Source: Xanthomonas axonopodis (GTDB lineage Bacteria > Pseudomonadota > Gammaproteobacteria > Xanthomonadales > Xanthomonadaceae). From it: a stretch of DNA of 39,024 bases. Below the pieces are notes generated by a model. The model was not told where the DNA came from. It ran no database searches and saw only the letters and a program-made list of their open reading frames with translations. The position numbers and the translations under genes were made by a program. This document shows, one piece after another, positions 1 through 39,024 of this stretch; within the stretch, counting starts at the first letter, position 1; each line of letters starts with the position of its first letter. Where the stretch lies: the NCBI RefSeq assembly GCF_001304695.1, contig NZ_JFAQ01000031.1, positions 1-39,024 of the forward strand. Direction: 5' to 3'.

Positions 1-692
1 CCGGCGCGGTGGCCGGAGGCTTCGTTGAAGTCGCCCGGGTACTCCACGCCCTGCGCCTGCGCACCGAACGCAGCAAGCGCATCGCGGAAGCCACGCAGGC
101 GCTCGCGTGCATCGAAATTCAGCGCCGGGCCACCGATGAAGGCGATGCGGCGGTGCCCGGCGCGCAGCAGGTGCTCGGTCATGGCCATGGCGCCGGCGTG
201 GTCATCGATGCTCAGCACCGGATAGCCGGCACCGGGCAGGTGCGCATTGATCAACACCGTCGGCAGCGATTGCGGCAGGTTGTCGGTGAGGAACCCCGGC
301 TGCTCGGCGTAGGGCGAGAGCACCAGCAAGCCATCCACGCGCCCGCGCATCGAGCGCAGCGCCCTGCCCTGGGCTTCCGGGTCGCCGTGATAGCTGGACA
401 CCAGCAGGTGCTGGCCCGCCGCACGCGCCGCGCCATCGATGCCGCGAATCAATTCGGAGAAGAATTCGCCGTACAAGTCCGGCAGCACCACACCCAGCGT
501 CTGCGACCGCCGGCTGCTCAGGCTGCGCGCGGCCGCATGCGGGCTGTAGCGCAGCCGCTCGGCCACTTCCAGCACCTGCTGCCGCACCGGTCCGGCAACG
601 TTGTCGTGCCCATTGAGCGCACGCGACACCGTTGCGACGGAGACCTGCGCTTCCCGAGCGACATCTTTGATGGTGACCGCACCCTTGGCCAT
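1..692 (-). CDS. LacI-family transcriptional regulator, C-terminus off the left edge
   Basis: Sugar-responsive DNA-binding repressor. The first 230 residues are present, reading MAKGAVTIKDVAREAQVSVA at the start: a canonical LacI helix-turn-helix (about residues 6-26, VTIKDVA...VSVATVSRALN), the hinge helix region (residues 45-60, SPHAAARSLSS), then the periplasmic-binding-protein-like ligand core beginning TLGVVLPDLYGEFFSELI. The reading frame is open to the window edge, so roughly the last third of the usual 330-350 residues is missing. ATG at 690-692 is chosen because the HTH starts within a few residues, as in the family. Two 14-bp operator-like sites lie 44-103 bp upstream, suggesting autoregulation. 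The target sugar genes are not in view, so the effector is unknown. Confidence 0.93.
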   Translation of the reverse strand, partial: MAKGAVTIKDVAREAQVSVATVSRALNGHDNVAGPVRQQVLEVAERLRYSPHAAARSLSSRRSQTLGVVLPDLYGEFFSELIRGIDGAARAAGQHLLVSSYHGDPEAQGRALRSMRGRVDGLLVLSPYAEQPGFLTDNLPQSLPTVLINAHLPGAGYPVLSIDDHAGAMAMTEHLLRAGHRRIAFIGGPALNFDARERLRGFRDALAAFGAQAQGVEYPGDFNEASGHRA

Positions 693-735
693 TCGTGTCG
701 CCCTCCGCGACCGACTTCCCAAAACTGGCGCGGAC

Positions 736-749
736 TGTAAGCGTTTTCA
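736..749. promoter_or_regulatory. LacI/CcpA-type operator, gene-proximal copy
   Basis: TGTAAGCGTTTTCA fits the LacI-family consensus TGWAARCGYTWNCA at every position. It sits 44 bp upstream of the divergent-end ATG of the LacI-family gene, where a bound repressor could block transcription. Binding is inferred from the match, not shown. Confidence 0.7.
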
Positions 750-781
750 TACAGAGGCGTAAACCCCTATCTTCACACGCG

Positions 782-795
782 TGAAAACGCTTACA
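782..795. promoter_or_regulatory. LacI/CcpA-type operator, distal copy
   Basis: TGAAAACGCTTACA is the exact reverse complement of the site at 736-749 and also fits the LacI-family consensus completely. The centres of the two sites are 46 bp apart, a spacing that could allow two dimers to bind the regulator's own promoter region. Confidence 0.7.
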
Positions 796-1067
796 GATCA
801 ACTAGCTGCAGGTGAGGGACGCGTGAAGTAATGTGCTGCGACGCAACAAATACGCACCCATGCATTCACAAGCGAAGCAGGATGCAGGTCACGATTCACA
901 ACCACCCGATCCGGTATTGGCAGGAGCCCAATCGCCCGGCACCTAACACCCACCTCGCCGGCTGCGTCCTGACGCTTGCTGGTGTGAAGGCAATCACCGC
1001 TGTGCCCCAGCGCTTCAGACCACCAGAAACGGTCTGGCATAACGGCCGTATTCCTGCCCAGCAACGT

Positions 1068-1337
1068 TCAGCCAACCTCACCCGGCGCGAAGGCCTCGAT
1101 CGACAAGGCATGAATATCGGTCTGCATCATCTCGCCCACCGCGGCATACACCGCGCGGTGACGTGCCAGCGGCGGCTTGCCTGCAAATGCAGCGCTGACC
1201 ACGCGCACGTTGAAGTGCCCGCGCCCGTCGCGCGCACCGGCATGGCCTGCATGCCGTGCGCTGTCGTCAACGACATCCAGCTCGGTGGGCGCCAGTGCAG
1301 CCTGCAACGCTTCGCGGATCTGCTCGACCCGGCTCAT
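1068..1337 (-). CDS. bolA: BolA family protein
   Basis: An 89-residue protein with the single BolA fold. BolA proteins partner with monothiol glutaredoxins in iron-sulfur cluster handling and also affect stress morphology and gene expression. Visible family features are the [11 protein letters not shown] strand-helix segment, the [18 protein letters not shown] helix and the C-terminal [12 protein letters not shown] motif, which is close to the end of classical BolA. Its ATG overlaps the stop of the upstream YciI-like gene by four bases (ATGA), so the two are translationally coupled. A weak hairpin (cagacc/ggtctg, 1016-1036) follows, without a clear U tract. Confidence 0.93.
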
Positions 1338-1633
1338 GGCAACACCCGGCGGAACGGGCGGACCTCGGTGCACGTGTACACACCCGCTTCCACGTAGGGG
1401 TCGGCATCTGCCCAGACGCGCGCATCGTCCAGCGCGTCGAACTCGGCAATCACGACGCTGCCGCTGAAACCGGCCGGACCCGGATCTTCGGCATCGATGG
1501 CCGGACAAGGGCCCGCCACCAGCAATCGTCCCGCGGCCGCAAGCGCCTGCAGACGCGCCAGATGCGCCGGCCGCGCCTGCTGCCGTGCCGCCAATGCGTC
1601 GGGCCGGTCATACCCCTCGATTACGTACCACAC
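1334..1633 (-). CDS. YciI-like protein, GTG start
   Basis: A 99-residue member of the YciI superfamily (dimeric ferredoxin-like fold related to muconolactone isomerase). The substrate is not known. The frame begins GTG-TGG-TAC, giving (M)[10 protein letters not shown]; there is no ATG nearby and GAGGTGG precedes the GTG as a ribosome site. The conserved His of the RPAHL segment and the Asp of the DADPY segment, taken as the putative active site in this family, are both present. It overlaps bolA by four bases. The upstream spacer to divergently oriented scpA is 351 bp. A second YciI-like gene lies at 33227-33487 in the arginine/proline cluster. Confidence 0.88.
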
Positions 1634-1984
1634 ACGCCACCTCGCCTGAGACTTGAAGTTCACCAAGGAGATTCTAGCCGGCCCGGCGCTGGACACCGCC
1701 CCCGCGCACGCATTACCCTTGGCACCACTGCACACGCAACCGGACGCAGCGGCCCGTCGGCCCAGGCTCAACGCTCTTCCCGACGACCGATTCGCTGCCC
1801 ACCGCCGGCCCGCGTAGACGACCTCCTCGCTGTTCCGTCGCCGCATGCCACGCAGCGCACGTTGTATGTGGATTTGTGGGATCGTGCCGGCACAGGCACG
1901 ACATTGATCGCAGTAACTCAAGGCAAAGCCCTGCAGGCGGCGGCTCAGACCGCCGCCGGCGACCGTAAGACCGATGTCGACCTG
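1634..1984. other. spacer between divergent yciI and scpA, with a GC-rich hairpin
   Basis: No convincing gene is seen in these 351 bases. An open frame runs through into scpA from the left, but its sequence has no recognisable protein character. Close to scpA an 8-bp perfect stem (1936-1943 ggcggcgg with 1950-1957 ccgccgcc, loop ctcaga) could fold in the scpA leader; no U tract follows, so it is not an obvious terminator. Promoters for both directions must lie here but I could not place them with confidence. Confidence 0.5.
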
Positions 1985-2890
1985 ATGAATTCCGAACTCG
2001 CGCACGTCGCGACTCCGCCAGCCACGAGCGCGCCGCCACAGCAGCAGGAAATGCCGCTGGCGGTGGTGCATGGGCAACCGGTGCTGCAGATCCCGCAGGA
2101 TCTGTATATTCCGCCGGATGCGCTGGAAGTCATCCTGGATGCCTTCGAAGGCCCGCTGGACCTGCTGCTGTACCTGATCCGCCGCCAGAACCTGGACATC
2201 CTGGACATCCCCGTTGCCGAGATCACCCGGCAATATGTGGACTACATCAATGTGATGCAGGAGCTGCGCTTCGAACTGGCAGCCGAATATCTGGTGATGG
2301 CGGCGATCCTGGCCGAGATCAAATCGCGCATGCTGTTGCCGCGCCCCCCCAGCCAGGAGGGCGAAGAAGAAGATCCGCGCGCCGAGCTGGTCCGCCGGCT
2401 GCAGGAATACGAACGCTTCAAGCAGGCCGCCGAGGATCTGGACACCCTGCCCCGCATGGGCCGCGACAGCGCGCCGGTGCAGGCGCACCTGCCCGAGCGC
2501 GCCGCGGTCAAGCTGCCGCCGCCGGTGGAATTGAAAGAAATGCTGATGGCGCTGTACGACGTGCTCAAACGCGCCGAGCTGTTCACCGGCCATGCGATCA
2601 AGCGCGAGGCGCTGAGTGTGCGCCAGCGCATGGGCGATGTGCTGAGCCGCCTGGACGATGGCAAGTTCTACCGTTTCGAATCGCTGTTCACTGCCGAAGA
2701 AGGCAAGCTCGGCGTGCTGGTCACCTTCCTGGCGCTGCTCGAACTGGCCAAGGAGCAGTTGCTGGACATCGTGCAGGAAGCGCCGCTGGCGCCGATCTAC
2801 GTGAAGTCGCTGGCGTTGGGCAATACCAATGCGCCGTTGCAATTCTCCAGCGAATTCGACGACAGCGATGCCGCCAACGAACCCCTCTGA
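1985..2890 (+). CDS. scpA: Segregation and condensation protein A
   Basis: Kleisin subunit of the Smc-ScpAB condensin, which bridges the SMC heads and organises the chromosome. At 301 residues it has the family hallmark [19 protein letters not shown] at about residues 54-72, followed by [11 protein letters not shown] and [22 protein letters not shown] charged linker (residues 118-160) leads to the C-terminal winged helix ([10 protein letters not shown]...[15 protein letters not shown]). The first 40 residues are low-complexity, so the start is uncertain: ATG 1985 is chosen, while ATG 2051 (MPLAVVHG) is an alternative with AGGAA placed too close to be a good ribosome site. scpB follows 13 bp downstream. 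The open frame extends left to 1256, but that part overlaps yciI/bolA and does not look coding. Confidence 0.95.
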
Positions 2891-2903
2891 AGCCGATCAT
2901 CGA

Positions 2904-4106
2904 ATGGATCAAGCGCTGATCACCCGCATTATCGAAGCCGCCCTGCTGGCGAGCAGCCAGCCGCTGACGCTGGCGCAGCTGCAGGGCCTGTTTCCGGAAG
3001 AAGAGCCGGCGCCGCCCGGCAGCGTGGAGCGCGCACTGGAACTGCTGCGTGAGGCCTGTGCCGACCGTGGCGTGGAACTGGTCGAGGTGGCCTCCGGCTT
3101 CCGCTTCCAGGTCAAGGCCGATGTGCATGGCTGGGTCGCCCGACTGTGGACCGAGCGCCGCACCAAGTACACCCGCGCCACGCTGGAGACCCTGGCACTG
3201 ATCGCCTACCGCCAGCCGATCACGCGCGGCGAGATCGAGCAGGTGCGCGGCGTGGCAGTCAGCAGCAACATCATCCAGGCGCTGGAAGAACGCGAATGGA
3301 TCCGCGTGGTGGGCCACCGCGACGTGCCCGGCAAGCCGGCCCTGTTCGGCACCACCAAGGGCTTTCTGGATTACTTCGGCCTCAAGCGATTGGACGAGCT
3401 GCCGCCATTGTCTGAGTTGAAGGACATCGCCGAGCTGGAACCGCAGCTGCCGCTGGACCGCGACGGGCAACTGGAAGGTGCAGTGCCGGCCTCGGCAGCG
3501 ATGGACGCGGCGCAGGATCAGGCGGATGCGGGTGACGCTGAAGGCGGCGATTCGGATGCAGCGGCTCACGATGCTGGTACTGCGGACACGGATGCAGACG
3601 CCAAGGCTGGCGCCGAGCTCCACGACAGCACCGGCGGCGCCGGCGGTTCGCAAGATGCCCCGGATGCGGACGAGGCCGTCGCCTCGGCAAACCAGGCCAG
3701 CAACACCCACATAGCAAGCGATCACCAGGACGACGCCGAACGCGATCCTGAAAGCGAAACCGACATCGACAACGATGCCGACCAGCCTGCACAGGAATCA
3801 GTTGGCGATGCCGGGTTTGACCAGCAGCACCACGGTGTAGACGACGCATTCGATACGGAAGCGACTGACGCAGGAAGCGACCAGACACCGCAACACCCCG
3901 AGCATGGCCCGGCGCACGAGAACAACACGCAGGACCCAGACGACGCCCGTGAAGGCGACCCCGACACCGCGCCGGGAACGCGCGCGGATGCAGTGAACGA
4001 AGACGAAGACAACGCCGTCGCGACGACGACCGTGGCTGTTGACGAAGCCGATTCCGACCCAGAGGCCGACCCGCAACGCGGCGGCCGGAGCCAGACACAT
4101 GAGTGA
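2904..4106 (+). CDS. scpB: Segregation and condensation protein B with long acidic tail
   Basis: Second non-SMC subunit of Smc-ScpAB; a dimer that clamps the central part of ScpA. Two winged-helix domains fill about residues 1-165, with the conserved TRATLETLALIAYRQPITRGE, VRGVAVSSNIIQALEE and PGKPALFGTTKGFLDYFGL segments. ScpB is normally about 180-220 residues. Here residues 190-400 are a low-complexity tail dominated by Asp, Glu, Ala, Gly and Thr with almost no Lys, clearly disordered. ATG 2904 (MDQALITRII) starts directly at the first helix; ATG 2868 inside scpA is possible. The stop overlaps the rluB start by eight bases, so translation is probably coupled. Confidence 0.95.
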   Translation: MDQALITRIIEAALLASSQPLTLAQLQGLFPEEEPAPPGSVERALELLREACADRGVELVEVASGFRFQVKADVHGWVARLWTERRTKYTRATLETLALIAYRQPITRGEIEQVRGVAVSSNIIQALEEREWIRVVGHRDVPGKPALFGTTKGFLDYFGLKRLDELPPLSELKDIAELEPQLPLDRDGQLEGAVPASAAMDAAQDQADAGDAEGGDSDAAAHDAGTADTDADAKAGAELHDSTGGAGGSQDAPDADEAVASANQASNTHIASDHQDDAERDPESETDIDNDADQPAQESVGDAGFDQQHHGVDDAFDTEATDAGSDQTPQHPEHGPAHENNTQDPDDAREGDPDTAPGTRADAVNEDEDNAVATTTVAVDEADSDPEADPQRGGRSQTHE

Positions 4107-5751
4107 CACCCCCCGCAAGCTGTCGTTGAACAAGCTTTCCCTCAAGCGCGACAGCGCGCCCGAAGCGCCGAAGCTGGAAGAGCGCCTGCACAAGGTGCTG
4201 GCCCAGGCCGGCCTGGGTTCGCGCCGCGCGCTGGAGCAGCGCATCGCCGACGGCCTGATCAAGGTCAATGGTGCCGTTGCGCAGACCGGCATGTCGGTGC
4301 GCAGCGGCGACAAGATCCAGTTGGACGGCCGCAGCTTCGTGGCCAGCGCGCTGACCGAACCCTCGCGCGTGTTGATCTACAACAAGCCCGAAGGCGAAGT
4401 GACCACGCGCGAAGATCCCGAAGGCCGCCCGACCGTGTTCGAGTCGCTGCCGGTTTTGAAGGGCTCGCGCTGGATCGCCATTGGCCGCCTGGACATCAAC
4501 ACCACCGGCCTGCTGCTGCTCACCACCGACGGCGAGCTGGCCAACGCGATGATGCACCCCTCCTACGAGGTCGAGCGCGAATATGTGGTGCGCGTGCGCG
4601 CGCCGGAAGGCGAAGAAAAAGTCTCCGATGCCATCATCGAGCGCCTGTCACGCGGTGTGCTGCTGGAAGACGGCGGCGCCAAGTTCGACGAGATCGAACG
4701 CATCGGCGGCACCGATTCGCACGACTGGTTCCGCGTGGTCGTCAAGGAAGGCCGCAACCGCGAAGTGCGCCGCCTGTGGGAATCGCAGGGTTGCCAGGTC
4801 AGCCGACTCAAGCGCAGCCGCTACGGCAAGATTTCCCTGCCACGCGAACTGCTGCGCGGGCACTCGGTGGAAGTGGCGCAGGACAAGGTCGACGCACTGC
4901 GCGCCGAACTCAAGCTGGAAGAAGGCGCACCGTCGGCGCTGACCCTGCAGCCGGTGATCGGCCAGCGTCGCGCCGCCAAGTCCACCGTGCACGTCTCGCG
5001 CGATGGCCGCAGCAATGCCTACGTCAACGGCCAGACCTCCGGCGCCGATGAAGGCCGCGAGCTGCGTCGTTTCGATAACTTGCGCGAAGATCGCGGCCGC
5101 GGAGGTTGCGGCAAGCCTGGCGGCTTCAGGGGCGGCCTGACGGTCAGCGGCGAAGCGGCCGCCAAGCAATCGCAGCAGCGCCCGTTCAAGCAGCGCGGCC
5201 CGGCCAAGGGCGACCGCGGCGCATTGCCGGACGGCAACCCGGCTGCGTTCCGCAGCTGGTATGTACCCGATGGCGTGAGCACCGGCCCGAGCGGTCACCG
5301 CAATGCCGGCCCGAGCGGCCCGGGTACCGGCCAGGCACGTCCGTATGCGAAAAAAGGACCGGGCGGCGCACGTCCCGGCGCGGGCGGTCCGGGTGGCGCG
5401 CGCTCGGGTGGTCCGGGACGCGGCGCTGGCTGCGGACAGGGTCAGTCGCAAGGCCAGGGGCAGCGCAAGCACCCGTATGGTCATCCGGGCAACGCACCGA
5501 GCTTCCCCTCCGATCACGCCAACCCGGGTTTCAGCCCGTATGGTGCTGCTCGCCCTGCTGGCCGCCCGAGCGGTGGGCGTCCGGGTCCGGGCGGTAATCG
5601 CGGCCCGGCGTCTGCCAACCGCGGCCCCGGCGGTCCGGGGGGCGGCGCTCGCGGTCCCGGCGGCCCAGGCGGCGCACCGCGCGGCCCGGGCGGCCGTCCG
5701 CCGGGCGGCGGCAATCGTCGTCCTTCAGGTGGTGGTAATCGGGATCGTTGA
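4099..5751 (+). CDS. rluB: 23S rRNA pseudouridine synthase RluB with Gly/Pro/Arg-rich tail
   Basis: Converts U2605 (E. coli numbering) of 23S rRNA to pseudouridine. The 550-residue product has an S4 RNA-binding domain (about 25-75, LEERLHKVLAQAGLGSRRAL), then the RsuA/RluB catalytic domain. The catalytic Asp is D132 in GRLDINTTGLLLLTTDGEL; LIYNKPEGEVTT and EGRNREVRRLWESQG are further family motifs. From about residue 300 to the end the protein is a disordered tail of GPGG, RGPGG and GGNR repeats, resembling RGG-type RNA-binding segments. E. coli RluB is about 290 residues, so nearly half of this protein is extension. ATG at 4099 lies inside the end of scpB. A strong terminator follows 21 bp after the stop. 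Confidence 0.95.
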   Translation: MSDTPRKLSLNKLSLKRDSAPEAPKLEERLHKVLAQAGLGSRRALEQRIADGLIKVNGAVAQTGMSVRSGDKIQLDGRSFVASALTEPSRVLIYNKPEGEVTTREDPEGRPTVFESLPVLKGSRWIAIGRLDINTTGLLLLTTDGELANAMMHPSYEVEREYVVRVRAPEGEEKVSDAIIERLSRGVLLEDGGAKFDEIERIGGTDSHDWFRVVVKEGRNREVRRLWESQGCQVSRLKRSRYGKISLPRELLRGHSVEVAQDKVDALRAELKLEEGAPSALTLQPVIGQRRAAKSTVHVSRDGRSNAYVNGQTSGADEGRELRRFDNLREDRGRGGCGKPGGFRGGLTVSGEAAAKQSQQRPFKQRGPAKGDRGALPDGNPAAFRSWYVPDGVSTGPSGHRNAGPSGPGTGQARPYAKKGPGGARPGAGGPGGARSGGPGRGAGCGQGQSQGQGQRKHPYGHPGNAPSFPSDHANPGFSPYGAARPAGRPSGGRPGPGGNRGPASANRGPGGPGGGARGPGGPGGAPRGPGGRPPGGGNRRPSGGGNRDR

Positions 5752-5772
5752 GCCTCAACCAATCCGCGCAAT

Positions 5773-5800
5773 AAAAACGGCCCTGCAAAGGGCCGTTTTT
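5773..5800. terminator. Rho-independent terminator after rluB
   Basis: A perfect 11-bp stem (5773-5783 aaaaacggccc, 5790-5800 gggccgttttt) with the loop tgcaaa ends in a T run on the plus strand and, by symmetry, on the minus strand. It closes the scpA-scpB-rluB operon. Confidence 0.93.
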
Positions 5801-6226
5801 ATTGGTCGGCGGTGCAAGACATCTGCTGAGCAGAGACGTTGCCACGCATCCGGTCGTGCAGTCGTTTAGCGAAAGCACTCCCTGCAGCGTCATCGCGGTG
5901 CAATGGCCGCACGCACCGATGGGGCGAGCGCAACCTGGATGCTGCGACTTAGAGCGGCTAACAAAACTACTGCGCAGCCGCCAGACGGGCGCGGCCGGTG
6001 CTCGGAATCCTCATGTACCCCTCGTACACTCCGGTTCCTGTGCGCCGTCCACGCCCACCTGACGACCGCTCGCTACGTTTTGTTAGCCACTCTTAGACCG
6101 GCAGGACTACTGCGCAGCCGCCTGGCGAGCGCGCCCTGTGCCACACATCGACACGAGTCACGCGTTAGCGCCGGTTTTGGCGCGCCTTACACGCGACCTG
6201 AGAGCCGCCCGCTCGGTTTACCGCTC
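5801..6226. other. gene-free spacer after rluB
   Basis: No supported gene occurs in these 426 bases. The first 150 bases (5801-5948) show nothing I can name. The rest is made of two palindromic repeat units listed separately (5949-6097 and 6098-6235). Short open frames here have no family resemblance. Confidence 0.6.
5949..6097. repeat. palindromic intergenic repeat unit, complete copy
   Basis: About 149 bases bounded by inverted ends GAGCGGCTAACAAAAC (5952-5967) and GTTTTGTTAGCCACTC (6077-6092), which pair with one mismatch over 16 bp. The interior is also self-complementary in part (GGAATCCTCATGTAC against GTACACTCCGGTTCC; ggcgcggc against gcgccgtcc), so the whole unit can fold into a long hairpin. 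It encodes no transposase. It looks like a non-autonomous or REP-like element; related pieces are at 6098-6235 and 17020-17095. Confidence 0.8.
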
Positions 6227-6235
6227 TTACTTGCG
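6098..6235. repeat. second, diverged copy of the palindromic repeat
   Basis: This unit follows the first directly. It shares the exact 17-mer actactgcgcagccgcc with it (5966-5982 and 6106-6122) and ends with ccgcccgctcggtttaccgc, a degraded form of the first unit's right end. The middle has diverged. The right end runs into the 3' end of the secreted-protein gene (stop at 6227). Confidence 0.6.
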
Positions 6236-6664
6236 ACGCTCGATCACGAAGTTACCGACGTTGACACCCAGGTCTACACCCTCGCCGGTGCCTGCCAGCG
6301 CAAGCGAGATATCGCCCTTGGTGACCACCTGTGCGGTACTGGACTTCACGACACCGGCATGGACTTCGGCAGCGGCATACGTTCCGAACAGGTCGTTGAG
6401 GCTGTAGGCACCGCTGAAGGTGCCGCGGCCGCCGACGATCTTGGACTTGCCGACGGTCAGGCCACCGCCCTTGCTGGAGATCTTGACCGGAATGACCGCA
6501 CCGTTATCGCACTTGATGGTGCCGGTGCCGCTGGCGGTCTTGTAGAACACCGACCAACCGGACAAGTTGAACGACAGCTGGCAATCGATGTTGCCCGCAG
6601 CCTGTGCCTGCGGAGCCAGCGTGGCGGCGCCAAGCAGCGCGATGAGCGAAAGTGACTTGATCAT
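6227..6664 (-). CDS. small secreted protein of unknown function
   Basis: 145 residues. The N-terminus is a clear Sec signal peptide: MIKSLSLIALLGAATLAPQAQA, with cleavage expected after AQA near residue 22. The mature part of about 123 residues is Gly-, Ser- and Val-rich with alternating hydrophobic residues (VIPVKISSKGGGLTVGKSKI, YSLNDLFGTYAAAEVHAGVV), which suggests a beta-rich periplasmic or exported protein. Two Cys (in IDCQ and IKCDN) could form a disulfide. I do not recognise a named family with confidence. It is transcribed divergently from the glutaminyl cyclase, sharing a 163-bp upstream region, and its 3' end touches a palindromic repeat. Confidence 0.82.
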   Translation of the reverse strand: MIKSLSLIALLGAATLAPQAQAAGNIDCQLSFNLSGWSVFYKTASGTGTIKCDNGAVIPVKISSKGGGLTVGKSKIVGGRGTFSGAYSLNDLFGTYAAAEVHAGVVKSSTAQVVTKGDISLALAGTGEGVDLGVNVGNFVIERRK

Positions 6665-6827
6665 GTGAGCAGTGCCAGTGGTGGACGTGGCGCGAGACTA
6701 GCAGCGCCGATGTGGCAGGCGCGACAAGATGCCAGCGCGACGCATGGTTTTGTTCAGCGAGGTTTTTGCTAGCCTCAAGATGGCAACAGAACTGCCGCCT
6801 GCAGTGGTGACATGGGATGATTGCCGC

Positions 6828-7598
6828 ATGCCACGCACCGTCTACAGCCTGCTCGTCAGCGCACTGCTGCTGCCCACCCTCGCCCATTGCGGCGAGGCGA
6901 TTCCCACCCAGGGCTACACCGTCGTCAGGACCTATCCGCACGACACCGCCGCCTTTACCGAAGGCCTGTTCTATCTGGACGGGCATCTCTACGAGAGCAC
7001 CGGCGAGCTGGACCAGTCCAGCGTGCGCAAGGTCGACCTGGACAGCGGCAACGTCCTGCAGCAGGCCAACACGCCGCCGCCTTTCTATGGCGAAGGCATC
7101 GCGGCCTGGAAGGACCGCCTGATCCAGCTGACCTGGCGCAATCAGCGCGGCTTCGTCTACGACCTGGCCACGCTGGCACCGCGCACGCAATTCAGCTATT
7201 CCGGCGAGGGCTGGGCGCTGACCAGCGACGACCGCCAGCTGTACATGAGCGACGGAACCGCCAACATCCGCCGCCTGGATCCGCAGAGCTTGAAACAAAT
7301 CGGCACCATCAAGGTCACCGCCCGCGGCAAGCCGTTGGACAACCTCAACGAGCTGGAATGGGTCAACGGCCAGTTGCTGGCCAACGTCTGGCTGACCACC
7401 CGCATCGCACGGATCGACCCGGCCAGCGGCAAGGTCATCGCCTGGATCGAGCTCAAGGCGCTGGTGCCAGATCCAGACACGTTGACCGATCCCACCAACG
7501 ATGTCCTCAACGGCATCGCCTACGACGCCGAGCACGATCGCTTGTTCGTCACCGGAAAGCGCTGGCCGAAGATCTACGAGATCAAGCTGGCTCAGTAG
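6828..7598 (+). CDS. Glutaminyl-peptide cyclotransferase, plant-type beta-propeller
   Basis: Cyclises N-terminal glutamine of exported peptides or proteins to pyroglutamate, probably in the periplasm. The 256-residue protein has a signal peptide (about 1-22, MPRTVYSLLVSALLLPTLAHC) and the five-bladed propeller of the papaya-type cyclases, unrelated to the zinc-dependent animal enzymes. Motifs matching the active site are AAFTEGLFY (Glu45), LNELEWVNGQLLANVW (Asn174) and TGKRWPKIYEI (Lys244). The Cys after TLAH is not in a proper lipobox, so it is probably not a lipoprotein. ATG 6828 is chosen because it begins the signal peptide; the upstream frame is unstructured. It ends directly against an inverted repeat. 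Confidence 0.92.
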   Translation: MPRTVYSLLVSALLLPTLAHCGEAIPTQGYTVVRTYPHDTAAFTEGLFYLDGHLYESTGELDQSSVRKVDLDSGNVLQQANTPPPFYGEGIAAWKDRLIQLTWRNQRGFVYDLATLAPRTQFSYSGEGWALTSDDRQLYMSDGTANIRRLDPQSLKQIGTIKVTARGKPLDNLNELEWVNGQLLANVWLTTRIARIDPASGKVIAWIELKALVPDPDTLTDPTNDVLNGIAYDAEHDRLFVTGKRWPKIYEIKLAQ

Positions 7599-7709
7599 CC
7601 GGGATTGGGGATTCGAAATTGGGGATTGGCAACCGCGGGCGCGCTGGCACCTGCGCGGCAGTGGCTTGCGCCAATCCCGAATCCCGAATCCCGAATCACG
7701 AATCCCGGA
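7599..7709. repeat. inverted GGGATTSGG-type repeat between convergent genes
   Basis: The left arm (7599-7630) reads ccgggattggggattcgaaa and onward; the right arm (7671-7709) is its approximate reverse complement, built from repeated aatcccg units. The intervening 40 bases are unrelated. The right arm supplies the last codons and stop of the omega-amidase gene (EIRDS). It could act as a bidirectional terminator or mRNA stabiliser. The same type recurs at 8501-8642, 31901-32058 and, more diverged, 34797-34885. Confidence 0.8.
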
Positions 7710-8499
7710 TCTCAAAGTGATCGGCATCCAGCATCGCGGGAAAACGGGCGCGGTGCTCGGCCAGCGCTGTGGCGCTGATGGTGGTGGTGACCACCTGCTC
7801 GCGTTCGCGGATTTCCACCTGCGGCTGGCCGAGGAAATCGATCACCGCGCTGTCGCCGGCGTAATGCAGTTGGTTGCCATCGATGCCAATGCGGTTGACC
7901 GCCGCCACAAAGCACAGGTTTTCGATTGCGCGTGCGCGCAGCAACGTCTTCCACGCATAGGCGCGGGCGCACGGCCAGTTGGCGACGAACAGTTGCAGAT
8001 CGAAATCCAGCTGCCCCGGGCGTTCCACATCGAAGCGGTTGCGGCAGAACACCGGGAAACGCAGGTCGTAGCAGACCTGCGGATTGATCCGCCAGCCCTT
8101 CCATTCCACTGTCAGCCGCTCGCGCCCGGCCGCGTAGCGCAGATGCTCGTTACCGAAGCGGAACAGGTGACGCTTGTCGTAATACTGCAGCGCCCCGTCG
8201 GGCGTGGCCCACAGCAGCCGGTTGAACACACCGGCCTCGGTGCGCAACTGCACGCTGCCGGTGACCGCTGCACCCAGGCGTGCGGCTTGCGCGCGCACCC
8301 ACGCCACGGTCGGCCCGTCCATCCCTTCGGCCTTGTCGATGGCGTCGTTGGAGAACCCGCTGGTGAAGGTCTCCGGCAGGATCACCAGATCGGTCTGCCC
8401 GGCCAACGGCTCCAGCAACACGCCGTAATAGTCGCGATTGCCGGCCGGGTCATGCCAGCGGGTGTCGCCTTGGATCAGGGAGATGCGCAGGTCGTGCAT
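7696..8499 (-). CDS. yafV: Omega-amidase, nitrilase superfamily (YafV/MtnU type)
   Basis: Hydrolyses the amide of 2-oxoglutaramate or 2-oxosuccinamate, products of glutamine or asparagine transamination. The 267-residue protein carries the nitrilase Glu-Lys-Cys triad: E43 in LPETFTSGF, K109 in YYDKRHLF and C143 in NPQVCYDLRFP. The following NWPCARAYAWKTLLRARAIEN matches the YafV subgroup. ATG 8499 gives the usual length; the longer frame upstream runs through the intergenic repeat and is not real. The gene for a methionine-type aminotransferase lies upstream on the same strand (146-bp gap), the classical partner in the glutamine transaminase/omega-amidase route used in methionine salvage. The C-terminal codons lie within a repeat arm. 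Confidence 0.93.
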   Translation of the reverse strand: MHDLRISLIQGDTRWHDPAGNRDYYGVLLEPLAGQTDLVILPETFTSGFSNDAIDKAEGMDGPTVAWVRAQAARLGAAVTGSVQLRTEAGVFNRLLWATPDGALQYYDKRHLFRFGNEHLRYAAGRERLTVEWKGWRINPQVCYDLRFPVFCRNRFDVERPGQLDFDLQLFVANWPCARAYAWKTLLRARAIENLCFVAAVNRIGIDGNQLHYAGDSAVIDFLGQPQVEIREREQVVTTTISATALAEHRARFPAMLDADHFEIRDS

Positions 8500-8500
8500 T

Positions 8501-8642
8501 GGAAGCTCGGGATTCGGGAGTGGGGATTTGGGATTCGAACGACGGGTCTCGGGTGGCTTCCTGTCATCAGCATTCTGCGAACTCGTCAACAAACGACCAA
8601 TCCGCCGTTACGGATCCCCAATCCCGATTCCCGAATCCCGGC
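8501..8642. repeat. inverted GGGATTSGG-type repeat between ybdL and yafV
   Basis: The left arm (8501-8540, gctcgggattcgggagtggg and on) and right arm (8612-8642, ggatccccaatcccgattcc and on) are approximate inverted copies separated by about 70 unrelated bases. The element occupies almost the whole spacer, beginning two bases from the yafV start and ending four bases before the ybdL stop. It leaves no room for an ordinary ribosome site outside the repeat for yafV. Confidence 0.8.
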
Positions 8643-8645
8643 TCG

Positions 8646-9794
8646 TCAGAGCTTCTGCAAACGCTCGATCGCCGCATCCAGCGTCGCAGCGTTCTTGGCG
8701 AAGCACAGCCGCGCCAGGCGCTGACCAGCCGGGGCATTCTCGTAGAACGGCGACAACGGAATCGCGGCCACGCCCTTCTCGATCGTCAGCCACTTCACGA
8801 ATTCGGTATCGGGCAAATCGCTGATCGCCGAGTAATCCACCAGCTGGAAGTAGCCGCCGGGCACGGGCAATGGTTTTAGACGGGTGGTCAGCAGCTGCTC
8901 GCGGAAGCGGTCGCGCTTGGCCTGGTAGAACGCGCCCAACTGCTCGTCGTGCTCGGGTTCGTCGCGGACCATTGCAGCGAAGGCGTGCTGGGCCGGACCG
9001 AAGCTGGTGAAGGTGTTGTACTGGTGCACCTTGCGAAATTCGGCCGTGAGCGCCGGCGGTGCGATGGCGTAGCCGATCTTCCAGCCGGTGCAGTGGTAGG
9101 TCTTGCCGAAGCTGGAAATCACGAATGCGCGCTCGCGCAATTCCGGCCAGAGCAACACCGATTCATGCCTGCGGCTGTCGAAGACGATGTGTTCGTACAC
9201 CTCATCCGACAACAAAAAGATCTCGGTGCCGCGCAGCAGCTCGGTCAGCGTCTGCAGGTCGGCGGCCGACAGCATCGCGCCGGACGGGTTGTGCGGGGAA
9301 TTGATCATCAACAGGCGCGTTTTGGGCGTGATCGCTGCACGCAGCGCATCCCAGTCGACCGCGAAGGTCTGCGGGTCAAGTGCCACATGCACCGCTCGTG
9401 CGCCGGCCAGATCGATCGCCGGTTCGTAGCAGTCGTAGGCCGGGTCCAGCACGATGACCGCTTCGCCGGCGCGCACCACGGCGTGGATGGCATTGAAGAT
9501 GGCCTCGGTGGCACCGCTGGTGACGGTGATCTCGGTGTCGGCATCGACCTGCGCGCCATAGCAGCGCTGGGCCTTGCCGGCGATGGCCTGGCGCAACGCG
9601 GCCACGCCGGTCATCGGCGGGTACTGGTTGTGGCCGGCCGCCATGGCCTTGCTGAGTTCGTCGACCAGCCGCTGCGGCACCGCGAAATCGGGAAAGCCCT
9701 GGCCCAGATTGACCGCGCCGTGCTCGGCCGCCAGCTGCGACATGACGGTGAAGATGGTGGTACCCACCTTGGGCAGCTTGGTCGTGAGGGGCAT
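8646..9794 (-). CDS. ybdL: Methionine (glutamine-type) aminotransferase, PLP-dependent class I
   Basis: Fold-type I aminotransferase that transfers the amino group between methionine, aromatic amino acids or glutamine and 2-oxo acids. 382 residues. Family motifs: [13 protein letters not shown] near the start, [26 protein letters not shown] (Asn169), SDEVYEH (Asp197) and the PLP lysine K231 in [17 protein letters not shown]; the substrate-binding Arg is in the C-terminal RLCFAKN. The HCTGWKIG version is typical of the YbdL group. ATG 9794 gives the normal length. The adjacent omega-amidase would pull the reaction forward by removing the 2-oxo-amide product when glutamine is the donor. The ccm cluster starts divergently 228 bp away. 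Confidence 0.92.
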
Positions 9795-9942
9795 GGCGCC
9801 TGTCCGGACAAGAAACGGGGGACCGCGAGTGTACGCAAAGCCGCCAGGCGGTTGCGCCCGGACATTGCAAAACAGCGTTCCCCGACCCATCGCGGCGCCC
9901 GCAGCGCTGCCGCACCCGTCCCCGGCGTGCCACCATCGTCGC

Positions 9943-9948
9943 TACAAT
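9943..9948 (+). promoter_or_regulatory. possible -10 element ahead of ccmA
   Basis: TACAAT in the context gctacaatgc resembles a sigma-70 -10 box, 74 bp upstream of the ccmA start. No good -35 is visible at the right distance, so the call is weak. Confidence 0.28.
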
Positions 9949-10021
9949 GCGCGCCCGGTCCGGCGCGTGCCCTGCCCCGGCCTTTCCCCATGCCGTCCTG
10001 CGACCCGAGCCTGCTGCACCG

Positions 10022-10666
10022 ATGATCGAACCGCTGCACACCGCAGCGCCGCTGCTGGCGGCGCACGCCCTGGCCTTCAGCCGCAACGAGGAGCCGGTGT
10101 TCGGCCCGCTGGATTTCCATGTCGATGCCGGCGAGGCGCTGCTGGTGCAAGGCGACAACGGCGCCGGCAAGACCACGTTGCTGCGCGTGCTGGCTGGCCT
10201 GCTGCATGTGGAGCGCGGGCAGATCCAGATCGATGGCAAGACCGCCAAGCGCGGCGACCGCAGCCGCTTCATGGCCTACCTCGGCCACCTGCCCGGCCTG
10301 AAGGCCGACCTCAGCACGCTGGAAAACCTGCATTTTCTGTGCGGTCTGCACGGCCGGCGCGCCAAGCAGATGCCCGGCAGCGCGCTGGCAATCGTGGGCC
10401 TGGCCGGTTACGAAGATGCGCTGGTACGGCAGTTGTCGGCGGGCCAGCGCAAGCGGCTGGCGCTGGCACGGCTATGGCTGTCGCCGGCGCCGCTCTGGTT
10501 GCTGGATGAGCCGTACGCCAACCTGGACCTGGATGGCATCACCCTGGTTAACCGAATGATCTCCGCGCATCTGCGCGGCGGTGGCGCGGCGCTGGTCACC
10601 ACGCACGGTGCGTATGCAGCACCGCCGGTGCGCACCCGTATGCTCACGCTGGAGGCTGCGGCATGA
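10022..10666 (+). CDS. ccmA: Heme exporter ATP-binding protein CcmA
   Basis: ATPase of the CcmABCD complex, which releases holo-CcmE from CcmC during system I cytochrome c maturation. 214 residues with a compact ABC domain: Walker [14 protein letters not shown]-loop region [11 protein letters not shown], signature [14 protein letters not shown], Walker [13 protein letters not shown] and the switch His in TTHGAY. The start at ATG 10022 matches family length (about 200-215). It is the first gene of a nine-gene cluster in the order ccmABCDEFGHI, all on the plus strand, and overlaps ccmB by ATGA. Confidence 0.95.
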
Positions 10667-11358
10667 GCACGCATTCGCCGCAACCCTCGCTCTGGCAGGC
10701 CGCCCGCGCCCTGCTTGCCCGCGACCTGCACCTGCTGTGGCGGCGCCGCAGCGATGCGTTGCAGCCGGCACTGTTCGCCTTGCTGATCGTGGTGTTGTTC
10801 GCGTTGGGACTGGGCGGACGCCCGGACCTGCTCGTGCAGGCCGCGCCGGCGGTGTTGTGGCTGTCGGTATTGCTGGCTGGCCTGTTGTCCCTGGACGCCT
10901 TGTTCCGCAGCGATGTGGAAGACGGCTCCATGGAGCAGTGGTTGCTGGCGCCGGTACCGCTGGCCTGGTTGATCGCGGTGCGCGTGCTGCTGCATTGGGC
11001 GACCAGTGCATTGCCGCTGATTGCAGTGACGCCGCTGCTGGGCGAATTGCTGCACCTGCCGCATGACCAATTGCCGGTGCTGCTGGCATCGTTGGCGCTG
11101 GGAACGCCGCTCCTGAGCCTGCTCGGCGCTGTGGTGGCGGCACTGACGGTGACGATGAAACGCTCTGGTATTCTCGTGGCGTTGCTGGCGTTGCCGCTGT
11201 ACGTGCCGGTGCTGGTGTTCGGCGCCGGCAGCGTGGCAGCCAGCGGACAAGGTCAGGATGCGGTGGGTGCATTGTTGTTGCTGGGCGCCGGACTGGTGAT
11301 CGGTGTGGTCCTGGCACCGCTGGCTGCGGCGGCCGCGATCCGCATTTCGTTGAGTTGA
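10663..11358 (+). CDS. ccmB: Heme exporter membrane protein CcmB
   Basis: Integral inner-membrane subunit of the CcmABCD release complex. 231 residues, six predicted transmembrane helices (for example [16 protein letters not shown] and [19 protein letters not shown]). Conserved CcmB signatures are [15 protein letters not shown] and the [27 protein letters not shown] segment. The start codon overlaps the ccmA stop by four bases, indicating coupled synthesis of the two partners. A 94-bp gap then separates it from ccmC. Confidence 0.95.
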
Positions 11359-11452
11359 GCGCTGCACTCGATGCATTGTCGATAGCACGCCCCGCACAAC
11401 GCGTTGTTGCTGTTTCGAGAGCCAATGCCATTCCAAAGGCTACTGCCATCGC

Positions 11453-12839
<1,387 letters not shown>

Positions 12840-13010
12840 TGGCGTGCATCAGGACTTCGGCATGCCTGCTGGCGGGTAGCTTGCGCGGGAGGGAAGCGGC
12901 TAACGACGTCGCCGTGCGTGGGCAAGCAGATGCCAACGCTGCAGGAATGCCGGCGCTGCAGTGCACCTGCCGTCCTTGCACCGGCCCAGGCTCGACAACG
13001 CGTCGCCCCG

Positions 13011-14948
13011 ATGCTTCCTGAACTCGGGACGTTCCTGCTGGTGCTGGCCCTGCTGGTGGCGCTGGTGCAGGCCGTGGTGCCGCTGGCCGGCGCGCAGCGC
13101 GGGCGCAGCAGCTGGATGGCCGTGGCGCGGCCGGCAGCGCTGGTGCAGCTGGCGTTGATCGGATCGGCCTTTGCGGTGTTGACGCACGCCTTTTTGGTGC
13201 AGGATTTTTCGGTGCGCTACGTCGCCGAGAATTCCAACAGCCTGCTGCCGCTGATGTATCGCTATTCGGCGGTGTGGGGCGCGCACGAAGGCTCGCTGCT
13301 GCTGTGGACGCTGGTACTGGCGTTATGGACCGGCGCGGTGGCGATCTGGTCGCGGCAACTGCCCGCGCATGTGATCGCACGCGTGCTCGGCGTCATGGCG
13401 CTGGTGAGCATTGGGTTTCTGGCGTTCCTGCTGTTCACCTCCAACCCGTTTGCGCGGCTGTTTCCGGTGCCGCCGGAAGGTGGCGACCTCAATCCGCTGC
13501 TGCAGGATCCGGGGCTGATCGTCCATCCGCCGATGCTGTACTGCGGCTACGTCGGCTTTGCGGTGCCGTTCGCGTTCGCCATCGCCGCACTGCTGGAAGG
13601 CCGCATGGATGCGCGCTGGCTGCGTTGGACGCGGCCGTGGACCAATGTCGCCTGGTCGATGCTCACTGTCGGCATCGCGCTTGGCAGCTGGTGGGCGTAT
13701 TACGAGCTGGGCTGGGGTGGCTGGTGGTTCTGGGACCCGGTGGAGAACGCCAGTTTCATGCCGTGGCTGGTGGGCACCGCGCTGCTGCATTCGCAGGCGG
13801 TGACCGAAAAGCGCGGCAGCTTCGCCAGCTGGACCTTGTTGCTGGCAATCGCCGCCTTCGCGCTGTCGCTACTGGGCACCTTCCTGGTGCGTTCGGGCGT
13901 GCTGACCAGCGTGCATTCGTTCGCCGCCGACCCGTCGCGCGGGCTGTTCATTCTGGTCTTCCTGCTGGCCGTGGTCGGTGGTTCGTTACTGCTGTACGCA
14001 CTGCGCGCGCCGCTGTTGTCGGTGGCGGACGATCCGCGTCGCGCATTCGCCGGCAGCTCGCGCGAAACCTTGTTGCTGTTGAACAACCTGCTGCTCACCT
14101 GCGCCTGCGCCATGGTGTTGCTGGGTACGTTGTATCCGCTGCTCGCCGACGCCTTGGGGCTGGGCAAGTTGTCGGTTGGCCCGCCCTATTTCGGCACCTT
14201 GTTCGTGGTGTTGATGGCACCGCTGGTGGCACTGCTACCCTTCGGCCCGCTCACCCGCTGGCAGCGCGAACAGGCCTCGCGGCCGGTGGCGATGCTGGTG
14301 CCGTGGGCAGGTCTGGCGTTGGCGGCCGGCGTGCTTGCCTGGTTTGCCGCACCGCAGGGACAGTTGAAAGCCGCCTTCGGTGTCGCCGGTGCAGCCTGGG
14401 TGCTGCTGGGCACCGCGCGCTTCCTGTGGACGCGGCGCGCTGCCAAGGGGCGCAAACTTACCGCCGAGATGCTGGGCATGGTGCTGGCGCACCTGGGCGT
14501 TGCGGTGTTCCTGTCCGGTGCCATGCTGGTGGAGGGATTGAACCTGCAGCGCGAAGTGGCGCTGGCGCCCGGGCAACAGGTACAGATCGGCCGCTATGCA
14601 CTGCATTTCGACGGGCTGGAAGAACTGCGCGGGCCCAATTACGTGTCCGACCGTGCCAACCTGCAGGTATTCAAGGACGATGCCCCGGTGGGCGCGCTGC
14701 ATGCCGAAAAGCGCCGCTACGCCAGTGGCGGCCAGACGTTGACCGAGGCGGCGATTCGCCCTGGCCCGTTTGGCGACCTGTATGTCGCCCTTGGCGAACC
14801 GCTGGGCAATCAGGCCTGGGCAGTGCGTGTCCACCTCAAACCGTTCGTCCGCTGGATCTGGCTGGGAGCGTTGCTGATGGCGCTTGGCGGCCTGGTGACC
14901 GCGGCCGACCGGCGTTTTCGTCGTTCTCCGGAGATCCAAGATGGTTGA
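13011..14948 (+). CDS. ccmF: Cytochrome c heme lyase subunit CcmF
   Basis: Large membrane subunit of the heme ligase, which reduces heme and joins it to the CXXCH cysteines of apocytochrome c. 645 residues, about 15 helices. The WWD heme-handling signature WGGWWFWDPVENASFMPW lies at about residues 234-251. Conserved His-containing loops are present in WGAHEGSLLLW, QDPGLIVHPPMLYCGYVG and VLTSVHSFAADPSRG. ATG 13011 gives the family's normal N-terminus (MLPELGTFLLVLAL); the open frame further upstream is not protein-like. It overlaps ccmG by eight bases. Confidence 0.96.
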   Translation: MLPELGTFLLVLALLVALVQAVVPLAGAQRGRSSWMAVARPAALVQLALIGSAFAVLTHAFLVQDFSVRYVAENSNSLLPLMYRYSAVWGAHEGSLLLWTLVLALWTGAVAIWSRQLPAHVIARVLGVMALVSIGFLAFLLFTSNPFARLFPVPPEGGDLNPLLQDPGLIVHPPMLYCGYVGFAVPFAFAIAALLEGRMDARWLRWTRPWTNVAWSMLTVGIALGSWWAYYELGWGGWWFWDPVENASFMPWLVGTALLHSQAVTEKRGSFASWTLLLAIAAFALSLLGTFLVRSGVLTSVHSFAADPSRGLFILVFLLAVVGGSLLLYALRAPLLSVADDPRRAFAGSSRETLLLLNNLLLTCACAMVLLGTLYPLLADALGLGKLSVGPPYFGTLFVVLMAPLVALLPFGPLTRWQREQASRPVAMLVPWAGLALAAGVLAWFAAPQGQLKAAFGVAGAAWVLLGTARFLWTRRAAKGRKLTAEMLGMVLAHLGVAVFLSGAMLVEGLNLQREVALAPGQQVQIGRYALHFDGLEELRGPNYVSDRANLQVFKDDAPVGALHAEKRRYASGGQTLTEAAIRPGPFGDLYVALGEPLGNQAWAVRVHLKPFVRWIWLGALLMALGGLVTAADRRFRRSPEIQDG

Positions 14949-15543
14949 GTCACGTTCCCCCCGCCTGCCCACTGCGGTTCTCGTGGGCGCCATCGTGCTG
15001 CTGCTCGCCCTGGCAGCGCTGCTGGTCTATGCGGTGGTGCGCTCCGGTCAGGACGATCGCGATGCCCTGCCCTCTGCGCTGATCGGCAAACCAGCGCCGG
15101 AATTCGCGCTGCCGTTACTGCACGACCCCAACATCGTGGTGCATGCGCGCGAACTGCGCGGCGCGCCGTACATCATCAACGTGTGGGGCAGCTGGTGCCC
15201 TGCCTGCCGCGAGGAACACCCGGTACTGAGCCGCTTCGCATTGACCAAGCGCGTGCGCGTGATCGGCTACAACTGGAAGGACGAGCACAACGATGCGTTA
15301 CGCTGGCTCGAACAACTCGGCAACCCGTATCTGTTGGTAGTCGCCGATCAGGATGGCCGCACCGCCATCGATTTCGGCATTGCCGCCGCGCCGGAAACCT
15401 TCTTGGTGGACGGGCGTGGCGTGGTGCGCTGGAAGTACAGCGGCATGCTCACTCAATCCATCATCGACACCCAGTTGATTCCGGTGCTGAGCAAGATCGA
15501 ACGTTCTCCCACCGCTGCACCGGACCTGCACGCCAAACAATGA
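14941..15543 (+). CDS. ccmG: Thiol:disulfide interchange protein CcmG/DsbE
   Basis: Membrane-anchored periplasmic thioredoxin that keeps the apocytochrome c cysteines, and CcmH, reduced. 200 residues: an N-terminal anchor helix (about 11-33), then the thioredoxin fold with the active site WCPAC (Cys86, Cys89) in INVWGSWCPACREEHP, the CcmG-specific insertion (VIGYNWKDEHNDALRWL) and the cis-proline loop AAPETFLVDG. It overlaps ccmF by eight bases and ccmH by four. Reductant normally comes from CcdA/DsbD, which is not in this window. Confidence 0.95.
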   Translation: MVESRSPRLPTAVLVGAIVLLLALAALLVYAVVRSGQDDRDALPSALIGKPAPEFALPLLHDPNIVVHARELRGAPYIINVWGSWCPACREEHPVLSRFALTKRVRVIGYNWKDEHNDALRWLEQLGNPYLLVVADQDGRTAIDFGIAAAPETFLVDGRGVVRWKYSGMLTQSIIDTQLIPVLSKIERSPTAAPDLHAKQ

Positions 15544-15974
15544 CGCGCGCCTGGCTACTCCTGCTGCTGTTGCTACCCTGGCTGGCCTTCGCCCAGCCGG
15601 TCGGCGACCCGGCGCCGCTGCGCTATGCATCGGCCGAAGAGGAAGCGCGTTTTCACGCACTCACCGCCGAGTTGCGCTGCGTGCAATGCCAGAACCAGTC
15701 GCTGGCCGATTCCAACGCGCAGATTGCGCAGGATCTGCGCCGCGAGGTGCTTGCGCTGATGCACCAAGGCCGCAGCGATGCGCAGATCCGCCAGTTTCTG
15801 GTCGCGCGCTATGGCGAGTTCGTGCTGTATCGCCCTCGTGTGGAGTCGCGCACCTGGCTGCTATGGTTCGGTCCGTTGCTGGTGTTGCTGCTGGGCGCGG
15901 GCGTCGTGGTGCTGGTGGTACGCAAACGCAGCGTAGCCGCGCCTGCCGTGCCTGCCGATGAGCAGGAGTGGTGA
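15540..15974 (+). CDS. ccmH: Cytochrome c maturation protein CcmH (CcmL-type, short form)
   Basis: Apocytochrome c-binding thiol protein of the heme ligase. 144 residues: signal peptide (about 1-18, ending LAFA), the redox motif RCVQCQNQ (Cys47, Cys50), the three-helix bundle (NAQIAQDLRREVLALMHQG, FLVARYGEFVLYRP), and a C-terminal anchor helix (about 106-126). In E. coli this domain is fused to the TPR part; here, as in many bacteria, the two are separate genes. Its ATG overlaps the ccmG stop, and its TGA overlaps the ccmI ATG. Confidence 0.95.
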   Translation: MTRAWLLLLLLLPWLAFAQPVGDPAPLRYASAEEEARFHALTAELRCVQCQNQSLADSNAQIAQDLRREVLALMHQGRSDAQIRQFLVARYGEFVLYRPRVESRTWLLWFGPLLVLLLGAGVVVLVVRKRSVAAPAVPADEQEW

Positions 15975-16990
15975 TGGCCGGCTTTGTCATCGCGGTGATC
16001 GTGATTGCGCTGCTGGCGTTCGGCCTGGTATTGCGCCCGCTGTGGCGCGAAGCACGCGGTTTGGCCGCAACCGTGACGTTGTTGCTGCTAGCCGCGAGTG
16101 CGGCGTTGTACTGGCTGGTGGGAACGCCAGGCGCCATTACCCAGCCGACCAATCGCCCGGCCACGCCACGTTCGCTGGATGAAGCCATCGTGCAGCTGCG
16201 CGCGGCGCTGGCCAGCAACCCCGAACAGGCCGAAGGCTGGGTCTTGCTGGGGCGCTCACTGTCCAGCCAGCAGAAATTTGCCGAAGCGCGCGATGCCTTC
16301 GCACGCGCGGTCGCACTGCGTCCGGACGAGGCGGACGTGCTGGTCGCCGCGGCGCAGGCGCGCATGCTTGCCGACGACAGCGGTCGCCCGGACCCGGAAG
16401 CCATGCGCTTGCTCGAACACGCGCTGGCGGTGCAACCGGGCCATCAACGCGCACGCTGGTTCCTGGGCGTGGTACAGCGCCAGGCCGGTGAACCGGCCAA
16501 AGCCAGTGCGACATGGGAGCCGCTATTGCGCGTGGTCGATGCCGCAACCCGCCCCGGCCTGCTCGAACAGATCAATGCCGCCCGACAGGACGCCAGACTC
16601 GAGCCGATCCAGGCACAGGCCGGGGCAGCCGCAGATACGAGTGGCAAACGCATCCAGGTGCGCGTGACGCTGGATGCCGAATTCGCCAAGCGCGCCGGAT
16701 TGCCTGGCGATACCAGCGTGTTCGTGATCGCGCGCGCTGCCGATACGCCGATGCCGGTGGCGGTGGCGGTGGAAAAACACGCGCTGAGCGAGCTTCCATT
16801 GACCATCACGCTGGACGATGGCGACAGCCCGATGCCGACCCGCACGCTGTCGTCGCTGGACAAGGTACAGCTGCTGGCACGGCTGTCGCGCAGCGGCAAT
16901 GCAATGCGCCAGGCCGATGACGTGGAGAGCGCACCGGTGACGGTCGCATTGCCTGCCGCCGCGCCGGCGGAACTAGTGATCGGTCGCTGA
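15974..16990 (+). CDS. ccmI: Cytochrome c maturation TPR protein CcmI
   Basis: Recruits apocytochrome c C-termini to the CcmFH ligase. 338 residues: two N-terminal helices (about 3-22 and 29-46), then tetratricopeptide repeats (about 65-215; for example AEGWVLLGRSLSSQQKFAEA and DAFARAVALRPDEADVL), then a C-terminal periplasmic domain with the RIQVRVTLDAEFAK...VFVIARAADTPMPVAV pattern of the CcmI C-terminal region. The ATG at 15974 sits in TGATG with the ccmH stop; upstream GTG codons are less likely. It is the last ccm gene. A truncated palindromic repeat lies 30 bp after its stop. Confidence 0.94.
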   Translation: MAGFVIAVIVIALLAFGLVLRPLWREARGLAATVTLLLLAASAALYWLVGTPGAITQPTNRPATPRSLDEAIVQLRAALASNPEQAEGWVLLGRSLSSQQKFAEARDAFARAVALRPDEADVLVAAAQARMLADDSGRPDPEAMRLLEHALAVQPGHQRARWFLGVVQRQAGEPAKASATWEPLLRVVDAATRPGLLEQINAARQDARLEPIQAQAGAAADTSGKRIQVRVTLDAEFAKRAGLPGDTSVFVIARAADTPMPVAVAVEKHALSELPLTITLDDGDSPMPTRTLSSLDKVQLLARLSRSGNAMRQADDVESAPVTVALPAAAPAELVIGR

Positions 16991-17019
16991 TTGCTTGCTA
17001 CGTCGCATTGCCACGCTTC

Positions 17020-17095
17020 GGAGCAGTGCTGCATGAGAATGCCGAACACCATCCGCGCCAGCCTGACGGCTGCGCAGGAGTTCTGTTTGTCGCTC
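17020..17095. repeat. truncated, inverted copy of the palindromic repeat
   Basis: Read on the minus strand from 17095, the first 40 bases (GAGCGACAAACAGAACTCCT and on to GGCTGGCG) match the left half of the unit at 5952 in about 33 positions. Similarity continues through GGCGCGG..GGTG.TCGG..AT.CTCATG. The other half of the palindrome is not recognisable. Confidence 0.65.
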
Positions 17096-17364
17096 CTGGT
17101 CGGTTGCGTTGTGGAAACCATCTGAAGCAACTATCTCGACTGGCTCTTACCCGCTCACCGTCGCGGCACCTTACGCGGCATGGATGTCGCTTAAGAGCTG
17201 ACAAGGACGCACTTGCAGCGTGTTCCGCGCCAGTGGGCAGGCAAGGGCCCTGCAGCCAAACCGCAGATCTGCCGTTCTGCAAAGTGGCATCACACAGCGC
17301 ATGGCCTCAAACCAATTTCCGATTTTCCATTCCCATCCTGCACATCGGCGCATGCCATGGCAGA

Positions 17365-17370
17365 TAGAAT
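17365..17370 (+). promoter_or_regulatory. possible -10 box for a leaderless metX transcript
   Basis: TAGAAT ends six bases before the metX ATG, so a start site seven bases downstream would be the A of that ATG. No Shine-Dalgarno-like sequence precedes the ATG. There is no clear -35. Leaderless transcription is an inference from spacing only. Confidence 0.35.
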
Positions 17371-17376
17371 TGGCCC

Positions 17377-18579
17377 ATGACTGAATTCATCCCCGCCGGC
17401 ACGCTGTACCACGCACTGCCCTCGCCGTTTCCGATGAAACGCGGTGGCGTGCTGCATCAGGCACGCGTGGCGTACGAGACCTGGGGCACGCTGGCGGCAG
17501 ACCGCAGCAACGCGATCCTGATCGTCACCGGCCTGTCGCCCAATGCCCACGCAGCGGCAAACCAGGGCAACCCCGAGCCGGGCTGGTGGGAGGCCATGGT
17601 CGGACCGGGCAAGCCGATCGATACCGCACACTGGTTCGTGGTCTGCGTCAATTCGTTGGGCAGTTGCAAGGGCTCGACCGGGCCGGCCTCGGTGAACCCT
17701 GCAACCGGCGCGCTGTACCGCCTCACCTTTCCGGATTTGTCGATCGAAGATGTGGCTGACGCCGCGGCCAGTGTGGTGCGCGCGCTGGGCATCGCGCAGC
17801 TGGCCTGCTTGATCGGCAACTCGATGGGCGGCATGACCGCGCTGGCGCTGTTGCTGCGTCATCCCGGCATCGCGCGCAGCCACATCAATATCTCCGGCAG
17901 CGCGCAGGCATTGCCATTTTCCATCGCAATCCGCTCGTTGCAACGCGAGGCGATTCGGCTGGATCCGCATTGGAACGGCGGCCACTACGACGATGCCCGC
18001 TACCCCGAATCGGGCATGCGCATGGCGCGCAAACTCGGCGTGATCACCTATCGCTCGGCGCTGGAATGGGACGGCCGCTTCGGCCGCGTGCGGCTGGATT
18101 CCGAACAGGCGGCAGATGATCCCTTCGGGCTGGAATTCCAGGTGGAAAGCTATCTGGAAGGCCACGCGCGCCGTTTCGTGCGCTTCTTCGACCCAAACTG
18201 CTATCTGTACCTGAGCCGATCGATGGACTGGTTCGACCTGGCTGAGTATGTCGACGAAAAACCCGCTGCCGACGCTGCCATCGGCCACGCCCATGCAGAT
18301 GCCCTGCCCGCTTCCGCCAAGCCGCAGACCGGTGTCTCGACCGCCGACACGGTGCTTGCCGGCCTGGCGCGTATCCGTATCGCGCGTGCGCTGGCGATCG
18401 GTGCCAATACCGACATCCTGTTCCCGGTGCAGCAGCAGGAACAGATCGCCGACGGCCTGCGCGCCGGCGGCGCCGACGCGCACTTCATCGGTCTGGATTC
18501 GCCGCAAGGCCACGACGCGTTCCTGGTTGATTTCGCCCGGTTCGGCCCAGCGGTAAGCGACTTCCTGCAGGGCTGTTGA
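17377..18579 (+). CDS. metX: Serine O-succinyltransferase (MetX-family)
   Basis: Alpha/beta-hydrolase acyltransferase of the MetX family. Xanthomonas members of this group have been shown to use L-serine and succinyl-CoA, feeding O-succinylserine to cysteine synthesis; older annotation calls them homoserine O-acetyltransferase. 400 residues. Nucleophile Ser149 is in IGNSMGGMTAL, the acid Asp346 in GANTDILFPVQQQ and His379 in PQGHDAFLVDFARF. The oxyanion region GPGKPIDTAHWFVVCVNSLGSCKGSTGP is present. Substrate choice cannot be read with certainty from the sequence here. The start is supported by the family N-terminus (MTEFIPAGTLY) although no ribosome site is seen. Confidence 0.9.
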   Translation: MTEFIPAGTLYHALPSPFPMKRGGVLHQARVAYETWGTLAADRSNAILIVTGLSPNAHAAANQGNPEPGWWEAMVGPGKPIDTAHWFVVCVNSLGSCKGSTGPASVNPATGALYRLTFPDLSIEDVADAAASVVRALGIAQLACLIGNSMGGMTALALLLRHPGIARSHINISGSAQALPFSIAIRSLQREAIRLDPHWNGGHYDDARYPESGMRMARKLGVITYRSALEWDGRFGRVRLDSEQAADDPFGLEFQVESYLEGHARRFVRFFDPNCYLYLSRSMDWFDLAEYVDEKPAADAAIGHAHADALPASAKPQTGVSTADTVLAGLARIRIARALAIGANTDILFPVQQQEQIADGLRAGGADAHFIGLDSPQGHDAFLVDFARFGPAVSDFLQGC

Positions 18580-18727
18580 GCTCCTTGACGTCGCCCTGCG
18601 CTGCCGAATATCGCCCACTGTTGCCGGAATATGGCGACCATCACCGCCGTTTTCCGGCTGAGTAATTGATGCCCTATACGCCTGCAGACCGCACCTGCAA
18701 CCCACACCCTCTAACAGAGCAAGGCGA

Positions 18728-19342
18728 ATGCGCTACCAGGGACGTCTCAGCGACTGGAATGATCACAAAGGTTTGGGCTTTGTCACGCCCAATGGTGGTG
18801 GCGACCGCGCATTCGTCCATATCAGCGCATTCGCACAGCAGACCCGTCGCCCGTGCGATGGAGAGATCATCACCTACGCAATCGAACGCGATGCGCACAA
18901 GCGCCTCAATGCCACGCAAGTGCGTTGGGCAGATCGCACTACCGCCGCCAGAGCCGAACAGCGTCGCAGCGGGTTGCCACTCAAAACGCTGGCTGCGGTG
19001 TTGATGCTCGCCTTGACGGCGGCCACGATGATGCACCTGTTACCGGCAATCGTCCCGCTCTGGTACGCGGCAGCCAGCCTGGTCACGCTGCTGATCTATG
19101 TGATGGACAAATCGGCCGCACAACGCAATCAATGGCGCACACCCGAATCCAGCTTGCACCTGCTGGCGCTGATCGGTGGCTGGCCAGGTGCGTTGCTGGC
19201 GCAGGAAATCTGCCGGCACAAATGCAGCAAGGCGGCGTTTCAGATGACGTTCTGGATCACGGTTGCGTTAAATATCAGCGCACTGGTCCTGGCGGTGACC
19301 GAGACCGATCTGATGGCCTCGCTTCCGGCGCTATTCGATTGA
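18728..19342 (+). CDS. Cold-shock domain plus DUF1294 membrane protein
   Basis: 204 residues in two parts. Residues 1-66 form a cold-shock/OB domain with the RNP1-like segment DHKGLGFVTPNGGGDRAFVHISAF. Residues 85-200 are a DUF1294 membrane domain with about four helices and the signature MDKSAAQRNQWRTPESSLHLLALIGGWPGALLAQ...RHKCSKAAFQ. The function of this fusion is unknown; nucleic-acid binding at the membrane is inferred. A ribosome site (gcaaggcga) precedes ATG 18728. The gene stands alone, convergent with cydC, with 70 bp between stops. Confidence 0.92.
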   Translation: MRYQGRLSDWNDHKGLGFVTPNGGGDRAFVHISAFAQQTRRPCDGEIITYAIERDAHKRLNATQVRWADRTTAARAEQRRSGLPLKTLAAVLMLALTAATMMHLLPAIVPLWYAAASLVTLLIYVMDKSAAQRNQWRTPESSLHLLALIGGWPGALLAQEICRHKCSKAAFQMTFWITVALNISALVLAVTETDLMASLPALFD

Positions 19343-19345
19343 ATG

Positions 19346-19412
19346 CCACTCACAACGTGCGGCCAGGTGATCAGCTCGTCCCGTGACCACGTTCGAGGAA
19401 CGCAGCGAGTGG
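19346..19412. repeat. interrupted palindrome between convergent genes
   Basis: CCACTC (19346-19351) and AACGTG (19354-19359) are matched in reverse order by CACGTT (19388-19393) and GAGTGG (19407-19412). The pairing could form a nested hairpin that fills the spacer between the DUF1294 gene and cydC. A terminator role is possible but there is no T run. Confidence 0.4.
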
Positions 19413-21098
19413 CTATGCGTTCTGATCGAGCAACTCCAGCTTTCCCTCACGCATCCGGTAATGCCGCTGCACCACGCCGGGCGGTAGCGCGTCGTGGGTG
19501 ATCATCACCAGCGAGCGTTCGCCGAGTGCGGCGGCCAGGTCTAGCAGCAGCGCGTCGGCGGTATCCACGTCCAGACCATCGGTGGGCTCGTCGAGCAATA
19601 GGATCGGGGCCTCGCGCAGCAGTGCCCGCGCGAGGGCGAGCCGGCGCGCCTGGCCGGCTGACAGCGTGGCGCCGTTTTCGCCAACCCAGGTGTCCAGGCC
19701 GTTGTTCGCGCTGGCCCACGCGCCCAGGCGCACCTGTTCGAGTACCTGCCACAACGCGGCATCGTCGGCAGCGGCGTCGCCGATGAGCAGGTTGTCGCGC
19801 ACGCTGCCGGCAAATACCGGCGCATTCTGCGGCAGCCAGGCGATACGCTGGTGCCATTGCGCCTGTGCGACGTGGCGCAGGTCGATGCCTGCATAGTGCA
19901 GCTGCCCGGCCTGCGGATCCCACAGGCGCAGCAACAACGCCGACAGTGTGCTTTTACCGCTGCCGCTATCGCCGCTGATGGCAATGCGCTCGCCCGGCGC
20001 CAATGTCAGATCAAGCGCGTGCAGCACCGACCGCACGCTACCGGGCCAGGCAAACGACACCTGCTGCAATTGCAGCGTGCCAGTGCGCGGCACATCGATC
20101 ACGCGCGCCGGATCGCTGACCGACGGCGCTTGATCGACGATGGCCTGCAGGCGCCCGGCGGCAACGCGCGCACTTTGCAGCGCCTGCAAGGCCAGCCCGG
20201 CACCGGCCCAGACTTCCAGCAACGCCATGGTCAAAAACACCAACCCTGCTGCAAGCTCGGCCGCGATCAGCCCGCGTTCGGCCGCGCCGAGTGCCAGCCA
20301 CAGCATGCTGGCCAGCCCCAGCCCGCCACAGAGCGCGTGCAGCAGGTTGCCGGTGATCAGCCGTCTGCGCTGGATGCGATCGCCACCGGTCACGGCGGCG
20401 GCCGCGGTGTCGCTGCGCTGCAGCCAGGCCCCGTGCGCGTCGACCGCGGCAAGGTCGGCCGCACCCTCCAGGCCTTCGAAGGCTTGCGTACGCAAGTCGG
20501 TGCGCTGCTGCGCACGCAACTGCTCGCACTGCGCGCCCCCGCGTGCCACCTGCCACGACACCAGTCCGCCGATGAGCACGCCAAGCGCCAGCAACAACCA
20601 TGCAGCGGGAAGATAGATCAGTGCAGCGGCGACCACACCGCCTAACCAGATACCGAGCAACGCGGCCAGCGGTGCCAATGCGCGCACGCTGAGGCCGTCG
20701 ACCTCGCCGATGTCGGACATCAGCCGCGCCAGCAGATCACCGGTCCGGGTAGCCGACAATCTCCCGGGCGCCAGCGGCAAGGCGCGACGAAAGAACCACA
20801 CCCGCAGATCGCGGGCGATGCGCAAGGTGGCGTCGTGCCCGATCAACTTTTCGCCGTAGCGCGACACGATACGCGCGAATGTCAAGGCGCGAATGCCGGC
20901 CGACGGCGAGAAGAAATTGAAGCCGGTCCCCATGCCGGCGACGCCTGCCAGCGCAGCGGCGGTCAGGAAGCTGCCGGACAAGCCCAGCAGGCCGACACCG
21001 GCAAGCATGGTGACCAGCAGCAGCCCTGCCGACAACAGCAGACGCCAGGCATGCCGATGAAAGACATCGCGCAAACGATCGGGCTGGGCGGGGCTCAT
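19413..21098 (-). CDS. cydC: Heterodimeric cysteine/glutathione exporter, CydC subunit
   Basis: Half of the CydDC ABC exporter, which moves cysteine and glutathione to the periplasm and is needed for assembly of cytochrome bd and, in E. coli, for normal c-type cytochrome maturation. 561 residues: type I exporter membrane domain (about 1-320, six helices), then the ATPase with Walker A SGDSGSGKSTLSALLL, signature TLSAGQARRLALARALL, Walker B ILLLDEPTDGLD and the switch His in MITHDALP. All motifs are intact. The start overlaps the cydD stop by four bases. ATG 21098 gives the normal N-terminus. Confidence 0.94.
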   Translation of the reverse strand: MSPAQPDRLRDVFHRHAWRLLLSAGLLLVTMLAGVGLLGLSGSFLTAAALAGVAGMGTGFNFFSPSAGIRALTFARIVSRYGEKLIGHDATLRIARDLRVWFFRRALPLAPGRLSATRTGDLLARLMSDIGEVDGLSVRALAPLAALLGIWLGGVVAAALIYLPAAWLLLALGVLIGGLVSWQVARGGAQCEQLRAQQRTDLRTQAFEGLEGAADLAAVDAHGAWLQRSDTAAAAVTGGDRIQRRRLITGNLLHALCGGLGLASMLWLALGAAERGLIAAELAAGLVFLTMALLEVWAGAGLALQALQSARVAAGRLQAIVDQAPSVSDPARVIDVPRTGTLQLQQVSFAWPGSVRSVLHALDLTLAPGERIAISGDSGSGKSTLSALLLRLWDPQAGQLHYAGIDLRHVAQAQWHQRIAWLPQNAPVFAGSVRDNLLIGDAAADDAALWQVLEQVRLGAWASANNGLDTWVGENGATLSAGQARRLALARALLREAPILLLDEPTDGLDVDTADALLLDLAAALGERSLVMITHDALPPGVVQRHYRMREGKLELLDQNA

Positions 21099-22831
21099 GG
21101 TGCCTCCACCGTGACTGGCGCGCCGCGCAGATCGACCACAGTATCGGCCCAACGCATCACCGTAGCGCTGTGCGTCGCCAGAACGACCGCACGGCCGCGG
21201 GCGAAGATGCCCAGCGTACGCAGCAATTCCGCTTCGGTGTCCGGGTCGAGAAAGGCGGTGGGCTCGTCCAGCAGCAACACATCCGGCTCGCGCAACAACA
21301 GCCGCGCCAACGCCACGCGGCGGGCTTCGCCACCGGACAAACCAAAGCCACGCTCGCCGATCACCGTGTTCAGGCCCGCCGGCAACTGCGCTGTAAAGCG
21401 CAGCACTTGGGCCGCCTCGGCCACTGCGTGCAGGCGCGCATCACTGGCCTGCGGGTCGGCCAGGCGCAGGTTGTCGGCAATGCTGGCGTGAAACAGGTAG
21501 GGCCGCTGCGTGGCGTACCCAATGCGCGCACCTGGGCGCACGGCCACACTGCCTGCCTCGGGTGCAAGCCAACCGGCCAGCCCTTCCAGCAACGTGCTCT
21601 TGCCGCTGCCGCTGGCACCGATCACTGCCACGCGCTGCCCTGGCTCCAGCGTCAACGCAAACTCCTTAATCACCAGCTGCGGAGCGCCGGCAGGACGCAG
21701 CGCCAGTCCACGTGCCTGCAACAAAGGCGCATACGCTTGTGCAGGCTCCAGGGCACGTGCGGGGGGCACAGCGGTGTGCGCAGCGGCAGACGGCTGGAAA
21801 CCCTGCAGCAACCGCTGGGCCTCGGCCACTGCAGCCAAGGCGTTTGCGCGGTCATGGTAATGCGCGGCCAGGCGCCGCAGTGGCGCGAAGAACTCCGGCG
21901 CCAGCAAGAGGCAGAACATGCCCGCACCCAGCGACGGCATACCGTGCAGATAGAGCATGCCCAGATAACTCAAACCAAAGTACAGCGCCACGATCGCCAC
22001 GCTGACGGAGGCAAAAAATTCCAGCACGGTCGACGACAGGAATGCGATGCGCAAAACGTTCAGCGAGCGCTCGCGCACGCCCTCGGCAGCGGCGGCAATG
22101 CCCTGTAATTCGGCCTGGCCGCGGCCGTATACGCGCAGCAATCCCAAGCCTTTGAGCCGATCGGCAAAGTGCCCGCACATGCGCGCCAGCTCGCCAAGTT
22201 GCCCACGCCCCGCGGCCTCGGCGCCCCACCCCACCAGCATCATGAAGAACGGAATCAGCGGCGCGGTGAGCAGCAGCACCAGCCCGACCACCCAATCGAC
22301 CGAAAACACCGCGATCAGGATCAACGGCGGCACCAGCAACATTTCGATGCGTGCGAGCTGGTAGCCGACGAAATAGCCTTCCAGCGCATCGGTATGCGCC
22401 AGGCTTAATTCGCCCAGTTCGCCGCTGCGCTGCCGGCGCAGCCATAGCGGCCCGTGCTGTACCAGGCGTCGCGCAATGCGCGCGCGCAGTTCGCGTTTGG
22501 CCACGTCGGCCACTTCACCGGTCAGCGATTGCGCCCAGGCGTTGAGGAGCGCGCGCCCGATCAGCGCAACCAGCAACCCCGCGCCCACGTTGCGAAATTG
22601 CGCCAATGCCAGGTGCTGCACCAGCACCGCCTGTACCAGCCAGGCGATCGCGGCCGATTGCACAAGCAGCAACACACCCGACAACGCCACCGCCACGCCG
22701 GCAAGCCGCCGCGCGCGCGTGGCCGATGCGGCCAGCGCGTCCAGCCAGTGTCCGCGTTGACGGCGCTGGGCGGGCGTTTCGCTGGCTTGCACGCTGGGCT
22801 GGCTCACGTCGCTCTTCTGAAGACTGCGCAT
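21095..22831 (-). CDS. cydD: Heterodimeric cysteine/glutathione exporter, CydD subunit
   Basis: Partner of CydC. 578 residues: six-helix exporter domain (about 40-340), then the ATPase domain with Walker A IGASGSGKSTLLEGL, signature LSGGEARRVALARLLL, Walker B VLLLDEPTAFLDPDTEAE and LATHSATVMRWAD. The frame is intact throughout. ATG 22831 is taken as the start; the first 30 residues are polar and variable, so a start further in is possible. A perfect FNR-type box lies 70 bp upstream in the region shared with the divergent cydAB. It is notable that this pair is undamaged while the oxidase genes next to it are broken. Confidence 0.93.
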   Translation of the reverse strand: MRSLQKSDVSQPSVQASETPAQRRQRGHWLDALAASATRARRLAGVAVALSGVLLLVQSAAIAWLVQAVLVQHLALAQFRNVGAGLLVALIGRALLNAWAQSLTGEVADVAKRELRARIARRLVQHGPLWLRRQRSGELGELSLAHTDALEGYFVGYQLARIEMLLVPPLILIAVFSVDWVVGLVLLLTAPLIPFFMMLVGWGAEAAGRGQLGELARMCGHFADRLKGLGLLRVYGRGQAELQGIAAAAEGVRERSLNVLRIAFLSSTVLEFFASVSVAIVALYFGLSYLGMLYLHGMPSLGAGMFCLLLAPEFFAPLRRLAAHYHDRANALAAVAEAQRLLQGFQPSAAAHTAVPPARALEPAQAYAPLLQARGLALRPAGAPQLVIKEFALTLEPGQRVAVIGASGSGKSTLLEGLAGWLAPEAGSVAVRPGARIGYATQRPYLFHASIADNLRLADPQASDARLHAVAEAAQVLRFTAQLPAGLNTVIGERGFGLSGGEARRVALARLLLREPDVLLLDEPTAFLDPDTEAELLRTLGIFARGRAVVLATHSATVMRWADTVVDLRGAPVTVEAP

Positions 22832-22900
22832 TGCACGCGATTGTAAGTCGCCGCCTCCCGGTGGGCGATAGACAGTGTGACGCACCTGTTCAGCGCCGCA

Positions 22901-22914
22901 TTGATTTGGATCAA
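22901..22914. promoter_or_regulatory. FNR/Anr-type box between cydDC and cydAB
   Basis: TTGATTTGGATCAA is a perfect match to the FNR consensus TTGAT-N4-ATCAA. It lies 69 bp before the cydA ATG and 69 bp before the cydD ATG, almost midway in the divergent spacer. It suggests oxygen-responsive control of one or both transcripts. The regulator itself is not in the window. Confidence 0.82.
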
Positions 22915-22982
22915 CGCGGCCGGCGCGATAGCGGCAGATGATCACCACATTCCTTACCGAACCTCAACCAGGCCCACCCGCC

Positions 22983-24951
22983 ATGATCGACTCGACAGTC
23001 GTCGAACTGTCGCGGCTGCAGTTCGCAGTCACCGCGATGTACCACTTCATCATTTCCGCCGCTCACCATGGGTCTGTCGTTCCTGCTGGGCATCATGGAA
23101 AGTGTCTACGTCATGACCGGCAAGCAGGTCTGGCGGCGCATGACCATGTTCTGGGGTGTGCTGTTCGGCATCAACTTCGCCATGGGCGTCGGTACCGGCA
23201 TCGTGATGGAGTTCGAGTTCGGCATGAACTGGGCGTACTACAGCCATTACGTGGGCGACATCTTCGGTGCACCGCTGGCGATCGAAGGACTGATGGCGTT
23301 CTTTCTGGAAGCCACCTTTTTGGGACTGTTCTTTCTTGGCTGGAATCGCCTGAGCAAGGTGCAGCACCTGATCACCACCTGGCTGGTGGCGCTGGGCAGC
23401 AACTTCTCCGCGCTATGGATCCTGATCGCCAACGGCTGGATGCAGAATCCGGCCGGCGCGGTGTTCAACCCGGACACCATGCGCATGGAAGTGGTGGATT
23501 TCGTGGCAGTGCTGTTCAACCCGGTGGCGCAAGCCAAGTTCGTGCATACAGCCAGTGCCGGCTACGTGCGGGGCGCGGTATTCGTGATGTCGATCAGTGC
23601 GTTTTACCTGTTGCGCGGCAAGCATATTGAAATGGCACGGCGTTCGTTTGTGGTGGCTGCGGCGTTCGGTCTACTGTCGTCGCTGTCGGTGGTGGTGCTG
23701 GGCGACGAGAGCGGCTACGCCGCCAGCGAACACCAGAAGATGAAACTGGCGGCCATCGAAGCGATGTGGGAAACCGAAGCTGCACCGGCCGACTTCACTG
23801 CGTTCGGCATTCCGAACCAGACCACCCATCGCAACGATTACGCCATCAAGATTCCGTACCTGATGGGCTTGATCGCCATGCGTTCGCTGGATGAGCCAAT
23901 TCCGGGCATTCTCGCATTGGTCGGCCGTGCCGAACACCGCATCCGCGGTGGTCAAATCGCCTACGGCGCACTACAACGCATCCGCGCCGACAAGAACGAT
24001 GCCCAAGCGCGCAAGGTCTTCGATACGCATTGGCAGGACTTGGGCCACGGCCTGCTGCTCAAGCGCTACCGCGACGATATCGGCAATGCCACACCGGAGC
24101 AGATTGCGCAGGCTGCGATGGACACGGTGCCGCGCGTGCTGCCGCTGTTCTGGACCTTCCGCATCATGGCCGCGATCGGCATGTATCTCATCGTCTTTCC
24201 GGCGCTGATCATGGGCGTGGTGGTCGGCAACGTGCTGCTGGGGGTGCCGTTCCATTTCGACGACAGCATGCGCACGTTCTACACCGGCAACCTGTTGGGG
24301 CTGCTGACGCCGTTCGCATTGCTCGCCGGTTTGCTCAGCGTGGCCATGCTGCTCGCGCATGGCGCCGCGATGCTGGTGCTCAAGACCGAGGGAACGGTGG
24401 CCGAGCGGGCGGCGCGTTTTGGCAGCATCGCCGCGCTATGTGCGCTGGCACTGTTTGCAGCAGGCGGTGCGTGGGTGGCGCTGGGTCTGCCCGGCTATGC
24501 GGTGACCTCGGTGCTGGCGACCGACGCGCCGACCAACCCGCTTGGCAAGACCGCTGCGTTCACCGCCGCGGGCGGCTGGTTGCACAACTACAGCAGCATG
24601 CCGGCCACATTGATGGCGCCGCTGGTGGGCCTGGTCGGGCTTGCAATGAGCGCGGTGCTCTTACGCATGCGGCGCGGTGGCCTGGCCTTCATTGCCTCCG
24701 GCAGCGCCATCGTCGGCATCGTGTTCACGGTGGGCTTTGCGTTGTTCCCGTTCCTGTTGCCCTCTTCCACCGCGCCGAGCGCGAGCCTGACAGTGTGGGA
24801 TGCATCCAGCAGCCGTCTTACGTTGTGGATCATGTTGTTGGCCACTGCCGTATTCATGCCGATCGTGCTGGCGTACACCAGCTGGGTGTATCGCGTGCTC
24901 AAGGGCAAGGTCACCGACGATGCGGTCACGGCCAATCCCAACGCGTACTGA
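22983..24951 (+). pseudogene. cydAB: cytochrome bd oxidase remnant: frameshifted CydA joined in frame to CydB
   Basis: CydA begins at ATG 22983 ([20 protein letters not shown]) with the first heme ligand His in MYHF. Near 23049-23056 one base is extra: dropping it turns ISAAHHG into [17 protein letters not shown], the expected sequence. From 23068 one open frame of 627 codons continues CydA through the second helices, [21 protein letters not shown], the b558 His in [11 protein letters not shown], the Q-loop ([12 protein letters not shown]) and the Met of [15 protein letters not shown]. At about 24190-24205 the sequence becomes CydB from its middle ([22 protein letters not shown] to the end [13 protein letters not shown]). 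About 120 residues of CydA, including the GRQPW motif and the adjacent b595 Glu, and about 125 of CydB are missing. The product can hardly be a working oxidase. Confidence 0.9.
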
Positions 24952-24962
24952 GCGCCGCGGTA

Positions 24963-24996
24963 GCGGTAGCGGCAGTGCCTGCGCTGCCGCTACCGC
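24963..24996. terminator. hairpin between the cydB end and cydX
   Basis: A perfect 13-bp stem (24963-24975 gcggtagcggcag, 24984-24996 ctgccgctaccgc) with an 8-base loop starts 12 bases after the cydB stop. No T run follows, so it may attenuate or stabilise the message rather than terminate it. Confidence 0.45.
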
Positions 24997-25042
24997 ATCG
25001 CGCGTCACCATCGTCCTGTTCAACGATTCGAGGAGCACACCA

Positions 25043-25153
25043 ATGTGGTATTTCGCATGGATACTTGGCACCGGCCTGGCGGCATTGGCCGCGGTGCTCA
25101 ACGGCATGTGGTTCGAAGCACGCGAGCCCGAGCGTGGTGAGCCGCCTCAGTAA
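25043..25153 (+). CDS. cydX: Cytochrome bd small subunit CydX
   Basis: A 36-residue single-helix protein, MWYFAWILGTGLAALAAVLN then GMWFEARE. It matches the CydX/CbdX pattern: MWYFAWILG start, one helix, and a conserved Glu just after it. CydX packs against CydA and is needed for stable cytochrome bd in E. coli. A strong ribosome site (gaggag, 25030-25035) precedes the ATG. The frame is intact although the oxidase genes upstream are broken, so its partner is probably absent. Confidence 0.9.
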   Translation: MWYFAWILGTGLAALAAVLNGMWFEAREPERGEPPQ

Positions 25154-25171
25154 CATAATTTCATCAGATGC

Positions 25172-25200
25172 TTGCCGATTCCCCATTCCCTATGTAACAT
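25172..25200 (+). promoter_or_regulatory. probable promoter of tRNA-Pro
   Basis: TTGCCG (25172-25177) and TAACAT (25195-25200) are spaced by 17 bases and end 12 bases before the mature tRNA. The stretch after the -10 is GC-rich, as usual for stable RNA promoters. Each box matches the consensus in four of six positions. Confidence 0.45.
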
Positions 25201-25212
25201 ACGCGGCTCCTT

Positions 25213-25289
<77 letters not shown>

Positions 25290-25294
25290 GTTTC

Positions 25295-25330
25295 AAAACA
25301 CAAACCGGCCTCGTGCCGGTTTTGTGTTTT
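25295..25330 (+). terminator. terminator after tRNA-Pro
   Basis: The arms aaaacacaaaccggc (25295-25309) and gccggttttgtgtttt (25315-25330) pair over 15 bp with a one-base bulge, loop ctcgt, ending in a T run. Confidence 0.88.
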
Positions 25331-25372
25331 CAGGCGTCGTTGCACGCACGTGCGCGACGCGGATGGTCTGTC

Positions 25373-26638
25373 ATGTCTGTTGTCACTGCCGCGTCTTCTT
25401 CGTCCGCCCAGTTGCGTGGTCGCGGCCTGGTGCTGGCCGCGATTTTGCTGTCCGCATTCAACTTGCGCACTGCGGTGACGTCGCTGACGCCGCTACTGGA
25501 ACGCATTGCCGACGAGTACGCCTTCGGCGCGCCTACCATGGGTGCGCTCGGCATGTTGCCGACCGCAGCGTTCGCACTCACCGGCGTGGGGACGCCCGCG
25601 TTGCTGCGCCGTTTCGGCTTGCTGCGCGTGGCCCTGTTGTCGATGGCGCTGGCCACGTTTGGCTTGGTGTTGCGCCCGCTGCTGCCGGGCACCGCCGGGT
25701 TGCTGGTCGGCTCGCTGGTGGCGTTGGCCGGCATGGGCATGGGCAACGTGGTGCTGCCACCGCTGGTGAAGCGCTACTTCGGCGACCGCGTGAGCCGTGT
25801 CAGCACGCTGTACATCACCGTGCTGCAGGTCGGCACGCTGCTGCCGGCGCTGCTGGCAGTACCGGTGGCCGATGCGCTGGGGTGGCGCAGTTCGATGGTG
25901 GTATGGGTGCTGCCAGCCCTGCTGGCGTCGGCCGCGTGGGCACTGGTGCATGCCAGCCAGGGGCGCCTGCGCGCCACCGGCCCGGCACCGGTGACCCCGA
26001 CGCCCGAAGCCGAAGGCCGCGTCGCCCGCACTGCGCTAGGGTGGAGCATGGCGGTAACCTTCGGCATGACCTCGCTGGTGACCTATTCCATGTTCACCTG
26101 GCTGCCGACGCTGCTGCGCGAAGCCGGTGCATCGCCTGCGTTCGGCGGCACCATGGTGGCGTTGTTCGCGGCATTGGGCATGGTCGGGGCGCTGACCATG
26201 CCGGCACTGGCGGTGCGCATGCGTAACCCGTTTCCGATCGTGCTGCTCTGCGCGGCCTGCCACCTTGTCGCGTTTGCCGGGCTGTGGTGGGCGCCGCTGG
26301 CCGCACCGGTCCTGTGGGTGACCCTGCTTGGTCTGGGGCCGAGCACGTTTCCGCTGGCATTGGTGTTGGTGAATCAGCGCAGCCGCACGGCGGCCGGTTC
26401 GGCCGCACTGTCCGGCTTCTCGCAGGGCGTGGGCTATGCGGTGAGCTGCCTGGGGCCATTCCTGTTCGGCTGGCTGCACGCACACAGTGGCGGCTGGACC
26501 TCCCCGTTCGTGTTCCTGGTCATCTGCCTGCTGGTGCAGCTGGCCGCCGCCTGGGTGGTCTGCCGCCCGCAGTTGCTGGAAGATGCGTGGGCGCCGCCGG
26601 CACGCGGCGCCCGCGCGCTCAACGTACCGGCAGACTGA
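25373..26638 (+). CDS. MFS transporter, CynX/NimT family
   Basis: A 421-residue major facilitator with 12 predicted helices and a central cytoplasmic loop (about 200-220). The CynX/NimT (cyanate/nitroimidazole) group is indicated by the N-terminal LSAFNLRTAVTSLTPLLERI, which fits the family's start helix, and by GMGMGNVVLPPLVKRYFGDRVS after helix 4. The substrate is not known; members include the cyanate porter CynX and the 2-nitroimidazole exporter NimT. ATG 25373 is chosen because earlier codons lie in the tRNA terminator. Its last 20 bases overlap the 3' end of the convergent ester hydrolase pseudogene. Confidence 0.88.
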   Translation: MSVVTAASSSSAQLRGRGLVLAAILLSAFNLRTAVTSLTPLLERIADEYAFGAPTMGALGMLPTAAFALTGVGTPALLRRFGLLRVALLSMALATFGLVLRPLLPGTAGLLVGSLVALAGMGMGNVVLPPLVKRYFGDRVSRVSTLYITVLQVGTLLPALLAVPVADALGWRSSMVVWVLPALLASAAWALVHASQGRLRATGPAPVTPTPEAEGRVARTALGWSMAVTFGMTSLVTYSMFTWLPTLLREAGASPAFGGTMVALFAALGMVGALTMPALAVRMRNPFPIVLLCAACHLVAFAGLWWAPLAAPVLWVTLLGLGPSTFPLALVLVNQRSRTAAGSAALSGFSQGVGYAVSCLGPFLFGWLHAHSGGWTSPFVFLVICLLVQLAAAWVVCRPQLLEDAWAPPARGARALNVPAD

Positions 26639-28533
26639 TGTAGCTGGGCTGCTCGGGTGACACGTACACCCGCTGCGTGGCCTTCTGATAATCGCCGGGC
26701 TTGGCGAAGAAGATGTTGGGCACGTAGGTCTGCGGATTGCGGTCGTACAGCGGGAACAGGCTGGACTGCACCTGCACCATCACCCGGTGGCCCGGCTGGA
26801 AGGTGTGGTTGGCGGTCGGCAAGCCGAACTGGAATGCCAGCGGCTGATTGGACGCCAAGGGTTTGGGCGTGCTGAAACTCTCGCGGTAGCCGGCCGCGGA
26901 AGATCGCCAACGACACCGGCAACTCGTAGCCGCCCATCTTCGGGTTCGACGCCATCTCCTCCGGATACACGTCGATCAGCTTCACCACCCAATCGCTGTC
27001 ACTGCCGCTGGTGGAGGCCTGCAGATGCACTTCGGGCGCACCGGCGATCTGCAGTGGCTCGGTCAGCGGCTCGGTGACGAAGGTCAGCACATCCGGGCGG
27101 CCATCTACAAAGCGCTGGTCGTGCACCAGCCAGATGGTCCACATCGCGCGGTCGGCAAAATCCACCGGGCGCGGCACGAACGGCACCGGCTTGGCCGGGT
27201 CGGACACGTACTCTTCAAACCCCGCCTGCCCGGCCACCGGCTGCTGGAACGACAACTTGCCGCCGGCCTGCAGATACAGCGGCTTGCTGGCCGAGACGCA
27301 GCCCTTGTCGCAACTGCGCGGCCACGCCTTGAGGCGGTCCCAATGGTTCTCCCCGGTGTTGTAGATGAACACCGGCGGCGTGTCTGCCTTGGGCGCGCCA
27401 TCGACCAGGTACTGGTCGAAGAACGGGCGCAGCACCTCGGAACGGAACTGGCGCGCGGTGTCGCCTTCGAAATTCAGCGCACCCAAGGTGCTGCCGTCGT
27501 AGTTCACCTGACTGTGGCGCCACGGGCCCATCACCAGGTAGTTGAGGGTATTGCTCTTATCGCGCGGCTCCATCGCCGCGTAGCTGTGGATCGCACCCCA
27601 CATGTCTTCCTGATCCCACAGACCTTGCAGCCACATCGTGGGCACCTTCAGCGGCGTGCGCGCTATCACCTTGTCCAGCGCCTGCTCCTGCCAGAACGCG
27701 TCATAGGCGGCGTGTTCGGTGAGCTTATGCCACCACGGCAACTGCTCCAGGCCTGCGGCCTTGGCGAAGTCGCCGGCCGAGCCGGCCTGCAGGAAATTGC
27801 TGTAATCGTCGTGCCCCTGGCGCGCGATGCCGGCGCCCTTGCCGCGCTTGCTGAGCTGGCCGGTGAAGTAATCGAAATTGACCTGGCGGAACGCGCCGTA
27901 GTTGAACCAGTCATCGCCCATCCAGCCGTCGATCATCGGGCTTTCCGGCACCGCCACCTTCAACGCAGGATGCGGGTGGGTCAGCGCCATCACCACGGTG
28001 AATCCTTCGTAGGACGAGCCGACCATGCCGACCTTTCCGTTGGATTCCTTGACGTTCTTGACCAGCCAATCGATGGTGTCCCAGGCATCGGTGGCATGGT
28101 CGACCTCGCTGGAATTGAGCGGCCCACGCAGCGGGCGGGTCATCACGTAGTCGCCTTCGGAACCGTATTTGCCGCGCACGTCCTGAAACACACGGATGTA
28201 GCCGCCTTCCACGAAGACATCGTCGCCGGCAGACAGCAGGTCCTTCATATGCGGCGAGGCCAGCCGTTCGGTGCGGCCACTGGCATCGTAAGGCGTGCGC
28301 GTCAGCACGATCGGTGCGTTCCTGGCGCCCTTGGGCAGCACGATCACCGTGTGCAGCTTGACCCCATCGCGCATCGGAATCATCACCTCGCGCTTGATGT
28401 AGTCGTTGCTGGCATCGGCAGCCACGAACGGCTTGCCGGTGATGTCCGGCGTCATCGGCGAGGTTTGCGTCATCGCGGTGCCGGTGGCGGCGGCAATGGC
28501 GGTGGCGAGCAGGCAGGCGGCAAGGCGGCGCAT
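26619..28533 (-). pseudogene. alpha-amino acid ester hydrolase, frameshifted near the C-terminus
   Basis: The intact enzyme family (AEH; peptidase S15/CocE relatives) hydrolyses or makes esters and amides of alpha-amino acids, including beta-lactam side chains, in the periplasm. It has a signal peptide (MRRLAACLLATAIAAATGTA), an alpha/beta-hydrolase domain with the nucleophile Ser174 in MVGSSYEGFTVV and the acid in LQGLWDQEDMWG, and the His in GPWRHSQVNYDG. After the jelly-roll segment MGGYELPVSLAIFRG one extra base near 26893-26898 (cggccggcta for cggccgcta) shifts the frame. The true C-terminus continues in another frame from about 26890 as YRESF...ASNQPLAFQFGLPTA to QPSYISLPVR. About 90 residues of the C-terminal domain are thus lost. 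A sequencing error cannot be excluded. Confidence 0.88.
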
Positions 28534-28691
28534 GGAATCTCCGGCAGCAACGGTGGGCAGGACGAACAACTGCGGCAGCGTAGACACAGACAACTGGCTT
28601 GCGGGAGTGTCGAAGGTACCGGGTCGGCCAGGCTACGGCGAGCACGCGCTGCGGATCGGCTGCAAGGCGACGACATTTCTGTTGTCCTGAA

Positions 28692-30393
28692 ATGACCACG
28701 CCGTGCGTGCATACCTTGCCCGTCAGTTTTCGATCGGTGCGCGATAACGGCCTGCGCGATGCCGCAGCGCTGCGCGTGCATAGCGATAGTGGCAGGCTCG
28801 AAACAGGCGACGGCATCCTGCGGTTTCATGACTGCAGTGGGCTGACCATCGTGTTGTGCGGCGACACCGACTACGCCGCCGATGGCGCACGCGGCTGGCG
28901 CGACGCCACGCGCGACCCGCTCGCACTGGCGCGCAACCGCGCACAGGCCGCTGCTGCAGTGCCTGCGGCGCTGTTGCTGGACACCCATGTTGCCGATCAC
29001 CGTGCGCTGTTCGACACGTTGCAGGTGGAGCTTGCCAGTCCAGCGACACGCAACGCGGCCTGGAGACCTGGTAGCGGATCCAGGCCCGCGACGCCGCGCC
29101 CGCGCTCCCCGACCCGGAACTGGAGGTGGCCTATCTGCAATTTGGCCGCTATCTCACCATCGCCGCCTCGCGCGATGGATTGCCCACCAACCTGCCCTGT
29201 GGCTGGAAAACAACGATCCGCCATGGATGAGCGACTACCACAGCGACATCAATCTGCAGATGAACTACTGGCTAGCGGACCCGTCCGGCCTGGGCGCCTG
29301 CGTTGACGCGCTGACACGCTATTGTCTGGCGCAGTTGCCGTCCTGGACACGCATCACCCAGACCCACTTCAACGACCCGCGCAATCGTTTCCGCAACACC
29401 TCCGGCAAGATCGCCGGCTGGACCGTGGCCATTTCCACCAATCCGTTCGGCGGCCATGGCTGGTACTGGCACCCGGCAGGCAACGCGTGGTTATGCGACA
29501 GCCTGTGGCAGCACTACGCGTTCACCCAGAACCGGGATGACCTCACGCGCATCTACCCGCTGCTCAAGGGCGCCTGGTCGCCCGAGCATGGCCCAGAAAA
29601 TGCGCGTGGGATTGCCTATGCGCAGGAACTGGTGTCGGCGCTGTTCGGGCAATACCGCCAGGCCAGCGCCCTGCTTGGCCGCGACGCCACCTACGCCGCG
29701 ACCATCGCCACGCTGCAGCAGCGTCTGTACCTACCGGAAATCAGTCCGCTCAGCGGCCAATTGCAGGAATGGATGTCCCCCACCCAATTGGGTGAAACCC
29801 ATCACCGGCAGCTGTCGCCACTGATGGGTTTATTCCCCGGCCATCGCCTGCACCCGGATCTGGCGCCGCCTGCGCAGGTGGAAGCAGCGCGCAAGCTGCT
29901 GGAAGCGCGCGGCATGCAGAGCTTTGGCTGGGCCTGCGCATGGCGGGCGCTGTGCTGGGCAAGACTGGGCGATGCAGAACGTGCTTATGCGTTGGTGCTG
30001 ACCAATCTGAAACCCTCGATCGGTCACAGCAACGGCACCGCGCCGAACCTGTTCGATATCTACGATCTCAGCCAGCATGGCGACCCCACCCTTGGAGGGG
30101 TGTTCCAGATCGATGCCAACGTCGGCACCCCGTCCGCAATGCTGGAAATGCTGCTGTATTCGCGCCCTGGCCAGATCACGCTGCTGCCGGCACTGCCCAA
30201 GGCCTGGGCCGCGCAAGGCCGGGGGACCGGCCTGGGCGCACGCGGCGGGTTCGTGGTCGACATGGCATGGCGCAACGGCGTGCCGACGCAGATCAGCGTG
30301 CGCAGCGTCGGCGGCACCCGCACCCGCATTGCCTGGGGCACTCAGGCGCACGACGTTACGCTTGCACGCGGCCAAGTGCAGCGCGTGCTGTGA
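28692..30393 (+). pseudogene. decayed GH95 family glycosidase (alpha-L-fucosidase type)
   Basis: GH95 enzymes remove terminal alpha-1,2-fucose or alpha-galactose from plant or animal glycans. Four lesions are visible. The N-terminal domain is missing: similarity starts at CVHTLPVSFRSVRDNG. A first frameshift falls near 29045-29062. The second frame (RIQARDAAPALPDPELEVAY, on to GLPTN) contains an in-frame TAG at 29072-29074. A loss of four bases near 29200 (ctgccctgtggctgg for an expected ctgcagggcctgtggctgg) shifts to the third frame. That frame gives LWLENNDPPWMSDYHSDINL, WYWHPAGNAWLCDSLWQHYA and the rest, but about 30-40 residues appear lost between YPLLKGA and WSPEHGPENARG. The C-terminal half is otherwise continuous to DVTLARGQVQRVL. 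Confidence 0.88.
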
Positions 30394-30653
30394 ACCAGTG
30401 CCACGTGCCGGCAGCGCTTGAAGCGTGACGCGGTTGCAAGCGCGGCAAGGCGTCTGCGCGTTGGCCGGCGATTCGCTGCCCGCGGCATGGCCCCGGCCTA
30501 GAGTCACCGAGCCACGTCGCATTGCGCACGCAATGTGTTGTGGAAGGCAGGTGCATCCGGGTAGCATCCAATGAGGCAGCGACTGCATTGCCGATCGCTC
30601 AGCGATGCAAGCAGCCACCGTTGATGGCGCGCGCTGCAGTTGTCCAGCCTTGC

Positions 30654-31898
30654 CTAATGCCGCACCTGACCTTCGCCGCGCACTACGAAGCGCTCCACGG
30701 TCAGCGCTTCCAGGCCCATCGGACCATAGGAATGCAGACGCGTGGTGGAGATGCCGATCTCCGCGCCCAGGCCCAGCTCACCGCCATCGGAAAAGCGCGA
30801 GGAGGCGTTCACCATCACCACCGCCGAGCGTAGCGACTGCACGAACCGCTCGGCGTTGTCGGCATCCTGCGTGGCGATGACTTCGGTGTGGTCCGAGCCG
30901 TACTGGCGGATGTGCGCCAGCGCCGTGTCCAGATCCGGTACCACGCGCATGGCCAGGATCAGGTCGAGAAATTCCGCGGCGTAGTCGTCGTCGCTGGCAG
31001 GCGCGATCTCGGGCAGCACCGCGCGCGTTGCCGCATCGCCGCGCAGTTCCACACTGCGTTCGCGCAATGCCTGCGCAGCAAGCGGCAGAAAGCGCTCGGC
31101 GATGTCTGCATGCACCAGCAAGGTCTCCAGCGAATTACAGGCTGCCGGCCGGGTCGCCTTGCCATCGATCAACAACCGCAGCGCAAGCTCCACATCGGCC
31201 GACGCGTCCACAAACAGATGGCACACGCCCTTGTAGTGCTTGATCACCGGCACGCGTGCGTGCTCGGCGACAAACTGGATCAAGCCTTCGCCGCCGCGCG
31301 GGATCGCCAGGTCGACGATATCGTTGAGCTGCAGCAGTTCCAGCATGGTCTCGCGGCGCAAATCCTCGACCAGGGTCAGCGCCGCTTCCGGCACATTGGC
31401 CTCGCGCAAGGCCCGCTGCAGTGCGCGCGCAATGGCGGCATTGGAATGGATCGCCTCCGAGCCACCGCGCAAGATCACGCCGTTGCCGGCCTTGATGCAC
31501 AGCGCGGCGGCGTCGGCCGTGACGTTGGGCCGCGCCTCGTAAATCATCGCGATCACGCCCAGCGGCACACGCACCTTCTGCACGCGAATCCCGTTGGGCC
31601 GCACATCTTGGCGGGTGATCTGGCCCACCGGGTCGGGCAACTGCGCCACTTCGCGCAATGCGGCAGCGATACCGGCCAGGCGCTTGTCGTCCAGCGCCAG
31701 CCGATCGAGCATGGCACCGCCGGTGCCCTTGGCGCGCGCAGCCTCCAGATCGCGCGCATTGGCGGCCAGAATCGCTGCGGCATCGGCTTCCAGCGCGGCA
31801 GCCATCGCCTCCAGCAAGGCGTACTTGGCCTGTGCAGACAATTGCGACACCACCTGCGCGGCGTCACGGCATTGCAGAGCGAGCGTTTTGATGGTCAT
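30654..31898 (-). CDS. proA: Gamma-glutamyl phosphate reductase
   Basis: Second step of proline synthesis: reduces L-glutamate 5-phosphate to glutamate 5-semialdehyde with NADPH. 414 residues of the aldehyde dehydrogenase superfamily. The catalytic Cys254 is in [16 protein letters not shown]; also visible are [36 protein letters not shown] and the C-terminal [29 protein letters not shown], all hallmark ProA segments. ATG 31898 gives the usual length. It is the last gene of the arg-pro cluster and is separated from proB by a 160-bp spacer filled by an inverted repeat, which may uncouple or adjust its expression. Confidence 0.96.
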
Positions 31899-31900
31899 TT

Positions 31901-32058
31901 GGGGGCCGGGATTTGGGAGTCGGGATTGGAGATTGGCAAAAGCAGGCAATATCGTTTTATCACCACAACGGACTCAGTCATTGGAACAAAGCGGCAACAG
32001 GTGAAACGCGCAGTACACATGCTTTTGCGAATCCCCAATCTCAAATCTCGAATCTCCG
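31901..32058. repeat. inverted GGGATTSGG-type repeat between proB and proA
   Basis: The left arm (31901-31936, gggggccgggatttgggagt and on) and the right arm (32027-32058, gcgaatccccaatctcaaat and on) are approximate inverted copies separated by about 90 unrelated bases. The element starts three bases from the proA start and ends at the proB stop, so it fills the whole spacer, including the place where the proA ribosome site should be. Confidence 0.78.
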
Positions 32059-33213
32059 CTACAGCACCACCAGATCATCGCGATGCACCACGTTTTCGCC
32101 ATAACTGTAGCCGAGCACGTTCTCGATCTCGCGCGAGTGGCGACCTGCGATACGACGGATATCCAGGGCCGAGTACTGACTCACGCCGCGTGCCAGACAA
32201 TGTTCGCCCGCGGTATCGCGCCGACGGATCTCCACCATGTCGCCGCGACGGAAATCGCCCTGCGCGCCGGCAACCCCGCCTGGCAACAGCGAGGCGCCCT
32301 TGCCGGTCAAGGCCGCCGCAGCGCCGTCGTCGATGAGGATCGCGCCCGCTTCCACCGGTGCGTGCCGCAGCCAGTATTTTCGCGCAGCGATGCGCGTGCG
32401 TGCGGCATGGATGCGCGTGCCACGCAGGCGGTCCTGCGCCAGGGCGCGCACCACCTCGCCAATTCGGCCGTTGAATAGATAGGTTTCGATGCCGGCCGCA
32501 CCGGCCTTCGCCGCGGCTTCCAGCTTGGTGCGCATGCCACCGGTCCCCACGTTGCTGCCGCTGCCGCCGGCCATTGCCAGCACCTCTGGGGTGAGCTCGG
32601 GCACATCGTCGAGCGGGCGCGCCAATGGGTTGCTGCGTGGGTCGGCGCTATACAAGCCATCGATATCGGTGGCGATAAACAACGCGTCGGCATCGACCAG
32701 CGCCGCCACGATCGCGGCCAGGTTGTCGTTATCGCCCAGCTTCAACTCATCCACCGAGACGGTGTCGTTTTCGTTGATCACCGGCAGTGCGCCCAACCGC
32801 AGCAGCTCACCCAAGGTGGCACGCGCGTTGAGATAGCGGCGACGGTTGCGCAGGTCGTCATGCGTGAGCAGTACCTGTGCCACCGGCCGCTCGAAAAAGC
32901 GCTGCCACAACGCAATCAACTGCGCCTGGCCCAAGGCGGCCAGCGCCTGACGTGCCGCGATCGGCGCGCCGACATCCACCGCTTTGGGCAGGATGGCGCG
33001 GCCAGCGGCCACCGCGCCAGAGGACACAATCACCAGCTCGCGCCCGGCTGCCAGATTGGCGGAAACAAACTGTGCCAGACCCAGCGCGAAGCGCGGGGAC
33101 AAGCCGCCACCATCGGCGGCGAGCAGGCTGCTGCCGACCTTGAGCACCGCACGGCGCCACGGCGGCAGCGCCTGCTCGGTAAACGGCGACAACGTGCTGG
33201 CAAGCGTGCTCAT
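32059..33213 (-). CDS. proB: Glutamate 5-kinase
   Basis: First step of proline synthesis: phosphorylates glutamate on the gamma-carboxyl; normally feedback-inhibited by proline. 384 residues: amino-acid kinase domain (about 20-275) with VLKVGSSLL, VSSGAVAAGR, LPVINENDTVSVDELKLGDND (substrate and Mg binding), DIDGLYSADPR and GTGGMRTKLEAA; then a C-terminal PUA domain (about 295-375, ILIDDGAAAAL...GDFRRGDMVEI). ATG 33213 is preferred since GAGG lies about 10 bases upstream and the alternative ATG 33246 would overlap the YciI-like gene. The gene ends directly at a repeat. Confidence 0.95.
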   Translation of the reverse strand: MSTLASTLSPFTEQALPPWRRAVLKVGSSLLAADGGGLSPRFALGLAQFVSANLAAGRELVIVSSGAVAAGRAILPKAVDVGAPIAARQALAALGQAQLIALWQRFFERPVAQVLLTHDDLRNRRRYLNARATLGELLRLGALPVINENDTVSVDELKLGDNDNLAAIVAALVDADALFIATDIDGLYSADPRSNPLARPLDDVPELTPEVLAMAGGSGSNVGTGGMRTKLEAAAKAGAAGIETYLFNGRIGEVVRALAQDRLRGTRIHAARTRIAARKYWLRHAPVEAGAILIDDGAAAALTGKGASLLPGGVAGAQGDFRRGDMVEIRRRDTAGEHCLARGVSQYSALDIRRIAGRHSREIENVLGYSYGENVVHRDDLVVL

Positions 33214-33226
33214 GGCAATGGCGTCC

Positions 33227-33487
33227 TCAGTGCGTGTTCCACTCATACACGGTCAATGCAGAGGCGTTGCGCAGCACCAGCGGGTCGCGCGCAACGATCT
33301 GCTGCGCGTCTTCGAGTGTGGCCACGTTGACCAGCACATATGCGCCACCGCTGCGATCGCTGAAACCACCAGTCAACTCAAGCTGCCCGGCGGCGCGCAA
33401 TGCATCAAGAAAGTCCAGATGCGGCTGCACCACGTCGGCAGCAACCCCCGGCTTGCGCAGCGCAAGCACCAGATAGCGGGTCGTCAT
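33227..33487 (-). CDS. YciI-like protein inside the arginine/proline cluster
   Basis: 86 residues of the YciI superfamily: [14 protein letters not shown] start, [16 protein letters not shown] with the conserved His, then [24 protein letters not shown] with the conserved Asp. The role is unknown. It lies between argH and proB, overlapping the argH stop by four bases and ending 13 bases before proB, so it is certainly co-transcribed. Guilt by association suggests a function near glutamate, arginine or proline metabolism, perhaps handling a reactive intermediate; this is inference. It is only distantly similar to the YciI-like protein at 1334-1633. Confidence 0.85.
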
Positions 33488-34782
33488 GCGCGCAGCGCCT
33501 GCCAGCGCGTCTGCAACACATCCAGCTGCAGGTCGGCTGCAGCACCGGGCGACACGCGCGCAGCCAGGCTACCTTCCGGTGTGCGTCCCTGCCCCGCGGT
33601 ATCGGAGGCTTGCGCTGCGGCCTTGTAGGCCTCGCGGAACGGCACGCCAGCCACTGCGGCTTCCACTGCCACATCGGTGGCGTACATGCCCGAATCGATG
33701 GCTGCGCGCAGTTTGTCCGGGCGCCACTCCAGATTGGCCAGCAAGGCCGGCAACAGTTCCAGCGCTGCAAGTCCGCGGCCAAAGCCGTGCACGATCGCGC
33801 CCTTGCTGCTCTGCAGATCGCGGTGATAACCCGACGGCAGCGACAGCAGCTGTTCGATCTTGGTGCGCGCTGCCGCCACGCTGGCATGCGTTGCGCGCAT
33901 CAACTCGATCACGTCCGGGTTGCGCTTATTCGGCATGATCGAACTGCCGGTGGTGTACTGCACCGGCAACGCGACAAACGCAAATTCGCCGCTGGTGAAC
34001 AGCGACAGATCCCAGGCGATGCGGCGCAGATCCAGCGTGGCGCTACCCAGCGCTTCGAGCGCGGCCAGTTCGTATTTGCCGCGCGAGAGCTGGGCGTAGA
34101 TCGGCGAGACCAACAGGCGTGCAAAGCCCAGTTCGGCGGTGGTATGCGCACGGTCCAGTGGCAAATTCACGCCATAGCCTGCAGCGGTGCCGAGCGGGTT
34201 GCTGTCGACCAGGCGGAAGGTGTCGTCGGCGCGCATGGCGTTGTCGATGAAGGCTTCCGCCCAACCCGCCCACCACATGCCGGCCGACGACACCACCGCC
34301 CGTTGGATGTGCGTATAACCGGGCACCGGCAGCTCGGCCTCGGCCTGCGCGCGGTCTATCGCCACCTTTGCGATCTCTGCGCTGAGCGTGGCCACGCACT
34401 GCAGCTTGTCCTTCAGCCACAAGCGGGTGGCAACCAGGATCTGGTCGTTGCGGCTGCGACCGGTGTGGATCTTGCGGCCGGCATCGCCCAGGCGCTCGGT
34501 CAATCGTGCTTCGATGGCGGAGTGGCAATCTTCATATTGTGCATCGAGCACGAAGGCGCCGCTGCGAAAATCGGCGGCCAGCAGGTCGAGCTGTTCGCTC
34601 AAGCCATCAAGCTCCTGCAACGACAAGATGCCGATGTGCTGCAGCCCCTGCGCATGCGCCTTGCTGGCAGCGATGTCGTACAGGAAGAATTCGCGATCCA
34701 GGATCACATCATCGCCAGCCAGGAAACTCTGGATCTTGGCGTCCACGGCAACGCCGGGTTTTTGCCACAACAGATTGGTCAT
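33484..34782 (-). CDS. argH: Argininosuccinate lyase
   Basis: Last step of arginine synthesis: splits argininosuccinate into arginine and fumarate. 432 residues of the fumarase/aspartase superfamily, slightly shorter than the usual 455-470. Signature [18 protein letters not shown] contains the catalytic Ser loop; the base region is in [14 protein letters not shown]. Other family segments are [35 protein letters not shown] and [20 protein letters not shown] 34782 follows the argC stop at a distance of 103 bp, a gap taken up by an inverted repeat. Its stop overlaps the YciI-like start. Confidence 0.95.
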
Positions 34783-34796
34783 TGGGGGTCCTTTGT

Positions 34797-34885
34797 GCGG
34801 GACTGGAGACCCGGGACCGGAGACCCGGGAAGGCAGGAGCGTTTGCCCTTGCTCTTCCCCGGTCCCCGGTTCCGGGTCCCGGATA
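34797..34885. repeat. inverted GACCCGGGA-type repeat between argC and argH
   Basis: The left arm (34797-34832, gcgggactggagacccggga and on, with two near copies of ggagacccggga) faces the right arm (34855-34885, ttccccggtccccggttccg and on). The loop is about 22 bases. The general plan (stop-to-start filler, G-rich left arm, C-rich right arm) is that of the repeats at 7599, 8501 and 31901, but the core has changed from GGGATTCGG to GGGACCCGG. Confidence 0.72.
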
Positions 34886-35839
34886 TCAGACTGGGATAGA
34901 GATCAACTCGTCCCAGCCCAGCGCCAGGTTGAGGTTTTGCATCGCCTGCGTTGCCGCACCCTTGAGCAGATTGTCCAGCGTTGCCACCACCACCACGCGC
35001 TTGTTGCCGGGCGCCAGCGTTACCCCGCCGATCTGCACACCGTGCTTGCCGGCGATGCGGCTCACCCAAGGCGCCTCGTCGACCATCTCGATCAACGGCT
35101 CGTCGGCATAACGCTTTGCATAGCGCGCCTGGATCTGCTCGCGCGTCAGCGGCTGCCGCAGCCATAGATTGACGGTCATGGTGATGCCGCGAAAATGCGG
35201 CGCCACATGCGGCATGAACTCCACCGGCGCGCCCAGCTGTGCAGACACCTCGCGCTCGTGCATGTGGTTGGTCAGCGCATACGGCATCAAGTTATTGGAG
35301 AGCAACTCAGGGTTATTCTTGTCCGAAGGCGTGGTCCCCGCGCCCGAGTACCCGGACACGCCAAAACACTGCGGCGGCCCGGCCAACTGGTCGAGCAGCG
35401 GCGCGATGGTCAGTTGCATCGCGGTGGCATAGCAGCCCGGGTTGCTGATGCGTTTTTGCCCCGCGTAGCTGCCGCGCGTCAGCTCAGGCAAGCCGTAGTA
35501 CCAGGCCGGATCGAAGCGATAGTCTGCAGAAAGATCAATCACCAGCGTCTGCGGGGCTGCTGCGTCGATCGCGGCGACGTAGGGCTCTGCCTTGCCATTG
35601 GGCAGCGCCAGGATCACCACGTCGGCTGCCTTGGCGGCCACTGCGTCGGCATCCAGGCTCTCATAACGCAACTCGCCCTGGTAGACATCGTTATGCTCGG
35701 CCACGCGCTGCCCGGCCAACTCGCGCGAGGACACGAAGCTCAATTGCAGCTGCGGGTGCGCCACCACCAGTTTGATCAGTTCCGAGCCGGTATGCCCGCG
35801 GGCGCCGACAATGCCGATGGTTTTTTGTTGAACAGTCAT
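34886..35839 (-). CDS. argC: N-acetyl-gamma-glutamyl-phosphate reductase
   Basis: Third step of arginine synthesis: NADPH-dependent reduction of N-acetylglutamyl phosphate to the semialdehyde. 317 residues. The nucleotide-binding start is [19 protein letters not shown]; the catalytic Cys136 lies in [33 protein letters not shown] carries the expected His. ATG 35839 overlaps the stop of the GNAT gene upstream (ATGA), so the pair is coupled. The open frame upstream of this ATG belongs to no protein. It is the short ArgC form (about 310-345 residues). Confidence 0.95.
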
Positions 35840-36447
35840 GCGTTTGCTTCCAGGCGGAACTGCAGGTGGCGTTTGACCCCGGCCCATTCCGTATCGATGA
35901 TGGAAAACACCACGGTATCGCGCGGCGTACCGTCGGCGTGGCGGGTGTGGTTGCGCAGCACGCCGTCCTGTTTTGCGCCCAGCCGCGCGATCGCCGCACG
36001 CGAGGTGTGGTTGAACCAGCTGGTTTCGAACACCACGCTCAAGCACCCCAATGTTTCGAAGGCATATTGCAGCAACATCAGCTTGGTTTCGGTGTTGACG
36101 CCGCTGCGCTGCACGCGCGGCGCGTACCAGGTGTAGCCAATCGACAGCCGGGGCGCTGCTGCATCCGGCGCGTAGTAGCGCGTGCAACCCACGATGTTGC
36201 CGGCCGCATCGCGCACTGCAAATGGCAGCGCCGCGCCATCGGCGCAGGCGGCCAAGGCTGCAGCGATATACGCGTCGACCTGTTCCGGTGCGGGCACGCT
36301 GGTGTACCACAGCCGCGACAGCGCGCCGTCGCCCAGTGCCTCGCGCAACCCATCGGCATGCGTTGCCTGTAACGGCTCCAGGCTCGCGTGCTGTCCACGC
36401 AGGCTGAGCTGTTCGTGCCAAAGGGGTGGCAAGTCGACGACGCTCAT
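35836..36447 (-). CDS. GNAT-family acetyltransferase (RimJ/RimL-like) in the arginine cluster
   Basis: 203 residues with the GNAT fold of the RimJ/RimL type: [19 protein letters not shown] at the start, IVGCTRYYA, the acetyl-CoA region [20 protein letters not shown], and the terminal [20 protein letters not shown]. The acceptor is unknown. The cluster already encodes N-acetylglutamate synthase as part of the NAGS/K fusion, so this protein is not needed for that step; protein or amino acid N-acetylation is possible. ATG 36447 follows the argB stop by five bases, and the stop overlaps argC by four, so it is an integral member of the operon. Confidence 0.87.
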
Positions 36448-36452
36448 CGCAG

Positions 36453-37796
36453 TCAGCCCAGCAAGGTCGGCTGACGCGTCGCGCAGTGCGCAACGCAATG
36501 CTGGATCTGCTCGAAATTTTCCAGCCCGTACCAGAACACCTTCCACTTCTCCTGCTTGATGCAACCGTCGGATTCGGCGTAGTAGAAGATATTGACCTGG
36601 TTGTTATGGCGCGAACGCCAGAACAGCTGCGGTGTCTGTTCGCGCATCACGTTCCACACCGCCCGGCCAAGACCTTCGCCCTGCGCATCGTCGAGCACGG
36701 CAAACTTGTCCAGATAGGTCAACCTGCCCGCACCGAACTGGCCTTCGTCGGTCAGGATCACCGCCGCGCGGTAGTTTTCGCTGACGTACGCGCGTAGCAG
36801 CTTGGTGGTGTCGAAATACTCCGGCACCAGCGTGCGGCCGAAGCTGGATTCGATCAGCGACCTGAGCCGCGGCAGATCCAGCTCGTCCCAGGCAGTTGCG
36901 CGCAACACGCGCTCGCCGCGCCGCACCAACGTACCCGAGCCCTTGTGGGTGAACAGCTCCTTGGCAAGGTCCGCCGGCCGGGTGATCGACACCGACGACT
37001 CCAGCGGCAGGCGATCGAGCAAGTCCTTGATCTGCTCGATCTTCACCCGCATGCCGCCGTTGATCCACGGCTGCTGCATCAGGTGATCGAACTCGGTAGA
37101 CAGGTTGATCGAATCGATCAACTTGCCATCGGCATCCAGCAGGCCGCCGGTGCCGGTGAGAAAAATGATCTTGTACGGCTGCAGCTCCTGCACCAACTCG
37201 TTGGCGGCAAAGTCCGCGTTGACGTTGAGGATCTGCCCGCTGGGCGTTTCGCCCAGGCTGGTGATCACTGGGATGGAACCGGCCTGCAGGCTGGCTTCGA
37301 TCGGCGCCAGATTCACCGCCTTGACCTCACCGACCAGACCATAGGTGTCGCGATCCAGATACTCGGCCTCGAACACGCCGCCGGTGATCGAGGTCGCACG
37401 CGCACCGTTCTGCTGCAGCGCTTCCACCAGCTTGAGGTTGGAGGCCTGGAATACCTTGCGCACGATCGCCAAGGCTTCCGGCGAGGTCACGCGCAGTCCG
37501 TTGACGGTGTGCTTTTCGATGCCGGCTGCCGACAGCTCTGCATCCAGCAGCGGGCCGGCGCCATGCAGCACGATCGGGGTCAGCCCCACTTCCTGCAGGA
37601 ACGACAGCGACGAAGTCAGCGCGTCCAGATCGTCGCGCAACACCGCGCCCCCCACCTTGACCACTGCGAAGCGCTTGGCGTCGAGCTGCGAAAACCGCTT
37701 GAGGTACTGGCTGATTTCCTTCGCGCTGGCCATGCTGGAGAGCAGGCGCACGATGGTCTGGCGGGTTTGTTTGTGGGGCTGTGCGGAAGGGGACAT
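36453..37796 (-). CDS. argB: Bifunctional N-acetylglutamate synthase/kinase (NAGS/K)
   Basis: Carries out the first two steps of arginine synthesis: acetylation of glutamate, then phosphorylation. 447 residues. The amino-acid kinase domain fills about 25-285 ([73 protein letters not shown]). The acetyltransferase domain (about 295-440, DUF619/vertebrate-like NAT) contains [40 protein letters not shown]. This architecture is known from Xanthomonas and Maricaulis and resembles vertebrate NAGS rather than E. coli ArgA. ATG 37796 gives the established length. No clear ribosome site is visible. argE ends 44 bp upstream. Confidence 0.95.
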
Positions 37797-37840
37797 TGCC
37801 GTGTTCGAAAAAGGAAAGGGAGCGCCAGGCGCGTGTCGGT

Positions 37841-38941
37841 TCAGCGGGAAACGTTGATGATGCGATGGACCGATTCGGCGTAACGCTGCAGCTGCGCCAG
37901 CGTCACGAATTCGTCCGCGGTGTGCGCCTGGGCGATGTCGCCCGGGCCATAGACCAGCGCTGTGTAGCCACCGGCCGAAAACAGCGAGGCCTCGGTCCAG
38001 AAGTCCACTGCGTTGCCGATCGGCAGGTCCAGCGCATCGGCCACATCGCGTGCGGCCAGGCGGCGCTCTTCCGCACGTGCGATGTCACCCGATGGCAGGC
38101 TCGGCCCGCGGAAGGTTTCTTCGAAATGCGCTGCCGCCGGTTCGGCGAATCCGGCGAAGGTTGCCAGCAATCCATCCACGTCCATCGACGGCAGCGGACG
38201 AAAGCCGAAGCGCACTTCGGCTGCCGGCGCGATCATGTTGGCCTTGATGCCGCCCTCGACGCGGCCGATATTGAACCGCAATCCGGTCAAACCGCCGAAG
38301 CGCGCATGCGCCAGCGATTCGACATGGTCCAGGGCTTTTCCGCCCCAGCGCATTGCCTGATGGAGCGCGCTGGCCGAGGGGTCCTGCTTGCCAGAAGCAT
38401 GGCCTGCGCGCCCGATAAACCGCATCAACACCGAGCTGATGCCGCGGTGCGCCAGCACCGCTTCGCCCATGGTCGGCTCGGCCACCAACACGGCCTCATA
38501 CGGAACACCACGCGCAAGAAACGCGGCGATACAGCGCGGGTCGTTGGCTTCTTCGTCAGAAGAAAACAGGAAGGCGGCATCGCCATCGCCGGCATTGGCC
38601 GCGGCAACCAGCGCCGCCGCCGCCCCCTTGATATCGCACACGCCCAGGCCCACCACGCGATCGTCCAGGCGCCGCATCACGTGCGGGTCGGCGCTCCAGT
38701 GTGGCGAATCCGGCACGGTATCCAGATGCACATTGAACAGATATTTCGGCGCACCTCGCACCGCGTACAAGCTCAACGCCCCGGCACCGTGATCGACCAC
38801 CTCGACCTGGAACCCCGGCAGCTGCGCGCGCAGATAATCGAAGATGCCGCCTTCGGCGGCAATCGCACGCGGCGGATTGCGGGTGTCGAACGCCACCAGC
38901 GCCTGCAGGTGGTCGAGCGTGGAGGTGAGCAGGTCAGTCAT
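37841..38941 (-). CDS. argE: N-acetylcitrulline/acetylornithine deacetylase, M20 family
   Basis: Zinc-dependent M20 deacetylase of 366 residues. In Xanthomonas the arginine route transcarbamylates N-acetylornithine, and this enzyme then deacetylates N-acetylcitrulline; that preference is established for the group, not readable from sequence. Metal and catalytic motifs: [10 protein letters not shown] (His), [15 protein letters not shown] (Asp), [11 protein letters not shown] (Glu-Glu), [17 protein letters not shown], and HTADEFV near the end. The dimerisation lid lies at about 165-275 ([16 protein letters not shown]). The start is five bases after the stop of the gene at the right edge, indicating co-transcription. 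Confidence 0.93.
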
Positions 38942-38946
38942 GGGTG

Positions 38947-39024
38947 TCAGGCAGCCGTGGTGGTGGTGCAGTAGAGATCGGGATAGGCGATTTCCATCAA
39001 CGCCTGCGGCCGCGCCGGCGCGGC
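38947..39024 (-). CDS. C-terminal fragment of the gene upstream of argE
   Basis: Only the last 25 codons and stop are in the window (AAPARPQALMEIAYPDLYCT, then TTTAA). The codon composition fits a coding region and the stop is five bases before the argE ATG, so it is likely part of the same operon. The fragment is too short to identify; it does not resemble the ends of ArgG or the acetylornithine transcarbamylase as I know them. Confidence 0.55.
   Translation of the reverse strand, partial: AAPARPQALMEIAYPDLYCTTTTAA

Follow-up and report, generated by a model that had tools for sequence, protein, structure and literature searches.

The closest described counterpart of the proteins considered here is the canonical cytochrome bd-I quinol oxidase of E. 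coli, whose two large subunits are encoded by cydAB. For this enzyme, an excerpt of PMC8585947 assigns His186 and Met393 as ligands of heme b558, Glu445 as ligand of heme b595 and His19 as ligand of heme d. An excerpt of a second paper (PMC6853902) assigns Glu99 to heme d as axial ligand, though according to one of its figure legends this residue is not recruited by the heme d iron, and it describes Asp58, Asp105 and Lys109 as residues of a proton path in CydB.

We have investigated a cydAB locus of Xanthomonas in a window of 39,024 bases, which denotes the whole stretch of DNA that was analysed and which comprises all of contig C235 in a draft genome (4.48 Mb, 325 contigs). The locus is very probably the remnant of a decayed operon (a pseudogene) that had encoded an oxidase of the E. 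coli bd-I type, in a Xanthomonas with other oxidase genes.

The fused open frame and its relation to cytochrome bd-I

The locus is defined by the following features.

22983..23630, plus strand: frame from the canonical CydA start, which departs from CydA after codon 22-23 and then stops (translation; alignment with nine relatives)
23045..23068, plus strand: frameshift stretch with a one-base length difference to the relatives (9/9 relatives aligned)
23068..24951, plus strand: fused open frame of 627 codons, covering CydA residues ~29-404 and then CydB residues ~134-383 in the numbering of the relative G016 (list of open reading frames, domain matches, alignments)
24190..24200, plus strand: deletion junction, with 823 bp missing compared to the relatives G016 and G011 and ~0.84 kb compared to G027 (alignments with relatives)

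As described in a first-pass annotation of this DNA, a single frame turns from CydA to CydB in mid-protein. Within its translation, residues 1-382 match positions 21-334 of the 418 positions of Pfam PF01654 (CydA), followed by a match of residues 376-610 to positions 122-301 of the 302 positions of PF02322 (CydB). Among the named matches, the best six to the fused protein all originate from Xanthomonas, with a best segment that is 93-98% identical. In comparison to the intact relative G016 (CydA, 540 aa; CydB, 383 aa), which served as reference for residue losses, CydA is retained to about residue 404 and CydB starts from about residue 134, leaving ~136 C-terminal residues of the former and ~133 N-terminal residues of the latter missing. 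The first-pass annotation had thus correctly noted the absence of both ends, but its estimates of ~120 and ~125 residues were slightly low. The 627 codons that it had placed after the junction are those of the entire frame, with only ~250 codons located 3' of this point.

When compared to the E. coli enzyme (PDB 6rko), the fused frame aligns to residues 27-414 of subunit 1 and residues 122-375 of subunit 2. As in bd-I, the equivalents of the b558 ligands are present, with His186 corresponding to a histidine encoded at 23545 and Met393 to a methionine encoded at 24166, and the equivalents of Glu99 and Glu107 are likewise retained. Unlike in bd-I, both subunits share one frame, and this fused frame does not include the first helix, which is found in another frame together with the equivalent of His19 (at 23043). 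Also missing are the C-terminal part of CydA, where the counterpart of Glu445 would be located, and the initial third of CydB. The alignments therefore agree with the earlier statement that the GRQPW motif and the b595 glutamate are absent from the fused frame whereas the b558 methionine is kept. The proton-path residues Asp58, Asp105 and Lys109, as numbered in the excerpt of PMC6853902, precede residue 122 of subunit 2 and hence fall into the lost part. Neither subunit is complete. With its normal start lost and the ligands of hemes d and b595 without counterparts, the fused frame would not be expected to yield a working bd oxidase.

A deletion and a second lesion near the start of cydA

An alignment with cydAB of other Xanthomonas strains, which the first-pass annotation had proposed as a check, places the break between window positions 24193 and 24194 (join at ~24193-24197), in surroundings that are collinear with those of the three nearest relatives G016, G027 and G011. 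All three are longer by ~0.82-0.84 kb at the same place, the operon being intact in G016 and G027 and interrupted in G011, which does not carry the deletion, by one stop in cydA. The missing piece contains the end of cydA including the sequence encoding GRQPW, the spacer and the start of cydB with ~133 of its codons. Decay by way of an in-frame deletion, which had been favoured initially, is thus borne out by the presence of this piece in all three relatives.

A further lesion had escaped the first-pass annotation. The one-base difference at 23045-23068 was seen again in separate pairwise comparisons with G016, G011 and G027, and as a consequence the frame from the canonical start terminates at 23630. 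Position 22983, previously given as the beginning of the feature, does correspond to the canonical start of CydA but is out of frame with 23068-24951. Of the codons ATG, GTG and TTG, the first to occur in the fused frame is an ATG at 23068, with no Shine-Dalgarno-like run recognizable by eye in the 25 bases 5' of it. Because the canonical start at 22983 is likewise devoid of a strong Shine-Dalgarno sequence, this absence is weak evidence against translation.

Explanations of the open frame

A deletion puts two frames in phase with a chance of one in three, and the CydB codons are then stop-free by descent. In the course of decay, a deletion of ~0.82 kb without repeats at its ends has excised the 3' part of cydA together with the spacer and the 5' part of cydB, and its length happens to bring the frames into phase, with the CydB codons being read on from CydA without a stop. 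A separate frameshift is located near the start of cydA. We infer that the fused frame is little or not translated and that it is without function.

In simulations of random substitutions, the frame was still open in 1527 of 2000 cases after 11 changes, in 1174 of 2000 after 23 and in 706 of 2000 after 46. Its openness thus needs no selection and is expected by chance often enough. The earlier suggestion that the long frame may carry meaning is accordingly not supported, all the less so given the second lesion, which cuts off the normal start.

Changes unique to single lineages were counted as silent and replacing, leaving out sites at which the outgroups differed both among themselves and from the respective taxon. 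The resulting numbers (silent/replacing) are 7/7 in CydA and 5/4 in CydB for the window, 8/0 and 5/2 for G016, 6/2 and 8/4 for G027, and 7/3 (one of the three being the stop) and 5/3 for G011. Fisher tests, all uncorrected, gave p = 0.046 for CydA between the window and G016 plus G027, p = 0.085 for both parts in the same comparison and p = 0.039 for both parts between the window and G016. In CydB alone, the window is not clearly different from G011 or G027. The excess of replacing changes on the branch of the window leans weakly towards relaxed constraint. Taken by itself, the open frame tells little about whether the fusion was selected for, and the substitution counts offer weak evidence on this point.

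If the operon were in reality intact, its short form would be the product of an assembly collapse and the frameshift a base error. Such errors might be anticipated in a draft of 325 contigs, and other frame-breaking differences are found at window position 26890 and in the CydB gene on contig C305. A comparison of the window with 28 open reading frames of G016, picked by length and base composition and counting matches with >75% identity, revealed four that are distributed over more than one frame and four more with one stop. However, the other 20 read in one frame without stop (cydB in part only), and the extra base at 23045-23068 is not contained in a long homopolymer. Moreover, the ends of the deletion have 1-3 bases in common at most, even if one changed base is accepted at the join, which is too few to mislead an assembler; the deletion thus looks non-homologous, rather than like a collapsed repeat. 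When the G016 piece, edges included, was used as query against the genome, no near-identical copy of the missing piece was returned; the matches comprised its two edges, both located in the window, and three further ones with 67-81% identity. For these reasons, we consider an artefact, and with it the collapsed assembly that the first-pass annotation had envisaged, to be improbable.

Even smaller is the probability that we assign to a functional fused membrane protein translated from the internal ATG at 23068, which would act as a quinol-binding or heme protein with b558 only. Such a protein would be compatible with the 627 open codons, with the retained equivalents of His186, Met393, Glu99 and Glu107, the third of which is named as axial ligand of heme d in the excerpt of PMC6853902, and with the intact cydX downstream. 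It is at odds with a normal start that is out of frame, the missing equivalents of His19 and Glu445, the loss of the CydB region that contains the three proton-path residues of the same excerpt, the lack of a fused relative among the 79 readable loci of the 80 listed by name (the best 80 of 582) and the finding that random change not infrequently leaves the frame open. Equally hard to credit is a single-chain protein with the quinol site of b558 only, which would have emerged as by-product of decay and found residual use, for example in binding quinol, heme or CydX; a b558-only protein is conceivable but unsupported here.

The reading as a decayed operon, by contrast, draws on inactivating lesions, a deletion and a frameshift, that are evident in comparison to orthologues at the same place, which are intact in 27 of 35 genomes. 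The deletion is defined against the three nearest relatives within a collinear neighbourhood and the frameshift against nine of nine aligned sequences, the same operon is broken by other lesions in six further genomes of the 35, and the seven replacing versus seven silent changes in CydA on the branch of the window compare to zero versus eight in G016. Points against decay are the open state of the fused frame, the preservation of cydX and of the neighbouring ABC transporter genes, and the restriction of the observation to one strain. As an enzyme, the fused frame carries little weight and most likely reflects ordinary pseudogene formation with a chance in-frame join. Its interest lies in natural history, as one example among several in a single bacterial genus where the bd-I operon has been lost, here with the transporter and other oxidase genes kept, and in the warning that two lesions can leave behind an extended open frame that matches two domains well and could be annotated as a fused oxidase.

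The operon in the genus and its genomic surroundings

In a survey of 35 genomes of the genus, 34 of which gave a readable locus, the operon was classified as intact if both subunits were found in full single frames without stops. This was the case in 27 genomes; the operon is broken in seven and was not found in one, G028 (81% complete), for which no operon-level match was listed. The broken cases include the genome of the window (G000), G011, whose cydA contains one stop, G033, both genes of which show frame changes that could be sequencing errors, and G008, G029, G018 and G019, where pieces only were detected. Like in the window, the operon of the latter six is disrupted by a stop, a frameshift or the loss of segments; unlike in the window, their matched pieces in no case (0/6) join both subunits in one frame, and their lesions differ from those described above. 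As the lesions of G000, G011 and G033 differ from each other, these losses look independent when judged from their sequences. In G018 and G019, scattered pieces of cydA were found and no match to cydB, and in G018, G019 and G028 the matches to the neighbouring ABC transporter gene are short only, so that the whole cyd region may have been lost in these three genomes.

Among the best 80 of 582 confirmed loci that were listed by name, 79 have halves that are separated by 746-859 bases more than in the window and none of these is fused, whereas the remaining one (L107) contains no pair and matches residues of CydA only, near the end of a contig. The fusion as a family was thus set aside for these loci, with rarer fused homologues being possible. 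A plasmid search returned 12 records, none of which covers 80% of the query. In the literature searches, no listed title concerned a cydAB fusion in Xanthomonas and the term 'cyda pseudogene' gave no match.

The damaged genes are surrounded by the following features.

19413..22948, minus strand: two divergent ABC transporter genes (19413-21152 and 21095-22948), open in the window (open reading frames, domains, relatives)
22901..22914, no strand assigned: palindromic sequence TTGAT-N4-ATCAA 5' of cydA, unchanged between the window and the nine relatives aligned
25043..25153, plus strand: cydX-like gene of a small subunit, 36 aa, intact, with GAGGAG upstream (PF08173 match within the open reading frame; frame and relatives)

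By its position, we take the transporter pair to be cydDC-like, and the palindrome is presumably an FNR-like site (FNR box). Elsewhere in the genome, contig C286 encodes a bd pair with CydA and CydB both open and without stops, which rules out a loss of every bd oxidase. Contig C305 encodes another, in which CydA is open and CydB is split into three pieces, one of them containing a TGA, and there are two genes of the COX1 family. With other oxidase genes kept, the loss of the bd-I oxidase is plausibly tolerated. The CydB on C305 (2683-3643, locus L137 of G000) shows two small length differences to five relatives.

Frame changes were also observed in other genes of the window. An open reading frame with an aminotransferase domain (8649-10272, minus strand) is found in two frames with a hole at ~9821-9964; since the frame likewise changes in G027 and G011 along this G016 open reading frame, the longer version in G016 may not be the true gene. 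Downstream of the oxidase locus, a gene for an S15-family peptidase or esterase (26622-28752, minus strand) is split over two frames, with a one-base difference to G016, G011 and G027 at ~26890, and a gene of glycoside hydrolase family 95 (28722-30390, plus strand) is distributed over three frames, with ~0.78 kb of G016 and G027 missing near 28739-28743. Together with cydAB, these two genes form a run of damaged genes within 8 kb.
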